Assembly: GCF_012516375.2 (NCBI RefSeq)
Contig: NZ_CP051204.2
Coordinates: 8,107,501 to 8,171,500, forward strand
DNA from: Chitinophaga oryzae
GTDB taxonomy: Bacteria > Bacteroidota > Bacteroidia > Chitinophagales > Chitinophagaceae
Length of the DNA: 64,000 nucleotides
Direction: 5' to 3'
Part shown: positions 1 to 64,000 of the stretch, one piece after another
Layout: every line of letters begins with the position of its first letter
Numbering within the stretch: the stretch's first letter is position 1
The notes under the pieces: generated by a model
Database searches by the model: none
What the model saw: the letters and a program-made list of their open reading frames with translations, nothing else
Told to the model about the DNA's origin: nothing
Made by a program: the position numbers and the translations under genes

Positions 1-1300
1 TTTCCGCCGGGAAGAGGAACAATTCAAGGAACTGGGCGGCGCTCACTTTAGTACCGTCCGCCAGCGGGAAGTTTTCCGCGATGTTCTTTACAAACTCGAT
101 CACGCGCATATCTTCTTTCACCACCAGGCCTGTCTGGGAATAGTTACCAAACACGATAGTCTCTCCCACGTTGATTTTACCGGAATCCGGCTGCTCGGAG
201 CCCAGAAGCATATTAAGGAAGGTGGACTTACCGACGCCATTTTTACCGACTACGCCCACACGCTCTCCTTTTTTGAAGGTATAATCAAATCCTTTGAGGA
301 TCACATGGTCGCCATAAGCTTTATAGACCTTTTTAAGTTCCAGGATTTTACCGCCCAGGCGGGTCATTTTCACATTCAGTTCCAGTTGCTGGTCCGCCAT
401 CCTGGTGGACGCTTTTTCTTTCACTTCATAGAAGGCGTCCTGACGGGCTTTGGATTTGGTGGTGCGGGCTTTGGGCTGCTTACGCATCCATTCCAGCTCC
501 TTACGATAGGTATTGCGGGCTTTTTCCACGCTGGAGCGGTCCATTTCTTCCCGGGTCGCTTTGCGTTCCAGGTAATTTTCGTAGTCTCCCTTGTAAATGA
601 AGAGTTGTTCCTGGTCCAGCTCCATGATTTCGTTGCAGACGCTGTCAAGGAAGTAGCGGTCGTGCGTTACCAGGAGGAGGGTCACTCTTTCCTGATCAAG
701 ATAATTTTCCAGCCATTCGATCATCCCTACATCGAGATGGTTGGTAGGCTCGTCCATGATAAGCAGCACGTGTTTGTGTTCAAAGCCGATGTCTATCAGC
801 ACTTTAGCCAGGGCTACCCGTTTTTGCTGGCCGCCGGAAAGGGAGCCTACGGGCTGATCGAGATGATGTATATTGAGTTTACCCAGGATCTGTTTCACTT
901 TGGCGTCAAAATGCCAGGCATTGAGCTCATCCATGCGGGCGAAAGCCGCGGTGAGCTTTTCCACATCCGGCTCGTGGCCTTCTTCTGTCAGGAGTTCGTA
1001 TTCCTTGATAGCGTTCAGTGTGGGGTTGTCGTGATCGAAGATATTCTCGATCACGGATTTGTTGAGGTCGAAATCGGACTGTTGCTCCAGCATTACAACG
1101 GTCACATCCTTGTGTATCCACACTTTTCCTTCATCGGGGGCTTCTTTGCCCAGGATAATCTTGAGCAGGGTGGATTTACCCGTTCCATTCAGCGCTACCA
1201 GCGCTATTTTATCGCCTTCTTCGATGTGAAAAGAGATATTCCGGAATAATGGCTTAACGCCGTATGATTTAGTGAGCCCTTCTACTGTAACGTAATGCAT
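1..1300 (-). CDS. ABC-F family ATP-binding protein, partial (3' end outside window)
   Basis: The first 433 codons of a soluble protein with two ABC ATPase domains and no membrane segments, the layout of ABC-F translation factors (EttA/Uup/antibiotic-resistance type) that act on ribosomes. The N-terminal domain has Walker A GTGKST, signature LSGGQQKR and Walker B LLIMDEPTNHLD. A charged linker rich in Arg and Lys follows (ERKATREEMDRSSVEKARN), and the second domain begins with Walker A GKNGVGKST. The start is the ATG at 1298-1300 (MHYVTVEGLTKSYG); the C-terminus lies beyond position 1. ABC-F identity is clear from the duplicated domain plus linker; the subfamily cannot be resolved from the fragment. 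Confidence 0.9.
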   Translation of the reverse strand, partial: MHYVTVEGLTKSYGVKPLFRNISFHIEEGDKIALVALNGTGKSTLLKIILGKEAPDEGKVWIHKDVTVVMLEQQSDFDLNKSVIENIFDHDNPTLNAIKEYELLTEEGHEPDVEKLTAAFARMDELNAWHFDAKVKQILGKLNIHHLDQPVGSLSGGQQKRVALAKVLIDIGFEHKHVLLIMDEPTNHLDVGMIEWLENYLDQERVTLLLVTHDRYFLDSVCNEIMELDQEQLFIYKGDYENYLERKATREEMDRSSVEKARNTYRKELEWMRKQPKARTTKSKARQDAFYEVKEKASTRMADQQLELNVKMTRLGGKILELKKVYKAYGDHVILKGFDYTFKKGERVGVVGKNGVGKSTFLNMLLGSEQPDSGKINVGETIVFGNYSQTGLVVKEDMRVIEFVKNIAENFPLADGTKVSAAQFLELFLFPAE

Positions 1301-1497
1301 AAGCGCGAAGTTATACATATTCAGGAAAACTCTCCCAAATCCCGAATTATGTATTTGATATTATGATTTTTTTCGTATATTCAGTATAGGAATGGATGGC
1401 CGGGCGGATGATCCTACACCTAATGAGAACGTTTTTTGTTGTTCGTTTTATTTCGGCCTTTGTCCATTATCCTTGCCCCTCTTTTGCGTAAAATAAA

Positions 1498-1536
1498 AAG
1501 CCCTTGCGCGTAACGCGGAAGGGCTTGCGTGTTTTT
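1498..1536 (-). terminator. Rho-independent terminator after the Wzi-like gene
   Basis: AAGCCCTT and AAGGGCTT arms enclose a second short CGCG/CGCG stem. On the minus strand the hairpin is followed by TTTTTATTTT. It begins about 15 bp after the stop of the Wzi-like gene and ends transcription of the polysaccharide locus on this side. Confidence 0.8.
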
Positions 1537-1551
1537 AGCACTTACTTATAT

Positions 1552-3141
1552 TTAAAAATCGTAATAGAACTGTCTGAAGGAGCTTCGAAGGCCGAAATTA
1601 AAGATCAAGTCGGTTGTTGAGCCTGTGATGTCGTTTTTGAGCTTCCGTGCTGCCAGAGAGGCCTCCACCCTTAAGTTATACTTCGGATTTAGTACATAGG
1701 CAACAGTACCCTGGGCATAAAGCAGGTTGGTTTTAACGCCCTGGCCAATATAGTTGCCGAAGTCATTTGGGCGGGTTGTATAAGGCTTGGAAATGTCATG
1801 GCCGTAGTTGGTCTTTGCATCAGGATCGTCTCCATATTTTGCATACATCAGCTGACCACGGCCATACCAGCGTTTGATCCGGTAGGTAGCAATTCCCAGG
1901 AATTCCTGAAAATTAGCTCCCAGCGGATGAGCCAGCGACTGGTTATAATGCTCGTAGTTGATCATGGTACTTTTGTAACTATAGGTATAAGGCCTTACCG
2001 CGTTATATTCGCCCTGCAGATCCAGGTTTTTAACCTGGAACAGGTCGAACGAACGGAAGCCCAGCTGCCAGCTTTGTTTGTTCGCCCACCAGCCTTTACC
2101 TCCGAACACCTCTTTTAATTTGAACTCATCCAGCACCAGCTGACCATAGATTGTCGTTTTGGGAAACAGTTTGAACTTCGCGTTGGCGCCTACCAGGGCG
2201 TTATCAGAGGAGCCCTCGGAGAATTCGGCAGAGCGGAGGAAAATGATCGGGTTCATATAGCTCCAGTCAAAGCCGCGCTTGCGCCCGGAAGAGTCTGCAT
2301 CAGGCCAGATCACTGCATCAAACAGGCCAATCGTCAGGCGTTTGCTGACGTTCCAATCCAGGAAATGGAACACGCCCCACTTTTTATAATAGCCGAGGTC
2401 ATTATAAGCAGTGGCGAAATCCTTGCTGTGTTTATCCATAAACTGGGCCCACATGGCGGTGTACTGCACATTCCCGAGGGTACCGGTCATCCGGAGATAA
2501 GGGTAGCTGAACTGGATATCGGAAAGAATCAAAGAGCGATAGCCATCTCCAAAGAAATTCTGTCCATATCCTGCAGTAAGGTTCAGGTATTTATTGGGTG
2601 TATAGGACAACAGGGCGCTGGCGTAGTTATAGTCAAAAGCCTTGCCTTCGCTGTAGCTCTTAATACCTCCCTGCCCTGGAACGATATCATTTTTGCGGAT
2701 ATACTGATCGAGATAATAGGGGAATTTACCCTGATTTTCATAAAAAGAGGACTCAAAATAGAATTTGGATCCAATATTTGCCTGAATAATGGCCCCGCGT
2801 GTATTCAACCACGTAGTTCTGCTTCCCTCACGGGTTTTGCCAATTTGGAAATCCGGCAGGAAGTCAATAAATACGTTGTATTCTTTGTTGCTGAATTCCA
2901 GCAGGTGTTCCTGAAATAACTTCCGGTAAATCCAGCTGCGTTTAGTGGTATCCGGTTGGGTATACATAGCGCTGGTATCCACGTGGAGGATAGGCTTAAA
3001 GGCTGTGTGGTGATTACTGGAGTCAAGGTACAATTCCCGTATATTCATATGATTATACGGCAAAATAACAGGCAATTTTTCCTGTGCAGTGGCTGCACGG
3101 GCCAGCAATAGAATTGCTGCCATCCAAACAAGATGCTTCAT
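1552..3141 (-). CDS. Wzi-like capsule assembly outer-membrane protein
   Basis: A 529-residue exported protein with a signal peptide (MKHLVWMAAILLLARAATAQ). The body is dense in alternating aromatic and polar residues and ends in the aromatic residues QFYYDF, as expected of an outer-membrane beta-barrel. The stretch GYGQNFFGDGYRSLILSD resembles the conserved part of the Bacteroidota capsule-assembly Wzi family, which in E. coli holds capsule polymer at the cell surface. It lies at the distal end of the polysaccharide locus, after fcl, with its own terminator. The 230-bp gap upstream suggests it may also have its own promoter. The Wzi family call is fairly confident; binding of this locus's polymer is inferred from position. 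Confidence 0.75.
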   Translation of the reverse strand: MKHLVWMAAILLLARAATAQEKLPVILPYNHMNIRELYLDSSNHHTAFKPILHVDTSAMYTQPDTTKRSWIYRKLFQEHLLEFSNKEYNVFIDFLPDFQIGKTREGSRTTWLNTRGAIIQANIGSKFYFESSFYENQGKFPYYLDQYIRKNDIVPGQGGIKSYSEGKAFDYNYASALLSYTPNKYLNLTAGYGQNFFGDGYRSLILSDIQFSYPYLRMTGTLGNVQYTAMWAQFMDKHSKDFATAYNDLGYYKKWGVFHFLDWNVSKRLTIGLFDAVIWPDADSSGRKRGFDWSYMNPIIFLRSAEFSEGSSDNALVGANAKFKLFPKTTIYGQLVLDEFKLKEVFGGKGWWANKQSWQLGFRSFDLFQVKNLDLQGEYNAVRPYTYSYKSTMINYEHYNQSLAHPLGANFQEFLGIATYRIKRWYGRGQLMYAKYGDDPDAKTNYGHDISKPYTTRPNDFGNYIGQGVKTNLLYAQGTVAYVLNPKYNLRVEASLAARKLKNDITGSTTDLIFNFGLRSSFRQFYYDF

Positions 3142-3241
3142 TAATTTTTGTTTGATTCTAAAATTTGTTAATCCACGGAATCAGGTATCACAAACATCTT
3201 CACTATGACCTGACAATGCGATGGCAGGCTTCAATAAGACG

Positions 3242-3249
3242 CAAAGATA
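3242..3249 (-). promoter_or_regulatory. -7 box (TATCTTTG) upstream of the Wzi-like gene
   Basis: An exact match to the Bacteroidota -7 consensus TAnnTTTG on the minus strand, about 100 bp before the start codon at 3141. I see no good TTG/TTTG element at the matching -33 position, so this is tentative. Confidence 0.35.
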
Positions 3250-3300
3250 GTATTTTCAATAATTTGTGGCGACAGCGGCGGGATGAATATTAAAGAACAT

Positions 3301-3326
3301 AACCCTGCCCATACAAGGGCAGGGTT
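3301..3326 (-). terminator. Hairpin between fcl and the Wzi-like gene
   Basis: Perfect 10-bp arms AACCCTGCCC and GGGCAGGGTT around a 6-base loop, about 50 bp after the fcl stop. The T-run after it on the minus strand is weak, so termination may be partial. It could equally be an RNA-stabilising 3' structure. Confidence 0.55.
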
Positions 3327-3373
3327 ATTAAAGCAGTATTACAAATTTGCAGCATCAGGAGCAATAAACAAAA

Positions 3374-4308
3374 TTATTTTCTTCCGAACTGATGTTGCAC
3401 TTCCTCATATACTTTACGGATGCCATCGTCCAGTTTAATGGATGCTTTCCATCCATAGCTATGAAGTTTGGTGACGTCCATTAATTTGCGGGGTGTTCCA
3501 TCCGGTTTTGTGGAATCAAATACCAGTTCCCCTTCATAACCCACTATCCCCGGATCAGGTAGGCCAGATCACGGATGCTGATATCTTCTCCCACACCGAT
3601 GTTCACAAGGCCTTTCTCGTTATAGTGCTGCATCAGGAAAAAACATGCGTCTGCCATATCATCAGCATGGAGAAATTCGCGCATTGGCGAACCCGTTCCC
3701 CAAAGCACTACTTCCTGCTGTCCGTGCTGCTTTGCTTCATGCATCTTTCTCAGCATGGCCGGCAATACGTGGGAGTTATTCAGATCGTAATTGTCATTAG
3801 GACCATACAGGTTGGTAGGCATTACCGAAACGAAATTACAGCCATACTGGGCGCGGTAGGCATCGCACATTTCAATGCCGGCGATCTTAGCGATAGCGTA
3901 GGGCTCGTTTGTTGGTTCCAGCGGACCGGTCAACAGGTACTCTTCCTTTAACGGTTGCGGGGCCATTTTCGGATAAATACAGGAAGATCCAAGGAACATC
4001 AGTTTCTTCGCCTGATTCAAATAAGCATGGTGAATAACATTATTTTGAATCATCAGATTTTCATAGATGAACTGCGCACGATAGGTATTGTTAGCGACGA
4101 TGCCTCCTACCTTTGCAGCTGCGAGGAACACATATTCCGGTTTTTCCTGCTCAAAAAAGGCCGCTACGGCAGTCTGGTCTCGCAGGTCCAGTTCTCCGGA
4201 TGTACGGGTGATGATATTATTGAATCCTTCTTGCTCCAGTCGCCGCACAATGGCAGAACCCACCATTCCGCGATGACCGGCAACGTATATTTTATCTCCG
4301 GGTTGCAT
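3374..4308 (-). pseudogene. fcl: GDP-L-fucose synthase, frameshifted near its 3' end
   Basis: GDP-L-fucose synthase is an NADPH-dependent epimerase/reductase that turns GDP-4-keto-6-deoxymannose into GDP-L-fucose. The first 254 codons are collinear with the family: Rossmann motif GHRGMVG near residue 11, SSCIYP, catalytic Tyr-x3-Lys in EPYAIAK. The frame then stops at a TAG at 3544-3546 just after DLAYLIRG. In the next frame the family's C-terminus continues at once ([17 protein letters not shown], then PRKLMDVTKLHSYGW) to a TAA at 3374-3376. Adding one base in or near the run CGGGGA restores a normal-length protein. It starts 2 bp after gmd, so the pair is translationally linked. Either a single-base deletion in the strain or an assembly error. 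Confidence 0.85.
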
Positions 4309-4310
4309 GT

Positions 4311-5423
4311 TTATTCAAATTGGTTCAGCACTTTATACCCTGCATCTTTCAACAGCTTCTCACGCCTGAACAGTTCTACATCAGCAGCCACCATTTCTTT
4401 TACCAGGGCAGGTAAATCGTATTGTGGCTTCCAGTTTAACCTGGTCTGCGCTTTTGTAGGGTCGCCAATCAGGAGTTCCACCTCAGTAGGACGGAAGTAA
4501 CGGGCATCTATAGCCACCACTTCCTGTCCAGGCTTCAGCGGGCATTCTGCATTGCTGCTGCTTTTCACATATCCTTTTTCATCTATTCCTTCCCCTTTGA
4601 ATTCCAGCTGAACGCCCACTTCGGCGAAAGCCATCGAGATGAAGTCCCGGACAGTGGTAGTAATACCCGTGGCAATCACAAAATCCTCCGGTTTATCCTG
4701 TTGGAGGATCAGCCACATTGCCTCTACATAATCCTTTGCATGGCCCCAGTCACGTTTTGCATCCAGATTGCCCATATACAGTTTGTCCTGCATCCCCATG
4801 GATAGCTTGGCAACCCCCCGGGTAATCTTTCTCGTTACAAAGGTTTCACCACGTAACGGACTTTCATGATTAAACAATATCCCGTTACACGCGAACATAC
4901 TGTAGGCTTCCCGGTAGTTCACAGTGATCCAATAGGCATACATTTTTGCTACGGCATAGGGAGAGCGGGGGTAAAACGGTGTCTTTTCGGATTGAGGAAC
5001 TTCCTGAACGAGGCCATACAATTCAGAGGTGGACGCCTGGTAGATTTTTGTTTTTCCCGTCAGACCGAGTAATCTGACCGCCTCCAGTATCCGCAAAGTA
5101 CCAATACCATCAGCATCAGCAGTGTATTCAGGGGCTTCAAAGCTCACCTGTACATGGCTCATGGCCCCCAGGTTATATATTTCATCTGGTTGAACTTCCT
5201 GGATAATCCGAATCAGGTTGGTACTATCAGTAAGATCGCCGTAATGCAGTTTAAAACGAACATTTTTTTCATGCGGATCCTGATAAAGGTGGTCAATCCT
5301 GTCAGTATTAAAGAGAGAACTTCTTCTTTTTATACCATGTACCTCATAACCTTTCTTTAATAAAAGCTGTGCCAGGTACGCTCCGTCCTGACCGGTAATG
5401 CCTGTAATAAGGGCAATTTTCAT
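4311..5423 (-). CDS. gmd: GDP-mannose 4,6-dehydratase
   Basis: A 370-residue extended short-chain dehydrogenase that converts GDP-D-mannose to GDP-4-keto-6-deoxy-D-mannose, the first step to GDP-L-fucose and related deoxysugars. The NADP-binding motif GITGQDG is at residues 8-14. The active-site segment ASTSELYG and the Tyr-x3-Lys pair in [14 protein letters not shown] are intact. [16 protein letters not shown] is a typical GMD sequence. Length is normal. It is followed 2 bp later by fcl, and a good promoter lies 24-55 bp upstream, so gmd-fcl seems to be a separate transcription unit inside the polysaccharide locus. Confidence 0.96.
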
Positions 5424-5446
5424 TATAGTAATCTGTTGTATTTATA

Positions 5447-5478
5447 CAAAAATAGTGTTCTTTTCCTATCCTCCGCAA
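5447..5478 (-). promoter_or_regulatory. Bacteroidota-type promoter of gmd-fcl
   Basis: On the minus strand TTG is followed after 21 bp by TATTTTTG, matching TTG-N19/21-TAnnTTTG. It would start transcription about 18 bp before the gmd ATG. Confidence 0.6.
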
Positions 5479-5537
5479 GAATTATACAAAACATATCAAT
5501 AAATATGAATTTGACCAAACCTATTGCTACACTCGCC

Positions 5538-6878
5538 TTACATGCCTGTCAGTTTTAAAACCCGGCCTTCTCCCCCTTTAAAATCCACATATACTGTAGT
5601 CGTATTGGAGGTACTGTTATAGGTAGCCTTTAACGGGCTAAACACTTTGATGCCTTTCCTGTAACTCAGGTAAGGAACCGCCAGGGATACTTTGGACACA
5701 AGATTATTCTTTAATACAACAGGCACCTGTTTAAGGGACTTTGCAGATTTATTAAAAAGCATCAGGTTATACTCTCCATTTTTCACCAGCGACTTGAAGA
5801 CTCCGACAGCCATGTTGTTATCCTTTACCGCAGCTATAATTGGCGTGCTGGCCGTAATTTCTTCCCCTTCTTCCGGTTGCTGATTGTAAGGTTGCCCCGA
5901 TACATGATAAACGCCGGTACTGATGGAATTCATGACTATCGGCCCCCACACATCTCTCATGAAAGCATTAATCTTCTGAATCTGGAAATACTTGGTGGTG
6001 GGTTGATTATTGGCAATCATAGCTGCCCCAAAAGGCATGTTTGATCCTACGATAGTTTGATAGGTAAAATATAGCAGCCCTTTAAAGCCGTAGGTAACGG
6101 GCGCAAAAACCATGAAATTAAGCTGATAGGGTCCGACATCTGTATATTCCCTGTGCTTGGTAGTGAGCACGCATGACCATAGCGGCCGGCCTGCAGCTTT
6201 TTTCCGCAGAATATACAAATTGTAAAAAAAGTTGTCCTTAATACCTTTTTGTATGAAAGGATAAAAATCGTACGAGATCACATCCGGCGTTTCCGGAGAA
6301 TTGGCCGGTGAAATATATGCATCGAGATAATCTTCGTACTCCTTCCGTGTCTTAAAAACATAACAGGCCAGCAGATTCAGATAAGCCAGCTTCCCCGGGT
6401 CCTTCGTTTTCGCAAATGCCATCCACTTTCTTATAGGAGCAGCATCCTTAGGCAGTGGTTCATCATATATGAAATAACCATAGAAAGCCGATCTTTTCTT
6501 TTCATCAAGACCAGTGACAAACTTCACCCAATCAGCAGCCTGTGCAGCATTAAAATCAACTCCTTTCTTTTTAGCGGAGTTCAGGTTTACCTGCAGCGTC
6601 TTCAGTCCCAGCTGACTGAGGAGTTCCAGCTTGTACGACACGAATTTAAAATCGTAACACCCATCCACACCTGTCAGCAGATTCAGGTTACAGTTTTTCA
6701 CGCCCTTTAAAACCTTTATATACTCTGCCGTATCAAGTTTACAATCTCTCACCTGTGGGTCATAAAAAGTACCGAGAATAAACTTATCCTGCTTCCATTG
6801 TCCATAACCAACAAAGGGTAAAACACATGACAGGATGATGATGTTTATTATCCTACTAAAAGAATAAGTCTTTAGCAT
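5538..6878 (-). CDS. Secreted TIM-barrel protein, probable glycoside hydrolase
   Basis: A 446-residue protein with a signal peptide (hydrophobic stretch IINIIILSCVLPFVGYG). The core looks like a glycosidase (beta/alpha)8 barrel: FYGYFIYDEP around residues 132-141 would place an acid/base Glu at the end of a strand, and DVISYDFYPF and PLWSCVLTT look like later strands. The last 100 residues look like a beta-sandwich. I cannot assign a GH family. It lies between gmd and the methyltransferase in the polysaccharide locus, so trimming or releasing the polymer in the periplasm or outside the cell is plausible. It is divergent from the 7116 gene, with a 237-bp shared promoter region in which I see no clear -7 box. 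Confidence 0.6.
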   Translation of the reverse strand: MLKTYSFSRIINIIILSCVLPFVGYGQWKQDKFILGTFYDPQVRDCKLDTAEYIKVLKGVKNCNLNLLTGVDGCYDFKFVSYKLELLSQLGLKTLQVNLNSAKKKGVDFNAAQAADWVKFVTGLDEKKRSAFYGYFIYDEPLPKDAAPIRKWMAFAKTKDPGKLAYLNLLACYVFKTRKEYEDYLDAYISPANSPETPDVISYDFYPFIQKGIKDNFFYNLYILRKKAAGRPLWSCVLTTKHREYTDVGPYQLNFMVFAPVTYGFKGLLYFTYQTIVGSNMPFGAAMIANNQPTTKYFQIQKINAFMRDVWGPIVMNSISTGVYHVSGQPYNQQPEEGEEITASTPIIAAVKDNNMAVGVFKSLVKNGEYNLMLFNKSAKSLKQVPVVLKNNLVSKVSLAVPYLSYRKGIKVFSPLKATYNSTSNTTTVYVDFKGGEGRVLKLTGM

Positions 6879-7115
6879 ATATTAAAATTTAAATTAAATC
6901 ATAACCAATTTAGGCTATAGAGTAAAGGAAGGACATGGCAATAAAGTTAAGACATTCCGGGTGGAATTAAGTCACCAAATTAACGAGCAGTTTATATTGC
7001 AACTATAATTTATGTAAATTGTGAGATTATGCATGTATTCAATACATAACTTTCAGTCTGTGTTGCTGGTCAGTGCCTAGTTCGTCATGTAATTCCTAAT
7101 TAAACTAACAACAAG

Positions 7116-7811
7116 ATGCAACAAAGTATTTACGAAGTCACCAATGGAGAATACAAACAAAAAAATCCTAATTGGCATATCGAAGATTCAGCATGGAAAG
7201 CAACCCAAATTATTTCCATGCTGAAACGAAATAATTTATCTCCCAAGACCATTACCGAGATCGGCTGCGGCGCAGGGGAGATATTGCATCAATTATACCA
7301 GCAACTACCATCGGACACAATTTTTGAGGGATACGAAATTTCACCCGACGCCTTTGCATTAAGTTCTTCACGGGCCAACGAGCGGTTATCGTTTTATCTG
7401 AGCGACATGTCAGCACTCAACACAAAGAGTGAACTACTGCTTGTTATGGACGTATTTGAACATGTAGAAGATTATATAGGCTTCATAAAAGACTGCAAAA
7501 ACAAGGCCCGCTATAAAATGTTTCATATACCACTTGATATTTCAGTACTCGCCCTGCTCAGAGGCACGATCATGAAAACCAGAGAAAAAGTTGGCCATCT
7601 TCACTACTATACAAAAGAAACAGCCCTGGCAACACTGAGAGACAACGGATATAAAATCATTGACCATTTTTATACCCCCAGTGGCGTACAACTATCCAGA
7701 TCATTTAAATCAAAAATAGCCAAGCTGCCAAGGATACTGTTATATAACCTTAATAAGGACTTCGCCGTTACCTTGTTGGGCGGCCATTCACTGCTTGTTT
7801 TGGCTGAATAA
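7116..7811 (+). CDS. Class I SAM-dependent methyltransferase
   Basis: A 231-residue protein with motif I EIGCGAGE at about residues 48-55, an acidic turn EGYEISPDAF, and motif IV/post-motif LLVMDVFEHVEDY, the usual order of a class I methyltransferase. The closest general type is the methyltransferases of glycan clusters that methylate sugar hydroxyls or polymer ends; the acceptor cannot be read. It is the only plus-strand gene between 1.5 and 32 kb, and its last 44 bp overlap the 3' end of the convergent acyltransferase gene. That arrangement would produce complementary mRNA ends. Strand and position suggest a later insertion into the locus. Confidence 0.8.
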   Translation: MQQSIYEVTNGEYKQKNPNWHIEDSAWKATQIISMLKRNNLSPKTITEIGCGAGEILHQLYQQLPSDTIFEGYEISPDAFALSSSRANERLSFYLSDMSALNTKSELLLVMDVFEHVEDYIGFIKDCKNKARYKMFHIPLDISVLALLRGTIMKTREKVGHLHYYTKETALATLRDNGYKIIDHFYTPSGVQLSRSFKSKIAKLPRILLYNLNKDFAVTLLGGHSLLVLAE

Positions 7812-8841
7812 GCCCATCCAATCCAATTTTTGCTGTCGTTCGTTTTAAAAAGCGTTTTTCCAGAAGATGCCAGGAAAGTATTGCCACTAACAGGACAATT
7901 AGAATGATGATAAATGATATTTTATATGGATTGTAGCGATGAAAGGCACCAAAAGCAACAAATATCTGAATAATCGGATAGTGAAAAATATAAATTCCAT
8001 AGGAAACGTCACCATACCGACCGAATCCGTTTAAGCCGGTAAAGCTATACGCAAAATACATTACAATAACCGACCAGGCTATGGGGAGCAGGTATTCTAT
8101 TTTAAAATAATATTCAATCAGAAATACGATAAGAGCCACAGCAATCATATGCTTTTTATAACGCAAAAAAGCGTTAAACCAATAGTGTAATGCTACTCCG
8201 GCTATAAAGTAGGTCATATAACCGGGCAACTGATGACTTAAAATTGAATATAGGTTTTTTCCTGTCGCATGATAAAGGAATTCAAAGGCATCCCGGTAAA
8301 AGAGAGACAGTAAATAAATACCTAAGAAAACCAGGTACTTCTTTTTGACCCTGTCTACTATATAAATGATTACAGGAAGGAGTAAATAAAAACTCACTTC
8401 CAGCTTAATGGTCCACAAAGCGCCATTTACTGCACAGAGTATATTATGCAAAAATACTCCTGGCAGACATGGTTGCAAAAAATTCATGAACAGCAAATTG
8501 CAGACAAGATATTTATACAATCCGACTCCGGTGAAATACTCCTTTACGGGTACAGTACTGATCACGGATAAACCCAGCGCAGTTATACAAACAACAAAAA
8601 TGTATGCAGGCAGTAGTCGATTGGCCCTTTTAATTAAGTATTTTTTGAGATCCCGCGAGCGTATATAACTTTGGGTAATAAGAAAACCACTTACAACAAA
8701 AAAACCGGTTACACATAAATGCGTATCAAAATAAGGCCTGAGAAATTCCAGACTATCTACGGCAGATAATGCCACAATATGCCCCAGCACGACAACAAAA
8801 GCAAACAAAAATCTTAGAAAATCAAAGTTATTCTGATGCAT
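7768..8841 (-). CDS. Acyltransferase family 3 membrane protein (OafA/YrhL type)
   Basis: A 357-residue protein with about ten hydrophobic helices. It begins MHQNNFDFLRFLFAFVVVLGH, the hallmark start of acyltransferase_3 proteins, in which the His of the first helix is needed for transfer. The motif SGFLITQSY follows in the second helix. Family members O-acetylate or succinylate sugars of LPS and exopolysaccharides at the inner membrane. Position among glycosyltransferases supports decoration of the repeat unit. The C-terminal tail overlaps the convergent methyltransferase gene by 44 bp. Confidence 0.88.
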   Translation of the reverse strand: MHQNNFDFLRFLFAFVVVLGHIVALSAVDSLEFLRPYFDTHLCVTGFFVVSGFLITQSYIRSRDLKKYLIKRANRLLPAYIFVVCITALGLSVISTVPVKEYFTGVGLYKYLVCNLLFMNFLQPCLPGVFLHNILCAVNGALWTIKLEVSFYLLLPVIIYIVDRVKKKYLVFLGIYLLSLFYRDAFEFLYHATGKNLYSILSHQLPGYMTYFIAGVALHYWFNAFLRYKKHMIAVALIVFLIEYYFKIEYLLPIAWSVIVMYFAYSFTGLNGFGRYGDVSYGIYIFHYPIIQIFVAFGAFHRYNPYKISFIIILIVLLVAILSWHLLEKRFLKRTTAKIGLDGLIQPKQAVNGRPTR

Positions 8842-8896
8842 AGAAGTACAATATTAATCCTGTTTTATCAAGCGGGTTCAATCTGAAATGTTGCTT

Positions 8897-9709
8897 TTAA
8901 ATCAACATCTTATTGATCCGGCTCCTTTCTTTATCAATAAACCAGCCCCATTTATTGAAGTAATAAATAGCACTCCTTATGTGATGCTTGAGCAAGACAG
9001 GAGATTTATACGAACCTTTCGCAAATTCATGATAAATAGTCGCATACGGATAATATATTGTATCATATTTACTATGAATGCGCCTGGTAAGATCAACATC
9101 TTCCGTGTACAGGAAAATATTCTCATCAAATCCTTCTACCTCTTCTAAAACACTGGCCCGTATGAACATAAAGCAACCGGACAAGTTCGGGATTTTCATC
9201 ATATTGTCATAGCTCCGATGTCGCATTTCATACCGCAGCAGTTTCTGTTTGAATAAACCGCGAAGCGGCCCCGGGATAAATCTTCGCGCAATAAGATCAA
9301 ATGGGGTAGGCAACATCTTACATAAGTATTGTAGGGAGCCGTCCGGATACAGGGTTTTTACCCCTAATTGCCCAACATGCCCGTTCTGCTGCATATAATC
9401 AAAGATTTGCGGGAGGACGGTACGATCAAAATGCACATCGCCATTCAAAATGAGATTGTACTTTGTTTCCGTTCTGCTTTTCCTGATAGCAATGTTATGA
9501 GCAGCACCAAAACCGATATTTTTACCGTTATGAATGTATACAATCCTCTCCCTGTCAATATCATTCAATGTCCGTAACGAATCATCCGGAGAATTATCCA
9601 CCAGGTAAACCTTTACGTTCAGCGGGCTCTCAAGCACTGATTTGATGGCCTTTTCCACCATATTGGCAGCACTGTTATATAAAACGATAGATGCCACTAC
9701 ATCATACAT
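8897..9709 (-). CDS. Glycosyltransferase family 2 (rhamnosyltransferase-like)
   Basis: A 270-residue GT-A enzyme: N-terminal VVASIVLYNSAANM, nucleotide-binding stretch VYLVDNSPDD, GKNIGFGAAHNIA, and the metal-binding region around NLILNGDVHFD. Acceptor-side motifs LSGCFMFIRASVLEEVEGFDE and FLYTEDVDLTRR are typical of WbbL-like GT2 proteins that move deoxyhexoses. Donor and acceptor are not known. It is part of the minus-strand run, 42 bp downstream of the GT4 gene at 9752. Confidence 0.9.
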   Translation of the reverse strand: MYDVVASIVLYNSAANMVEKAIKSVLESPLNVKVYLVDNSPDDSLRTLNDIDRERIVYIHNGKNIGFGAAHNIAIRKSRTETKYNLILNGDVHFDRTVLPQIFDYMQQNGHVGQLGVKTLYPDGSLQYLCKMLPTPFDLIARRFIPGPLRGLFKQKLLRYEMRHRSYDNMMKIPNLSGCFMFIRASVLEEVEGFDENIFLYTEDVDLTRRIHSKYDTIYYPYATIYHEFAKGSYKSPVLLKHHIRSAIYYFNKWGWFIDKERSRINKMLI

Positions 9710-9751
9710 AAGTCACAATTATCTGATAAAACATATATTAATTCATATTAC

Positions 9752-10801
9752 TTATAGCAAACTCCGGAACAAGGCCAGATACTTATCGCATATAATATCG
9801 ATCCGATAGTTTTCATTGTATCGCTTCTTTATACGCTCCGACAGGTCCTCTTTTCTGCGCAGCGCCCTGTCCAGGCTACTGCTCAGATCTGCTATATCGT
9901 GCAGCTTATAAAAACAGACTTCCTTGTCGTCAAACATTTCCTTCAAATTGGGCAAATCAGAACACACAGTCGGTATTCCTCTGCTGGCCGCCTCCAGTAA
10001 CACAAGCGGAAATCCTTCTGAGATGGAAGTCAGTCCATATACGTCGAAGTAGCGAAAATAATCCGTTGCGTTAGACCGATACCCTAAAAACAAACATCGC
10101 TCAGCTACTCCCAGCTCATTTGCCAGTCGCATAAGCGGTTCCCTTTCCACCCCATCGCCGATGACCAATAAGGCAAACTTAGGGTTAGTGGCCAAAGCTC
10201 TGACCAATTGATCGTATCCCTTTATCTTCGAAATTCCCGCAACAGCTCCTATAACAGCATGGGACTTTTTAAGTACCATAATCTGTTGCAGATCAGAGTC
10301 GCTGATAGCACCATCGTCCTGGGTAACAGTCGTTCTGCCGTTATAAATATATGTAAGCAGTTTTTTATTGATCCGCTTCCCGTAGTATCGCTGCATGTCG
10401 CCTGACAGACAAACCACCTTATCAAACCGGTTCAGAAAAGCACACCATATACGTTCAATAAAAAAAGCTTTAAAGGCGCCATAAGTATTCTTCATATCCT
10501 TATCCATGTAGCTATGAAGAGTAGCCACCAACTTGGCCGGCCTGATATACTTCTTACGACGGGCAGCCAACAGGTTGGGCATAAACATATGCGAATGCAC
10601 GATATCGTACCTGCTCAGGTCTACCTCATTGGCCGCGGCAAAATGGATGACTTCGCAATCAAACTCCAGCTCCACTATATCTTTTAAATAAAAAACAGTG
10701 CATTTTATACCCTCTCTTTTCACCATCTCATTTACCAGGTCCCGTGCTACTATGACGGGGCCCTTATTAGCGAGAGAAGGTAGTATAAATGCAATTTTCA
10801 T
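9752..10801 (-). CDS. Glycosyltransferase family 4
   Basis: A 349-residue GT-B enzyme. The N-terminal domain starts MKIAFILPSLANKGPVIVARDLV, with a glycine-bearing acceptor loop. The C-terminal domain has VIGAVAGISKIKGYDQLVRAL, LLVIGDGVEREPLM, and the donor-binding E-x7-E region SISEGFPLVLLEAASRG, which defines GT4. Cytoplasmic, retaining; it should add one hexose of the lipid-linked repeat unit. It lies between the Wzy-like polymerase and the GT2 gene, all on the minus strand. Confidence 0.92.
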   Translation of the reverse strand: MKIAFILPSLANKGPVIVARDLVNEMVKREGIKCTVFYLKDIVELEFDCEVIHFAAANEVDLSRYDIVHSHMFMPNLLAARRKKYIRPAKLVATLHSYMDKDMKNTYGAFKAFFIERIWCAFLNRFDKVVCLSGDMQRYYGKRINKKLLTYIYNGRTTVTQDDGAISDSDLQQIMVLKKSHAVIGAVAGISKIKGYDQLVRALATNPKFALLVIGDGVEREPLMRLANELGVAERCLFLGYRSNATDYFRYFDVYGLTSISEGFPLVLLEAASRGIPTVCSDLPNLKEMFDDKEVCFYKLHDIADLSSSLDRALRRKEDLSERIKKRYNENYRIDIICDKYLALFRSLL

Positions 10802-10836
10802 ATTAATATTTAGTATTTAGTCTCTTATTTAATTCA

Positions 10837-12006
10837 TTAAATAATACCCTCATCTTTCCACCTGCAGAACATAATATTTACGATGAACAAGGGTGTCCAT
10901 AAAATAACAACACTGCTTAAAAATATCAAATTGGCCAACATATAGTATTTGCTTTTCTTCGTATTAGCAACTATCCACCCGATCACCAGCAGTGAAATAA
11001 AAATACCTTCCTCAACAAGCAGTTTCATATATTGATTTGATTCTCCCTTCCCAAGATCACTATTCTCGATAAATCCAGGAGAATGCCCTAATGCCAAATC
11101 GACAATGCCGGAAGTGCCTAATATTAAAAAGCTCGATTGTACACGTGCGTCTCTGTCACCATAAGAAGAATTACCTAATGACTCACTAACCTGCTCCTTT
11201 GGCACCATTAACATTCCAACAAAGGCGAGCGCCATAACAGTACCGATCACTATGTTTTTCAACTTTGTGCCTACATTGAGTTTTCCGAGTATGCCATATG
11301 CAATCATAATAAGAAACACAACACCGAACACCAATAATCCTCCCATTGATAATGTTGCTATCGCTCCCGCAAAAATGATCACTTTAGATACCAGAAACGG
11401 CATGCCCCTGTGCTTAAAATATTTATCAGCGATAAAAAAGTTGCTCGTCAGAAACCAAGCCGTATAACTGGGCTCCATCATATAACCAGCAATTCGTCCC
11501 ACTTCGATATCTCCGAATTTCTTTGGTGCAACGTATCCAAATACCGGATGGTAATAAAAGTTGTAATAATCAAAATCACCCAGCTTAATCTCCTTATACG
11601 GGATCAGGTCCAGGTTGAAAGCTAAAAAAGACAGGACAGCCATTATCGCCGTAAACATCACCAGCAGATACAGGAACCTTGATATCAGGTAAGGCAACAG
11701 TGGCAGCCGCCGGGCAATGTGCATCAATAACACCGCAAACCCAACGAATGAAATGGTATATAATATTGGAGGTAATGACTGGGGAGAATTCCTTCTCCAA
11801 AGCAGGGCCAATATGACAGCCGCAGGGAAATAGATCAGAAAAAAGTAAAAGATAGGCTTCTTCTTCCATGATATGGCAATAGACAGCGCCAGCAGCGTCA
11901 GCAAGACTCCAATGCGGACAGCGGCCGGGATCCAGAGTGACCCTGAAAAAGGCAGCGAACTCAGCATCAGTACCGATATCAAAAAAAAGAAGATTGCTTC
12001 CAGCAT
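10837..12006 (-). CDS. wzy: Wzy-like O-antigen/exopolysaccharide polymerase
   Basis: A 389-residue, strongly hydrophobic protein with roughly ten membrane segments and a long non-membrane loop in the middle (about residues 125-170, with ELKLGDFDYYNFYYHP-like and RIAGYMMEPSYTAWF sequence). A second polar loop (residues 265-320) contains SSYGDRDARVQSS. Two periplasmic loops with Arg and Tyr are typical of Wzy polymerases, which join undecaprenyl-linked repeat units. Wzy proteins are hardly conserved, so the call rests on topology, the EPSYTAWF-like loop, and neighbours (Wzx, Wzz, Wza, glycosyltransferases). It is the only candidate polymerase in the locus. Confidence 0.75.
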   Translation of the reverse strand: MLEAIFFFLISVLMLSSLPFSGSLWIPAAVRIGVLLTLLALSIAISWKKKPIFYFFLIYFPAAVILALLWRRNSPQSLPPILYTISFVGFAVLLMHIARRLPLLPYLISRFLYLLVMFTAIMAVLSFLAFNLDLIPYKEIKLGDFDYYNFYYHPVFGYVAPKKFGDIEVGRIAGYMMEPSYTAWFLTSNFFIADKYFKHRGMPFLVSKVIIFAGAIATLSMGGLLVFGVVFLIMIAYGILGKLNVGTKLKNIVIGTVMALAFVGMLMVPKEQVSESLGNSSYGDRDARVQSSFLILGTSGIVDLALGHSPGFIENSDLGKGESNQYMKLLVEEGIFISLLVIGWIVANTKKSKYYMLANLIFLSSVVILWTPLFIVNIMFCRWKDEGII

Positions 12007-12033
12007 CTGTTATTATTATCGTAAATCAATTTT

Positions 12034-12930
12034 TTATTTGCGAATCAATGCAATTAACAGGTGACAGCATGCATTGAATTTTATCACCGGCGCTCCTTTG
12101 GCTATCGCTTTCGCATAAAGCCTTCTCGCTTCCTTAAACTCACACATCTTATGTTTTATTCTTCCTGTAAGATAATACTGAAAGCCCAGCGACTGCGCGT
12201 ACGCATGACTGTTGGCCGGCAGCTCATGCATATGACGTCCAAACACCGCTTTAATACGGGCTATTTGTTTATCATTAACACCAGTTATATTGCCATCTCC
12301 TGTCCAATAAGCACCCATTGCCTCTGAGATAACCCCAAAACGATACCCTTTATGGGCCATCCGCAACCATAAATCAAAGTCTTCTACAGCAATCAGTTCC
12401 CTTTCAAGAGAAAATCCCTTCATTTCACGGAACACGTCCTTTCTTATACAAACACTGGACGTCACGATAGAATTTCCCTTCGTCATTAAGGTTTTGAAAA
12501 CATCCTTACCCAACGGCCGGGTTTTTAACCGGGACCTGTAGGTTACCTTGCCCTCCACATCAAAATCGTGGCAGATTAAATCATAGGCATCCAGATGTGC
12601 TTTCACACGCTCCAGCTTTTGCGGATACCAGCTGTCGTCAGAATCCAAAAAACACAGCCAGGGGGCCGATGCATTTTCTATTCCCACATTTCTGGGATAT
12701 GCCGGCCCGCCCCAATTGTCGTTATAAAAATATTTTATATTGAGATGTTCTCTAAACGAATCCACCACTGCTTTGCTATCATCCTGGGAACCGTCATCGC
12801 ATACCAGCACTTCGAAATGCTGATATGTTTGTTGTCGTAATGACTGCAGACATTTTCTCAGTTTTTCAGCCCTGTTATATGTTGGTATAATAATAGAAAA
12901 AGTTAGTCCGGTTGCTGTTCCTGTATCCAT
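12034..12930 (-). CDS. Glycosyltransferase family 2
   Basis: A 298-residue GT-A enzyme with FSIIIPTYNRAEKLRKCLQS at the start, EVLVCDDGSQDDS, the DXD-type CFLDSDDSW, and a catalytic-base region ELIAVEDFDLWLRMAHKG. Inverting and metal-dependent by family. Its start codon lies inside the end of the upstream epimerase gene (28-bp overlap), which implies coupled translation. There is no later in-frame ATG before the conserved strand, so the overlap is real. Confidence 0.92.
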   Translation of the reverse strand: MDTGTATGLTFSIIIPTYNRAEKLRKCLQSLRQQTYQHFEVLVCDDGSQDDSKAVVDSFREHLNIKYFYNDNWGGPAYPRNVGIENASAPWLCFLDSDDSWYPQKLERVKAHLDAYDLICHDFDVEGKVTYRSRLKTRPLGKDVFKTLMTKGNSIVTSSVCIRKDVFREMKGFSLERELIAVEDFDLWLRMAHKGYRFGVISEAMGAYWTGDGNITGVNDKQIARIKAVFGRHMHELPANSHAYAQSLGFQYYLTGRIKHKMCEFKEARRLYAKAIAKGAPVIKFNACCHLLIALIRK

Positions 12931-13841
12931 TTATACGTTTTATTAATTCCACTTTCAATATCCAATAACTCAAAATCGATAAACCCGGCCATTTCACTGG
13001 TATCCAGAATGACCTTAGGCACATCGAAAGATTTTACATCCTGGTATTTGATCTGGAAAGAAGGTACCAGGCCCTTCACAATTTCCAACAGCTCATTAAT
13101 GGAATAGCCTTTGCCGGACCCTACATTTATTACCTTGTTCTCCACTTTTTTCTCCAACAACCGGAAGATGATTTTCGCAAAATCTTCTGCATAAATATAA
13201 TCCTTGATGTTGGTTCCATCACCCCATACCTCAAACTGCTCCTGCTTCAGCGCCTTCTTCAAAGCCACATTAATGAGCCCTTGTTTCTCCGACAAATGGT
13301 ACGCCCCATAAGGATTAGACAGCCTGAGAGCGAGATAGTTAATTCCGTGCAGGTGATTATATAGTTTGAGGTACTTTTCAATTGACATCTTAACGATACC
13401 ATATGAACTTATAGGATGCAAAGGGTCTTCTTCTTTATGAACATATTTTGAAGCAGCACCATAAATGGCCCCTCCTGAAGATATATATACCACGTTTTTA
13501 ATATCGTATTGGTGAGCCAGATCCAGCAAATGAATCGTGGGAACGAGATTGGACTCTATATCATAAATAATGTTATTGTTGGAAGTAGACGGAACGGTAG
13601 TGCTGATGAAATGAAATATATAATCTATTTTATTCTCCTCAAAAATTACCCTTACATCCTCCTGATTGGTAAAATCACCTTTGTAGGTTTTAATAACATT
13701 GCTGAATTGTGCCTGCAATGGATGATTGATATAAAAGTCAAATACAATAAAATTGTATTGCCCGCCTAGATACCTACCGGCATAATCAATTACATTACTA
13801 CCCAGGAAACCATATCCTCCCAGTATTAATATTGTCTCCAT
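12903..13841 (-). CDS. NAD-dependent sugar epimerase/dehydratase
   Basis: A 312-residue extended short-chain dehydrogenase. GGYGFLG at residues 8-14 is the NAD-binding loop, and the Tyr-x3-Lys pair is in SSYGIVKMSIE. The substrate-side stretch LRLSNPYGAYH resembles UDP-glucose 4-epimerases. It likely makes a nucleotide-sugar donor for the adjacent transferases. GalE-type 4-epimerase, UDP-GlcNAc 4-epimerase and dTDP-sugar enzymes are all possible. It overlaps the next gene by 28 bp. Confidence 0.85.
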   Translation of the reverse strand: METILILGGYGFLGSNVIDYAGRYLGGQYNFIVFDFYINHPLQAQFSNVIKTYKGDFTNQEDVRVIFEENKIDYIFHFISTTVPSTSNNNIIYDIESNLVPTIHLLDLAHQYDIKNVVYISSGGAIYGAASKYVHKEEDPLHPISSYGIVKMSIEKYLKLYNHLHGINYLALRLSNPYGAYHLSEKQGLINVALKKALKQEQFEVWGDGTNIKDYIYAEDFAKIIFRLLEKKVENKVINVGSGKGYSINELLEIVKGLVPSFQIKYQDVKSFDVPKVILDTSEMAGFIDFELLDIESGINKTYKWIQEQQPD

Positions 13842-13851
13842 GTTACATACT

Positions 13852-15129
13852 TTAATAAGAAGCTTTGGTTACGATACTGCTCTCATATAAGCCGGATAAA
13901 GCTTTCCCGTAAGCGGCCTCTGAATACTTTTCATTGAACGTCTTCTGCGCTTCTGCCCCGAACAATATCCTCAGGTCCGGCCGTTCAAACAACTGAATAA
14001 TGGCCGACTTTAATTGTGCCGTGATCTCGTCCGTGGATTTAGAAATCAATATCCCATTTTCGCCATTCCTGACAGCTTCCAGAATACCGGCAAAACCGGT
14101 CGAAATCAAAGGTTTCCCCATGTTCATCGCTGCCAGCAACGCCAATGGCATATCTTCATTGGTTACCGAGGGTAACATGAATACATCACATGCCTGGATA
14201 AAATCAACAGAATTGGTGCGATACCCTGCAAAGAAAACATAGCTCTGGAGATCATTTTCAGAAACGTACTCTTTCAGCATATCTTCATCTTCACCATTGC
14301 CTACCAACAATACCTTTAACTTCTTTGTTAAAACAGGGTGATTTCCATCCATGATTTCCTTTAAGGCACGTAATAAATATATCTGCCCTTTTCTCGCTGT
14401 CAGAAAAGCTACCTGAACCAGCAGAAAAGTATCCTCCGGCCATCGGGCCTCTGCTAAAATCTGAGCCCTGCCCATCGTAGCCGCCTCTAATTTCACGGTA
14501 TTAGGAATCTGGACTATTTTCACCGGATCGAAGTTTCGCTGGCTGGTCAAAGCCGACCGAGCCTCAGAAGAGGCTGTTATAAAAGAATATACATATTTAC
14601 CAATCAGTCTGTCATACCACCTTGCAAAGATATGAGGAGCCGGATAAGCGATATTGTTAACCTGATAGACTATTGAACGGATTCCCAACGCACGGCAGCA
14701 AAGTACAAACTGATTGCATGACCGGGCCCCCGGGTATCCACCATTATTCACATGAACAATATCCGGCTTCCTTCTGAGAAGGAAGCCCAGCATGACAAAT
14801 ATATTAAAAATAAAATATATACCTATGCGCTCTGCCAAGTAGAAAGGAACTTTTATACCTTTCTTTAAAAGCGGGTGAAGGCGCGAACATGAGATCCTAT
14901 GAAAAAAAGCTGTGTTGGAAAGTAGCGTAACAGGATGTGTTTTAGCGTTGACGCCCCATTTCCGCAGATCATTATTCAATCCATCAACATACGATTTGTG
15001 ATTTCTGAAGGCCAGGGTAAGATCAAACTGTTCATTCAGCAACTGGTTACTTAACAGAAAAGTCATCAACCGTTCACTTCCTCCATAAATATAACAATCC
15101 GTAAAAATCAACACATTCTTTTTAGCCAT
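13852..15129 (-). CDS. Glycosyltransferase family 4
   Basis: A 425-residue GT-B protein: VLIFTDCYIYGGSERLMTFL at the N-terminus (the GGxE acceptor loop), KIVQIPNTVKLE linking the two domains, LLVQVAFLTARKGQIYLLRAL and KVLLVGNGEDEDML in the donor domain, and the GT4 donor-binding region PSVTNEDMPLALLAAMNMGKP. Slightly long for the family because of an insertion near residues 85-115 that includes a hydrophobic stretch (FYLAERIGIYFIFNIFVML), which may press on the membrane. Donor sugar unknown. Confidence 0.9.
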   Translation of the reverse strand: MAKKNVLIFTDCYIYGGSERLMTFLLSNQLLNEQFDLTLAFRNHKSYVDGLNNDLRKWGVNAKTHPVTLLSNTAFFHRISCSRLHPLLKKGIKVPFYLAERIGIYFIFNIFVMLGFLLRRKPDIVHVNNGGYPGARSCNQFVLCCRALGIRSIVYQVNNIAYPAPHIFARWYDRLIGKYVYSFITASSEARSALTSQRNFDPVKIVQIPNTVKLEAATMGRAQILAEARWPEDTFLLVQVAFLTARKGQIYLLRALKEIMDGNHPVLTKKLKVLLVGNGEDEDMLKEYVSENDLQSYVFFAGYRTNSVDFIQACDVFMLPSVTNEDMPLALLAAMNMGKPLISTGFAGILEAVRNGENGILISKSTDEITAQLKSAIIQLFERPDLRILFGAEAQKTFNEKYSEAAYGKALSGLYESSIVTKASY

Positions 15130-15179
15130 ACTATATTTTGAACTATAAACATATCATATTTATTCTATTTGATACTTTT

Positions 15180-16718
15180 TTACCCTTTACGAACAAATTT
15201 ATAATATATATTCTTTATATAGTCACAAAAAATAGTGGATGTAAAATAGTAAATGACCAATGCGATCAGCGCCGCAGTACCACCAGCAAACACGGTAAGC
15301 AACAGGTTCAGCTTGCTTTTTTCCTGCGGCAGGTAAGCCGATAAAGGAATCAATATCAAAAGCATCGCCAGGACGGGTAACACCGCTGGCCTTATAACCG
15401 TACCCAGGAAATTCAACAGATTCATTCGCAAAAATTTCAGGGAAATCCATAAATAGATCGCGCCACTCACCATAAACGACAGCAGGGTAAAGTAAGAGAA
15501 AGCCAAATACCCGATAAAGGGGAATAATAAACTAATACCACCCCAGAAAAGTACCGGTTGCAATATTGCCAGAAAATAAAGCGCCTTAATATTCTTATTT
15601 GCCACCATCAGCATCCCGGAAGGATAGGATATAAAAGCGAGGATGTTGCTAAGTACCAGTAATCTCACAATCTGTACACTATCAGAAAAATTGCTGCCAA
15701 CCCAGCTGAAAACGAAAGGTTTGCTCAGGCTGGCGATGGCAATTATCGGAAATACAACCGGCGGGAGCATTACGCAAAGAACGGTTTTATACAATGATCT
15801 GAGTCCCTTCTCGTCGTTAAGCGCCACAAAATGATTAAACCGGGCAGAGAAGGGATTAAAAAGCGTTCCAAAAATAGAGCGAAAGAAAGACAAACAGGTC
15901 AGACCGATGGAATAATAGGCTACTGCCTGTGCCCCGGACAGTCTTGCAATAGCATAAATATCCAGTTCATAGTATATGATCCATGACAGGGTGATAAAAA
16001 ACGTACTTAACGCCAGCGCTTTGATTTCCTTAAAAAGAACCGGGGAAAATCTGAGTCTTTTAAGAAAACTCATCAATGAAATCCCATATCGTTTCGTAGT
16101 CAGATAAAATGCATATAACAATCCGGTAGTTGTAACGATCTGGGTAAAAAGAAAATAGGGAACAATATCATAATGTCCCGGACGGAAAAAATAGAAAACA
16201 GATAATATTTTGCAGATACTCACTGCTATCAGTACTATCTGATAAATATAGTCTTCCAGACGTACGCCGAATATGACCTGCAGGGCGCGCTGCAATACAA
16301 CGTTAGGAGAAAAAATGGCGAGGATCAGCAGCAGTCTCTGGGCCACTATCAGGTTGCTGTCCTTATTGATCCCCTTTATCAACCATTCAGGATGGAAAGA
16401 CAACAACAACATAACCCCTGAGAAAATCAGGACCAGACAAAACAGGATAAAACAAATAAAGCCTAAAATATCGACTTCCCGCTCCCGGTCGCGTTTTGCA
16501 TAAGCTTCGCTGGCATACTTGTATCCGGCGCTTAAAAAGCCTAAATCAGCATAGGAAAGAAAAATAATGGCTGATACACAAATGGAATAAATACCATAAA
16601 CCCCTGGCTGGGAAGATAGCTGGGGAATAACAATAAAAAGAGAAAGCAGGTTAAGTACAATCGAAAGTATCTGCCAGAAATAAATGCGTATATAGTTTTT
16701 CGTATATGATTGTAACAT
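15180..16718 (-). CDS. wzx: Wzx-type polysaccharide flippase (MOP superfamily)
   Basis: A 512-residue protein with about 14 hydrophobic helices, the topology of the polysaccharide transporter branch of the MOP superfamily. The N-terminal segment IYFWQILSIVLNLLSLFIVIP and the central SWIIYYELDIYAIARLSGAQAVAYYSIG match the first and seventh/eighth helix regions of Wzx proteins. It would flip the undecaprenyl-linked repeat unit across the inner membrane before Wzy acts. It starts 2 bp after the stop of the 16721 gene. Confidence 0.9.
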   Translation of the reverse strand: MLQSYTKNYIRIYFWQILSIVLNLLSLFIVIPQLSSQPGVYGIYSICVSAIIFLSYADLGFLSAGYKYASEAYAKRDREREVDILGFICFILFCLVLIFSGVMLLLSFHPEWLIKGINKDSNLIVAQRLLLILAIFSPNVVLQRALQVIFGVRLEDYIYQIVLIAVSICKILSVFYFFRPGHYDIVPYFLFTQIVTTTGLLYAFYLTTKRYGISLMSFLKRLRFSPVLFKEIKALALSTFFITLSWIIYYELDIYAIARLSGAQAVAYYSIGLTCLSFFRSIFGTLFNPFSARFNHFVALNDEKGLRSLYKTVLCVMLPPVVFPIIAIASLSKPFVFSWVGSNFSDSVQIVRLLVLSNILAFISYPSGMLMVANKNIKALYFLAILQPVLFWGGISLLFPFIGYLAFSYFTLLSFMVSGAIYLWISLKFLRMNLLNFLGTVIRPAVLPVLAMLLILIPLSAYLPQEKSKLNLLLTVFAGGTAALIALVIYYFTSTIFCDYIKNIYYKFVRKG

Positions 16719-16720
16719 CT

Positions 16721-17995
16721 TTAAGTAATCTCTTTAATGAATCCAATATCAAACGGCGCTACATACTCATTGAAAATTGCGGTGTCTGCCTTCACATTAT
16801 CTGTCAGCAGCCGGTGGAGAGCCACCCCCGAGCCGGCAAAGGGAACTCCTTCCTCCTTTCCGTTAAACGGCGCCACCAAAAGTTCGTTAAAGATGTTTAC
16901 GCCATTCTCACTTGGTTCAAAAACCATATAGTTCACCCCATTGTATAATGCTTCCAAAAACACCGTAGAAACCGGGCCAATAACCAAACTTGCCTTTTGC
17001 AAGGAATTATTCAATGGTTGGAAATCCGGTACAAAGAAATTCCTGTCAATAAACTGATAGTGCCAATCAGGGTTTGCAGATGGATGAAATCTAAGGCGCA
17101 CTTGCTTAATGCCTTTTTGTTGTAACACCTTTTGAATTTCCAGTAAATAAACGATCTGTGCTCCCCTGTCGTACAAGGTCATTCCATCACTATGCGGAGA
17201 ACCAAGCCCGACTTTGGCCAGCACCAATATATCCGTCATGCCGGACCTCACTTCCTTTACAGATAGCTGTTTATAGAAAGGATGCCCCGCCACAAAAATT
17301 TTATTCGCTGAAAAACCTGTATCAATATAGTGCTGCTTTATGCGGTTTCCCCAAACAATGAGATAATCCGTTCGGTTTTCATCTATAATATTATACCTGC
17401 CGGGTAATCCATGCAGGAAAATAAAAGAGGGTTTTTTAAGCTCTTTAAATACATTGATAGACAGATTCTCAAAGAAAGAGACATCATTAGGAACAAAAAG
17501 CGCCTTTACATCAGATTCAACAACCTTGTCTGCCAGCTTACTTCGAAATGCGTAGTACGCCTTACTGAAATCCTCACTGGTAAGATCATTAAAATCTGAA
17601 CCAAAGACACGCTTCCTTATCTGCTTCATCGCCTTGTAAAAGGCCATATCACCAAATAACTGACGGTCACCTTTCCGAAAAGACCAGCAAGGGGCCAACA
17701 CAGCATAGCCTAACCTCTCGAGTTCAGCATTAAAATTAAAATAAGCGTTCGATAACACTCGCGGTGCTGCGTCTTTACCGTTTTTCCTGACAAAATTGTA
17801 ATACGCATACCCTGTTTTTAACAGTTCTTTCCACTGTATAATGTCTTTCGCTTTCTGCCTGCGTTCGTTGGAAAATAAGAAATGGTTCCCATAATAGTAC
17901 ACCTGACCTTCTAATACATATCTCAGATTATCATATAACAACAAGTCTTTAGAATGTGATTGCCTGATATACTGATACAAAGAGTCATTCTTCAT
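16721..17995 (-). CDS. Unassigned GT-B-like protein of the polysaccharide locus, possible nonulosonic acid transferase
   Basis: A 424-residue soluble protein I cannot place in a named family. The second half reads like a GT-B donor domain: LIVWGNRIKQHYIDTGFSA, IFVAGHPFYKQL, RLRFHPSANPDW, and SLVIGPVSTVFLEALYNGVN with a serine-threonine turn followed by Glu. This is the general pattern of CDP-glycerol/polysialyltransferase-like and capsule-type transferases that use CMP- or CDP-linked donors. The middle has PSFIFLHGLPGRYN. It lies between the Wzx gene and the sialidase-like lipoprotein/pseI pair, so transfer of the Pse-like sugar is a reasonable but unproven guess. Confidence 0.5.
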   Translation of the reverse strand: MKNDSLYQYIRQSHSKDLLLYDNLRYVLEGQVYYYGNHFLFSNERRQKAKDIIQWKELLKTGYAYYNFVRKNGKDAAPRVLSNAYFNFNAELERLGYAVLAPCWSFRKGDRQLFGDMAFYKAMKQIRKRVFGSDFNDLTSEDFSKAYYAFRSKLADKVVESDVKALFVPNDVSFFENLSINVFKELKKPSFIFLHGLPGRYNIIDENRTDYLIVWGNRIKQHYIDTGFSANKIFVAGHPFYKQLSVKEVRSGMTDILVLAKVGLGSPHSDGMTLYDRGAQIVYLLEIQKVLQQKGIKQVRLRFHPSANPDWHYQFIDRNFFVPDFQPLNNSLQKASLVIGPVSTVFLEALYNGVNYMVFEPSENGVNIFNELLVAPFNGKEEGVPFAGSGVALHRLLTDNVKADTAIFNEYVAPFDIGFIKEIT

Positions 17996-18022
17996 GAACG
18001 AGTTAAAATTTATTTTAATTTT

Positions 18023-19120
18023 TTATTTAAGGACTTCCGGTAAATTTATTTTTGCCAGATAAATATTACTCTTACGTCCTCCATGTTCTATCGAATAATA
18101 AGACACCCACATTTCAGATTTATTAGCAGGATTGAAAGACATGCCACCGTATCCTACTTCATAACCACCCGGGAACTCTATTTCCTTCTCTATCTTGCCG
18201 CTAACCTGGTTATAGGCAAAGAACCTGAACTTGTTATCTCTCAGGTCTCTGCCTGTTATCAGCAGATATGACTTATAAAACAGAAAATTAGGTGACGCCA
18301 ATCTTGTAAACTCATTATTGGGTAACCAGACAAAGTTGGTGTAAGGCTTTTCTGCTGTACCGATATGAAACGCTCCTTCATCTGACCGGACAACCATTAC
18401 CATGCGCTTATTCTCTCCAAATCTTAACGTCGTTTCCGTCGGTTGCCCCCTTAAATTCAGGTGATTTATGATCTTACGATTACCAAATCTATGATTTCCA
18501 GCCAATAATATCAAGTTGGTAGTGGTATCTTCATATCGGGAGATCCTGTAACCAACACAATAATTCTCATTGCTTTCAGAGGTCCAGCGCCATAAATAAT
18601 AGTTTTCCTTGTTAGGCCACTCCTCCACTATTTCTGCTATATCAGTGCTCGGGTTGCTGTATTCAACATAGTAATTTCGAATGCGGATAGCGGACCGGGG
18701 TCTAAGATCAATACCAAAGAAAGTGACAGACAACGTATTGTTTACCGAATCAATCACAAGTTTAGGATCGCGCAAATCCACAGAGTCCAGGGCAAACGTC
18801 TGTTCCACTTTCCAATTTTGTGCATCAGCGCTCGTCAACACTTTAATACGCCCGGGCATTCCCCCTTCGTGTTGGGTACCTTCACGAAAAACAACCATCC
18901 ATCGTCCTTTAAAATAGGCAAGGTCGGTAAATGCATTAAATTTATTAGTATAATATACGCTTCCCAGGGTAACTCCTGGCATTATCTGGAATTCGGTATA
19001 TTTAAAAACATCTCCAACTTCTCCTTTCAATCCCTCCTTCTTGCATCCTGTCAGGATCGATAAAATAACGCAGCACCCTGATAAAACAGCGGTTCTAAGT
19101 GCGGAAGATATTGTATTCAT
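18023..19120 (-). CDS. Sialidase-superfamily beta-propeller lipoprotein
   Basis: A 365-residue lipoprotein: signal sequence ending in lipobox ILTGC with Cys26. Residues 70-130 match the bacterial sialidase superfamily: WMVVFREGTQHEGG (the FRE turn), a degenerate Asp-box SADAQNW at 97-103, and VDLRDPKL at 114-121. These lie where sialidases keep an Arg of the Arg triad and the aspartate loop. Later strands (FLFYKSYLLITGRDLRD) fit repeated propeller blades. The family includes hydrolases and carbohydrate-binding relatives. It sits directly after pseI in a nonulosonic-acid locus, so cleavage or binding of the locus's own acidic sugar is likely. Catalytic activity cannot be proven from sequence. 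Confidence 0.65.
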   Translation of the reverse strand: MNTISSALRTAVLSGCCVILSILTGCKKEGLKGEVGDVFKYTEFQIMPGVTLGSVYYTNKFNAFTDLAYFKGRWMVVFREGTQHEGGMPGRIKVLTSADAQNWKVEQTFALDSVDLRDPKLVIDSVNNTLSVTFFGIDLRPRSAIRIRNYYVEYSNPSTDIAEIVEEWPNKENYYLWRWTSESNENYCVGYRISRYEDTTTNLILLAGNHRFGNRKIINHLNLRGQPTETTLRFGENKRMVMVVRSDEGAFHIGTAEKPYTNFVWLPNNEFTRLASPNFLFYKSYLLITGRDLRDNKFRFFAYNQVSGKIEKEIEFPGGYEVGYGGMSFNPANKSEMWVSYYSIEHGGRKSNIYLAKINLPEVLK

Positions 19121-19138
19121 ATGTAGGTACAGATAAAA

Positions 19139-20179
19139 TCATATTAAATCCCAGGTAAGAGGAGTTCCCCTCTGTAATTTTTGCTTGCTCGGCCTTCCCA
19201 GCAAACGCTCATAATATTTAGGAGCTAAACCGTCTCCCGGCCTTATGATGCTGATATTTTCAGGTGTCAGCAGTTCTCCTTCATTGATATCCTTTATAAC
19301 ATAAACAGAGCGTTTATAGCGCAGGCTTTTTTCCTCTGCTTTCATTATTCCGTACTGTACTTCTCCCAAAGCAAGAAACGCCCTTTCTGTTTCAGTGACC
19401 AACAATTTAAATTCATCTGGCTCCAGCGAAAATGCACTATCCACACCACCTTCTGCCCTGCTGAGACAAAAGTGTTTCTCGATAATTCTGGCGCCCAATG
19501 CGACAGCAGCTACCGCGGCACCAACCCCCATTGTGTGATCAGATAAACCCACTTCACATTTAAACATCTCTCTCATATGCGGAATAGTAACAATGTTGGT
19601 ATTTTCAGGGGTGGCCGGGTAAGAACTGGTACACTTCAGCAATGCTAAATCCTGACAGCCATTACTTCTCAATACTCCTACGCTTTCCTCGATATCGCCC
19701 AATGCAGAAATACCTGTGGACATAATCACCGGTTTTCCCGTTTTTGCAATCTTTCTTAGTAGCGGATGGTGGTTGTTTTCAAAAGATGCAATTTTATGGC
19801 AGGGCGCGCCTAATTCATCCAGCATGTCTACTGCATTCTCATCAAATGGAGTGGAAAAACAAAGCACTCCCAGCTCCTTCGCATACTCGAAAATGGGTTT
19901 ATGCCACTCGTAGGGAGTCATAGCCTCTTTATACAGATCGTATAGATTCCGTCCTTTCCACAGTGAATGTTCATCTGTTATATCAAATAATCCACCCCTG
20001 TGATCAATTGTTAGCGTATCCGGAGTATAGGTCTGCAACTTAATTGCATGGGCGCCGGAGTCTGCTGCAGCTTTAACAATTTGCAAAGCCCTTTCCAATG
20101 ACTGGTTGTGATTTCCACTCATCTCTGCAATAACAAAAGGTCGACTATCAGGTGCAATGACGAAATTGGCAATTTTCAT
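19139..20179 (-). CDS. pseI: Pseudaminic acid synthase (NeuB family)
   Basis: A 346-residue NeuB-family enzyme that condenses phosphoenolpyruvate with a 2,4-diamido-2,4,6-trideoxy-hexose to give a nine-carbon nonulosonic acid. The TIM-barrel domain begins PFVIAEMSGNHNQSLERAL, the PseI form of the first strand; KLQTYTPDTLTI, STPFDENAVDML, KIASFE and GLSDHTMG follow in order. The C-terminal antifreeze-like SAF domain (about residues 285-346, RSVYVIKDINEGELLT) closes the active site. Length and motifs favour PseI over sialic (NeuB) or legionaminic (LegI) synthases. It follows the formyltransferase gene by 8 bp. Confidence 0.93.
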   Translation of the reverse strand: MKIANFVIAPDSRPFVIAEMSGNHNQSLERALQIVKAAADSGAHAIKLQTYTPDTLTIDHRGGLFDITDEHSLWKGRNLYDLYKEAMTPYEWHKPIFEYAKELGVLCFSTPFDENAVDMLDELGAPCHKIASFENNHHPLLRKIAKTGKPVIMSTGISALGDIEESVGVLRSNGCQDLALLKCTSSYPATPENTNIVTIPHMREMFKCEVGLSDHTMGVGAAVAAVALGARIIEKHFCLSRAEGGVDSAFSLEPDEFKLLVTETERAFLALGEVQYGIMKAEEKSLRYKRSVYVIKDINEGELLTPENISIIRPGDGLAPKYYERLLGRPSKQKLQRGTPLTWDLI

Positions 20180-20187
20180 GGAAAAAT

Positions 20188-21060
20188 CTATTTTAATAAA
20201 CCATTGATTCTAAATGTAATGGGATTTTCTGCTTTGATATCGCTTAATTGAAGTACACCGTTGGGCGTTTTAACATGCAGCGTCTGCTGATCTGTGGCAA
20301 GAATAGTCCCGTCTGCTATATCCTGAGCAAATCCCATATCAGAAAACGTAGCTTTATGAATGGACACTTTATGCCCCTCATAAAAAGCAAAAGCGCCCGG
20401 ATAGGGGGCCGCCTGCGCGCGTATCCAGTTCCGGATACGTTCCTTAAACCAGCTCCATTCGATCTTGCCGTCTTCCGGTGTCCTTTTTCCAAAGTAAGTT
20501 GCCTTGGCATTATCCTGCTCTACCAGCGTCACTTTCTCCTGTGCTATTTCAGTCAGCACTTCCTGCACCATGGAGGGATACAAATAGCTGAATTTTTCGA
20601 GGATAGTAGCACCGGTATCATCAGGTGATATGCTGACCTCACGCTGTTTCAATATTTTACCATTGTCAACAAGCTCGTCAATCAGATGTACGGTTACCCC
20701 TGTCACCGTTTCCCCATTAATAATAGCCCACACGTGCGGGGTCCTTCCCCGATACTTTGGCAATAGTGAACCATGAATATTTATCGCAAATAAAGCAGGA
20801 AGATCAATAAGGTCCTTTTCAATAACAAAAAGATAATTGACAGAAAGTAGTATATCGCATCGGATATCCTTAACAAAATCGGCGGTTTTGTTGCCCCTCG
20901 GATTACCTGCAAAACAAGGGATCTGATGTTCATTACAGAATGAAATAATTGATACCGACTTTTTATCTGTCAGGACTGCCTTCACCCGGTAAGAAGACCA
21001 AACCTGTTTAAGAACATCCAGCCCCAGTCCACCGCTTCCCAGGAATACTACCTCTAACAT
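20188..21060 (-). CDS. Formyltransferase of the pseudaminic-type pathway
   Basis: A 290-residue N10-formyl-tetrahydrofolate-dependent formyltransferase. The catalytic Asn-His-Asp set is intact: N94 and H96 in NIHGSLLPKYRG (with the SLLP loop) and D132 in LVDNGKIL. A C-terminal Fmt/ArnA-like subdomain has IRAQAAPYPGAFAFYEG. Known relatives formylate amino sugars (ArnA, WbtJ/VioF types). Between pseG and pseI this position normally holds pseH, the 4-N-acetyltransferase; none is visible here. I infer that it formylates the 4-amino group of the PseC product, which becomes the 7-formamido group of the final acid. Not the tRNA formyltransferase: too short and in a sugar operon. Confidence 0.85.
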   Translation of the reverse strand: MLEVVFLGSGGLGLDVLKQVWSSYRVKAVLTDKKSVSIISFCNEHQIPCFAGNPRGNKTADFVKDIRCDILLSVNYLFVIEKDLIDLPALFAINIHGSLLPKYRGRTPHVWAIINGETVTGVTVHLIDELVDNGKILKQREVSISPDDTGATILEKFSYLYPSMVQEVLTEIAQEKVTLVEQDNAKATYFGKRTPEDGKIEWSWFKERIRNWIRAQAAPYPGAFAFYEGHKVSIHKATFSDMGFAQDIADGTILATDQQTLHVKTPNGVLQLSDIKAENPITFRINGLLK

Positions 21061-21066
21061 AATAAC

Positions 21067-22046
21067 TTATAACGTTTTAAAAATTTGAATCAACCTGCTG
21101 TCGGACTGTCCATCAAAGATTGCTTGCTGAAGAGAAAGGGCATCGCTTGCCTGACGGCCGCCGATTTGCCCAAAACGATCAAAATCGAACGCCAATCCTG
21201 ATTCAAGAAAATACTTCCCTATATCCCGCTGATTGTCCGCAATCATATGCAAATAAAGCTGTCCACCGACGCTTAAGTACTCAAAAGCAGTACTGCTCGG
21301 CGGACAAACAGCTACTCCACATTGTCGCATTAAATTACACATATCGATAGCCGTCAGGTTTTTACGCAGGTATATCGATTTGTTTTGCCCCCCTATAAAT
21401 GCCTCCAGTTCTTCCAAATATTTATACGCACCTCCGATAACTACATAAAAGTCATCAATCGTCTCACTTTTTAACGCCTTTGACAAAACAGACAAGGTAT
21501 CATTATTCGGGTCGGCTCCTCCCATACTGATTAACAATTGGTTTTGCCGACTTGCCAACGCCCTGTTTCTGGCTGCATGCAGGAACGGCTCCCGGAGCAG
21601 GGCATAGGCAGGGCCCAAATAAAAATCAGTATCCGGTGCTGCACTATAGTCCGCAGGGGTAATTCCACCAGCATGATTTATTACAGCATCGGCATAAAAG
21701 TGATACTGGTGGATATCGTCTATACAAACAAGTTTTGCCCCTGATGTTTTTACAACACATTGATAATCAGATGAAAAATTATACCCATCAAGCACCATGA
21801 TGTCTTTATCCGTAAAAAAAGCAGCACAGTGCCGGGCGTCCGCCAAATAATCAGTCTGGGGGGGAGTTCAATTACCTGGGCTCCTGACAACAAAATTTCC
21901 TTCCGAAGGGTATCCAGAGGGGCCTGAATTAAAAAAAAACAATCAAAATCATGCCTTAACATGTGTGCCAGCGCACAGGTACGTATTACATGACCTAATC
22001 CTATCTTGCTATTTCCATCTGCCCGGAAAAAAACGCGTGATTTCAT
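21067..22046 (-). pseudogene. pseG: UDP-sugar hydrolase PseG, frameshifted at a C7 tract
   Basis: PseG removes UDP from the 2,4-diamido-trideoxy-altrose intermediate. The N-terminus is typical (VFFRADGNSKIGLGHVIRTC, with the GxGHV nucleotide loop). The frame breaks after AQVIELPP at seven consecutive C (minus strand, 21858-21864). Eight C would give LPPQTDYLADARHC and continue without a break into the remaining 260 codons, which carry the rest of the family: DGYNFSSDY, DDIHQYHFYADAVINHAG, LISMGGADPNND, and CPPSSTAFEYLSVGG. As written the ribosome would stop after 98 codons. A one-base change in a homopolymer can be slippage-based phase variation or an assembly error. Confidence 0.85.
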
Positions 22047-22141
22047 TAAGAAACTCCTTTTGGTCTTCGCCCCTACGAAAAATATAATTAAACGATGTGC
22101 AAACTTACTAAAGTTATATCTTGAAATGAATATAAAATTAT

Positions 22142-23461
22142 TTATATATATTTTCTGAATACGGGTTTCACCGGGCTGCCGGTTAACAGTTTTTCGTACC
22201 CTACGGCCAGACCTTCTTTATATCGCTCCAGGGATGCGCGGAATGCTTCCGCAAAAAAGTCTATGTCATCGGTAGTATGACTGAAACAAGGAACGAAAGA
22301 GCCCTGAAAAAGCACTCCTCTGGCAATCATTTCCTGTAAAAACAATGTTCTGAGTCCCATACTGGGCACCCCGGACGCATCTTTAAAGATAAATACCGGC
22401 ATCCAGTTACAGGCAGCCATCTGTACCTGGTCATTTAACCCACTTGCTGAAATTTCAGCGTTCACCCTGGTTAGGAAATAATCCCCGATCCTATGATTAT
22501 GCTTAATCACATTTTTTTCCTGAAACTCCTTAATGGTCGCCAGCCCTGCTGCAATGGCATGTGTTTCTCCCCCATGTGTGGTGGACGTCAGGAAAACCTT
22601 CTCCTGCCCCTCATTTTTTATTCCGCCTAAATCCATAATCTCCCGTTTGCCAGTCAAAGCGCAGAAAGAAAAGCCATTGGCAATACCTTTTCCCCAGGTA
22701 GCCAGATCCGGCTGCACATTATATTTTTTAATGGAACCCGGGAAATCTGTCTTGAAGCCAGTGATCATTTCATCTACGATGTATAACGCTCCATGTTTGT
22801 GCGCAAGGTCAATAGCCTGCTGCAAATAGTTTTCTGACAAGCCAAAGTTTTTCTCCGGTTCAGAAATTACGCCTGCAATCTGACCGGGATACTTTTCAAA
22901 AAGCTCCGTCAGGGAAACCAGATCATCTGATTTGTAGGTTACAGACAATACAGCATTTTCAGGAGGCACCCCTTTAGAACACGCAGTTTGTCCGATAAAC
23001 CAATCATCATAAGAATAAAAAGGATGGTCCGAAGGGAAGGCTACCATTCTCCTGCCAGTATAGGCCCTTGCCAGTTTAATGGCTGCTGTGGTTACTGTAG
23101 ACCCGTTTTTGGCAAATTTTATCATCTGATGACAAGGTATCAATGCCAGAAAAGCTTCCGCCATTTCCATTTCGATATAAGCGGGACGCTGAAAATTCAC
23201 CCCCTTGGCCAACTCCTCCCTTACCCTTTCCAGTACAGGCTCATATGCGTGTCCCAAACTTACAGATGTCAACCCCATAGAACAATCAAGAAATTTATTG
23301 CCATCTATATCCCATACATGTGCCCCTTTTCCATACGCAATAGCTGCCGGTGATAACTGGGGAAACTGGTCGTCGCCTTTAGAGTAAGTATGGGCACCAC
23401 CCGGAATGAGCTCATGAATTTTAGCTCTGTATTGATTAGACATATTGAAGTCAGTGATCAT
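22142..23461 (-). CDS. Class III PLP aminotransferase (glutamate-1-semialdehyde aminomutase-like)
   Basis: A 439-residue fold-type I enzyme related to HemL. Motifs in order: IPGGAHTYSKGDDQFP, GAHVWDIDGNKFLDC, FAKNGSTVTTAAIKLARAYTGR (phosphate-binding loop), YIVDEMITGF (cofactor Asp) and the PLP lysine in TWGKGIANGFSF. In heme synthesis this family makes aminolevulinate, but the gene is locked between spsF- and pseG-type genes, so amination or rearrangement of a sugar-derived aldehyde or ketone is more likely. Similar genes occur in other nonulosonic acid clusters with no firm role. Either the first ATG or the MSNQYR ATG 18 bp later could be the start. Confidence 0.85.
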   Translation of the reverse strand: MITDFNMSNQYRAKIHELIPGGAHTYSKGDDQFPQLSPAAIAYGKGAHVWDIDGNKFLDCSMGLTSVSLGHAYEPVLERVREELAKGVNFQRPAYIEMEMAEAFLALIPCHQMIKFAKNGSTVTTAAIKLARAYTGRRMVAFPSDHPFYSYDDWFIGQTACSKGVPPENAVLSVTYKSDDLVSLTELFEKYPGQIAGVISEPEKNFGLSENYLQQAIDLAHKHGALYIVDEMITGFKTDFPGSIKKYNVQPDLATWGKGIANGFSFCALTGKREIMDLGGIKNEGQEKVFLTSTTHGGETHAIAAGLATIKEFQEKNVIKHNHRIGDYFLTRVNAEISASGLNDQVQMAACNWMPVFIFKDASGVPSMGLRTLFLQEMIARGVLFQGSFVPCFSHTTDDIDFFAEAFRASLERYKEGLAVGYEKLLTGSPVKPVFRKYI

Positions 23462-23469
23462 GTTTGAAA

Positions 23470-24228
23470 TTAATTATCGTTTAATAGGGACTTGATGTAA
23501 CCCTCGTTGTGAATGATATTACTGTTGAGATTCAACAGGTCGGGATGCAACAGCAGATAGGCAACATACTCTTTCCATCCAGCCTTGCTTCCCAGCTGCA
23601 TAATTAGTTGGGTGACCAGCTCCAGGTCAGCAGGTTCATCGACTGTTAAACGGATATTTCCATAATCCGTTTCATGGGTTACATTATCAGATAAAAATAT
23701 TCCACCACCTTTAAAGGTAGAGTTACGCCATATATAGGGCGTTACATGTTCCCGGTCTGACTTTAGTTTGGCTTCCGTCCATGCCTTTTCCAGAGCATGA
23801 AATGTAAACACCTCAACGTCCATGCCATCGGGAAAGGTAGTGGCCATAGTATTGGACGCATAATCCAGTCGTTTTGTTACTGCTGCTGAGACTACTTTAT
23901 CAATTATTTCCGGATCTATCAGCGGACAATCCGATGTCAGCCGGATGACGTAATCCGGTCTTTCTTCTTTAACGGCATTATAAAACCGGTCTAGAACGTC
24001 AGTGGTATTTCCCCGGTAGCTATCGATACCCAGTGCAGCCGCTACCTCACAAATGGCCTCCACCCCTGCTTCATTGGTAGTTGCTACTATTATCTTATCC
24101 GGCTTTTGGGCCAGCGCTATTCTTTCCAGGTGAATCTGCAATAATGAAATATCATTGATGCTTTTCAGTACTTTGCCCGGCAAGCGGGTAGACCCCACCC
24201 GGGCTTGGGTAACAGCTATTATCTTCAT
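23470..24228 (-). CDS. SpsF-like cytidylyltransferase family protein
   Basis: A 252-residue nucleotidyltransferase: IAVTQARVGSTRLPGKVL at the N-terminus (the R-x-G-S-x-R-L-P-G-K nucleotide loop of SpsF/CMP-KDO synthetase relatives), KIIVATTNE, and IRLTSDCPLIDPEIID with the metal-binding aspartates. Distinct from pseF, which is also present, so the locus has two CMP-sugar-synthetase-like proteins. It may activate a second sugar or regenerate an intermediate. The start overlaps the stop of the aldo/keto reductase by 4 bp (ATGA), so the genes are translationally coupled. Confidence 0.85.
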   Translation of the reverse strand: MKIIAVTQARVGSTRLPGKVLKSINDISLLQIHLERIALAQKPDKIIVATTNEAGVEAICEVAAALGIDSYRGNTTDVLDRFYNAVKEERPDYVIRLTSDCPLIDPEIIDKVVSAAVTKRLDYASNTMATTFPDGMDVEVFTFHALEKAWTEAKLKSDREHVTPYIWRNSTFKGGGIFLSDNVTHETDYGNIRLTVDEPADLELVTQLIMQLGSKAGWKEYVAYLLLHPDLLNLNSNIIHNEGYIKSLLNDN

Positions 24229-25094
24229 TTCCAGTTGACAGGATTTAATAAGTGGGGTTCTTTAACAAGGATTTTATCAATTTCCGAGAAAACAGACCTA
24301 TCCAACGGTACCTTTAGCCCGTCAATATTATGGGTTAATTGCTCAACCGTATCAACGCCAATTAATACTTTATCTATGAGGGGATTGTTATAAACATACT
24401 GCAGTGAAAGCGTCCCCATATCAACAGCATGACCTCTGGCTATCTCCTCTATTTTTTTCAGGTAAGGCACCAGTGGCAAAAGGTTTCGGGGAATTTGTTC
24501 CGGGCACATAAAGAACAAGCCTTGTAAATATACAGAGCGCACGTGCAGCTCTTTTCCTGCTGCTTTGGCTTTCTCCAGGAGTGCTCCTTTTTGCGAGGAA
24601 TTATCCAATAGGTTATAGGGAATCTGAATGACATCACAACGGTCATCCTCAATAACTTCCAGTAACTCGTCATTAGTGTAGATGGACACGCCTAGCTTCC
24701 TGATCATCCCTTTGCCCTTCAAAGACACCAACTCGTTCAATAATTCAGGAGATGCCTTATACATCCGGAAACTATGAAACAGGTATGCTTCTAAAGTGGT
24801 TAACGCTAAAACCGATAAGGTCTGCTTTACATGATCTGAGACTGACTGGCTTCCAAACTCATGAGAAATTTTAGATATAACATCAAAACTGGAATTCTTC
24901 TCCCTGCTGTTGTGGTATTGACCGATGAGTTCCTGGGCTGAACCATAATCTTCTGCTGTGTCCAGCGTTTCAATTCCTGTTTTTCTGGCAACCCGAAGAA
25001 TTTCAAATACCTCCCCGGGTTGCGGTTGGCCATTCCTATTGCTTATCCCGTAACTTAAACCAAACTGGACTGTGCCCAGTATTAACTTCTTCAT
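24225..25094 (-). CDS. Aldo/keto reductase
   Basis: A TIM-barrel NAD(P)H-dependent oxidoreductase of about 289 residues: MKKLILGTVQFGLSYGISN, catalytic Asp/Tyr in LDTAEDYGSAQELIG, Lys in ISKISHEFG and a His-bearing AYLFHSFRMY. The closest known relatives are the aldo/keto reductases found with SpsF-like proteins in sugar clusters. I chose the ATG at 25092-25094; a GTG 21 bp upstream is also in frame but would add residues before the conserved first strand. Its substrate is presumably an intermediate related to the Pse-like acid or a side branch shared with the class III aminotransferase. Confidence 0.85.
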   Translation of the reverse strand: MKKLILGTVQFGLSYGISNRNGQPQPGEVFEILRVARKTGIETLDTAEDYGSAQELIGQYHNSREKNSSFDVISKISHEFGSQSVSDHVKQTLSVLALTTLEAYLFHSFRMYKASPELLNELVSLKGKGMIRKLGVSIYTNDELLEVIEDDRCDVIQIPYNLLDNSSQKGALLEKAKAAGKELHVRSVYLQGLFFMCPEQIPRNLLPLVPYLKKIEEIARGHAVDMGTLSLQYVYNNPLIDKVLIGVDTVEQLTHNIDGLKVPLDRSVFSEIDKILVKEPHLLNPVNWK

Positions 25095-25217
25095 AAAGGT
25101 ATTTAAGTGAGTCACGATAATCGTCCTCTTTATCGACGCTTAAAGTGAAAACACCCTCTATAAATCAGTTCTTAAAGCAAAAATAAAGTTCCCGGGTATT
25201 AAGTGGGGCTAATGGCG

Positions 25218-25910
25218 TTATTTGTTTAATTCATATTTAAGTTCTGCCAGTTTCCAGTCTTCTTCCGTGTCAATATCCTGGAATTCAGTAAAGTTCAATT
25301 CTATTATGCCTGAATTAGGGGTAAACAAGGCATTATGTTTCATGAATCCGGCCACTTTGACCCAATAAAATTGACCGCAGTCATGATAGGCATCGGGAAT
25401 GTCCTGAGAACGCGTCTGCATATACTCCGGCCACACCATCGACACTTTATTGGTAGCGCTGTCTACATTTAATGCACGCATAATGGGATAAGAAAATCTG
25501 GACGCTGGGAAAACGGATATATAATTTTTTTCATTCATAAGCTCGTACGCCAATCTGAGCTTTTCCGGAGTGGTGAATGGTGCAGTAGCGAAAATACAAC
25601 AGAGGTTATCAAATTCAAGGTTCTGCTTTTCCTTATAACTGTCCAGTACTTCTTTAATAACGTCTGCAATCGTCGCATAATCGTCAGAAGCTTTAGCTGA
25701 TCTTAAAAAGGGCACTTTGGCACCAGCAGCCATTGCAATCTCGGCAGTTTTTTCATCATCCGTAGAAACCATTACCTCATCAAATAAACCAGACTCAATA
25801 GCGGCATGAATTGAATAATGAATAATAGGTTTACCAAGAAAATCCTTTGTGTTTTTTCCCGGAATCCGCTTACTTCCACCACGAGCAGGTATTAAAGCAA
25901 CATTTTTCAT
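25218..25910 (-). CDS. pseF: CMP-pseudaminic acid synthetase (cytidylyltransferase)
   Basis: About 230 residues. IPARGGSKRIPGKN at residues 7-20 is the CTP-binding loop of acylneuraminate cytidylyltransferases. VMVSTDDEKTAEIA and IFATAPFTTPEKL follow, and the end carries FQDIDTEEDWKLAELKY, typical of PseF/NeuA. The enzyme activates the nonulosonic acid as its CMP ester for transfer. The start is taken as the ATG at 25908-25910, preceded by GGGAG at a fitting distance; a GTG 36 bp upstream is less likely. It lies between pseC and the aldo/keto reductase. Confidence 0.92.
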   Translation of the reverse strand: MKNVALIPARGGSKRIPGKNTKDFLGKPIIHYSIHAAIESGLFDEVMVSTDDEKTAEIAMAAGAKVPFLRSAKASDDYATIADVIKEVLDSYKEKQNLEFDNLCCIFATAPFTTPEKLRLAYELMNEKNYISVFPASRFSYPIMRALNVDSATNKVSMVWPEYMQTRSQDIPDAYHDCGQFYWVKVAGFMKHNALFTPNSGIIELNFTEFQDIDTEEDWKLAELKYELNK

Positions 25911-26075
25911 AAAGATTTGCTCCCTTAGTTCGGTTATATAGATCACATCCCCTGATATGGTTCAACGGGAATTACATGACGTTAATACAAATGAAAAGCC
26001 AGGCCTATCAATAGAACAGGTCTCCAAATTTAGTAAAAAAAATCCTAACATGTAAAAATGCAAGGATATTTAAGC

Positions 26076-27290
26076 TCATTTCGAGGTTAAAAACTGATTT
26101 ATCTGATCAATAACGAATGTTTGTTCTTTTTCCGTCAAACTAGGAAACATTGGTAAGCTCAAACATTGGCTATAGTATTTTTCTGCCAATGGAAAGTCCC
26201 CGGGTTTCCAGCCTTGTTGGCGATAATAAGGCATCAGATGTGTCGGAAAATAATGTACCTGCGCGTAAATATTCTTTTCCTTCAGATAATTATATAATCC
26301 CAGCCTATCCGCTAGCTTAATGACATAGAGGTGATAAGCGTGTTCCAGGTCACGTTCTTTCAACTGTAACTGTTGGCATTCAATTTTGTCATTATGCTGA
26401 AATGCCTGATCGTAGACCCTGGCGATCTCTACCCTGCGCATCAATCCTTCATCTGCCCTTTGAAGCTGGCTTAGCCCCAGTGCAGCCTGAAAATCGGTCA
26501 GGCGGTAATTGAACCCCAGGTCCTGCATTTCCATATACCAGCCAGGAAATGTACCTGTTTCCATTCCCGGTACGCCGGTAGCCATCTCCAGGGAATTACT
26601 GAAATCGTTCTGGTTTTTGGTTATCCCGTGCGTCCTGAGCGTCAACAGTTTTTTATACAACGTTTCATCATTCGTAGTAATCATCCCGCCTTCTCCTGCA
26701 GCAATGTGTTTTACCGGATGAAATGAATAAATGGCGAGGTCTGCATAAACCCCATTTCCGGCCATTTGCCTTACACCTTTACTATCGGTAAACCAGGCAC
26801 CTGGTGCATGACAGGCATCCTCAATAATCCACATTCCGTATTCATCAGCCAACGTTCTGAATGCCTCCATATCTACCGGATACCCTGCAAAATCGACCGG
26901 GATGATTCCCTGAAAAGTATTTCGGGGATGTTGTTCCAGCAGCGCTCTTACCTTATTAATATCCAACAGGAAAGTGTCCGGATCAATATCTGCAAAAACC
27001 ACTTCACCGCCACAATAACGCACACAGTTAGCCGAGGCTGCAAATGTGATCGGTGTTGTAATTACGCGGTCGCCGGGTTTCACGCCAGCGGCCATGGCGG
27101 CCAGATGTAATGCGGCTGTACCATTAGACACTGCTACCGCGTATTTTGCGCCTATGTAGGCCGCAAATGCATCTTCAAACGCCTTAATGTTAGGACCTTG
27201 TGTAAGATAATCAGATGTTAAAACACTGGTTACCGCCTGTATATCCGAAGCTGTTATTTCCTGTCTTCCGTATGGTATCGGTTTCATCAT
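26076..27290 (-). CDS. pseC: UDP-4-amino-4,6-dideoxy-N-acetyl-beta-L-altrosamine transaminase
   Basis: A DegT/DnrJ/EryC1-family PLP aminotransferase of about 404 residues. It starts PIPYGRQEITASDIQAV, as in PseC. VSNGTAALHLAAMA binds phosphate, IIEDACHAPGAW holds the cofactor Asp, and the PLP lysine is in YSFHPVKHIAAGEGG (about K194). It transfers an amino group from glutamate to C4 of the PseB product. It begins 7 bp after the pseB stop. Two adjacent ATG codons (27285-27290) are the likely starts; an upstream TTG is not needed. Confidence 0.95.
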   Translation of the reverse strand: MMKPIPYGRQEITASDIQAVTSVLTSDYLTQGPNIKAFEDAFAAYIGAKYAVAVSNGTAALHLAAMAAGVKPGDRVITTPITFAASANCVRYCGGEVVFADIDPDTFLLDINKVRALLEQHPRNTFQGIIPVDFAGYPVDMEAFRTLADEYGMWIIEDACHAPGAWFTDSKGVRQMAGNGVYADLAIYSFHPVKHIAAGEGGMITTNDETLYKKLLTLRTHGITKNQNDFSNSLEMATGVPGMETGTFPGWYMEMQDLGFNYRLTDFQAALGLSQLQRADEGLMRRVEIARVYDQAFQHNDKIECQQLQLKERDLEHAYHLYVIKLADRLGLYNYLKEKNIYAQVHYFPTHLMPYYRQQGWKPGDFPLAEKYYSQCLSLPMFPSLTEKEQTFVIDQINQFLTSK

Positions 27291-27296
27291 TAGCAA

Positions 27297-28313
27297 TTAA
27301 ATGGTAAAAGTTGGGTCAACATGGTCTTTTATAAGCGTACGAATCTCGTCTACAGATACCCATTGATCGTTTTCTCCTGAGTTGTAACGAAATCCCTGAG
27401 GCACTGGTTTAGCATTCAGCTGCTCTACAAAGTCTTTGACTTTGAAGGAAAGGTTCTGTGGCAAAATGGCGTAGTATCTTCCCAGATCGTAAGTGCTAAA
27501 GGAATCCGAAGTAGTAATCATTTCTTCATGAATTTTCTCGCCGGGACGAATGCCCACAACCCTGTGTTCACAGTCAGGTCCGATAGCCATTGCCACATCA
27601 GTAATTTTGTAGGAAGCAATTTTCGGAACGAATATTTCGCCCCCCCAGGCAGAATCCAGGGCATGCAATACCATGTCCACTCCCTCTGTAAGTGTGATAT
27701 TAAAACGGGTCATCGTTGTATCCGTAATGGGTAACACACCTTCCTTTCTTTTATTGAGAAAGAAGGGGATAACAGAGCCATTGGAGCCCATTACATTTCC
27801 ATACCGTACTACTGAAAATTTGATGGGGTTGGTGCCTTTGATGTTATTAGCGGCTACAAACAGTTTATCTGAGGCCAGCTTCGTTGCACCATACAGGTTA
27901 ATCGGAGCAGCAGCCTTATCAGTAGACAATGCAACCACCTTCTGTACACCGGTTTCCAAAGAAGCGTTAATAACATTTTCTGCCCCCATGATGTTGGTCT
28001 TGATACATTCCATCGGGTTGTATTCCGCAATTGGCACATGTTTCATCGCTGCAGCATGAATCACATAATCAATTCCTTTTAAAGCCCTTCTCAGCCTGTC
28101 AAAATCTCTCACGTCACCAATGAAGAACCTGATCTGAGGATACTTGGACTCCGGATAGTCCATCGCCATCTGAAATTGTTTCTGCTCATCACGGGAGTAA
28201 ATGACAAGTCGTTTAATCTGTGGCCAGCGCTCCAGGATGATTTTTGTGAATGCTTTACCAAAAGAACCAGTACCACCGGTTATAAGAAGGCTTTTGTTAT
28301 TTAAATCCAACAT
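27297..28313 (-). CDS. pseB: UDP-N-acetylglucosamine 4,6-dehydratase (inverting)
   Basis: A 338-residue soluble extended short-chain dehydrogenase of the FlaA1/PseB class. NADP loop GGTGSFG is at residues 13-19. The catalytic set known from Helicobacter FlaA1 is in place at the same numbers: D132 and K133 in STDKAAAPIN, Y141 and K145 in LYGATK. It dehydrates UDP-GlcNAc and inverts C5, giving the 4-keto L-arabino sugar that commits carbon to pseudaminic-type acids. It is short, without the membrane domain of the CapD/PglF type. First gene of the nonulosonic acid block, 68 bp after the Wzz-type gene. Confidence 0.97.
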   Translation of the reverse strand: MLDLNNKSLLITGGTGSFGKAFTKIILERWPQIKRLVIYSRDEQKQFQMAMDYPESKYPQIRFFIGDVRDFDRLRRALKGIDYVIHAAAMKHVPIAEYNPMECIKTNIMGAENVINASLETGVQKVVALSTDKAAAPINLYGATKLASDKLFVAANNIKGTNPIKFSVVRYGNVMGSNGSVIPFFLNKRKEGVLPITDTTMTRFNITLTEGVDMVLHALDSAWGGEIFVPKIASYKITDVAMAIGPDCEHRVVGIRPGEKIHEEMITTSDSFSTYDLGRYYAILPQNLSFKVKDFVEQLNAKPVPQGFRYNSGENDQWVSVDEIRTLIKDHVDPTFTI

Positions 28314-28381
28314 TTAGAATTATTATTAAATTATTACCAAACTTAATTTACAAGAAAATTATCGGGTAGTTGATTCCGGTA

Positions 28382-29470
28382 TTAAGCCAATTCTTCTCTC
28401 AAAACTTTATTCCCGATTAAGACCAATACACATAACATTCCTCCCAATATGCCACCCAGCGCAATGCCTTTCAGCTTGCCAAACTTTCTTTTATCAAGGG
28501 GAAGAATAGGCTTATCAACTATCTGAATAACGGGCATATCCTGTGCCATGGCAATCTTACTTATTTCCAGGTTTTTCACAACCTCAGCATACATTGTCTG
28601 CAGCACTACTTTGTCACGCATCACTAATTCGCTTTTGACATTTGCCACCTGTCTCGCAGGATTCTGGTTGATATCCTGCACCCGTGCCGTTTCGTAGGTC
28701 TTCCGGTTCAGTAATACTTCCATTGAATCGGCCTGGGCCTGCAGGCGGTCCACACTTGTAGTGGAACGTTTGGTCTTTGTTTCTATATAGAAGCGGGTGG
28801 CTTCTCTAACCAATGTTTCTACAAATTCTTTCGAAAAGGTTTCATTCAACGTTGTACAACCCACCACGATGAAACTGAGCTTTTTATCCGGCCTTGCCAC
28901 ATTCAGATGGTTCGTCGCTATTGCCCCCTGTATTGTATTCAGTACGCTATCCTGTTGCCGCGAAAAACTACTTCTGTCTGCATTCAAAGGAAAACTTACC
29001 TTTTTTAACAGGGAATCTTTTTCCCAGCCCTGCCTCGTCTTATATGCATCCATATAAAGTTCGGCGAGCGTGGATTGTTTATTGTCATAAGTTACCGCAG
29101 ACAGTAAGGCTTTTTCAATCATCAGCCGGGAACGAAGGAACTCCATAATGTTATCCCCCTCAAAAAGGCCGCTACCGCCTTTTCCTCCCAGGTCCAAGCC
29201 GAACTGACTCGCAATTCCCATGTAAGCGCCCAGTGGGTTTGAATTACTTTCTTCCAGCACAAAACTTAATTCCGCTTTATAAGTTGGCTTAGACATGAAA
29301 GCGGCTGTTAGCCCCAGCCCACCACCAATCAATCCGGATAATATTACAATAATTTTTTTACGCCATATATATTTAGAGAACTCTTTTAACTTAAGAATCA
29401 GGTCTTTGAAGGAAATTTCCTCTACAAATTTATTTTTTTCGGCATTAGTTGTGGTATGTGGCCCGCCCAT
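28382..29470 (-). CDS. Wzz-type chain-length determinant protein
   Basis: A 362-residue inner-membrane protein. A first membrane helix (IIVILSGLIGGGLGLTAAFM, about residues 40-59) is followed by SKPTYKAELSFVLEE, the start of the Wzz domain. A long periplasmic helical region follows (about residues 70-325), then PVIQIVDKPILPLDKRKFGK before the second membrane helix near the C-terminus. No Walker motifs or tyrosine cluster, so it is not fused to a BY-kinase. It would set polymer length and connect the Wzy step to the exporter encoded just upstream (20-bp gap). Confidence 0.88.
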   Translation of the reverse strand: MGGPHTTTNAEKNKFVEEISFKDLILKLKEFSKYIWRKKIIVILSGLIGGGLGLTAAFMSKPTYKAELSFVLEESNSNPLGAYMGIASQFGLDLGGKGGSGLFEGDNIMEFLRSRLMIEKALLSAVTYDNKQSTLAELYMDAYKTRQGWEKDSLLKKVSFPLNADRSSFSRQQDSVLNTIQGAIATNHLNVARPDKKLSFIVVGCTTLNETFSKEFVETLVREATRFYIETKTKRSTTSVDRLQAQADSMEVLLNRKTYETARVQDINQNPARQVANVKSELVMRDKVVLQTMYAEVVKNLEISKIAMAQDMPVIQIVDKPILPLDKRKFGKLKGIALGGILGGMLCVLVLIGNKVLREELA

Positions 29471-29490
29471 AAAAACTTCGTTTACAAACT

Positions 29491-31998
29491 CTATTTTATA
29501 GTATTCAGAATTGTTACTATTACCAGTGCAATAGACGCCAGCCCGCTTGCAATGGCAACCCCTTCCTGGCCGTTCAAACCTTTCTTTTCTTTCTTCGTTG
29601 GCACATATATTTCTGCCCCTGGCTTCACCTTGGGGTACGAGTTAAAAAAGAATACCTTCTTTGTGTTCTTTACCTCGCCATTGGCGTACACAATATAGCT
29701 GCGTCTTTTCAAAGCCTGAGCTGTAAACCCACCTGCACCATGGATATAATCTTTAAAGTTATATACTTTATCAAATCTCACTTTCTTGGGAAAGTATACT
29801 TCGCCAAACAACTGAACAGTTTGCAGCTTCTTGGGAATTTTGATAATATCCCCTTCTTCCAGGAGAAGGTCATACTTGGAACCAGGATGCTTCATGATTT
29901 GCTCCAGATTGATACCCAACAGCTGCTCCTTCCGGTCTACCGCAGCCTGTACCCTGGCAATATCCGTACTGTCCTGTAATTTATTATAGAACACCTGCAG
30001 CTTGTTAGCCAACAGCATACTGTCTCCTTCATTGATAAACGTTTTCCGCATCATCACTGCGCCTTCAGCATAAGCTTCCGGACGCAATCCGCCTGATCTT
30101 TTGATCAGGTCTGAAATACGCTCAGAACGGCTATTTATGGTATAATCACCCGGGTAAACCACCTCTCCGCTAACCATCACGTTGGCTTGCGACGCATAGG
30201 CCGGAGAACGGCGCACGACCACCTCATCAAAAGGTTGTAATACAAAGGCTTTTGCTTCCGGGTTATTGCTGAGGTCTGCATTGATACTAAATCGCTCCAC
30301 AATTGCCTTGGTGCTGTCTTTTGCGTCATATACACCACCGCGTTTTCTCCGGGAGATTTCCACTTCCTGCACAGAAGCCGCGTCTGTAAGGCCTCCTGCC
30401 AGCAGGATCAGATCTTCAAGGTGCATACTGTCTGCATAGTTGAAATATCCTGGTTTATTAACCTCCCCGTCGATCCTTACTTCATATTCTTCCCGGAGAT
30501 CAAACTTGGAGTATATCATTACACTGTCCTCCTTCTGCAAACGCACATCTGATTTGCCAGACAGAACGTCCTGCACACTGAAATTGATGAAGGAAGGAGT
30601 ATAATCGGCCTGCAAACGCCGGATCAGACCTCTTGACAAGGCAGCATTTTCTTTCACACCATCAGCCCGCTTCATCAGGTCCTTAACGGTCATATTATTT
30701 TCCAGGGCATAGTTACCAGGGTGAAATACCGCACCGGCAATAGTTACGCGGTTGCTGAAGCGGTTGAGGATAGAATCGATAAAGAACTGGTCCCCTGACC
30801 GTACTTTGAAAGAAGCGATCTCTCCCGCCGGAATGTTGACTACCTCCCTTTCTTTATTGTTTACCCTGTAGGCACGTATTACATCCCTGAAAGAAAGATC
30901 TGTGAAACCACCAGCATAATCGAGGATATTCTGAAGGGTTTCATTTTCCTTCGCTTCAAAAATAGCCTGGCGTTTAACCTCTCCGGTCAGCTCCACTCTG
31001 GTCTTATAGGGATTCACCTTTACGATATCCTGTTCCTGCAACACAATATTATTACTGAGGTCGCCCCTTACGAGGAAGTCATAGAGATCAAACCTGGCAA
31101 CTGGCGAGCCGTTTCGGATAACCTGGATATCCCGGAAGGAGCCATTTTCACCAGGCCCCCCGGAAACGTACAATGCGTTGGCGACCGTGGCCAATGACGG
31201 AATGGTGTAAGAACCCGGGTTTACCACTTCTCCAATCAATAATACCCGGATACTGCGGATACTACCGAGAGAAACCTGCACAAAAGTGTTACCACTCCCA
31301 ATACCACTATATATGGTGGCCAACTGCCTGGTGATACGGTTTTTAGCTTCCTCCATGGTTATCCCGTTTACATAAACCGGACCGAGATTGGGAATACGGA
31401 CATAGCCGTCCGGCGTTACCTTAAGCCGGTGTTGTACCTCGGAATAACCATATACATCTATCAGGACTTCGTCATTTGCTGCCAGACGATAGTTAGGCGG
31501 GGTAGGCATCTTTAGATTGGGCTCGAACGTCAGGTTTTTGTTGTTGAACAGTTCGGACCCAAAAATGCGCTTCCGTCTTTTTTCCCGCTCCCGCTCCTCC
31601 TTACTCTTTGTCCGGTCCTTCTTTTCTGTGGTGGAGTCCATTAACTCGTCATCATCGTCTAGCTTGCGGGTACCCGCCTCATCTTCATTCCCTCTGTTAC
31701 TGTTCTCCTTGCTCTTTTGGCTCTGCTCTAATTCCCTGTCCAGCCCCATCTGTTGGATGCGGCCTTTCAGCTTGGTCACCTCAATGTCCGGTATACCCTT
31801 CTGCTGTGCATAGGTATCAATATCAGAAAAAGCAATATTATTCTTTTTCATATCCGCCACCAGCTGACGAATCTGATCATCGCTCAGATTGTCCACCTTC
31901 ATCTGCCGGATTTGTTCTTTGGATAATGCTGGATTCTGCGCGGTCACACAATAGCCAATAAACAGGAAAAGCTGTAGCAGCAATAATTTTCTGAACAT
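29491..31998 (-). CDS. SLBB-domain polysaccharide export protein (Wza type)
   Basis: An 835-residue exported protein: signal peptide (MFRKLLLLQLFLFIGYCVTAQ), a short N-terminal helical domain, a charged low-complexity linker (about residues 95-140, rich in K, E, D, R), then the poly-export domain (NYRLAANDEVLIDVYGYSE) and about five or six SLBB repeats, each with a VTIAGAVFHPGNY- or VMVSGEVVYPGDY-like strand. A C-terminal hydrophobic helix (VAIASGLASIALVIVTILN) follows. The family forms the outer-membrane channel for capsule and exopolysaccharide; the Bacteroidota forms are long, as here. First gene of the locus, with a 540-bp leader region upstream. Confidence 0.92.
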   Translation of the reverse strand: MFRKLLLLQLFLFIGYCVTAQNPALSKEQIRQMKVDNLSDDQIRQLVADMKKNNIAFSDIDTYAQQKGIPDIEVTKLKGRIQQMGLDRELEQSQKSKENSNRGNEDEAGTRKLDDDDELMDSTTEKKDRTKSKEEREREKRRKRIFGSELFNNKNLTFEPNLKMPTPPNYRLAANDEVLIDVYGYSEVQHRLKVTPDGYVRIPNLGPVYVNGITMEEAKNRITRQLATIYSGIGSGNTFVQVSLGSIRSIRVLLIGEVVNPGSYTIPSLATVANALYVSGGPGENGSFRDIQVIRNGSPVARFDLYDFLVRGDLSNNIVLQEQDIVKVNPYKTRVELTGEVKRQAIFEAKENETLQNILDYAGGFTDLSFRDVIRAYRVNNKEREVVNIPAGEIASFKVRSGDQFFIDSILNRFSNRVTIAGAVFHPGNYALENNMTVKDLMKRADGVKENAALSRGLIRRLQADYTPSFINFSVQDVLSGKSDVRLQKEDSVMIYSKFDLREEYEVRIDGEVNKPGYFNYADSMHLEDLILLAGGLTDAASVQEVEISRRKRGGVYDAKDSTKAIVERFSINADLSNNPEAKAFVLQPFDEVVVRRSPAYASQANVMVSGEVVYPGDYTINSRSERISDLIKRSGGLRPEAYAEGAVMMRKTFINEGDSMLLANKLQVFYNKLQDSTDIARVQAAVDRKEQLLGINLEQIMKHPGSKYDLLLEEGDIIKIPKKLQTVQLFGEVYFPKKVRFDKVYNFKDYIHGAGGFTAQALKRRSYIVYANGEVKNTKKVFFFNSYPKVKPGAEIYVPTKKEKKGLNGQEGVAIASGLASIALVIVTILNTIK

Positions 31999-32537
31999 GT
32001 ATTAATAGGATAAAAAACTTCTCGAATACTTTCTGGAAAACAACTTTAAACGGACCATACCTTATGGGGATGGCCAAACAAGTTGCAAATCTATTAAAAA
32101 TAACATATAAATGTTACAGGAATCAGATAAGCTAACCGTTTTGTTTCGAAATCGTTAGACATTATCTGATATGCGTTGGAACATCTACTGATGGTTCCTG
32201 TAAGATCAGGAAAATTACCTTACCGGCACAGGTTTAAATTAATTTTAAGTTATTTATAATATAAATATTTTTATAATTTAACTCTTTCAATATAACTGAA
32301 AGATTTTCAATCCGTTTTTTACTTTTTCTCGTTAATAATATCAGAGAGTCATGCTGATAAGACCTGTTGTATTTATTAACCATCCAAAATCAGCGCTTTT
32401 TTACCGGACCGGAACACTCAGAAGACCATATTCGACTAAAAAATATCCTAAAGCCCTTGTAAATCAATTTATTAACATTTCGTGAACGTCAGACGCCGTG
32501 TGATTCCGTTTCATTCAGTTAAGCCAAAACCTGAAAC
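31999..32537. other. Divergent intergenic region upstream of the polysaccharide locus
   Basis: This 539-bp AT-rich stretch separates the minus-strand polysaccharide locus from the plus-strand sigma factor gene. I find no convincing ORF. It holds a candidate promoter for the exporter gene (32086-32093) and long A/T runs between 32230 and 32340. It most likely carries the control region for the locus, but I see no clear operator. Confidence 0.5.
32086..32093 (-). promoter_or_regulatory. -7 box (TAGATTTG) for the polysaccharide locus
   Basis: An exact TAnnTTTG on the minus strand, about 88 bp before the exporter start codon. The expected -33 TTG is not exact, so confidence is limited. It would give a leader of about 80 nt. 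Confidence 0.4.
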
Positions 32538-33041
32538 ATGATGTCATCTGTTGAATTTAACACCTTGCTCATCGGAAACGCTGATTTCCTGAAACCCTTT
32601 GCTTTTACCCTTACCAAAGACGCCGAACAGGCCAAGGACCTATACCAGGAAACACTCTTCCGCGCCCTCTCCAACCAGGAGAAATACCTGGAAGGCACCA
32701 ATATCCGCGCCTGGCTCTTTACCATCATGCGCAATATCTTCATCAACCACTACCGGAAAAAAGCCAAAAACAGGATGATCGCCGAACCCAGCGTCAGCGA
32801 TTTCTTCCTCAATTACCAGCAGAGCCCGACTACTAACAAAGCTGATACCAATCTCCGGATAAAAGACATACACGTCGCTGTCTACCATCTTCCGCAGATC
32901 TTTAAACAGCCATTCCTGCTCTATTACGAAGGATATAAATATTTTGAAATAGCCGATATCCTCCAGGAACCCCTCGGGACCATCAAAAGCAGGATCCACT
33001 TCGCCCGTAAAATACTCAAGACACAGGTGCTCCGGCACTAA
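32538..33041 (+). CDS. ECF-type RNA polymerase sigma factor
   Basis: A 167-residue sigma-70 family protein of group 4. Region 2 contains KDAEQAKDLYQETLFRAL and the core-binding/-10 helix WLFTIMRNIFINHYRK. After a short linker, region 4 has YEGYKYFEIADILQEPLGTIKSRIHFARKIL, the -35-reading helix-turn-helix. No anti-sigma gene follows; the next gene starts 68 bp later and encodes a membrane acyltransferase. Target genes cannot be inferred. Either of the two adjacent ATG codons could be used. Confidence 0.93.
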   Translation: MMSSVEFNTLLIGNADFLKPFAFTLTKDAEQAKDLYQETLFRALSNQEKYLEGTNIRAWLFTIMRNIFINHYRKKAKNRMIAEPSVSDFFLNYQQSPTTNKADTNLRIKDIHVAVYHLPQIFKQPFLLYYEGYKYFEIADILQEPLGTIKSRIHFARKILKTQVLRH

Positions 33042-33109
33042 ATGACTGTTGCGATCCTTCACTATAATATTTATCTTGGCGAATTACCAAACAACCAAAT
33101 CATCCTATA

Positions 33110-34231
33110 GTGACTGCATCGCAACGTTTTTTATCGCTGGACGTGTTCCGCGGATTGACAGTGGCCGCCATGATCCTGGTCAACAATCCCGGCAGCTGGG
33201 AATACGTATACCCACCACTGGAGCATGCCAAATGGCACGGCTGCACGCCCACCGACCTCGTATTTCCCTTCTTTCTCTTTGCCGTAGGCAATGCCATGAG
33301 CTTTGCCATGAAAAAATACGCCGAAGCCGGCAACGCCGCCGTTATCCGGAAAATACTCACACGCACCCTGATGATCTTCGGCATCGGCCTGCTGCTCAAC
33401 TGGTTCCCGTTCGTAAAATGGGACGACGGGCACCTGGTCATGAAACCACTCAGCTCCCTGCGCATCCTGGGCGTATTCCCACGGATAGCCCTCTGCTATG
33501 GCGCCGCCGCCTTCATCGTCCACTACCTGAAAGACAGGGGCGCCTTCGTGGCCGCCTGCGTCATCCTGCTCGCCTACTGGTTTGTGCTGATCGCCTTCGG
33601 CACCGGAGATCCCTACAGCCTCGAAGGCTATGCCGGCCTGCCGCTCGATAAGTTAATACTGGGAGAAAATCACATGTATAGAGGAGAAGGAGTGCCTTTC
33701 GACCCGGAAGGCATACTCAGCACCTTCCCGGCCATCTGCAACGTGATCTTCGGCTACCTCGCCGGTAAATTCATCCAGGAAAAAGGTAAAACCTATGAAA
33801 TGCTCGCCCGCCTGATGATCATGGGTTGCCTGCTCATCTTCGCAGCGCTCTGCTGGGACATGGTATTCCCGATCAATAAAAAAATATGGACCAGCTCCTA
33901 TGTGCTCTACACTGTAGGCATCGCACTGCTGCTGATCTCCATCCTGATGTATATAGTGGAATTCCGCGGACAAACCCGGTGGACGACCTTCTTCACCGTT
34001 TTCGGTAAAAACCCGCTCTTTATCTATGTATTGTCCGGCGTAGTCGTAAAATTATACCTGCTGATTCGCCCCGTACCCGGCCAGAACATGTATTCATGGC
34101 TGTACCAGAGCGTATTTCAACCCATAGGTGGGAACATGGTAGGCTCTTTCCTGTTCGCCCTCTTCCATGTGTGCGCCTTCGCCGCGATCGGTTACTGGAT
34201 GGACAAAAAGAAAATTTACGTACGGGTATAA
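33110..34231 (+). CDS. DUF5009-type multi-pass acyltransferase (NagX/HGSNAT-like)
   Basis: A 373-residue membrane protein with about ten helices. The N-terminus FLSLDVFRGLTVAAMILVNNPG is the signature of the DUF1624/DUF5009 family, related to heparan-alpha-glucosaminide N-acetyltransferase. HGCTPTDLVFPFFLFAVGNAMS follows, with the conserved Asp and Phe cluster of the second helix. Family members are thought to move acetyl groups across the membrane to amino sugars. The start is a GTG at 33110; I see no nearer ATG before the conserved helix. Its last 16 bp overlap the convergent desaturase gene. Confidence 0.85.
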   Translation: MTASQRFLSLDVFRGLTVAAMILVNNPGSWEYVYPPLEHAKWHGCTPTDLVFPFFLFAVGNAMSFAMKKYAEAGNAAVIRKILTRTLMIFGIGLLLNWFPFVKWDDGHLVMKPLSSLRILGVFPRIALCYGAAAFIVHYLKDRGAFVAACVILLAYWFVLIAFGTGDPYSLEGYAGLPLDKLILGENHMYRGEGVPFDPEGILSTFPAICNVIFGYLAGKFIQEKGKTYEMLARLMIMGCLLIFAALCWDMVFPINKKIWTSSYVLYTVGIALLLISILMYIVEFRGQTRWTTFFTVFGKNPLFIYVLSGVVVKLYLLIRPVPGQNMYSWLYQSVFQPIGGNMVGSFLFALFHVCAFAAIGYWMDKKKIYVRV

Positions 34232-35433
34232 CCGTATACCAACCGGTAATACCGCTCCTTCAGCCGCGACCGGAACCGGAGCGCTGTGGTTAACACCAGC
34301 GCCGCCAGTGTCAGCAATGAAGGATGCGGCCAGTAGTAATACAGCGCGAAACATAAAACACCGTAACGCGCATACTCCAGGTAAAACACCCACCGTTTCT
34401 GCTCCATGATAGCGCCGCAGTTAATCAGCGTCAGCAGGATCAGCAGGGTCACACATATCTGTACAAATACCGGCACATAATGCTCCAGCAATAAAAAAGT
34501 AAATAACAATGTGAGTGTGGCAGCCATCTGCCACACCACATAATTATTCAGCTTAGGCGTTTCCGTTATGGTGCGGTTCCGCAGCAGAAACGACGCCTCC
34601 AGCACCTCCCGCGCCGCGGGGTCTACATAGTCAGGCTTCCCGAACACTACGCGCCACTTATTCCTCCAGCCGCTTGCCCGCCTCACGGAATAGATCATTT
34701 CCAGTATAAAATGAAAATGCTGCCACAGGAAACTATTGCTCTCCAGGGGTTTCGTCAGCCCGTATACCGGCTCCTCCTCTTCTTTCTGAAAGGTGCCGAA
34801 CAACTTGTCCCAGATGATAAACACATCACCATAGTTTTTATCAAGATACTTTGGATTGCTCGCGTGATGCACCCGGTGATGCGAAGGCGTTACCAGGATG
34901 TATTCCAGGATGCCCAGCTTGCCGATCGTACGGGTATGAATGAAAAACGGGTACAATCCGTGCACCAGCAACATACTGGTGATCATCGCCGGCGGAAATC
35001 CGATCACCGGCAACACCGCCCAGAAACCGGTACGGATGAAGGCCTGGAAAACAGTGATCCGCGCCGATACGGTATAGTTGAATTCCTCGCTCTGATGATG
35101 CACCACGTGCGCGCACCAGAACAACGTCACCTCATGCGCCAGCCGGTGGTACCAGTACCAGATAAAGTCAGTGCATACCAGCAGCGCTACCCACAGCAGG
35201 ACGCCCGGTTTTATATCAAACAAGGCATAATGGCGGTGCAGATAGTCATACAGGAAATAAAAAAGGCCTACTGTAAAAGTGTCGAGCAGGCGCTCGGCAA
35301 TGCCCACGCTGATGTTGGCTACGGAATCGTTGAACTTGAAATAGCGTTTTCCCCGCTGATGCGCCACCAGGTACTCCAGCCCCATAAATGTCAGGAAAAA
35401 AGGAACCGCCAATGCCAGAAAATTCAAATGCAC
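34216..35433 (-). CDS. Sterol desaturase/fatty acid hydroxylase family protein
   Basis: A 405-residue membrane di-iron enzyme. The eight-histidine pattern of the family is visible: HRLAH, HVVHHQSEE, and SHHRVHHASN, with WYWYHR leading in. Several hydrophobic helices surround these, and a C-terminal extension (about residues 260-405) adds four more. The substrate is not readable; ether-lipid desaturation, fatty-acid hydroxylation and carotenoid-type hydroxylation are options. It is transcribed towards the acyltransferase gene and overlaps it by 16 bp. Confidence 0.88.
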   Translation of the reverse strand: MHLNFLALAVPFFLTFMGLEYLVAHQRGKRYFKFNDSVANISVGIAERLLDTFTVGLFYFLYDYLHRHYALFDIKPGVLLWVALLVCTDFIWYWYHRLAHEVTLFWCAHVVHHQSEEFNYTVSARITVFQAFIRTGFWAVLPVIGFPPAMITSMLLVHGLYPFFIHTRTIGKLGILEYILVTPSHHRVHHASNPKYLDKNYGDVFIIWDKLFGTFQKEEEEPVYGLTKPLESNSFLWQHFHFILEMIYSVRRASGWRNKWRVVFGKPDYVDPAAREVLEASFLLRNRTITETPKLNNYVVWQMAATLTLLFTFLLLEHYVPVFVQICVTLLILLTLINCGAIMEQKRWVFYLEYARYGVLCFALYYYWPHPSLLTLAALVLTTALRFRSRLKERYYRLVYGYTRT

Positions 35434-35591
35434 TTTGATAAAGTTTAAAACGCTAAAAATGAAAACACAGGTATCCCCGCATGGTGCCAGCCCATGTGCA
35501 AGGGTATTGAATCTCGTTATTGGTGGTAACTGGTAACAATATTAGAGAATATTTTTTGAATATCCTACTAAACTTGTAGACTATAAAAAAC

Positions 35592-35628
35592 AAAGGGCGG
35601 GAAACAGCTCGCGCCATCTCCCGCCTTT
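35592..35628 (-). terminator. Terminator after rtcB
   Basis: Arms AAAGGGCGGGA and TCCCGCCTTT (one bulged G) about 30 bp past the rtcB stop, followed on the minus strand by TTTGTTTTTTATAG. Confidence 0.75.
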
Positions 35629-35659
35629 GCGACATTGCATATATCTATTTAGTCTTCTG

Positions 35660-37072
35660 CTAATCTTCTGCTGGTCCGCCATCGGCCATCCGCACCATTT
35701 TAGGTTGGAACTGGCCTACTACTTCCACCAGGTCGGCTTGCGCTGCCATCACGGTACGGATATTCTTGTAGGCGCCCGGCGCCTCATCCAGTCCGCCGCC
35801 GATCAGCGTTACACCGTTATCCTGCAGCATCTTCCGCATCTCGTCATGCGTGATGGAAGCAATGGCTTTGGTACGGGACATCTGCCGCCCGGCGCCATGC
35901 GACGCGGAATGCAGGCTGGTCGTTTCCCCTTTGCCACGCACAATAAAGCCAGGAGCGGTCATAGAACCCGGTATAATACCCAGTACGCCTTTCCCGGCAG
36001 GGGTAGCGCCTTTACGGTGCACGATCAGCTCCTTACCATGATGCATTTCTTTCCAGGCAAAGTTATGGTGGTTCTCCACCCGTGCCAGCATGGTAGCGCC
36101 CATTTCAGCGATCAGTCTTTTATGGATCAGGTGATGGCACGCAGAAGCGTAATCACCGGCAAGATTCATCGCCAGCCAGTATTCCTGCCCGGCTTCTGTG
36201 TCCAGGTCCAGCCAGGCCAGGTGCTGCGCATCTTTCGGCAGTACGCACAGCTCTTTCGCCAGCCGGGTATAATGTCCGGCCACCTGGGCGCCCAGGCCAC
36301 GGGACCCGGAGTGCGACAACAATGCTACATAATCACCCGGCGCCAGGTCCCATTCGTTACCGGCATCGGTGATCGTCACTACGCCCCACTCTACGAAGTG
36401 GTTACCGGAACCGGAAGTTCCCAGCTGCCCCGCTGCTTTTGCCTGCAGGTTGCGCAATATCTGAATTTCTTTGAACTCGTTTCTTTCCAGTACCGGATCT
36501 TCGTCGTTCCTTTTCCATTCTGCACCGGCGCCGAATTTGGTTTTGTATTTCAATGCTTTCTCATACTGACCGGCCCTCGTCGTCAGGCTCTCCACCGGCA
36601 GGTCCACGATGCTCAGGCACATACGGCATCCGATATCCACGCCTACGCCGTAGGGAATAACGGCATTCTCCGTGGCCAGCACGCCACCGATAGGCAGGCC
36701 ATAACCCTGATGGGCATCCGGCATCAGCGCACCGGCTACGGCTACGGGTAAACGCACTGCACTGTTCAGCTGCCGGATCGTACCTTCTTCAATAAAGCCG
36801 GCGCCGAAAACGGCATAATCCACCGGTTTCTCGCGCAAGGGTATTATTGCCGGACGTTCTTCCGGGATCAAAGCAAGGGCTACCTGCGCCCATACCGCGT
36901 CTTCGGCATAGGCCGCCGGATCTGCCAGCACTTTGGCCAGTACCGTTTCTATCTCGTCCGTAGCCGCCGTTGTATAATGTTGGGCAATAACGTCCATGGC
37001 TACACTGATTACAGGACCCTGCGGGTAACCCAGGGCACGTAATTGTTTTCCGGTCATTTTCAATTCAGACAT
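35660..37072 (-). CDS. rtcB: RNA-splicing ligase RtcB family protein
   Basis: A 470-residue RtcB-family protein: GTP-dependent joining of RNA 2',3'-cyclic phosphate or 3'-phosphate ends to 5'-OH ends. All manganese-binding and nucleophile sites are visible: the Cys in VDIGCRMCLS, His in GSGNHFVEW, His in LLSHSGSRGLG, His in ENHHNFAW, and the GMP-accepting His in SASHGAGRQMSR. PDAHQGYGLPIGG is conserved. The second residue after the metal Cys is Arg-Met-Cys rather than the more usual Gly-Met, a minor variant. It is last in a three-gene minus-strand group with an unknown basic protein (12 bp upstream) and an AAA ATPase. RNA repair after tRNA or rRNA cleavage is the likely role. Confidence 0.94.
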   Translation of the reverse strand: MSELKMTGKQLRALGYPQGPVISVAMDVIAQHYTTAATDEIETVLAKVLADPAAYAEDAVWAQVALALIPEERPAIIPLREKPVDYAVFGAGFIEEGTIRQLNSAVRLPVAVAGALMPDAHQGYGLPIGGVLATENAVIPYGVGVDIGCRMCLSIVDLPVESLTTRAGQYEKALKYKTKFGAGAEWKRNDEDPVLERNEFKEIQILRNLQAKAAGQLGTSGSGNHFVEWGVVTITDAGNEWDLAPGDYVALLSHSGSRGLGAQVAGHYTRLAKELCVLPKDAQHLAWLDLDTEAGQEYWLAMNLAGDYASACHHLIHKRLIAEMGATMLARVENHHNFAWKEMHHGKELIVHRKGATPAGKGVLGIIPGSMTAPGFIVRGKGETTSLHSASHGAGRQMSRTKAIASITHDEMRKMLQDNGVTLIGGGLDEAPGAYKNIRTVMAAQADLVEVVGQFQPKMVRMADGGPAED

Positions 37073-37084
37073 AATGGGGGTGTT

Positions 37085-37834
37085 TCAATCAATGTTATCG
37101 TAATATTCTTCCTGCAGCATCTGCAGCAGGGTTTTCTTTTTATACCGTTCTTTTGCTTTCACGGGAGGTTCCCAGCGTCTGCGCCCGCCTCCACGGCTTT
37201 GTGTAAGCCAGTTCATGCGGTGTCTCAACTGGCGGATGGTGATGTAATTATCCACCTCCCTCATCCGTGATTCCAGCACAGGATCTACCACTCTCCGGTG
37301 CGTCAGCATATACGGCCGCACCCGCAATACAAAACGCCAGGGCTCCGTAAACACAGTCATGAGAACTTCTTTTCCTTTCAGCTTGGAAAATTCGGGCCGT
37401 ACTTCAAAGTAAGCCATTTCCTGCGGCGTAAGCCCCAGCTTTTCCACTTCCCACGCATACAGCTTCTTAACATGCTGCTCTTTGTCTACCCACACCTTCT
37501 TGCCACGTACCCGTTTTTTCTTTTTAAAATCCTTCCGGTGAAAGTATTGTTCTGTGTTGATTTTATCCAGGATACCCTGAAAAAATAATGCCTGTTTTCC
37601 ACGGGCCACATCATCCCTTAATACAAAGAAACGTACGTACCCTTTTTGTACAGGCGGGTCCAGCGGAACATATATAGGCTTGCGGCTTTGACTCCACAGC
37701 TCCTTTTCATATTCGTCCAGCTGCAGCAGCTGTTTATCCCTTGCTGTTATAACTGCACGGCGCTTTTGTCTTGCGGTTCTGAGCCGTGCGGTATCGATAT
37801 AATATTGTAGTTCGTCAGAAAATAACTTGTCCAT
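37085..37834 (-). CDS. Unknown basic protein between rtcB and an AAA ATPase gene
   Basis: A 249-residue soluble protein with no family I recognise. It is very rich in Lys and Arg (for example QYFHRKDFKKKKRVRGKKVW and NWLTQSRGGGRRRWEPP). An N-terminal helix (LQYYIDTARLRTARQKRRAV) is followed by VRFFVLRDDVARGKQALFFQG, which looks like a beta-alpha core. No signal peptide or membrane helix. The charge suggests nucleic-acid or ribosome contact, which would fit a partner of RtcB (stop 12 bp before the rtcB start). A 22-bp palindrome lies 28 bp before its ATG, so it may have its own regulated promoter. Confidence 0.7.
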   Translation of the reverse strand: MDKLFSDELQYYIDTARLRTARQKRRAVITARDKQLLQLDEYEKELWSQSRKPIYVPLDPPVQKGYVRFFVLRDDVARGKQALFFQGILDKINTEQYFHRKDFKKKKRVRGKKVWVDKEQHVKKLYAWEVEKLGLTPQEMAYFEVRPEFSKLKGKEVLMTVFTEPWRFVLRVRPYMLTHRRVVDPVLESRMREVDNYITIRQLRHRMNWLTQSRGGGRRRWEPPVKAKERYKKKTLLQMLQEEYYDNID

Positions 37835-37861
37835 AACAAATGGTCTGTTTGTTTTTCAATA

Positions 37862-37883
37862 GTGTTTACCGATCGGTAAACAC
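37862..37883. promoter_or_regulatory. Perfect 22-bp palindrome (operator candidate)
   Basis: GTGTTTACCGA and TCGGTAAACAC are exact reverse complements with no spacer. It lies between the AAA ATPase stop and the start of the unknown gene. TetR-type repressors often bind palindromes centred on ACCGATCGGT-like cores. No U-run follows on the minus strand (TATTGAAAAAC), which argues against a terminator. Confidence 0.6.
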
Positions 37884-37963
37884 GGTGTACCATTGGATTG
37901 TATACAGACAAGTGATTCTTTTTCATGACGAATAATATTTTAAATGAGATGAATAATGTTTGT

Positions 37964-39028
37964 TTATACGGTTTCTTCCAGCAGGGTCCTTCTGAAGCCG
38001 ATCACGTTTTTCGGCGCTTCAAAGGATGGCTCATGCTGGTTGGCTATTTCAGCAACACTCATGGGTTTGCTGATCACGGTGTCGAAGCCCAAATGTTTGG
38101 ACAGGCGCTGCGCTTTCGCCGGCGAAAGCTTTTTGAACTCATACTTGGAGATCAGTCTTCCTTTGCGCAGCAGCGCACTGTCAATAGCAGACAGATCGCT
38201 GTTGAAAGAGCACACCAGCTGTATATTCAGGCAGTCTGCCAGCAGTCCGTCGGACAGGTTGAGCAGATTGGATACCGATGAATTGCCGCTGAACTTCCTG
38301 TCCATGATCACGTTTTCTGCATCTTCGATAATTACCACGCAGTTGGGGTTATCTATCAGCAGTTCCATGAATTCGGGATTCATGATATTGTGTGCCAGGT
38401 CGGGCGATACAAACAGGATGCGCTTTTTAATTTTACCGATGAGATAACGCAGGTAGGTTGTCTTACCGGTTCCAGGAATACCGTGCAGCAGCACGATGCC
38501 CTTGTCTTTATCCTTACGCAGCCGTTGCTGTATCACCTTGTCCACCTCACGGAAATCATCTTCATAAAACAGCCCGATGTCCAGCTTCGTGCGTTTGATC
38601 TCCATGCTCTTCAGCTCCAGCCCTTTACGCCCGCTCACGATCAGGTTGATCTCATGCGGTTCGCGGCGTTGTTTTTCCTTATAGCGTGTAGCCGTTTCAG
38701 TTACTTTTGAGACAAAAGCGGTATCCGCACCATCGTGCAGTATTTCCACCCAGGAATGCCAGAAGGCCACTACGCTGTTGTTGCTGAGCACCATCACCGT
38801 TTGGGCATGCTTATACTTTTTCTTTTTAGTATCGTAGTCGGTGTAGCGGTAGGTATGCAGTATCATTTTTTCAAAAGTCTTTACAAACGCCGCCGCTGCT
38901 TTTTCTCCGTCTATATCGTAGATATTATTGATGTTGGGTATACTGTTAAAATGAAACGTATACACCCCTTTGGGTGCAAAGTATTCTCCATCGGTGATAT
39001 CTATCTGGTTATTGACCATTGTTTTCAT
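37964..39028 (-). CDS. AAA ATPase of the rtcB group
   Basis: A 354-residue AAA protein. The first 150 residues form a non-conserved N-terminal domain that ends in KRTKLDIGLFYEDDF. Walker A GIPGTGKTT is at 183-191, Walker B CVVIIEDAE at 230-238, a sensor-1-like CSFNSD at 273-278 and an arginine-finger-like ALLRKGRL at 285-292. The module resembles the BCS1/FtsH-like classic AAA group (EDAEN, LLNLSDGL). It may remodel an RNP or protein complex linked to RNA repair; neighbours are the unknown basic protein and rtcB downstream. Linkage of rtcB to an ATPase gene is seen elsewhere (RtcR), but RtcR is a sigma-54 activator and this protein is not. Confidence 0.88.
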   Translation of the reverse strand: MKTMVNNQIDITDGEYFAPKGVYTFHFNSIPNINNIYDIDGEKAAAAFVKTFEKMILHTYRYTDYDTKKKKYKHAQTVMVLSNNSVVAFWHSWVEILHDGADTAFVSKVTETATRYKEKQRREPHEINLIVSGRKGLELKSMEIKRTKLDIGLFYEDDFREVDKVIQQRLRKDKDKGIVLLHGIPGTGKTTYLRYLIGKIKKRILFVSPDLAHNIMNPEFMELLIDNPNCVVIIEDAENVIMDRKFSGNSSVSNLLNLSDGLLADCLNIQLVCSFNSDLSAIDSALLRKGRLISKYEFKKLSPAKAQRLSKHLGFDTVISKPMSVAEIANQHEPSFEAPKNVIGFRRTLLEETV

Positions 39029-39305
39029 TTACAAATTGCACGTTAAAATTAATCTTCCCTGATAGTGATTTACCGGAGCCCTGTTGGGCTCCAGGCAAAT
39101 CAGGCTTATCATTTCCGGTACGTATAGGTACCTCTTTTTGGGGGAAGTTACAAGTTATCCTCTTGATAACCTGAAGATGGGGGCTAATTCAAACAGAGAC
39201 GAAAAAAACAACTTAAAGAGAGAGGATCAGCGGAGCAGGATTACTCCGCTACCTGTTTATAAATTGTACCTCCTCAAATATCTTTTCGCGATGAACACAA
39301 AAAAA
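39029..39305. other. Intergenic region upstream of the AAA ATPase gene
   Basis: I see no convincing gene here. It holds a GGAGCCC/GGGCTCC hairpin (39076-39093) and a hairpin with AGCGGAG/CTCCGCT arms near 39228-39249. These may be 5'-leader structures of the AAA-rtcB group. A near -7 box (GATATTTG) occurs around 39276 on the minus strand but is not exact. Confidence 0.4.
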
Positions 39306-39329
39306 CCCGGTCAGTTTACACGGACCGGG
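39306..39329 (-). terminator. Terminator of tiny-ORF module D
   Basis: Arms CCCGGTC and GACCGGG with a 10-base loop, followed on the minus strand by seven T. It ends about 20 bp after the 45-codon ORF at 39351-39488. The arm and loop sequence GCCCGGTCCGT is shared with the terminator at 40545. Confidence 0.75.
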
Positions 39330-39350
39330 CTACTAACGTTAACGCACATA

Positions 39351-39488
39351 CTACGTTAAGGCATGCCAGGTCCGTTTAGCGTCAATATGATTGATGCTAT
39401 CCTTGAATCCTTTACTGCGGCGCATTCCAGCGGCCAGTGCCCGGTTATTGATTGTATTCAGTGGTAATATCATTATCAAAACCATCAT
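39351..39488 (-). CDS. Tiny ORF D (45 codons)
   Basis: An open frame ending RTWHALT, closed by its own terminator 20 bp later. It begins at the foot of the previous terminator, so translation may instead start at the ATG at 39471-39473 (40 codons, MILPLNTINN). Basic C-terminal half (AGMRRSKGFKDS). No homology recognised. Support is only the ORF-terminator arrangement repeated four times here; a small RNA is an alternative. Confidence 0.3.
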   Translation of the reverse strand: MMVLIMILPLNTINNRALAAGMRRSKGFKDSINHIDAKRTWHALT

Positions 39489-39493
39489 AAAAA

Positions 39494-39519
39494 AAGCCCG
39501 GATCCATGGATCCGGGCTT
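39494..39519 (-). terminator. Terminator of tiny-ORF module C
   Basis: A perfect 26-bp palindrome with arms AAGCCCGGATCCA and TGGATCCGGGCTT, followed on the minus strand by a T7 run. It lies 27 bp after the 29-codon ORF. Confidence 0.85.
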
Positions 39520-39545
39520 CTGTTATATGATACAAATATTTTGTA

Positions 39546-39635
39546 CTACCTGTAACCATGAAACGCCCGGAACCCGCCCCAATCCTGCGTGCCGCAGGGG
39601 ATTGCTGATTCCATATTTAATTTAAAGCGTACCAT
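39546..39635 (-). CDS. Tiny ORF C (29 codons) with promoter and terminator
   Basis: An ATG ORF, MVRFKLNMESAIPCGTQDWG then GFRAFHGYR, inside a compact transcription unit: consensus promoter at 39673-39705, predicted start near 39666, terminator at 39494-39519. The transcript would be about 170 nt and have no room for another gene. Cys14 and the aromatic, basic C-terminus stand out. It may encode a micropeptide, or the RNA itself may be the product. No family recognised. Confidence 0.45.
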   Translation of the reverse strand: MVRFKLNMESAIPCGTQDWGGFRAFHGYR

Positions 39636-39672
39636 TTTTACGAGTGTTTACTATTATCAATTTTTAACGATG

Positions 39673-39705
39673 CAAAGATAACGTGATAAATAGTGATAAT
39701 GCAAA
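39673..39705 (-). promoter_or_regulatory. Consensus promoter of tiny-ORF module C
   Basis: On the minus strand TTTG, 21 bp, then TATCTTTG, matching the Bacteroidota -33/-7 pattern. There is no large gene downstream within 600 bp on this strand, so it must serve the small transcript. Confidence 0.7.
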
Positions 39706-39777
39706 TTTTTAACAGACTTTTTTCAAATATTTTTTCTATGTAGATAAATATAGTGTCGGCTCCTGACGGTATAAAAA

Positions 39778-39803
39778 AACCGGAAGTGCGCATACTTCCG
39801 GTT
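39778..39803 (-). terminator. Terminator after the DinB-family gene
   Basis: Arms AACCGGAAGT and ACTTCCGGTT with a 6-base loop, about 54 bp after the stop of the 39857 gene and followed by T7 on the minus strand. Confidence 0.85.
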
Positions 39804-39856
39804 GTTGTAATCGAATGAGGATAACAATAATAGACGTTGTTGGTCGACCAAAAAAA

Positions 39857-40423
39857 TCAGATCAGAACGGCGCTTTCTTCATATTCCCTCTCCAGTCTTT
39901 TCATCTGGCGGATATGACGTTCTATATGTTTGGTCAGGAAATAGATGTACTGATAGATATCCAGTTTGCCCAGATGGTTTACAGACATGTTGGTGAATAC
40001 CAGCACTCCTTCGCCATTCTTCAGCAAAGACAGATTGTACATGCATTGCGCATACTGTTGTTTCAGCAGCGCTTTTACTTCCTGCATATCTTTAAGCCCT
40101 GTAGGCTCCATGTGTTCCGGCCTTACCCATCCGAAAGACTTACTGCTGATCACATCGATCTGGCTGAATTTCTCCTGGTAATCTGCCGGCACAACAACGG
40201 TATGGCCGTTTCTTTTACGGTCAAGCGCCCTGCGGGTACTTTTGTTGATGATCAGTAACAGGAAGTAGTTAGTGAGGGAAATATGTTCCAGCACTTCCCG
40301 TATACTCCATTGATCGCGGTCCGGTTTGAAGTCCAGCAACGCCGGTTCCTTGTCAAACCAATTGTCCAATTCTCTGAAATTGGTGAGTAAAGCCTCTCTT
40401 ACAACTTGAATAACGTTTCTCAT
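39857..40423 (-). CDS. DinB-family protein
   Basis: A 188-residue four-helix-bundle protein of the DinB/YfiT superfamily. The sequence DRDQWSIREVLEHISLTNYFL carries the first metal-site His in the usual W-S-x-x-E-x-x-x-H-I setting. HIERHIRQMKRL near the C-terminus supplies the other two. Family members bind a metal ion and include thiol-dependent transferases; many have no known role. It stands alone, with its own terminator, between two groups of tiny ORFs. Confidence 0.88.
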   Translation of the reverse strand: MRNVIQVVREALLTNFRELDNWFDKEPALLDFKPDRDQWSIREVLEHISLTNYFLLLIINKSTRRALDRKRNGHTVVVPADYQEKFSQIDVISSKSFGWVRPEHMEPTGLKDMQEVKALLKQQYAQCMYNLSLLKNGEGVLVFTNMSVNHLGKLDIYQYIYFLTKHIERHIRQMKRLEREYEESAVLI

Positions 40424-40544
40424 ATACTAACGTTTTGGGGTTATGCACTATACCTGTCTGTACGAGATCAAATGGGCCGAGCACATAACGTTCTTAAAAA
40501 ATTGTTTGCCATTTCTGTGCCGGATTTTCCCGTGAAATAAAAAA
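40424..40544. other. Intergenic region upstream of the DinB-family gene
   Basis: About 120 bp. I see no gene and no exact -7 box; it should hold the promoter of the DinB-family gene. Confidence 0.4.
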
Positions 40545-40567
40545 CCCGGCCGTATTTACGGACCGGG
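40545..40567 (-). terminator. Terminator of tiny-ORF module B
   Basis: Arms CCCGGCCGT and ACGGACCGGG (one bulge) followed on the minus strand by TTTTTTATTTC, 27 bp after the 37-codon ORF. Confidence 0.75.
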
Positions 40568-40593
40568 CAATCATGTAATGGGTTAAGCTTACA

Positions 40594-40707
40594 TTACTGC
40601 ATACCTTGTCCGTATGGCTTTTTTAAGGCAAAGCCATTCCCTTTACACCAGATGGTGTATTGAATATTCTGACCAGTTATCGTCTGAAGTTCTTTCACTG
40701 TCGTCAT
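40594..40707 (-). CDS. Tiny ORF B (37 codons)
   Basis: MTTVKELQTITGQNIQYTIW followed by CKGNGFALKKPYGQGMQ. It lies between two terminator hairpins. The frame is open further upstream, but that part runs through the hairpin at 40732-40756, so the ATG at 40705-40707 is the sensible start. It reads like a small folded or secreted peptide (one Cys, Gly- and Lys-rich tail). No family recognised. Confidence 0.4.
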   Translation of the reverse strand: MTTVKELQTITGQNIQYTIWCKGNGFALKKPYGQGMQ

Positions 40708-40731
40708 TTCAGTACTGCTACTAAGCAAAAA

Positions 40732-40756
40732 GTCCCGCCTCTGTTGAGAGCGGGAC
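40732..40756 (-). terminator. Terminator or attenuator of tiny-ORF module A
   Basis: Arms GTCCCGC and GCGGGAC with an 11-base loop, followed on the minus strand by TTTTTGC. It lies between tiny ORFs A and B, so read-through would be needed for B from the promoter at 40912. This would fit attenuation. Confidence 0.7.
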
Positions 40757-40786
40757 CTTTGTTTATATCGTTTGATAACTTTTTCG

Positions 40787-40846
40787 TTAACAATCGGTGC
40801 AACGTGCCCGCAATCCGTCATAGACCTGCTTTTGCTTGCAGGCCAT
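40787..40846 (-). CDS. Tiny ORF A (19 codons), possible leader peptide
   Basis: MACKQKQVYDGLRARCTDC: three Cys in 19 residues. It follows a promoter by about 60 bp and precedes the hairpin at 40732-40756 by 30 bp. A leader peptide controlling that hairpin, or a free-standing micropeptide, are both possible. Confidence 0.3.
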   Translation of the reverse strand: MACKQKQVYDGLRARCTDC

Positions 40847-40911
40847 CGCAATAATCTTATATGTTGACAGAAGTTGCACTAAGAAATTTTGTTATTTGCT
40901 ACAAAGGTAGA

Positions 40912-40943
40912 TTTTATTTTTTTGATTACACAATAATATAGCC
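40912..40943 (-). promoter_or_regulatory. Promoter of tiny-ORF modules A/B
   Basis: On the minus strand TTG, 21 bp, then TACCTTTG, a full match to TTG-N19/21-TAnnTTTG. The -7 box is 40912-40919. The predicted transcript starts near 40905 and covers ORF A, its hairpin, ORF B and the terminator at 40545. Confidence 0.65.
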
Positions 40944-41153
40944 TACTTTTTTTATAGAGTTAACAATTCGTTTATATCCGGGATTCACTCCTCCTCTCTC
41001 CCTCACCATGGCCCGCTACAGACCTCCGCTGCTATCCGGCCGCAACATCTGCCAGACGGCGGCCAACGGCATCCAGCTGCAGCCCCGCCACCCCGGCCAC
41101 TTCCCGGCTATTCTCCAAACTATTCAGGACCAGCATTTTGCCGTCATTCTTTC

Positions 41154-42236
41154 CTAGAACAAACTCAGTTGGCTGGTAGGACGGCGGAAGGACTCCGTAT
41201 TAAACTCAAACCGCTCCTGGTTCAAGCCGTTCTTTTTTACGTGTACCCTGAACTGCTGCCGGATCAGCTCCGCGATATTGCCATCCCCCCGCATCCGCCG
41301 GCCGAATTCACTGTCATTCACATTTCCCCCGTGCATGCTCTCTATCTGGTGCCACACCTTGTCCGCACGGTCAGGGAAGTTTTTATAGAGCCAGTCATTG
41401 AAAATGAGCTTCACCGCGTCATTGAGCCGCACAACGGTATACCCGGCATACTTCGCCCCATTGGCAGCAGCCATCTCCAGCAGCCGCGGAATCTCATGAT
41501 CATTCAGCCCGGGGATCATAGGCGCCGTCATCACGCCAACGGGTATACCAAAATCACTCAGCTCCTTCACAATCTTAAACCGCTGCGCCGCCGTTGTGGT
41601 CCGCGGCTCCATCTTCTGCCGCAGCTCCTCCTGTAAGGTGGTAATGGAAACATACACACAGACCAGCTTTTCCTGTGCCAGCTGCTGCAGCAGGTAACGG
41701 TCCCTCAGCACCAGCGAGTTTTTGGTGATGATGCCCACCGGCTGTTTATACTCCAGCGCCACTTCCAGCAGCTGCCGGGTAAGCCACATCTTACGCTCCA
41801 CCGGCTGGTAACAGTCTGTATTACCGGAGAGGGAAATAGGCTTGGGCACCCAGTTTTTATTGTCCAGGAACTTACGCAGCAGCTCCGGAGCATTATGTTT
41901 GACAATAATCTTCCGTTCAAAATCCAATCCCGCACTTAATCCCCAGAACTGGTGGGCATTACGGGCATAACAATAAATACAGCCATGCTCACAGCCCTGG
42001 TAGGGGTTCATGGAATACCACATTCCCACGTCCGGGCTCTCCACCTTATTGACCAGCGTTTTGGCATGCTCCTCAAATACCTGGGTAGGCACATCCGCCT
42101 GCCACCACTCGTCAATCCCCTCTGCATGCTCCTGCACATACTCGCCCTTCAGGTATTTGTTTCGCGGATTGATCTGCGCACCACGTCCTTTGTAATAGGG
42201 AGTTTCGGCTCCTCCTTCCTGGAATGGCAATGTCAT
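41154..42236 (-). CDS. PA0069-family radical SAM protein
   Basis: A 360-residue radical SAM protein. The cluster-binding motif CEHGCIYCYA has cysteines at 82, 86 and 89. GRGAQINPRNKYLKG at the N-terminus and HGGNVNDSEFGRRMRGDG near the C-terminus are features of the PA0069/Rv2578c group. This group is distantly related to spore photoproduct lyase (SplB) and is often near DNA-repair genes; its reaction is unknown. A palindrome and a 21-bp tandem repeat sit directly before the start codon, pointing to tight repression. Confidence 0.9.
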   Translation of the reverse strand: MTLPFQEGGAETPYYKGRGAQINPRNKYLKGEYVQEHAEGIDEWWQADVPTQVFEEHAKTLVNKVESPDVGMWYSMNPYQGCEHGCIYCYARNAHQFWGLSAGLDFERKIIVKHNAPELLRKFLDNKNWVPKPISLSGNTDCYQPVERKMWLTRQLLEVALEYKQPVGIITKNSLVLRDRYLLQQLAQEKLVCVYVSITTLQEELRQKMEPRTTTAAQRFKIVKELSDFGIPVGVMTAPMIPGLNDHEIPRLLEMAAANGAKYAGYTVVRLNDAVKLIFNDWLYKNFPDRADKVWHQIESMHGGNVNDSEFGRRMRGDGNIAELIRQQFRVHVKKNGLNQERFEFNTESFRRPTSQLSLF

Positions 42237-42238
42237 AC

Positions 42239-42271
42239 ACTAAATATTTTAGTAAAAATACTAAATATTTT
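42239..42271. promoter_or_regulatory. Operator-like repeat before the radical SAM gene
   Basis: Two copies of ACTAAATATTTT start at 42239 and 42260, exactly 21 bp (two helical turns) apart. Between and across them lies the perfect palindrome TTTAGTA-N4-TACTAAA (42248-42265). The site begins 2 bp before the start codon, where a bound repressor would block expression. Confidence 0.55.
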
Positions 42272-42353
42272 GTCATTTTATTATTCAGGTATTTTATTAT
42301 TTGACGAGCGCCTGATTTTCCAGGGACTTCGGCAAATAATCAAATAACAAAAT
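42272..42353. repeat. Imperfect AT-rich inverted repeat
   Basis: Left arm TATTTTATTATTTG (42290-42303) and right arm CAAATAATCAAATAACAAAATA (from 42333) pair with one or two mismatches around a 29-base loop. It lies just after the MutS-like gene stop and may end its transcription. The style resembles the repeats at 56821 and 60098. Confidence 0.45.
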
Positions 42354-42369
42354 ATCCAAATATCAAAAT

Positions 42370-44151
42370 CTAAATGATTTCCATCTGTTTCATCAGGAAA
42401 GTAGCGTTTTTGTTACGCGCAATACCCGGGCGGATACGGTAATCGAAGAACAGGTGGTCGTCCTGGATAGTGCTCTCGAAACAGTAGTTCCGGATTTTGC
42501 TCGGATAATTTTCCTCCAGGTGCCCCAGCTCCAAGTCATGCGTGGCAATCATCCCAAGGCAGTTATACGCCAGGAAATGCTCTATCAGGCTGCGGGAACC
42601 GGAAAGCTTGTCTTCCGAATTGGTGCCTTTCAGGATCTCGTCCAGCAGGATGAACACCCGCTCCCCTGTTTTCAGCTGAACAATGATATGCTGCAGCCGC
42701 AGCAGCTCCGCCTGGAAATAGGAAGTATGGCTGGCGATAGAATCTTTGATACGCATGGAGGTCATGATGCGCATGGGCGTAAACACCAGCCGGCCGGCAC
42801 ATACCGGCGCGCCGCACATGGCCAGCAGCAGGTTGGCACCTACGCTGCGCAGGAAAGTGCTCTTGCCCGACATATTGGAACCGGTAATAATCAGGAAGCT
42901 GGCATCCCGGCCAATATGCCCGTCGTTTTTAACGGATTCGCTCTCCGGGATCAGCGGATGCCCTAACCCTTCCGCTTCCAGCAACATCGGCTCCGACTGC
43001 GGCTGCGGATAAGCATACCCCGGATGATTAAACGCAAAAGTGGCCAGGCTGTTCCATACCTCCAGCTGCGCTATCACATCAATCCATTTGTCCACCGCCG
43101 TTTTATGCTGCTCTTTCCACCGCTCCAGCCGCAGAATGCAATGCAGATCATATAGCAGCAGAGAATTGAGAGCGATGCCCACCAACAGGTTCAGCCGCTG
43201 GTCAAACGCGGAACTGATGCGGGACAACTGATGCAGCGCTACATCTGCCTCACGCGCCGTTTCCTGCTGCTGCCGCAGCAACGCCGACTGCTCAAACGCG
43301 CCTTTACGAATCAATCCCAGCAACAGGGCAAACTTCTCCAGGATCCTTTCCTTCTGGGATATCAGTTTGTACTGCTCCAGCAATTTAGGCTGGATGCTCA
43401 GCAGTACCAGCCAGTTGACCATCACCATCCCGATAAAAAGATAGTAATGCCCCATGTACCTGCCTGCCACCACTGCCGCCAGCGTTAACGCCGGGAACAG
43501 CCACCGGGCAATCCCCATAAACCGGTTATGGATAAAGGCAAAAGGCATATCCAGCCATTGCGCCAGCTCGCGGCGGTCGCTGGCATCCTCTTTGGCCAGC
43601 ATGGCATTGGCAGTAAGATGCTGCCGGAAATCCGTTTCGGGGGCCAGCACTTTCAGCGCTTCCTGGGTAGCCAGGATCTGCGCAGCGTCCAGCATCGGGG
43701 CCGACAACGAAGCCGCCAGCCGTTGTTTTCCGGACAAGGTGCCGGTACGGTTGATCGACTGAAAAATGGAAGCAGGGCCAAACACGTCGAGGTCGCCGGA
43801 ATAATCATGCTGATCGTTGATGAACTCATGACCGTCTTCAAAGGAAGACTCCCAGGTGGTAGCCTGCTGAAGTTCCTTTTTATTCAGCTCCAGTAACGTT
43901 TTCAGTAACGCCAGTTGTTGCTGGGAACGATTATGTCTTTTAAGGAAAAAACCGAAAGCCACCACTCCCGTTGCTGTGGCCAGCAGCCACGCCCCTTCCC
44001 TTCCCTCACGGAAGTAAAACACCACCCCGGCAATGATCAACAGGAAACTCAACAACCGGGACCACGAGAGCAGCGCTGTCCGCTTCTTCTCCCTGTCAAT
44101 CGCCTGTTGAAAGTCGTTGATGCGTTGCTGGTATAGATGAGGGTGCTCCAT
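42370..44151 (-). CDS. Membrane-anchored MutS-family ATPase
   Basis: A 593-residue protein with a C-terminal MutS ATPase domain: Walker A TGSNMSGKST at 423-432, Walker B VFILLDE at 499-505, TNSEDKLSGSR, and THDLELGHLE as the switch His. The N-terminal half has two pairs of hydrophobic helices (about residues 27-70 and 210-255). It lacks the mismatch-recognition and connector domains of MutS proper. Bacteroidota carry many such proteins of unknown role. The domain order suggests ATP-driven work at the membrane rather than mismatch repair. Confidence 0.85.
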   Translation of the reverse strand: MEHPHLYQQRINDFQQAIDREKKRTALLSWSRLLSFLLIIAGVVFYFREGREGAWLLATATGVVAFGFFLKRHNRSQQQLALLKTLLELNKKELQQATTWESSFEDGHEFINDQHDYSGDLDVFGPASIFQSINRTGTLSGKQRLAASLSAPMLDAAQILATQEALKVLAPETDFRQHLTANAMLAKEDASDRRELAQWLDMPFAFIHNRFMGIARWLFPALTLAAVVAGRYMGHYYLFIGMVMVNWLVLLSIQPKLLEQYKLISQKERILEKFALLLGLIRKGAFEQSALLRQQQETAREADVALHQLSRISSAFDQRLNLLVGIALNSLLLYDLHCILRLERWKEQHKTAVDKWIDVIAQLEVWNSLATFAFNHPGYAYPQPQSEPMLLEAEGLGHPLIPESESVKNDGHIGRDASFLIITGSNMSGKSTFLRSVGANLLLAMCGAPVCAGRLVFTPMRIMTSMRIKDSIASHTSYFQAELLRLQHIIVQLKTGERVFILLDEILKGTNSEDKLSGSRSLIEHFLAYNCLGMIATHDLELGHLEENYPSKIRNYCFESTIQDDHLFFDYRIRPGIARNKNATFLMKQMEII

Positions 44152-44244
44152 TACTTACATTTTTAAAAGTGAAATGCAGCTGAAGACGATCGTCTCCGCT
44201 GCATTCCAAATATCAACATAAAAAATAATAAACTAAAAAAATGA

Positions 44245-45675
44245 TCAGGCGTACTGCCGTTTCAGCAGATCAGGATACTCCTGGCTCACCTTCAGGATAA
44301 GTTCACCAAACAGGGTACACGCCCAGGCGAACCATTTCCGGGTGAACTTCGTAGGGTCGTCCTTGTGATACGACTCATGTATGAAACCCGTGTTACCGTC
44401 AGTATTGCGCAGTGTTTTGATACACGCTGCAATTTCCTCCTTGCTCTGGCTGGTCAATGCTCTCATGATAATACTCATCGGCCAGATGTAGTCCACCCCG
44501 GTATGCGGGCTGCCTACGCCGTCGCCATATTTGCCTTTGTAGAACCACGGATGAAAGCTGCTCCATACAAAGTGGCGGGAAGCCTGGTACAGCGGGTCGT
44601 CTGCAGTGGTATAGCCCAGGTAGGGAATAGACAGCAGGCTTGGAACGTTGGTATCGTCAATGAATAAACGATTTCCAAAACCATCCACCTCAAATCCGTA
44701 CATGTTGCCCAGGTACGGATGTTCTACGATCGCATAGGCTTTGATGGCGCGGTCCACTTCGTCCGCCAGTTCAGCGCACTCTTTGGCAAAAGCCGCATCT
44801 TTGTAGATCTCCGTGCTGATCTCCGCCAGCTGCCGCAGGGATACCACTGCAAACATGTTGGACGGGATCAGGAAAGGAAACACTGTAGCGTCGTCGGAAG
44901 GACGGAAGATGGAAACGATCAGCCCTACCGGCAACATCGGTGAACCGTAGCCAGAATTCGGGACGGTATCAGACTGCCAGGCGGTGACACGCTGGAACTT
45001 GTAAGGGCCTTTGCCTTCTTTACGTTGTTGTTCTTTAAAGGTTTTAACGATCAGCTGGGCCGACTGTTTATATTTCGCGTCAAAGACGCTGGTATCGCCA
45101 CCATGCTTCCAGTAGTGGTACGCCAGGCGTACGGGATAGCAGAGCGAGTCTATCTCCCATTTACGCTCATGCAGCTCCGGCTTCATGTCTGTCAGGTCTT
45201 TCTCCCACTCGCTGCCGGTAGGCCCATCATTGAAGGCGTTGGCGTACGGGTCTATCAGGATGCATTTCACCTGGCGATTGATCACCCCCGCCACCATCTG
45301 TTCCAGCTTCTTGTCTTCCTTGATGAGCGGAATGTAAGGCCATACCTGCGCAGAGGAGTCGCGCAGCCACATAGCGTTGATATCACCGGTGATCACGAAA
45401 GTGTCCGGCCGGCCGTCCATTGTTTTGAAGTTGACAGTGGTATCAAGGGTGTTCGGGAAACAGTTCTCAAACATCCAGGCCAGTTTGTTGTCGGCAATCT
45501 GTTTTTTTACGCTGGCGATTGTCTTTTCCACCGCGTCGCTGGTAAATTTTCGTTTCGCCACCGGCGGACGTTGGGAAGAATAACCATCCCAGCCCAACAC
45601 AGTTTTGGGCATCCCCAGGCTAACAGCACCTGCCAGCAGTGCGCTGTTCCTGATAAAATCTCTCCTTGCTACCAT
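44245..45675 (-). CDS. GH125 exo-alpha-1,6-mannosidase family protein
   Basis: A 476-residue (alpha/alpha)6-barrel protein of family GH125, metal-independent exo-alpha-1,6-mannosidases. ITGDINAMWLRDSSAQVWPY is the family signature and includes an Asp-Arg-Asp substrate-binding segment. YANAFNDGPTGSEW and SYHKDDPTKFTRKWFAW near the end are also conserved. It has a twin-arginine-type leader (RRDFIRNSALLAGAVSLGMP), so it is probably exported folded. The upstream gene encodes a YncE/phosphoesterase fusion; the two may form one transcription unit acting on mannose-rich glycans. Confidence 0.92.
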   Translation of the reverse strand: MVARRDFIRNSALLAGAVSLGMPKTVLGWDGYSSQRPPVAKRKFTSDAVEKTIASVKKQIADNKLAWMFENCFPNTLDTTVNFKTMDGRPDTFVITGDINAMWLRDSSAQVWPYIPLIKEDKKLEQMVAGVINRQVKCILIDPYANAFNDGPTGSEWEKDLTDMKPELHERKWEIDSLCYPVRLAYHYWKHGGDTSVFDAKYKQSAQLIVKTFKEQQRKEGKGPYKFQRVTAWQSDTVPNSGYGSPMLPVGLIVSIFRPSDDATVFPFLIPSNMFAVVSLRQLAEISTEIYKDAAFAKECAELADEVDRAIKAYAIVEHPYLGNMYGFEVDGFGNRLFIDDTNVPSLLSIPYLGYTTADDPLYQASRHFVWSSFHPWFYKGKYGDGVGSPHTGVDYIWPMSIIMRALTSQSKEEIAACIKTLRNTDGNTGFIHESYHKDDPTKFTRKWFAWACTLFGELILKVSQEYPDLLKRQYA

Positions 45676-45739
45676 ACTGTTTATTACATTTAAGTAGGGC
45701 TAAAATAGAAAAGTTTCCGGGATTTGCTTAATCGATTTA

Positions 45740-48169
45740 TCAATCGTCGTCCTCTTCCTTCTCCTGCAGCTTCACGAAGGCGCTCCGCCGGGGTGCCGGC
45801 ATCACCGCATTCTCGCCACGGACGGCCTTCCACACCACTTCATTCAGCTCCAGGTCGGGCGCCCGGTCTTCATGGGCAAAATCAAAAGCAGCAGAGCGGC
45901 GGGCGCTCTCATTCCAGGCGGTGTTCCGCTCCCGGATATCCACATTGGCTTCCAGCGCCACAAAAGGCGTCAGATCGGGCGTAGCGGTGAAAAGCTCCCA
46001 CATAGGCGTGGCGGCAGCATCGTACTGGCTCATGGGCGGCAGCCCCAGGATCAGCTCCATGGTACGCAACATCCCGGAAGTGGAGTACATGTTATGGTTC
46101 ACGGTCTTCCGCTTCACATAAGGACTGATCACATAAGCGGTGGAGCGGTGGGCATCGATATGGTCCGGGCCGTTCTGGGCATCGTCTTCCAGGATAAAAA
46201 TGGCGCTTTCTTTCCAGATACGGCTATGGGAGATGTATTCTACCAGTTTACCTACCGCCAGGTCGTTGTCCGCCACGGAAGCATAAGGCGAATAGGCGCC
46301 TTTCCGCATGCCGCTGGTATGGTCGTTGCCCAGCCGGATGGTATTGAAACGGGGGACCGCATCCGCCTCCAGCAGTGAATCGAAGTCATGTTGCCAGATC
46401 TGCTGCCTGTCCACATCCAGGAAACTCATGTCAAACGACGGATACGCCTTGCAATAATGGCCTTCCAGCGTTTTCAGCGTAGCCGACCCTTTACCGGCGA
46501 ATTCACCATAACTGCGGAAGCTTACGCCCGCACGATGGCAATAATCCCAGATAAACCCTTTCTTGGGATAGGCTATCTTACGGCTACCTTCATAATCATA
46601 GGTGCCGCCTCTGCCGCCATAGCTGGTAGGCCAGGTCTTTTCCGTATAGTCGGTAGCGTAAGCTGCCGTGCTCCAGTTATGACCATCAGCGCTTACTTCT
46701 GCATCCACATAAAAATTATCGAGCAGCACATAGTCCCTGACCAGCTTATGCTGATTGGGCGTGATCCGCTCAGGAAAGATACAGAGACTGCTATCACCAT
46801 TGCCTTCCCTGACATCGCCCAGCACCTGGTCATACGTGCGGTTTTCCTTGATAACGTAAAACACATATTTGATAGGTGAAGACTGCCCTGCCTCCTGTGG
46901 GACAGGATTGCCTTTTTCTCCGGGTGCGCGCAACTCCTTGTTCTTTGTATAGGGCGTATTATCGTATACCAGTTTTGACCACTGCCCCAGCACCTTTTCT
47001 CCCGGTTCCCGGAAGACAGACAACGTGCCTTTAAACAGCCCTGCGATATATTGCACCGGGCGGTCCTTACGGGTGTTGGCCAGATGTGAACCGCTGGCGT
47101 CCTTACGACTGATCGGATTAGGTCCTTCCGGGTTAGCCATGGAAGTAAAACCTTTTCCATTGGCCACCAGCACTTTTTTACCGGTCACCCGCACACAGGT
47201 GGGATACCACCCTACCGGGATAAACCCTTCCGCATGGCTCTTGCCCGGGGTGGCCACATCAAACACCGCGAGACAGTTGTTGTCTGCATTCGCTATGTAC
47301 AGTGTTTTATTATCTTCCGACAGCGCAAGACCGTTGGTAGTGGAACCCGTGGGCGCGTCCGGATACAGCGCGGCATGCAGGTTTTCTATCACCTTACCGC
47401 CGGCAGTGGCAATAACAGATACCGAGTTATCGTTGGCATTCGCCACATACAGGTACTTACCATTTTTAGATAAAATAATTTCATTAGGATGACTACCTGT
47501 ATTTATCTCCTGCATGATTTTACCGGCTGCGATATCATACACCGCGATGGCATCTCCTCCCCACAGGGAGATGTACAACGTTTTGTTGTCTTTGGACAGC
47601 AGGCAGGTAAAAGCCTCTGCCCCCAGGGGCACCCGCTGTATAACCTGTTTGGCAGACAAGTCCAGCAGGTAAAGGCTGCTGTCTTCTTTTGTTACTACGT
47701 ATAGTCGGTTCCGTGAATGGTCCAGCGCCATGCCGGCAGGACATATTTTTTCTTTCGGCCATGCCGCCCCGAGGCGGATACTGTCTGTCGCCAACAGCTT
47801 GTTGTTTCGCAGCTGGTATTCCCGCACTACGTTATCGTTGGCGCCGGAAGCGTAAAGCGTCTTTTCATCTTTGCTGAAAGCCAGCCCATACCATGATTTT
47901 GGGATAACCACTTCGTCCAGCAGTGTTTCCTGCCGGGCGTCTATCAGTTGCAGGGTGTGTTTGCTTTGTCCGTTGTTGTTTACCGCCAGGTATTTCCCGG
48001 AGGCGGAGAGTACCATGTTCAGGGGCAAATCGCCCAGCGGCAGGGAATGACCGGCAGGTGTGAGCGCCCATCCGTTGGGCAATAATATCCGCGCGGCCAC
48101 GGTATCTGTTGTTTGTGCTGCGGCCTGTAACCCGGCCAGTAACAGCGCACTGAAAATCATTTTTTTCAT
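45740..48169 (-). CDS. YncE-like beta-propeller fused to a phosphoesterase domain
   Basis: About 809 residues: signal peptide (MKKMIFSALLLAGLQAAAQ), a seven-bladed YVTN/YncE-type propeller (about residues 25-370, with repeats such as KYLYVANANDNSVSVI and KTLYIANADNNCLAVF), then a phosphoesterase/alkaline-phosphatase-superfamily domain (about residues 430-740: VIKENRTYDQVLGD, AEVSADGHNWSTAAY, FILEDDAQNGPDHIDAHR). The metal-binding Asp and His residues of the second domain are visible. Periplasmic or secreted. Start: the ATG at 48167-48169 or 48173-48175; upstream in-frame sequence reads like leader DNA. The substrate is not readable; phosphodiester hydrolysis is the family role. Confidence 0.85.
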   Translation of the reverse strand: MKKMIFSALLLAGLQAAAQTTDTVAARILLPNGWALTPAGHSLPLGDLPLNMVLSASGKYLAVNNNGQSKHTLQLIDARQETLLDEVVIPKSWYGLAFSKDEKTLYASGANDNVVREYQLRNNKLLATDSIRLGAAWPKEKICPAGMALDHSRNRLYVVTKEDSSLYLLDLSAKQVIQRVPLGAEAFTCLLSKDNKTLYISLWGGDAIAVYDIAAGKIMQEINTGSHPNEIILSKNGKYLYVANANDNSVSVIATAGGKVIENLHAALYPDAPTGSTTNGLALSEDNKTLYIANADNNCLAVFDVATPGKSHAEGFIPVGWYPTCVRVTGKKVLVANGKGFTSMANPEGPNPISRKDASGSHLANTRKDRPVQYIAGLFKGTLSVFREPGEKVLGQWSKLVYDNTPYTKNKELRAPGEKGNPVPQEAGQSSPIKYVFYVIKENRTYDQVLGDVREGNGDSSLCIFPERITPNQHKLVRDYVLLDNFYVDAEVSADGHNWSTAAYATDYTEKTWPTSYGGRGGTYDYEGSRKIAYPKKGFIWDYCHRAGVSFRSYGEFAGKGSATLKTLEGHYCKAYPSFDMSFLDVDRQQIWQHDFDSLLEADAVPRFNTIRLGNDHTSGMRKGAYSPYASVADNDLAVGKLVEYISHSRIWKESAIFILEDDAQNGPDHIDAHRSTAYVISPYVKRKTVNHNMYSTSGMLRTMELILGLPPMSQYDAAATPMWELFTATPDLTPFVALEANVDIRERNTAWNESARRSAAFDFAHEDRAPDLELNEVVWKAVRGENAVMPAPRRSAFVKLQEKEEDDD

Positions 48170-48175
48170 ATGCAT

Positions 48176-48506
48176 ATCTGATAATGTGCTGACAATTAAC
48201 CAATAAGCTGATAAAAATAGGACAGACACCCGGCGCGAAACAATAGCCACGCTATTGATAATACTAATATAATATTCGGAGCGGAGATTTTTATTTGCCC
48301 CCGGGACTAACGTCCCGGGCAACGTTGTTGTTCAGATGCTTTAATGATCACGGCTTAATCAGGGGTTATTACTTAGGTAGTTTCAAATCGCCAGGGCGGA
48401 TATAAAAAAGGGCCGGCCCTAAAAGCCAGCCCATATAGCAAGTCAATGATTATCTTTTTTTATCTCCGCACATCAGGCGAATCAGTAAAAATCATGGCCA
48501 TCACCG
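48176..48506. other. Intergenic region with inverted repeat and terminator
   Basis: A 330-bp gap between the YncE-fusion start and the mutase stop. It holds the inverted repeat CCCGGGAC-TAAC-GTCCCGGG (48300-48319), about 125 bp before the YncE-fusion start, and the mutase terminator (48410-48432). I see no gene. The repeat lacks a following T-run on either strand, so it may be an operator or leader hairpin. Confidence 0.45.
48410..48432 (-). terminator. Terminator of the acyl-CoA mutase gene
   Basis: Arms GGGCCGGC and GCCAGCCC (one G-T pair) followed on the minus strand by T6-ATAT, 75 bp after the mutase stop. Confidence 0.8.
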
Positions 48507-51500
48507 TTACATGTTGCGGCGATACTGGCCACCCACTTCATACAAGGCGTGCGTGATTTCGCCAAGGGAGCAGTGTTTCACCGTTTCCATCAGTTCAGCG
48601 AAAAGGTTGCCGTTGTTGACGGCCACCTGCTGCAGCTGTTTCAGTGCAGCGGCGCTTTTATGCTGATGGCGGTGATGGAAGGCCTCCAGCGTTTTAATCT
48701 GGAAGTCTTTCTCTTCTGTGGTGGAGCGGATCACTTCTGCAGGGATGATGGTAGGAGAACCATTTTTGTTCAGGAAGGTGTTCACTCCTACGATCGGGTA
48801 TTCGCCGGTATGTTTCAGCGATTCGTAGTAAAGGCTTTCTTCCTGGATTTTATTCCGCTGGTACATCCTTTCCATTGCGCCGAGTACGCCACCGCGTTCG
48901 GTGATACGTTCAAATTCAGCCAGCACGGCTTCTTCCACGAGGTCGGTCAGTTCTTCGATGAAGAAAGAGCCCTGTACCGGGTTTTCGTTTTTGGCGGTAC
49001 CCAGTTCGCGGTTGATGATGAGCTGTATGGCCATGGCCCTTCTCACGCTTTCTTCTGTGGGCGTGGTGATGGCTTCATCGTAGGCGTTGGTATGGAGGGA
49101 GTTGCAATTGTCATAGATGGCATACAACGCCTGCAGCGTGGTGCGGATATCGTTGAAGTCGATCTCCTGCGCGTGGAGGCTTCTGCCGGAAGTCTGGATA
49201 TGGTATTTCAGCTTCTGGGAGCGGTCGTTGCCTTTGTACTTGTATTTGATGGCCTTGGCCCAGATACGGCGTGCCACGCGGCCTATTACCGCATATTCGG
49301 GGTCCATGCCGTTACTGAAGAAGAAGGACAGGTTAGGCGCAAAGTCATCGATATGCATGCCGCGGCTCAGGTAGTATTCCACATAGGTGAAGCCGTTGGC
49401 CAGTGTGAAGGCCAGCTGCGTGATGGGATTAGCACCGGCTTCGGCGATGTGGTAACCTGAAATGCTGACCGAATAGAAGTTGCGGACTTTCTGTGTAATG
49501 AAATATTGCTGCACGTCGCCCATGAGCTTCAGGGCGAATTCGGTAGAGAAGATACAGGTATTTTGCGCCTGGTCTTCTTTCAGGATGTCGGCCTGCACGG
49601 TACCGCGTACGGTGCTGAGGGCGTGGGTGCGGATTTTTTCATACACTTCGCGGGGCAGCACTTCTTCACCTGAGATGCCGAGGAGGTTGAGGCCGAGGCC
49701 GTCGTTACCCGCCGGCAGGTCGCCGTTGTAGTGCGGCAGCGGATGGTCTTTGAATTTCTCACGGATCGTGGCCTGCACCTGTTCTGTCAGCCCGTTTTCG
49801 CGGATGTATTTTTCGCACTGCTGATCGATGGCAGCATTCATGAAGAAAGCCAGCAGGATCGGCGCCGGGCCATTGATGGTCATGGACACCGATGTTTTCG
49901 GATCGCAGAGATCGAAGCCGCTGTACAGCTTTTTGGCGTCATCTACCGTGGCGATGCTGACGCCGGAGTTACCGATTTTCCCGTAGATGTCGGGACGCAC
50001 AGCCGGGTCTTCCCCGTAGAGCGTCACGCTGTCGAACGCGGTAGACAGGCGCTTTGCCGGCTGATCGAGCGATACGTAGTGGAACCGTTTATTGGTTCTT
50101 TCCGGGCCGCCTTCACCGGCAAACATACGGGTAGGATCTTCCCCTTCGCGTTTGAGCGGGAACACGCCGGCAGCATAAGGGAACTCTCCCGGCAGGTTTT
50201 CGGTGAGCTGCCACCGCAGGATGTCGCCCCAGTCGTTGTACTTAGGCAGACTAACCTTCGGAATACGGCTATGGCTGAGGCTTTCGGTGAACAAGGGTAA
50301 TTTGATCACTTTGTCCCTTACCTGGAATTCGTAGTTATCGGCAGCATATTTTTTCAGCAATGCCGGCCATTCGTCTACCAGCTTTTTGCATTCCGGGTGC
50401 AGCGCTTCCGTGAGTTTGGCCTGAATATCGGCCAGCATTGGCGCTTTGGAAGCATCAATGCCGATAACGCCTGCTATCTGGTAGAGCTGTGTGGCGATCT
50501 TACATTGCTCGTCCACCCATTTGCTGTAGTCGGCGATGGCTTCGCCGATCTCCGCCAGGTAACGCACCCTTGCCGGGGGAATGATCTGGGATTTGGTGGT
50601 GGTGGACTTCAGGCTTTCGTGGGCCATCGGGCCGAAGGGGGCGCCGGTTTTCTCCACTACTTTTTCCATCACTTTTTCAAAGAGGAGGTTGATGCCTGCG
50701 TCGTTGAACTGGGAGGCGATGGAGCCTACTACCGGCAGCTCTTCATCTTTCGCCGTCCACAGGGTATGGTTGCGTTTATATTGTTTGCGCACATCGTGCA
50801 GGGCGTCGAGGGCGCCGGCTTTATCGAACTTGTTGATGGCGATCACATCGGCGTAGTCCAGCATGTTGATTTTCTCCAGCTGGGAGGCAGCGCCGTATTC
50901 AGGTGTCATCACATAGAGGGACACGTCGCAGTAATCAGTGATGGCGGTATCGCTCTGGCCGATACCGGATGTTTCGAGGATGATGAAATCGAAGCCTGCC
51001 AGTTTGCAGATATCGATCGCTTCCTGGATATGTTCGCTGATGGCTTTATCGCTTTCGCGGGTAGCGAGGGAGCGCATGTAAGCCCTGGGGTGGTGGATGG
51101 CGTTCATCCGGATACGGTCTCCCAGCAGGGCGCCGCCCGTCTTTTTCTTGGAGGGGTCTACCGAGATAACGGCCACTGTTTTATCGGAAAAATGCGTGAG
51201 GTAGCGGCGTACCAGTTCGTCCGTCACGCTGCTTTTCCCCGCGCCGCCGGTGCCGGTAATACCCAGTACCGGCGAGGTGCCGTCCGGTGTGCTGGTGATA
51301 TGGGCGCCAGCGTCTGCGTCTACTGTCACTGCTTTGCGTGTTTTAACGCCGCTCAGCAGCGCTACCGGCATGTCGTTTTCCGCGAGGCTGATCGCGCGGG
51401 CGATGATTTTCGGGTTTTTACTCTTCTTCAGCTGCGGGATGTCTTCCACACTGCCACCGCTGCTCAGCGGGGTGACAGCCGTATCGCACTGGCGGATGAG

Positions 51501-51902
51501 GTCTTCGATCATGCCTTCAAGGCCCATCTGGCGGCCATCGTCCGGAGAATAGAGCCGGGCTATGCCGTAGGCGTGCAGTTCCTCGATTTCCGCAGGGAGG
51601 ATGGTACCGCCACCGCCGCCGAAGATCTTAATATGCCCGCAGCCTTTCTCCTGCAGCAGGTCATACATGTATTTAAAAAATTCCACGTGCCCGCCCTGGT
51701 AGGAGGTAACGGCTATTCCCTGTGCATCTTCCTGGACCGCACAGTCTACTATCTCTGCAGCGGAACGGTTATGTCCCAGGTGGATCACTTCGGCGCCTTT
51801 GGCCTGCATGATACGCCGCATGATATTGATAGCGGCGTCATGCCCGTCGAACAGTGCTGCTGCGGTTACGATACGGACCTTATGTTGTGGTGTATATGAC
51901 AT
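48507..51902 (-). CDS. icmF: Fused isobutyryl-CoA/methylmalonyl-CoA mutase (IcmF type)
   Basis: About 1131 residues with three domains in the IcmF order: a cobalamin-binding domain ([12 protein letters not shown], cobalt-ligand His21, and GGGGG near 95-99), a MeaB-like GTPase chaperone (P-loop GTGGAGKSS at 217-225, [28 protein letters not shown]), and a TIM-barrel mutase domain from about residue 560 ([36 protein letters not shown]). The enzyme rearranges branched acyl-CoA thioesters using adenosylcobalamin. The ATG at 51900-51902 ([12 protein letters not shown]) matches the family start; the frame is open 120 bp further but that part has leader character. I saw no B12-riboswitch core upstream. 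Confidence 0.92.
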
Positions 51903-52679
51903 ATGAGATTCTTTTTTTTCACGCAAAGCAAACAAGAGAACGGGGAGCGCAAAGAACACAACACAATAAAATCTTATACAACAATCTTTGTGTCTTTGCT
52001 TTCTTACCTGCTTTGCGAGCAATGCAAGTTACGGAAAAACTGCCTGAAATACAGGACTAACAGGGGTTTAGAAGAGATCAAACGGAAAAAGAATCCTGTT
52101 GCAAATTATTTAAGCATAGCCGGGAAGGGTTAGTTTTTCCCTAAAAACAACTTTCCCCTGTACAAATGACTGCACAAGGGAAAGCGTGGAAAATAAGACA
52201 CTCACAAAAGTGCTTAGCGGCCTTCTTGTTTCATAACGTGGAACTATAAAATCAAACTATTGATAAATACTTTATTGATTTCTTTCTGGCATACTTGATA
52301 AATGGAAAATTTCTAAACCCCGACTCAATGGCAAAACGTGCAAATACGATCTAAATTCTGGTTTTCATCACACCCCTGCCAATAGCCGTTGCGCAGGGTG
52401 TGTATATTTTACACAATCTTACTTAAATTTTTGTTAAAAACAAACTTTTTTTCCCTTTTTACGGAAAATAAGTTCAAATGTCCGCGCCACCGGGCATAGC
52501 ACGTCTAATCCTTCATGGCAAAGGATTTCATCAACATCTATATTAACAGGAATTTAAGCGGAGAGAGCCCTGAGGGCTAAAAAAGTATTATTTGATTATG
52601 GGGGTATTTCGTTACTGTGTTTTGGAGTATAAATCCCGTAAAAGCCTGCTAAATAACCAAATACCAAAAGAGCCCAATA
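51903..52679. other. Long non-coding region with a minus-strand terminator
   Basis: About 780 bp with no convincing ORF. It contains a terminator-like hairpin (52153-52186; arms around CTTTCCC and GGGAAAG, followed on the minus strand by TTGTTTTTAG). It also contains a strong hairpin with CACACCC/GGGTGTG arms (52370-52402). A terminator here with no gene before it suggests a small RNA transcribed on the minus strand from about 52350, or an attenuator in the mutase leader. No cobalamin-riboswitch consensus recognised. Confidence 0.4.
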
Positions 52680-53399
52680 TCAAAATCCGATGCCGAGGTA
52701 TCGTTTTTTACGCTGGTCGTATTTATCGAAGTTAAACTTGTAGAGCTTGGCCGGGCGGTGTGGCACGTCTTCTTCCTCTTCATTGAGGTCCATCAGCAGG
52801 TCCATGGAAAGGAATTTCTTTCTGAAATTACGGCGGTCCAGTTCCACGTCCAGGATAGCCTCGTAGAGGTTCTGCAGTTCGCGCAGGGAGAACTTTTTAG
52901 GAAGCAGGTTAAAACCGATGGGCTGTACCATCACCTGCTGCTTCAGTCGTTCATGACAGGTATCCAGTATCTGCTTATGGTCGAAAGCCATGTTCTGCAG
53001 GTCTTTGACAGAGTGCCAGTGCAGGTCGTTATTGTGTTTTTTCAGTTCCACATGTTCGATGTTCACCAGCGAATAATAGGCTACGGTGATCACACGGCCG
53101 GCAGGATGGCGGTTGATCGCTCCGAACGTCTGCACCTGCTCCATATACAGATCATCCAGCCCGGTACGCGCCTTCAATACCCGGTAGGCCGCTTCGTCCA
53201 GCTCTTCGTCCGGCCGCACGATGTCTCCCAGCAGCGACCATTTTCCTTTGTATTCTTTCAGGTCGGACTCAATCAGCAGTACTTTCAGTTCATTCCCATT
53301 AAATCCGAAAATGACACAATCTACCGATATGGCAACTTTGAAATAACTCTTAATCTCAACAAGGTGAGTATTGATGTTTTTGGTGTACATGGACATCAT
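52680..53399 (-). CDS. NrtR-like regulator: degenerate Nudix domain plus winged helix
   Basis: A 239-residue protein. Residues 20-150 form a Nudix fold, but the Nudix box (about 58-80) reads GDIVRPDEELDEAAYRVLKA then RTG: the catalytic REUXEE glutamates are replaced by Val, Ala and Arg, so hydrolysis is unlikely. Residues 160-225 look like a winged helix (FSLRELQNLYEAILDVELDR and NFRKKFL). This is the build of NrtR-type repressors that sense ADP-ribose-like or sugar ligands. It is divergent from ligA, whose enzyme consumes NAD, which would fit NAD-linked control; sugar-sensing relatives exist too. Start could be either of the first two ATGs. Confidence 0.88.
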   Translation of the reverse strand: MMSMYTKNINTHLVEIKSYFKVAISVDCVIFGFNGNELKVLLIESDLKEYKGKWSLLGDIVRPDEELDEAAYRVLKARTGLDDLYMEQVQTFGAINRHPAGRVITVAYYSLVNIEHVELKKHNNDLHWHSVKDLQNMAFDHKQILDTCHERLKQQVMVQPIGFNLLPKKFSLRELQNLYEAILDVELDRRNFRKKFLSMDLLMDLNEEEEDVPHRPAKLYKFNFDKYDQRKKRYLGIGF

Positions 53400-53512
53400 A
53401 AAAAATACGTGGAATTACAGTTATCGTCTTAAACCTCGCGGTAAGGTATTCATAATCCAAATGAAAGAAAAAAAAGGGACATTAAAAGCAAAAAAGGCCG
53501 GATTTTTTTGCT

Positions 53513-55673
<2,161 letters not shown>

Positions 55674-55676
55674 ATT

Positions 55677-56117
55677 ATGATTGACGATACTTATTATATG
55701 AAGCAGGCGCTGAAAGAGGCGCACAAAGCTTTTGAAGACGGAGAAGTGCCCATCGGCGCCGTGGTGGTGCTGAACAACCAGGTAATCGGCCGTGGTCACA
55801 ACCAGGTGGAGCGGCTGAACGACTGCACCGCCCATGCGGAAATGATCGCGCTCACCGCGGCGTTTAACACGCTGGGCAGCAAATACCTGATGGAGGCCAC
55901 GCTGTATGTTACCGTAGAGCCGTGCCTGATGTGCGCCGGCGCTTTGTACTGGAGCAAAATAGGCCGCATCGTTTACGCCGCGGCAGACGATAAAAACAGC
56001 TACCGGCGGGCCACCGGCGAACGGTCGCCCTTCCATCCGAAAACAAAGCTGGAAGCAGGTCCCTGTGAAGAAGAAAGCCTGCAACTCATGAAAACCTTTT
56101 TCGAGCAAAGACGCTAA
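55677..56117 (+). CDS. tadA: Nucleoside deaminase, probable tRNA adenosine(34) deaminase
   Basis: A 146-residue zinc deaminase. HAE at 53-55 and PCLMC at 82-86 form the zinc site with the catalytic Glu. VPIGAVVVLNNQVIGRGHN is the family N-terminus and GRIVYAAADDKNSY the last strand. Length and sequence fit TadA, which makes inosine at the wobble base of tRNA-Arg(ACG); guanine or cytosine deaminases are less likely. It begins 3 bp after ligA and is surely co-transcribed. Confidence 0.88.
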   Translation: MIDDTYYMKQALKEAHKAFEDGEVPIGAVVVLNNQVIGRGHNQVERLNDCTAHAEMIALTAAFNTLGSKYLMEATLYVTVEPCLMCAGALYWSKIGRIVYAAADDKNSYRRATGERSPFHPKTKLEAGPCEEESLQLMKTFFEQRR

Positions 56118-56144
56118 CCATATTATTTTATTGAAAAACTTACT

Positions 56145-56816
56145 ATGCAACGAAAAAACATAGTTATTGTCGGCACATCGGGCCATGGATTTGTAGTAAT
56201 GGAGATCCTGCAATTGATGCAGGAATACAATATCGTGGGTTTTATTGACAGTTTTAAACCTAAAAACACTCCATGTATAGACCATCTTACCGTGCTTGGT
56301 CACGAAAACGATATACCCACGCTAACAGCGACATATGACATCTATGGTGGCATTGTTGCCATCGGAGACAACACTGACCGGGCTAATATGGTGTCAAGAA
56401 TAAAAGCAGTGGCCCCGGGGTTTAAATTTGTCAATGCCTGCCACCCTTCCAGTGTAGTATCCCCCCGGGCGATTATCGGAGAAGGCAATGTCCTATGCGC
56501 TAATGTTGTCATTAACACGAATACAACGATTGGCAACTTCTGCATCGTCAATACAGCCTCCAGTATAGACCATGATAACCAGATAATGGATTTTACCAGC
56601 ATTGCGCCAGGTGTGACAACAGGCGGCAATGTAAATATTGGGGCAAATACAGCGATCGGTATAGGCGCTGTTATTAAACACAGAATTAATATAGGCGAAC
56701 AATGTGTAGTGGGAGCCGGGGCTGTTGTACTCAGTGATGTCAGTCCCCGAAGTGTGTGGTATGGCACACCTGCCAGAAAAATAAGAGACAGGCAACCGGG
56801 AGACAAATACCTTTAA
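56145..56816 (+). CDS. NeuD/PglD-family sugar acetyltransferase
   Basis: A 223-residue left-handed beta-helix enzyme. The N-terminal Rossmann-like PglD_N part (IVIVGTSGHGFVVMEILQLM) is followed by hexapeptide repeats (for example VSPRAIIGEGNVLCANVVIN) and an acetyl-CoA end IPGVTTGGNV-like. Family members N-acetylate UDP-4-amino sugars (PglD) or O-acetylate sialic acids (NeuD). It is AT-rich compared with ligA and tadA just upstream, and lies about 28 kb from the pse block. Acetylation of the Pse-like acid or of its 4-amino precursor, standing in for the missing PseH, is possible. Confidence 0.82.
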   Translation: MQRKNIVIVGTSGHGFVVMEILQLMQEYNIVGFIDSFKPKNTPCIDHLTVLGHENDIPTLTATYDIYGGIVAIGDNTDRANMVSRIKAVAPGFKFVNACHPSSVVSPRAIIGEGNVLCANVVINTNTTIGNFCIVNTASSIDHDNQIMDFTSIAPGVTTGGNVNIGANTAIGIGAVIKHRINIGEQCVVGAGAVVLSDVSPRSVWYGTPARKIRDRQPGDKYL

Positions 56817-56820
56817 AGCA

Positions 56821-56916
56821 ATTATGAATTACGAATTGAGGGCTTCCTGATGGAAAGGTTATTTAGTAACCGCTCTATCATGAAGCCCTCAATTCGTAAT
56901 TCGTAATTCGTAATTA
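56821..56916. repeat. Long inverted repeat between convergent genes
   Basis: A near-perfect stem of about 21 bp: AATTACGAATTGAGGGCTTC pairs with GAAGCCCTCAATTCGTAATT. A small inner hairpin (GGTTA/TAACC) lies in the loop. The right side carries a tandem AATTCGT repeat. It lies between genes that run towards each other and probably ends both transcripts. Confidence 0.7.
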
Positions 56917-57840
56917 TTTCTGGTTCTGCATCAGCTTATTCATCGCCATCATCTGTTTCATGGTCTGGTCCATGCCTTCGGAAGAACCATCGAGGAAGAT
57001 AACGTTGCCTTTCGAGTTCTCTGCAAAGTTTTTGATCGCTTCCGTCCACATGGAGAAAAGGATCACGGAGGTATCGAGATTGGCCTGCTGCATCTCTTTG
57101 GCGGCAGTGGTCATACCTTTGGCCACTTCCTCGCGGAACAGGGCCACGCCCATACCGCGCAGCTGTGCTGCCTGGCGTTCTGCTTCCGCAGCAATTTTAA
57201 TGGCGTTACCATCGGCCTCGGCAGCTTTTGTTTTGGTGATCAGCAGCGCCTGGCCTTCGTTCTCAGCAGCAGCTTTCAGGTTGTTGGATGCCACTACCTG
57301 CGCCATCGACTTCATGATCACTTCATCAAAAGTAATGTCGTTCATCTGCAGGTCCAGCAGGTGAAAGCCCCACTCTTCCAGCGTTTTGTCGATCTGCTCT
57401 TTTACGTGCTCGGTAATGTCTTTACGAAGGCCCAGCACTTCCGCCTGTCTTTTAGTGGCCACAAAACCACGGATGGAACCTTCGATGGTACGTACCAGCG
57501 CCTGCATGAAACTTCTCTCGTCCATGAACTTAAACGCTACGTTTTTCAGGGTTTCTTCTTCCTGGTTCCACACGGAGTACAGCAGCATTGCTTTAAAATA
57601 AACGTTGGCCTGGTCTACAGTAATGGCCTGAAACTCCAGCTCGACAGATCTGTTCTGAATAGAAATTTTCTTGAATACTTTTTCAATCAGGGGTATTTTC
57701 CAGTTCAGTCCGGGGAACAACATCCGGTTATACTTGCCGAAGATAGTAGTAACCGCTACATTCCCCTGCTGCACAGTTACAAAAGAGGATAAGATCACTA
57801 TCAGCGCCAGCACTCCCAGGATCATCAGAAATACATTCAT
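56914..57840 (-). CDS. SPFH-domain (band 7) protein
   Basis: A 308-residue protein with one N-terminal membrane helix (VFLMILGVLALIVILSSFV), then the SPFH/stomatin domain (TVQQGNVAVTTIFGKYNRML, FPGLNWKIP), and a long Ala/Glu-rich coiled coil (AAENEGQALLITKTKAAEAD) that ends in Met- and Gln-rich sequence. The general layout is QmcA/stomatin-like; such proteins form membrane microdomain rings. No NfeD-type partner is adjacent. The last bases overlap the inverted repeat at 56821-56916. Confidence 0.9.
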   Translation of the reverse strand: MNVFLMILGVLALIVILSSFVTVQQGNVAVTTIFGKYNRMLFPGLNWKIPLIEKVFKKISIQNRSVELEFQAITVDQANVYFKAMLLYSVWNQEEETLKNVAFKFMDERSFMQALVRTIEGSIRGFVATKRQAEVLGLRKDITEHVKEQIDKTLEEWGFHLLDLQMNDITFDEVIMKSMAQVVASNNLKAAAENEGQALLITKTKAAEADGNAIKIAAEAERQAAQLRGMGVALFREEVAKGMTTAAKEMQQANLDTSVILFSMWTEAIKNFAENSKGNVIFLDGSSEGMDQTMKQMMAMNKLMQNQK

Positions 57841-57946
57841 AATGCGTGTTTTTGGTTTAGGGTCGGGTTTAAGGCCCTAAATATAATCAAATAAAACGCA
57901 ATGTACAGGATGGACAAAGGAATACCGGCAAGCTGAAAGCAGGTTA

Positions 57947-57959
57947 CATTTTGAGGGTG
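57947..57959. promoter_or_regulatory. Repeated 13-mer, copy 1
   Basis: CATTTTGAGGGTG, also present at 58475-58487. This copy lies 107 bp before the SPFH gene start. Confidence 0.3.
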
Positions 57960-58036
57960 TTTGTATGAAGACAAACAATGGATGAAAAACTGAGCTTAAA
58001 AAGACAATGAATGAATATTATAAAAAGCTGAGTTAA

Positions 58037-58246
58037 TTAGATCCTTTGTTTTCTCCTGAAGTAGATGAACACATCGTCCAGTTCAATTTGTTTCAGCTGG
58101 TAGGCCAGCCGGGTCCGCAGATCCTCCGTTTCGTCCTTGATTTTCCTGTACTGATCTTTCAGGTCCTCATAGCGCTCGACGATTTCTTCTGCTGTGGCAG
58201 TTTGTTCCAGTTGTAAGATATCAAATGCTCTTTCCTCGGTTATCAT
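58037..58246 (-). CDS. Small J-domain-like protein
   Basis: A 69-residue, charged helical protein. MITEERAFDILQLEQTATAE and EIVERYEDLKDQYRKI resemble the first two helices of a J domain (short strand, ILxL, then an ExxI-x-x-Y-x-x-L helix). The HPD loop that stimulates DnaK is absent: the region between helices reads KIKDETEDLR. It may be a degenerate J-like adaptor. Coding is supported by strong amphipathic pattern and an isolated promoter-size gap upstream (297 bp). Confidence 0.6.
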   Translation of the reverse strand: MITEERAFDILQLEQTATAEEIVERYEDLKDQYRKIKDETEDLRTRLAYQLKQIELDDVFIYFRRKQRI

Positions 58247-58474
58247 AGTGATAGGGGTATTTCAGCCAATAATCATGTCCGGATGTTTAAAAAACATACT
58301 TCTTTTTAATACACTAAATTAGTGGAGATACGAAAGCAAGCAAATACCCAACCTTGGGTATTTTTATGAAAATTTAGCAGGGTTTAGCAAAATTTTTTTC
58401 GCAGTTTTTGCAGTTACAATAGTTGACAATCAACAATATACAATTTATTAATATGTTTTTCATACCTGGATGCT

Positions 58475-58487
58475 CATTTTGAGGGTG
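58475..58487. promoter_or_regulatory. Repeated 13-mer, copy 2
   Basis: CATTTTGAGGGTG, identical to 57947-57959, 229 bp before the small J-like gene and just after the PAS-LuxR gene stop. Confidence 0.3.
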
Positions 58488-58542
58488 CAAAAAAACCGAT
58501 GCAAAATCGCAAAAAACTGATATTATTTTAACCAATCGTTAC

Positions 58543-59247
58543 TTACTGAAAACCTATCTTCCGGGCGATGGCCACCAGTTCCGTCGTATTGCGGACTTTC
58601 AGCTTCAGCCGGATATTCTTACGGTGCGTTTCAACCGTATAACGGCTTAGGTTTAAAGAGTTGGCAATCTCCTTGTTATTGAGCCCCTGTACTGCCAGTC
58701 CCAGCACATCTTTTTCACGGGGGGTAAGTTTATTCAGCAGGTTTTCATTCTGCCGCCGCAGTATTTCACTGAGCGCTACCGTCAGCTGGGCGTTGGTATC
58801 AATGGCATTGGTGAGGTCGAGGAAAGCGCAGATGATCTCTTTCACTTTCCCCTGCGTATCCCAGGTAAAGGGCACTTCCATGCCCAGCAGCCAGCGGTAG
58901 TCTGTATCGCCTTTCCTGCGTATACGGGCCACCCCGCCGAAATGGCTTTTATTGTCTATGAATGATTGCTGGGCCACCACCGCCATTTTAAAATCATCAG
59001 GATGCATGATGTGCCTGAAAAAGTCCATGCCGAGGCCGGTCATCTCCGCAGGCGTATAGCCAAAAGCCGCTGCCAGGTAATGGTTGCACCAGGTGATGGT
59101 TTTGTTGTTATTATCATAACAATAAAGCATGGCCGGTACACTGTTTACAATGCTCTCCAACCACAGATGACGATCTTTTAACTGCTCATTTTCCTTCTGT
59201 AAGGCAGTGAGGGAAAGGTTTTGCCCTAAGTCCGAGCCTGTATGCAT
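58543..59247 (-). CDS. PAS domain and LuxR-type HTH regulator
   Basis: About 234 residues. An N-terminal helix is followed by a PAS domain (residues 30-150: SIVNSVPAMLYCYDNNNKTI, FGYTPAEMTG, HPDDFKMAV, WLLGMEVPF). The C-terminal LuxR/GerE helix-turn-helix has LTPREKDVLGLAVQGLNNKE then IANSLNLSRYTVETHRKNI. No receiver domain, so it probably senses a ligand or redox state directly. The ATG at 59245-59247 (MHTGSDLG) is preferred over an upstream in-frame TTG. Neighbouring sod makes oxygen or redox sensing a guess. Confidence 0.9.
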   Translation of the reverse strand: MHTGSDLGQNLSLTALQKENEQLKDRHLWLESIVNSVPAMLYCYDNNNKTITWCNHYLAAAFGYTPAEMTGLGMDFFRHIMHPDDFKMAVVAQQSFIDNKSHFGGVARIRRKGDTDYRWLLGMEVPFTWDTQGKVKEIICAFLDLTNAIDTNAQLTVALSEILRRQNENLLNKLTPREKDVLGLAVQGLNNKEIANSLNLSRYTVETHRKNIRLKLKVRNTTELVAIARKIGFQ

Positions 59248-59408
59248 ACTATACGTTTTAAACAAACAATAGGTAAACAACTGTCAGGCACATACGAAAA
59301 AACATGTCTGATGTTACGTCCTGTTAAACCGAGTATATGTAAATATAAAATAATTTTCCATATGACATAGCATCGGACGGGGCCTAATTTAGTAATTGAA
59401 AAATGAAA

Positions 59409-59438
59409 TTGATTTTTAACGGATTGGCAGTAAATTTG
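59409..59438 (+). promoter_or_regulatory. Consensus promoter of the superoxide dismutase gene
   Basis: TTG, exactly 19 bp, TAAATTTG: a full match to the Bacteroidota sigma consensus. The start of transcription should be near 59445, 40 bp before the ATG. Confidence 0.8.
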
Positions 59439-59485
59439 GCGACTATCAGTAAATAATATTTTTAAACCCAATAAAAACACGAGTT

Positions 59486-60091
59486 ATGGCATTTACACTC
59501 CCGAGCTTACCCTACGCAACAGACGCGTTAGAGCCGCATATTGATAAATTGACAATGGAAATTCACCATGGTAAGCATCATCAGGCATATGTTGACAATC
59601 TGAACAAAGCGATTGCCGGCACTGAAAACGAGAACAAATCACTGGAAGAACTGGTGGCAAATGCTGGAAAAATCAGCCCTGCAGTAAGAAACAACGGCGG
59701 TGGCCACTGGAACCACAGCTTCTTCTGGACCAGCCTCGCTCCTAACGCAGGTGGTCAGCCTACCGGTAAACTGGCAGAAGCGATCAACAGCACTTTCGGT
59801 TCTTTCGACGCTTTCAAAGAGAAATTCAACACTGCCGGCGCTACCCGCTTCGGTTCCGGCTGGGCATGGCTGATCGTAAAAGACGGCAAACTGGAGGTAA
59901 CTTCCACGCCTAACCAGGACAACCCGCTGATGGACGTTGCTGAAGTAAAAGGCACCCCCATCCTGGGCGTAGACGTGTGGGAACACGCTTACTACCTGAA
60001 ATACCAAAACCGTCGCCCGGAATACCTGAACGCATTCTGGAACGTGGTTGACTGGAACGCTATCAATAAAAGATACGAAGCAGCGCTCTGA
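59486..60091 (+). CDS. sodA: Superoxide dismutase (Fe/Mn family)
   Basis: A 201-residue cytoplasmic dismutase. All metal ligands are present: H27 ([15 protein letters not shown]), H77 ([11 protein letters not shown]), and Asp and His in [19 protein letters not shown]. Ends with [14 protein letters not shown]. Sequence does not settle Mn versus Fe; the symbol follows common use. It removes superoxide in the cytosol. A consensus promoter precedes it and a very strong terminator follows. Confidence 0.95.
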
Positions 60092-60097
60092 TATTTG

Positions 60098-60235
60098 GGG
60101 ATTTTTTGATTTACGAATTTTTTGATTTCGTGGATCAGAAGAGCGAATAAAAAAACAGACCGAAGCGAAATCACTCGCTTCGGTCTGTTTTTTTATCGGT
60201 CTACGAAATCAAAAAATTCGTAAATCAAAAAATCC
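60098..60235. repeat. Long AT-rich inverted repeat enclosing a terminator
   Basis: Outer arms of about 35 bp: GGGATTTTTTGATTTACGAA onward (60098-60131) pairs with its near-exact reverse complement ending at 60235. The stem closes around the hairpin at 60150-60193. The whole would fold into one long two-part stem between sodA and the convergent DUF1080 gene. Confidence 0.75.
60150..60193. terminator. Bidirectional terminator between sodA and the DUF1080 gene
   Basis: Arms CAGACCGAAGCGA and TCGCTTCGGTCTG with a 6-base loop, flanked by A7 and T7, so it works on both strands. Confidence 0.92.
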
Positions 60236-61039
60236 CTAAATCTCCTTGATCTTGATATTCTTGAACCAGATTTCGCTGCCATGGTCCTGCAACGCAATGT
60301 GGCCTTTTTTAGACATACCGTAGCCTTTGGCATCTTTCCATTTGCCTTCGGCTTTGTGTTTCTTCCATTCTTCTGAACCAAGGTCATATTCAGCTGTTTT
60401 CTGACCGTTCAGCCAGTGCTCCACATGTCCTTTGTTAACAACGATCCGGGTGGTATTCCACTGTCCGATGGGATTGGATGCAGCTACCAGCGGAGGATTC
60501 ATCGCGTAGTTAGCGCCGGTTTTCTGCCAGTCTTCCAGTTTCTCCGGGAAGTTATTGTCATCAATGATCTGATACTCCGGTCCGCTCAGGTAGGGTGCGT
60601 CAAATTCTTCGGTCACCATGTACAGGATGCCGCTGTTACCTTTCGGCGCCAGCTTCCAGTCGGCCGTCAGTTCAAAGTTCTCGTATTCTTTGTCGGTGAT
60701 GAGGTCGCCGCGTTTATCACTTTTATCGGTAGTGCTGCCCAGGCAGTGCAGGACACCGTTTTCCACCACCCATGGTTCTGTGGGCTTATTTTTGAAACCG
60801 CGCCAGCCGTCTTTGCTGGTGCCGTTGAACAGCAACTGCCAGCCGGCTGCTTTGTCCGCGTCGCTGAGCGCGGTAATCGCCGTGGTATCTACTGCCGGAG
60901 CTGCCGGGGCAGTAGTGGTCACCGAATCCGTTACAACTGTTGAATCTTTCGCTTCTTTGGTAGCGCCTCCGCCGCACGACATCACAGTGACGGCCATCAC
61001 GGACAGGGCAGGTACTAAAAACTTTTTCATATGGTTCAC
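60236..61039 (-). CDS. DUF1080 (3-keto-disaccharide hydrolase-type) lipoprotein
   Basis: A 267-residue lipoprotein with lipobox VTVMSC near residue 22 and a Thr/Ala/Val-rich linker. The DUF1080 concanavalin-like fold covers about residues 60-265: LLFNGTSKDGWRGFK, NGVLHCLGST, YENFELTADWKL, GNSGILYMVTEE, WNTTRIVVNKGHVEHWLNGQ, GHIALQDHGSEIWFKNIKI. Members hydrolyse 3-keto-glucosides made by Gfo/Idh-type oxidoreductases, which fits the gene 13 bp upstream. The start could also be the ATG three codons in. Confidence 0.9.
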   Translation of the reverse strand: MNHMKKFLVPALSVMAVTVMSCGGGATKEAKDSTVVTDSVTTTAPAAPAVDTTAITALSDADKAAGWQLLFNGTSKDGWRGFKNKPTEPWVVENGVLHCLGSTTDKSDKRGDLITDKEYENFELTADWKLAPKGNSGILYMVTEEFDAPYLSGPEYQIIDDNNFPEKLEDWQKTGANYAMNPPLVAASNPIGQWNTTRIVVNKGHVEHWLNGQKTAEYDLGSEEWKKHKAEGKWKDAKGYGMSKKGHIALQDHGSEIWFKNIKIKEI

Positions 61040-61052
61040 GTTTTATGGATTA

Positions 61053-62435
61053 TTATACAACTTTCAGGTTCTGTGGGTCCCACTGAATGATCTTATTGTT
61101 GAAATAACTTTCGTTACACAGTAACGCCGGTGCAGCTGCACGGAAGCCGAACAACGGATCTTCCGCTACTTTGCCACCGGTACGCATGGCATTGAACAGG
61201 TTGTAGAAGTGATCAAAATGCGCGCCTTTATAGCCTTTGTCGGCTTCGTAGATCATCTTGTCCGGCGACAGCATTTCCGCACGGTGATAGGTATACGATT
61301 TGGCAGCGTCAGCAGCGGCGTTGGCGGCGGCCAGCGGATCATTCTCGTCTACCGCCACTCTGTTGCGATACAACGTTACACGATCCCATTCTACGGTCAT
61401 GGAGCCTTCGCTGCCCACCATACGCAGGTAGTTGGTACCACCGGTACCATCTACGAAGTTCACGCGGAGCGACAGGTTAAACGCCGGATGGATGGCCGTT
61501 TCCGGGTAATCGAACATGCCCAGCATGATATCCGGCACTTCACGGCCGTCTTTCCAGTAACGCAGGCCACCGGTAGCCATTACTTTATTGGGACCGATAG
61601 AACCGGTTACCAGGTGAAGGCTGGAGAACAGGTGCACGAACAGGTCGCCGGAAACGCCGGTGCCATAGTCTTTATAGTTACGCCAGCGGAAAAAGCGCAG
61701 CGGGTCAAAAGCACGTTTGGGTGCATTCTTGAGGTAAGCGTCCCAGTCTACCGTTTTAGTGGAAGCATCTGCCGGGATCGGGTACTGCCAGGCGCCTGTT
61801 GGCGACATACGCGCCCAGAAACCTTCTGCATAGTTCAGTTTACCGATAGCGCCGTCTTTCAGCAGCTGACGGGCTTTTTCATTGCCCAGTGAGCTCATGC
61901 CCTGGCTGCCTACCTGGTACACCACTTTGCCGTTTCTTTTCTGTGCGTCTACTACGGCAGGGCCTTCGCTGACGTCATGTACCATCGGCTTTTCGCAATA
62001 AACAGATTTGCCTTTGTTCATCGCTGCCACGGAAATATCCTTATGCCAGAAGTCCGGCACTGCAATGATGACCGCGTCAATATCTTTACGGTCAAGGATT
62101 TCATTGTAGTTGCGGGTAGTGAAAATATCATTACCCCATTTCTTTTTGGCGTCTGCCAGGCGGCCGTCATACAGGTCGCAGGCAGCCACCAGCTTCACAC
62201 CGGGTACGGTGATCGCGGTGTTGGCATCTGCGGTGCCCATACCTCCGGCGCCGATCAATGCCACCTGGATCTGGTCATTGGCACTGTACTTTTCGTTTAG
62301 TCGTGAGAGTGATTCAACGTTCCGTTTTCTGTCAGCTGCTGTAATGATGCTAGGCAATAAAGAGGCCCCCACCACACCTTTTGCAAATTTGCTGATAAAA
62401 TGCCGGCGTGAGCTTTCGTTGGAATTTACTGGCAT
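61053..62435 (-). CDS. Gfo/Idh/MocA-family oxidoreductase
   Basis: A 460-residue protein with a twin-arginine-type leader (SRRHFISKFAKGVVGASLLPS). NAD(P)-binding motif in QVALIGAGGMGTADANTA, then YCEKPMVHDVSEG (the EKP motif) and a C-terminal alpha/beta domain with FVHLFSSLHLVTG. Bacteroidota have many such exported oxidoreductases next to DUF1080 genes; the pair is thought to oxidise glycosides at C3 and then cleave them. Exact substrate unknown. Confidence 0.92.
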   Translation of the reverse strand: MPVNSNESSRRHFISKFAKGVVGASLLPSIITAADRKRNVESLSRLNEKYSANDQIQVALIGAGGMGTADANTAITVPGVKLVAACDLYDGRLADAKKKWGNDIFTTRNYNEILDRKDIDAVIIAVPDFWHKDISVAAMNKGKSVYCEKPMVHDVSEGPAVVDAQKRNGKVVYQVGSQGMSSLGNEKARQLLKDGAIGKLNYAEGFWARMSPTGAWQYPIPADASTKTVDWDAYLKNAPKRAFDPLRFFRWRNYKDYGTGVSGDLFVHLFSSLHLVTGSIGPNKVMATGGLRYWKDGREVPDIMLGMFDYPETAIHPAFNLSLRVNFVDGTGGTNYLRMVGSEGSMTVEWDRVTLYRNRVAVDENDPLAAANAAADAAKSYTYHRAEMLSPDKMIYEADKGYKGAHFDHFYNLFNAMRTGGKVAEDPLFGFRAAAPALLCNESYFNNKIIQWDPQNLKVV

Positions 62436-62524
62436 GTATATCTTTTTACTTTAATGGAAGAAATTGATGAATGCGTTTGTTAAAATAAAAACAATAAATG
62501 GGAAATCATAATTTTAGCAATACG

Positions 62525-62556
62525 AAAGCCTGCTCCGGACAAGGGAAGCAGGCTTT
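62525..62556 (-). terminator. Terminator after the S41 protease gene
   Basis: Arms AAAGCCTGCT and AGCAGGCTTT with a 12-base loop, 26 bp after the protease stop. The T-run after it is weak. Confidence 0.65.
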
Positions 62557-62581
62557 ACAGTTATATCGGGCGGGTTTGAAT

Positions 62582-64000
62582 CTACTTGCGGCTGGTGGTA
62601 AGCGCCTGTTTGTATACGACAGGGTCGCGAAGCATGGCTGCTGCGGTATTTACCTCCCGGTCCCATGCCAGCGATTTGGCGATGCGGCCCTGCTGTGAAT
62701 AATAGCGGTTGGTGATTTCCTCTTCCAGCAGGCGTTTGATCTCTGTTTTATTTTTCAGCAGGTCCTGCTTCTTATCATGTTTCATCTTCTGCTCCAGTTG
62801 TTCCAGCTCCTTAGACACGGCGTCGTAGTACTTCTCCCGCCTTGCGGTGTTCTTGAAATTCTCCAGCGCGTCTTCGCTGCGGGTTTTATAGCTGTAGTCC
62901 TTGTTGTCGAGATAACGTTCAAAATCAGAGAATTCTTCGTCTGTCAGTGCGAAATCTGCTGCAGGCGCTATCTTAGGGTGACTGTAGTAATAGCTGGTGG
63001 CGTAGTCGAAGATAAACTGTTTACGCAGCAGGGTGGCAGACACCTGGCTGATATAGGTGGGTGGTACGAGGGTATCCGGTTCGATACCGCCGCCGTCTTT
63101 TACCGTACGCCCGTTCACGGTGCGGAAGGTTTTTTTAAGGGAGTCCGGCACATAGTCCACGCTGCCGTCATCGGCGCGGTGGGAGTAGTCGATCGCCTGT
63201 ATACAGCGGCCGCTGGGCGTATAGTATTTAGCGGTGGTGACTTTCAGTTTGGTATTATAAGGCAGCTGGCGGGTGGTTTGCACCAGTCCCTTGCCATAGG
63301 AGCGCTGACCGATCACCAGGCCCCTGTCGAGGTCCTGTACGGCCCCTGCCACGATTTCTGCGGCAGAAGCGGAGGAGTGGTTAGTCAGTACTGCCAACGG
63401 AATATGGGTATCCAGCGGCGCCTCCGAAGTTTCGTAATTGCGGTCCCAGTTTTTCACTTTGCCTTTGGTGCTGACGATGAGTTTATTTTTTTCCACGAAT
63501 ATGTTGGACACCACGACTGCCTCATCCAGCAGGCCACCGGGGTTGCCGCGCAGGTCCAGTATCACGCCTTTGAGGCCGGGATTGGCCTGTTTCAGCTGCT
63601 GAAAGGCATTGCGCACCATGGCGCCGCTGTTTTCGGTGAACTGTGTCATCCGGATATAGGCCACGTCTTTGCCTACCAGGCCGGAGTAGCTGACAGGCTT
63701 TACATTGATCTCCTCGCGGATGATCTTTTTAGGGGTTTCCTTACCGCTTACCGGGTTCCGGAAGAGGATATCCAGGGGGGTGCCGGGGGCGCCTTTCAAC
63801 AGTTTGCTGATTTCTTCCTGGGGGGTATCTTTCACGGATTTTCCGTCCATGGTAACGATGATGTCTCCCGGTTTGACTCCGGCTTTGTCCATCGGGCTGC
63901 CTTCATACACGTCGGTGATGGAGGTCCATTCCCCGTTTTTGTTGATAGAGGCTCCTACCCCGCCGTATTTGCCTGTGGCCATGAACTTCAGGTCGTCCAG
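62582..64000 (-). CDS. S41 (C-terminal processing) peptidase, partial (5' end outside window)
   Basis: The last 472 codons of a tail-specific protease; the frame is open to the window edge, and the methionine at 63980-63982 is internal. PDZ domain at the visible N-terminal part (GSPMDKAGVKPGDIIVTMDG), then the S41 domain: VILDLRGNPGGLLDEAV, nucleophile Ser in NHSSASAAEIVAG and catalytic Lys in RSYGKGLVQ, as in CtpA/Prc. GRCIQAIDYSHR and a helical C-terminal part (about the last 150 residues) follow. Periplasmic by family; the signal peptide is outside the window. Confidence 0.94.
   Translation of the reverse strand: MDDLKFMATGKYGGVGASINKNGEWTSITDVYEGSPMDKAGVKPGDIIVTMDGKSVKDTPQEEISKLLKGAPGTPLDILFRNPVSGKETPKKIIREEINVKPVSYSGLVGKDVAYIRMTQFTENSGAMVRNAFQQLKQANPGLKGVILDLRGNPGGLLDEAVVVSNIFVEKNKLIVSTKGKVKNWDRNYETSEAPLDTHIPLAVLTNHSSASAAEIVAGAVQDLDRGLVIGQRSYGKGLVQTTRQLPYNTKLKVTTAKYYTPSGRCIQAIDYSHRADDGSVDYVPDSLKKTFRTVNGRTVKDGGGIEPDTLVPPTYISQVSATLLRKQFIFDYATSYYYSHPKIAPAADFALTDEEFSDFERYLDNKDYSYKTRSEDALENFKNTARREKYYDAVSKELEQLEQKMKHDKKQDLLKNKTEIKRLLEEEITNRYYSQQGRIAKSLAWDREVNTAAAMLRDPVVYKQALTTSRK

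Follow-up and report, generated by a model that had tools for sequence, protein, structure and literature searches.

A two-domain formyltransferase in the PseH slot of a predicted pseudaminic acid operon of Chitinophaga oryzae

An operon on the minus strand of Chitinophaga oryzae (28313–19139 of the 64-kb stretch of DNA that was analysed, hereafter the window) encodes homologues of PseB, PseC, PseF, PseI and PseG together with a formyltransferase, and likely supplies CMP-pseudaminic acid to a surface polysaccharide, the 4-amino group bearing N-formyl in place of N-acetyl. In this route PseB and PseC would convert UDP-GlcNAc to UDP-4-amino-4,6-dideoxy-L-AltNAc, the 290-aa formyltransferase would transfer formyl from 10-formyl-tetrahydrofolate to the 4-amino group of the PseC product, PseG would remove UDP, PseI would add PEP to give Pse5Ac7Fo, and PseF (or an SpsF-like enzyme) would form the CMP sugar. 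We infer the substrate, product (7-formamido pseudaminic acid) and formyl donor of the formyltransferase, and its action on UDP-4-amino-4,6-dideoxy-L-AltNAc is suggested by the locus together with a gene swap with a close relative. The canonical CMP-Pse5Ac7Ac pathway is given as PseB-C-H-G-I-F in the available part of PMC7910423; homologues of PseB, C, G, I and F are common to it and the window, whereas the window has the formyltransferase instead of PseH, and a split pseG. In Pseudoalteromonas distincta, as far as the accessible text of PMC3210612 goes, a polysaccharide containing 7-formamido pseudaminic acid has been described.

All operon genes given here lie on the minus strand. Four of them exceed their NCBIfam equivalog cut-offs: pseB (UDP-GlcNAc 4,6-dehydratase (5-inverting); 27297..28313; TIGR03589, 509 bits, cut-off 408), pseC (UDP-4-amino-4,6-dideoxy-L-AltNAc transaminase; 26076..27296; TIGR03588, 467 bits, cut-off 424), pseF (CMP-pseudaminic acid synthetase; 25218..25946; TIGR03584, 288 bits, cut-off 206) and pseI (pseudaminic acid synthase; 19139..20179; TIGR03586, 493 bits, cut-off 340). 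Across the whole genome (8.36 Mb), PseI/NeuB had a single match at E ≤ 1e-60. These scores argue against legionaminic acid or another isomer as the product, which we consider highly improbable although a Halorubrum legionaminic acid pathway with a putative formyltransferase appears in the portion of PMC6137143 consulted. A preliminary description of this DNA had called all five pse genes recognisable; this holds for pseB, pseC, pseF and pseI, while pseG is homologous but split across two frames. It had included neither the split of pseG nor a three-gene insert (22142–25115) composed of a class III aminotransferase (PRK06209 family, named glutamate-1-semialdehyde aminomutase; 22142..23461; NF004856, 541 bits, cut-off 486), an SpsF-like second cytidylyltransferase (23470..24228; PF02348, 103 bits) that scored under the cut-off of all 6 NCBIfam families listed, and an aldo/keto reductase (24225..25115; PF00248, 117 bits) also found in all 6 other Chitinophaga Pse loci fetched. 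Directly upstream of pseB is a gene for a Wzz-type chain-length protein (28382..29470, minus; PF02706, 28.9 bits, cut-off 25.5), and the minus strand further carries a polysaccharide export (Wza/SLBB) protein (29491..31998; PF02563 and PF10531), a glycosyltransferase (Glycos_transf_1; 13852..15129; PF00534) and a 512-aa probable Wzx-type flippase (15180..16718), the last read from its sequence without a Pfam match and collinear in the close relative's locus (L172) at 88%.

The formyltransferase (20188..21060) lies in the PseH slot between pseG and pseI. It contains both Pfam domains, Formyl_trans_N and Formyl_trans_C, and its N94, H96 and D132 line up with those of ArnA, as expected from the earlier reading of an intact Asn-His-Asp triad, so that it matches the 10-formyl-THF-dependent ArnA/Fmt type. 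The triad shows no variation among the relatives (86 of 86), a set that includes the window protein. The same description had reported no PseH, and the profile search it proposed agrees: TIGR03585 (PseH) gave 15 matches at E ≤ 10 in the whole genome, the best at 41.9 bits and none over the cut-off of 93.1, and window ORFs of at least 90 aa matched neither the GNAT profile at E ≤ 1e-5 nor the close relative's GNAT at E ≤ 0.01. TIGR03585 is insensitive, as the PseH parts of PseG-PseH fusions score 41–52 bits, like the 41.9-bit GNAT of this genome, and the whole-genome absence therefore rests also on inspection of the 8 best matches (the other 7 scored at most 22.8 bits). No pathway gene was found within the 13-kb stretch around each of these 8, and their best E-value to the PseH-type GNAT of the relative, Chitinophaga qingshengii, was 0.003.

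The comparison with C. qingshengii (L172/L299) revealed a reciprocal exchange. Its PseI is 90% identical to that of the window and the flanks are collinear; its pseI starts 56 bp after pseG with no formyltransferase between, and a PseH-type GNAT of 148 aa is encoded 19 kb away, where an ABC-F-like gene (639 aa) and an AKR gene are separated by 688 bp. In the window's genome the same ABC-F-like and AKR genes are 73 bp apart and the GNAT is absent. The acyl step of C. qingshengii is presumably done by this distant GNAT. Searched against the ORFs of 180 fetched Pse/NulO loci and the window, the GNAT gave 36 matches at E ≤ 1e-5, comprising 24 PseG-GNAT fusions, 2 fusions of a GNAT to a second protein, here called X, 1 formyltransferase-GNAT fusion, 7 single ORFs adjoining pseI and 2 other single ORFs; none of the 34 other GNAT ORFs of the fetched loci matched it.

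The arrangement is conserved among related loci (the best 80 of 131 relatives). pseI is directly downstream of the formyltransferase in 76 of the 80, with three loci ending at a contig edge and one having protein X between, and two natural PseG-formyltransferase fusions occur (L106 and L134). Among 40 searched genomes with the PseG plus formyltransferase arrangement, the window's included and that of L117 left out, none had PseH over the cut-off. Together, the reciprocal swap between two close genomes, the conserved slot before pseI, the fusions and the invariant catalytic triad lend good support to the earlier proposal that the formyltransferase performs the PseH step.

Counted against this replacement, 19 of the 80 loci have, within nine genes, a GNAT matching a broad iterated PseH profile, usually at a distance of two to seven genes on the upstream side or two to eight on the downstream side. 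Also counted against it is one locus (L179) of 55 in a sample of the phylum, which has both the formyltransferase and such a GNAT. Such genes would fit a scheme in which an unrecognised GNAT elsewhere acetylates the 4-amino group while a different amine is the target of the formyltransferase, for instance a product of the insert aminotransferase or a nucleotide sugar de-acetylated at a later stage. Two Chitinophaga loci (L174 and L177) also suggest a route of acetylation, de-acetylation and formylation, since in them a PseG-GNAT fusion is followed by a different, short formyltransferase and by what reads as a PIG-L-type deacetylase. We nevertheless regard this scheme as unlikely, since such a GNAT is missing from the neighbourhood in 61 of the 80 loci, 78 have none that the C. 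qingshengii GNAT matches at E ≤ 1e-5 (direct matches only in L108 and L122), the insert aminotransferase is present in 15, the swap in C. qingshengii is reciprocal, and no PseH-type GNAT was recognised in the window's genome. Eight of the 52 phylum loci with PseG or X had no acyltransferase by the last profile, although in one of them, L225, a GNAT next to PseG had been picked up by the first profile. Within one genus, the shared Pse backbone is combined with this formyltransferase, with PseH as a separate protein, with a PseG-PseH fusion, or with the fusion plus a second short formyltransferase.

A formyltransferase in the role of PseH has a precedent. PseJ is a formyltransferase that takes over the step of PseH in pseudaminic acid synthesis, and solved structures of 'formyltransferase PseJ' (PDB 6ci2, 6ci4, 6ci5 and 6edk) are, we presume, of the Anoxybacillus pseudaminic-acid formyltransferase. 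The window protein would share this role. As a PseJ orthologue it was rejected: its best PDB match was ArnA (129.5 bits), with 111 bits for Fmt and 53.7 bits for PseJ, and PseJ chains are 192–217 aa, whereas the 290-aa window protein has the additional Formyl_trans_C domain and is closer to ArnA and Fmt. PseJ was not among the 50 matches listed in a fold comparison, which alone proves nothing. ArnA formylates a UDP-4-amino sugar; in contrast to its N-terminal formyltransferase domain, the window protein stands alone, in a Pse operon, and falls below the NCBIfam ArnA cut-off (183 of 777 bits) as it does those of PRK06988 (194 of 316) and fmt (166 of 201.5). Judged by sequence, it is a two-domain ArnA/Fmt-like lineage separate from PseJ, although its exact position is not fixed by our tree, a quick one with a long outgroup branch. 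The 'compact enzyme set' proposed earlier is thus not new as a concept; the lineage that would supply it here is a different one. The short formyltransferase of L174, which matches PDB 1zgh at 254 bits and has no PseJ among its 24 PDB matches, apparently represents a third. Bacteroidota relatives of the window protein, when named, are mostly labelled methionyl-tRNA formyltransferase. A second sequence record (8.51 Mb contig) carries an identical formyltransferase.

Our literature search, with scant coverage of subscription journals, returned nothing on this formyltransferase or on protein X in the text it reached, and neither is treated in the parts available of PMC5109656, PMC6137143, PMC7371886, PMC6120980, PMC13317340, PMC6388019, PMC7910423, PMC3210612, PMC9966250 and PMC7281560. 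Of these, PMC5109656, in the sections seen, describes Geobacillus flagellin islands that, like the window, have Pse genes without PseH and, in some islands, formyltransferase genes (fmt2 in both type III strains); unlike in our reading of the window, the formyltransferase is not tied there to the missing PseH step.

The state of pseG (UDP-sugar hydrolase; 21067..22046, minus) was counted against the formylated-pseudaminic acid explanation. Its N part (from 22046) and C part (21846–21067) are in different frames, and the C-terminal ORF alone scores 134 bits with TIGR03590 (cut-off 153.55). In L172, pseG is one frame of 329 aa, with which the N part aligns over residues 1–62 (82%) and the C part over residues 68–326 (73%). 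Because the sequence gives no single open frame for pseG, the enzyme set of this strain may be switched off or wrongly sequenced. The frames part at a C7 run (21858..21864, C on the coding strand, minus), one of two C/G runs of at least 7 in the 64-kb window, and such a break could reflect decay, or a phase-OFF state at the run, in a silent cluster making no pseudaminic acid. We hold a silent cluster to be possible though rather doubtful, as the remaining eight genes from pseB to pseI are all open, both pseG halves are still 73–82% identical to the relative's PseG, and a lone homopolymer break is also typical of sequencing error. The split is more probably a sequencing error or a slippable tract than a lasting loss.

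In related loci outside the window, PseG itself may be exchangeable. Among the 80 formyltransferase loci, 40 have PseG, 37 have protein X, none has both and 3 have neither; X (185 aa, currently annotated as a RimJ/RimL or GNAT acetyltransferase) immediately precedes the formyltransferase in 33 loci, forms a fusion with it in 1, and lies elsewhere in the locus in L108, L121 and L138. X has the PseH fold, with PseH 4ri1 as its best Foldseek match (E 3.5e-14), and 22 of 22 X proteins match the GNAT family PF13420; unlike PseH, it lacks the CoA-binding GxG loop and occupies the place of PseG. The two glycine columns of this loop hold glycine in 29 and 32 of 34 GNATs from the same loci, and neither column does so in any of 46 X proteins; alignment columns were used because a loose regular expression matched 6 of the 46 X proteins and missed 6 of the 34 GNATs. 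Residues invariant in 22 X sequences (numbered as in L120, from Algoriphagus yeomjeoni) include R23, D26, R34, N35, Q37, R42, Q43, H90, E99 and H166. The first profile had labelled X PseH-like, and the reading that PseH is not replaced, being the GNAT next to the formyltransferase in nearly half of the loci, was rejected on the lost CoA loop and on loci L184, L185, L186, L195 and L201, where X adjoins, or forms a fusion with, a further GNAT. Since X can accompany a PseH-like GNAT in this way, it is not the acyltransferase.

The exclusion extends to the phylum. Of 395 Bacteroidota genomes, 56 have PseI, divided into 48 with PseG only and 8 with X only, with none having both or neither; the chance of this is 7e-10 if the 56 genomes are independent, which they are not, and 6 of the 8 X genomes are in one family. 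TIGR03590 had no match at E ≤ 1e-20 in these 8. In 3 of 55 phylum loci (L197, L204 and L206) neither gene is local, and PseG is on other contigs. Among 37 genomes of formyltransferase loci (L110 left out, L146, without X, taken in), no PseG match was over the cut-off and 4 were weak, the best at 49 bits in the genome of L146. Parsimony on the formyltransferase tree gave 10 PseG/X switches, of which only 2 are forced by well supported branches. We lean slightly towards X being a UDP-sugar hydrolase evolved from an acetyltransferase, a candidate replacement of PseG.

The above analyses suggest that the Pse pathway has an exchangeable module at its acyl step, and that this formyltransferase can serve as a gene marker for predicted 7-formamido pseudaminic acid in Bacteroidota. 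While a formyltransferase in place of PseH was already known in principle from PseJ, the candidate replacement of PseG by X has so far been unrecognised. If X does replace PseG, a large family labelled as ribosomal-protein acetyltransferases would consist of nucleotide-sugar hydrolases, and the GNAT fold would gain a new activity.

The pse operon appears to belong to a surface-polysaccharide locus of the window (G000:C1:8107501-8171500 within the 8.36 Mb single-contig genome). Upstream of the pse genes stands a Wza/SLBB export gene (29491-31998, minus strand), with a Wzz-type gene (28382-29470, minus strand) between it and pseB, and the minus-strand order is then pseB, pseC, pseF, aldo/keto reductase (AKR), SpsF-like cytidylyltransferase, class III aminotransferase, pseG, formyltransferase (20188-21060) and pseI. 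Beyond pseI come two proteins that match no Pfam family, along with a probable flippase and glycosyltransferases. As the preliminary description held, pseB, pseC, pseF and pseI are recognisable, their products passing NCBIfam equivalog cut-offs, and in a search of the whole genome this locus gave the sole PseI/NeuB match at E ≤ 1e-60. pseG is also recognisable but is split, which that description left unmentioned: residues 1-62 lie in one frame and the remainder in another, the frames parting at a C7 run (21858-21864). In a close relative taken to be C. qingshengii (L172), pseG is one frame, a 329-aa ORF with 82% and 73% identity to the two parts. The break may be a sequencing error, slippage-based switching or a true loss. 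The insert between pseF and pseG (aldo/keto reductase to aminotransferase, 22142-25115) also occurs in six other Chitinophaga Pse loci, and its aminotransferase in 15 of 80 formyltransferase loci (the best 80 of 131 relatives), 13 of those without a PseF label; a passage on a Vibrio Pse cluster mentions an AKR-SpsF fusion (PMC7371886).

The reported lack of PseH was borne out by profile search: TIGR03585 gave 15 matches in the whole genome, none over cut-off (best 41.9 versus 93.1 bits). This profile is a blunt tool for PseH, with matches in 14/14 control genomes (above cut-off in one) and just 41-52 bits for the PseH parts of PseG-PseH fusions of other Chitinophaga. Therefore, the 8 best of the 15 matches were examined one by one. 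Their 13-kb surroundings held no pathway-profile gene other than the GNAT (a second GNAT lay near one, L296), and the closest match among the eight to the C. qingshengii GNAT had an E of 0.003.

Among 79 genus genomes, seven had a close PseI (at least 60% identity), and within these the formyltransferase orthologue was limited to the window's genome (477 bits; next 147). The closest, C. qingshengii (PseI 90%, PseB 95% and aminotransferase 92% identity), is collinear with the window on both sides, and its 56 bp pseG-pseI gap contains nothing. Its 148-aa GNAT lies 19 kb downstream of pseI, flanked by an ABC-F-like gene (read from sequence) and an AKR gene, which in the window's genome adjoin, 73 bp apart. 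In a search confined to ORFs of the window and of the retrieved Pse or NulO loci, this GNAT had 36 matches at E ≤ 1e-5 (24 PseG-GNAT fusions, 2 X-GNAT fusions, 1 formyltransferase-GNAT fusion, 7 single ORFs beside pseI and 2 other single ORFs; X is described below), and none of the 34 other GNAT ORFs in those loci matched, a pattern which therefore marks it as a GNAT of the PseH kind. On the same backbone, one genome has a PseH-kind GNAT and the other has the formyltransferase; this swap is a clean natural experiment supporting the formyltransferase in the PseH step.

A scan of genome contigs found 131 formyltransferase relatives, of which the best 80 were retained for locus counts. pseI was directly downstream in 76 of the 80, with a contig edge in three and X, a ~185-aa PseH-fold protein, intervening in one. 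These loci contained PseG (40), X (37) or neither (3), and never both; directly upstream of the formyltransferase was PseG in 38 and X in 33, with PseG fused to it in two and X in one. Across the 40 genomes with the PseG arrangement, among them the window's, PseH never exceeded its cut-off. Counting against a simple picture, a broad iterated profile placed a GNAT within nine genes in 19 of the 80 loci; just two (L108, L122) had a direct match to the C. qingshengii GNAT. By record title the relatives came chiefly from Bacteroidota, alongside two Treponema records and a single record for each of Margulisbacteria, Chloroflexi and Kiritimatiellae.

Natural fusions comprised PseG-formyltransferase (L106:8993-10879, L134:8939-10867), X-formyltransferase (L129:3754-5202) and formyltransferase-GNAT (L122:10001-11365). 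Distant formyltransferases (142-162 bits) beside a PseI/NeuB relative under the PseI cut-off (L240, L241, L242, L244) perhaps serve other formylated nonulosonic acids. The formyltransferase identical to the window's (P0002) is listed for two contigs; the longer, at 8,511,252 bases, may come from a separate assembly of this strain or of one very close to it.

Of 395 genomes sampled across the phylum, PseI exceeded its cut-off in 56, and the 55 loci other than the window's were retrieved. The formyltransferase occurred in five (394-428 bits), one also with a GNAT; others had a PseG-GNAT fusion (26), X-GNAT fusion (2), separate GNAT (11) or weaker other formyltransferase (1), and in 10 of the 55 no acyltransferase was found by these profiles. 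The other five Chitinophaga loci were varied. L176 has a PseG-GNAT fusion, and L175 has PseG and a separate PseH (148.7 bits), with a KAS III-like protein (read from sequence; L175:8409-9410) between PseH and PseI that perhaps points to an acyl group other than acetyl. L174 and L177 have a PseG-GNAT fusion, then a second, short formyltransferase of 220 aa (in L174 like PDB 1zgh, 254 bits) and a protein read as a PIG-L deacetylase (L174:10532-11879, L177:10535-11885), a possible acetylate, de-acetylate, formylate route. L173 has X and a HAD-type protein.

X (representative L120:9445-9996) is carried by 36 further formyltransferase loci and by L173, L184-L186, L191, L195, L201, L224 and L227. 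It has a PseH fold without the CoA loop and stands in place of PseG, the two never being seen together; where named, its source annotation is RimJ/RimL or GNAT acetyltransferase. In L173 (6277-9448), L224 and L227, X and then a HAD-type protein precede pseI in place of a recognised acyltransferase, with an additional 641-656-aa SDR/ATP-grasp-like protein (read from sequence) in L173 and L224.

ArnA uses 10-formyl-THF to formylate a UDP-4-amino sugar. Because the established order is PseB-PseC-PseH-PseG-PseI-PseF, as outlined in PMC7910423, the substrate that reaches an enzyme in PseH's position is UDP-4-amino-4,6-dideoxy-L-AltNAc. The formyltransferase would act on this sugar, and the final sugar would be expected to be 7-formamido pseudaminic acid (Pse5Ac7Fo); the Pseudoalteromonas distincta KMM 638 polysaccharide is known to contain such an acid (PMC3210612). 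The proposal that a formyltransferase between pseG and pseI takes the place of PseH is upheld by gene order and by the swap, with the 7-formamido acid as its predicted product.

As a concept, a formyltransferase-based enzyme set is not new. Since the PDB contains entries named PseJ, which we take to be a formyltransferase in PseH's place in the pseudaminic acid pathway, the idea of such a replacement is already known. A passage on Geobacillus islands describes them without PseH, some with formyltransferase genes (PMC5109656). The literature searched gave no account of the window's formyltransferase lineage in the PseH role, of its breadth or of the swap. The window case is a sound finding of a known principle, and X, from relatives of the window locus, is the more surprising lead.
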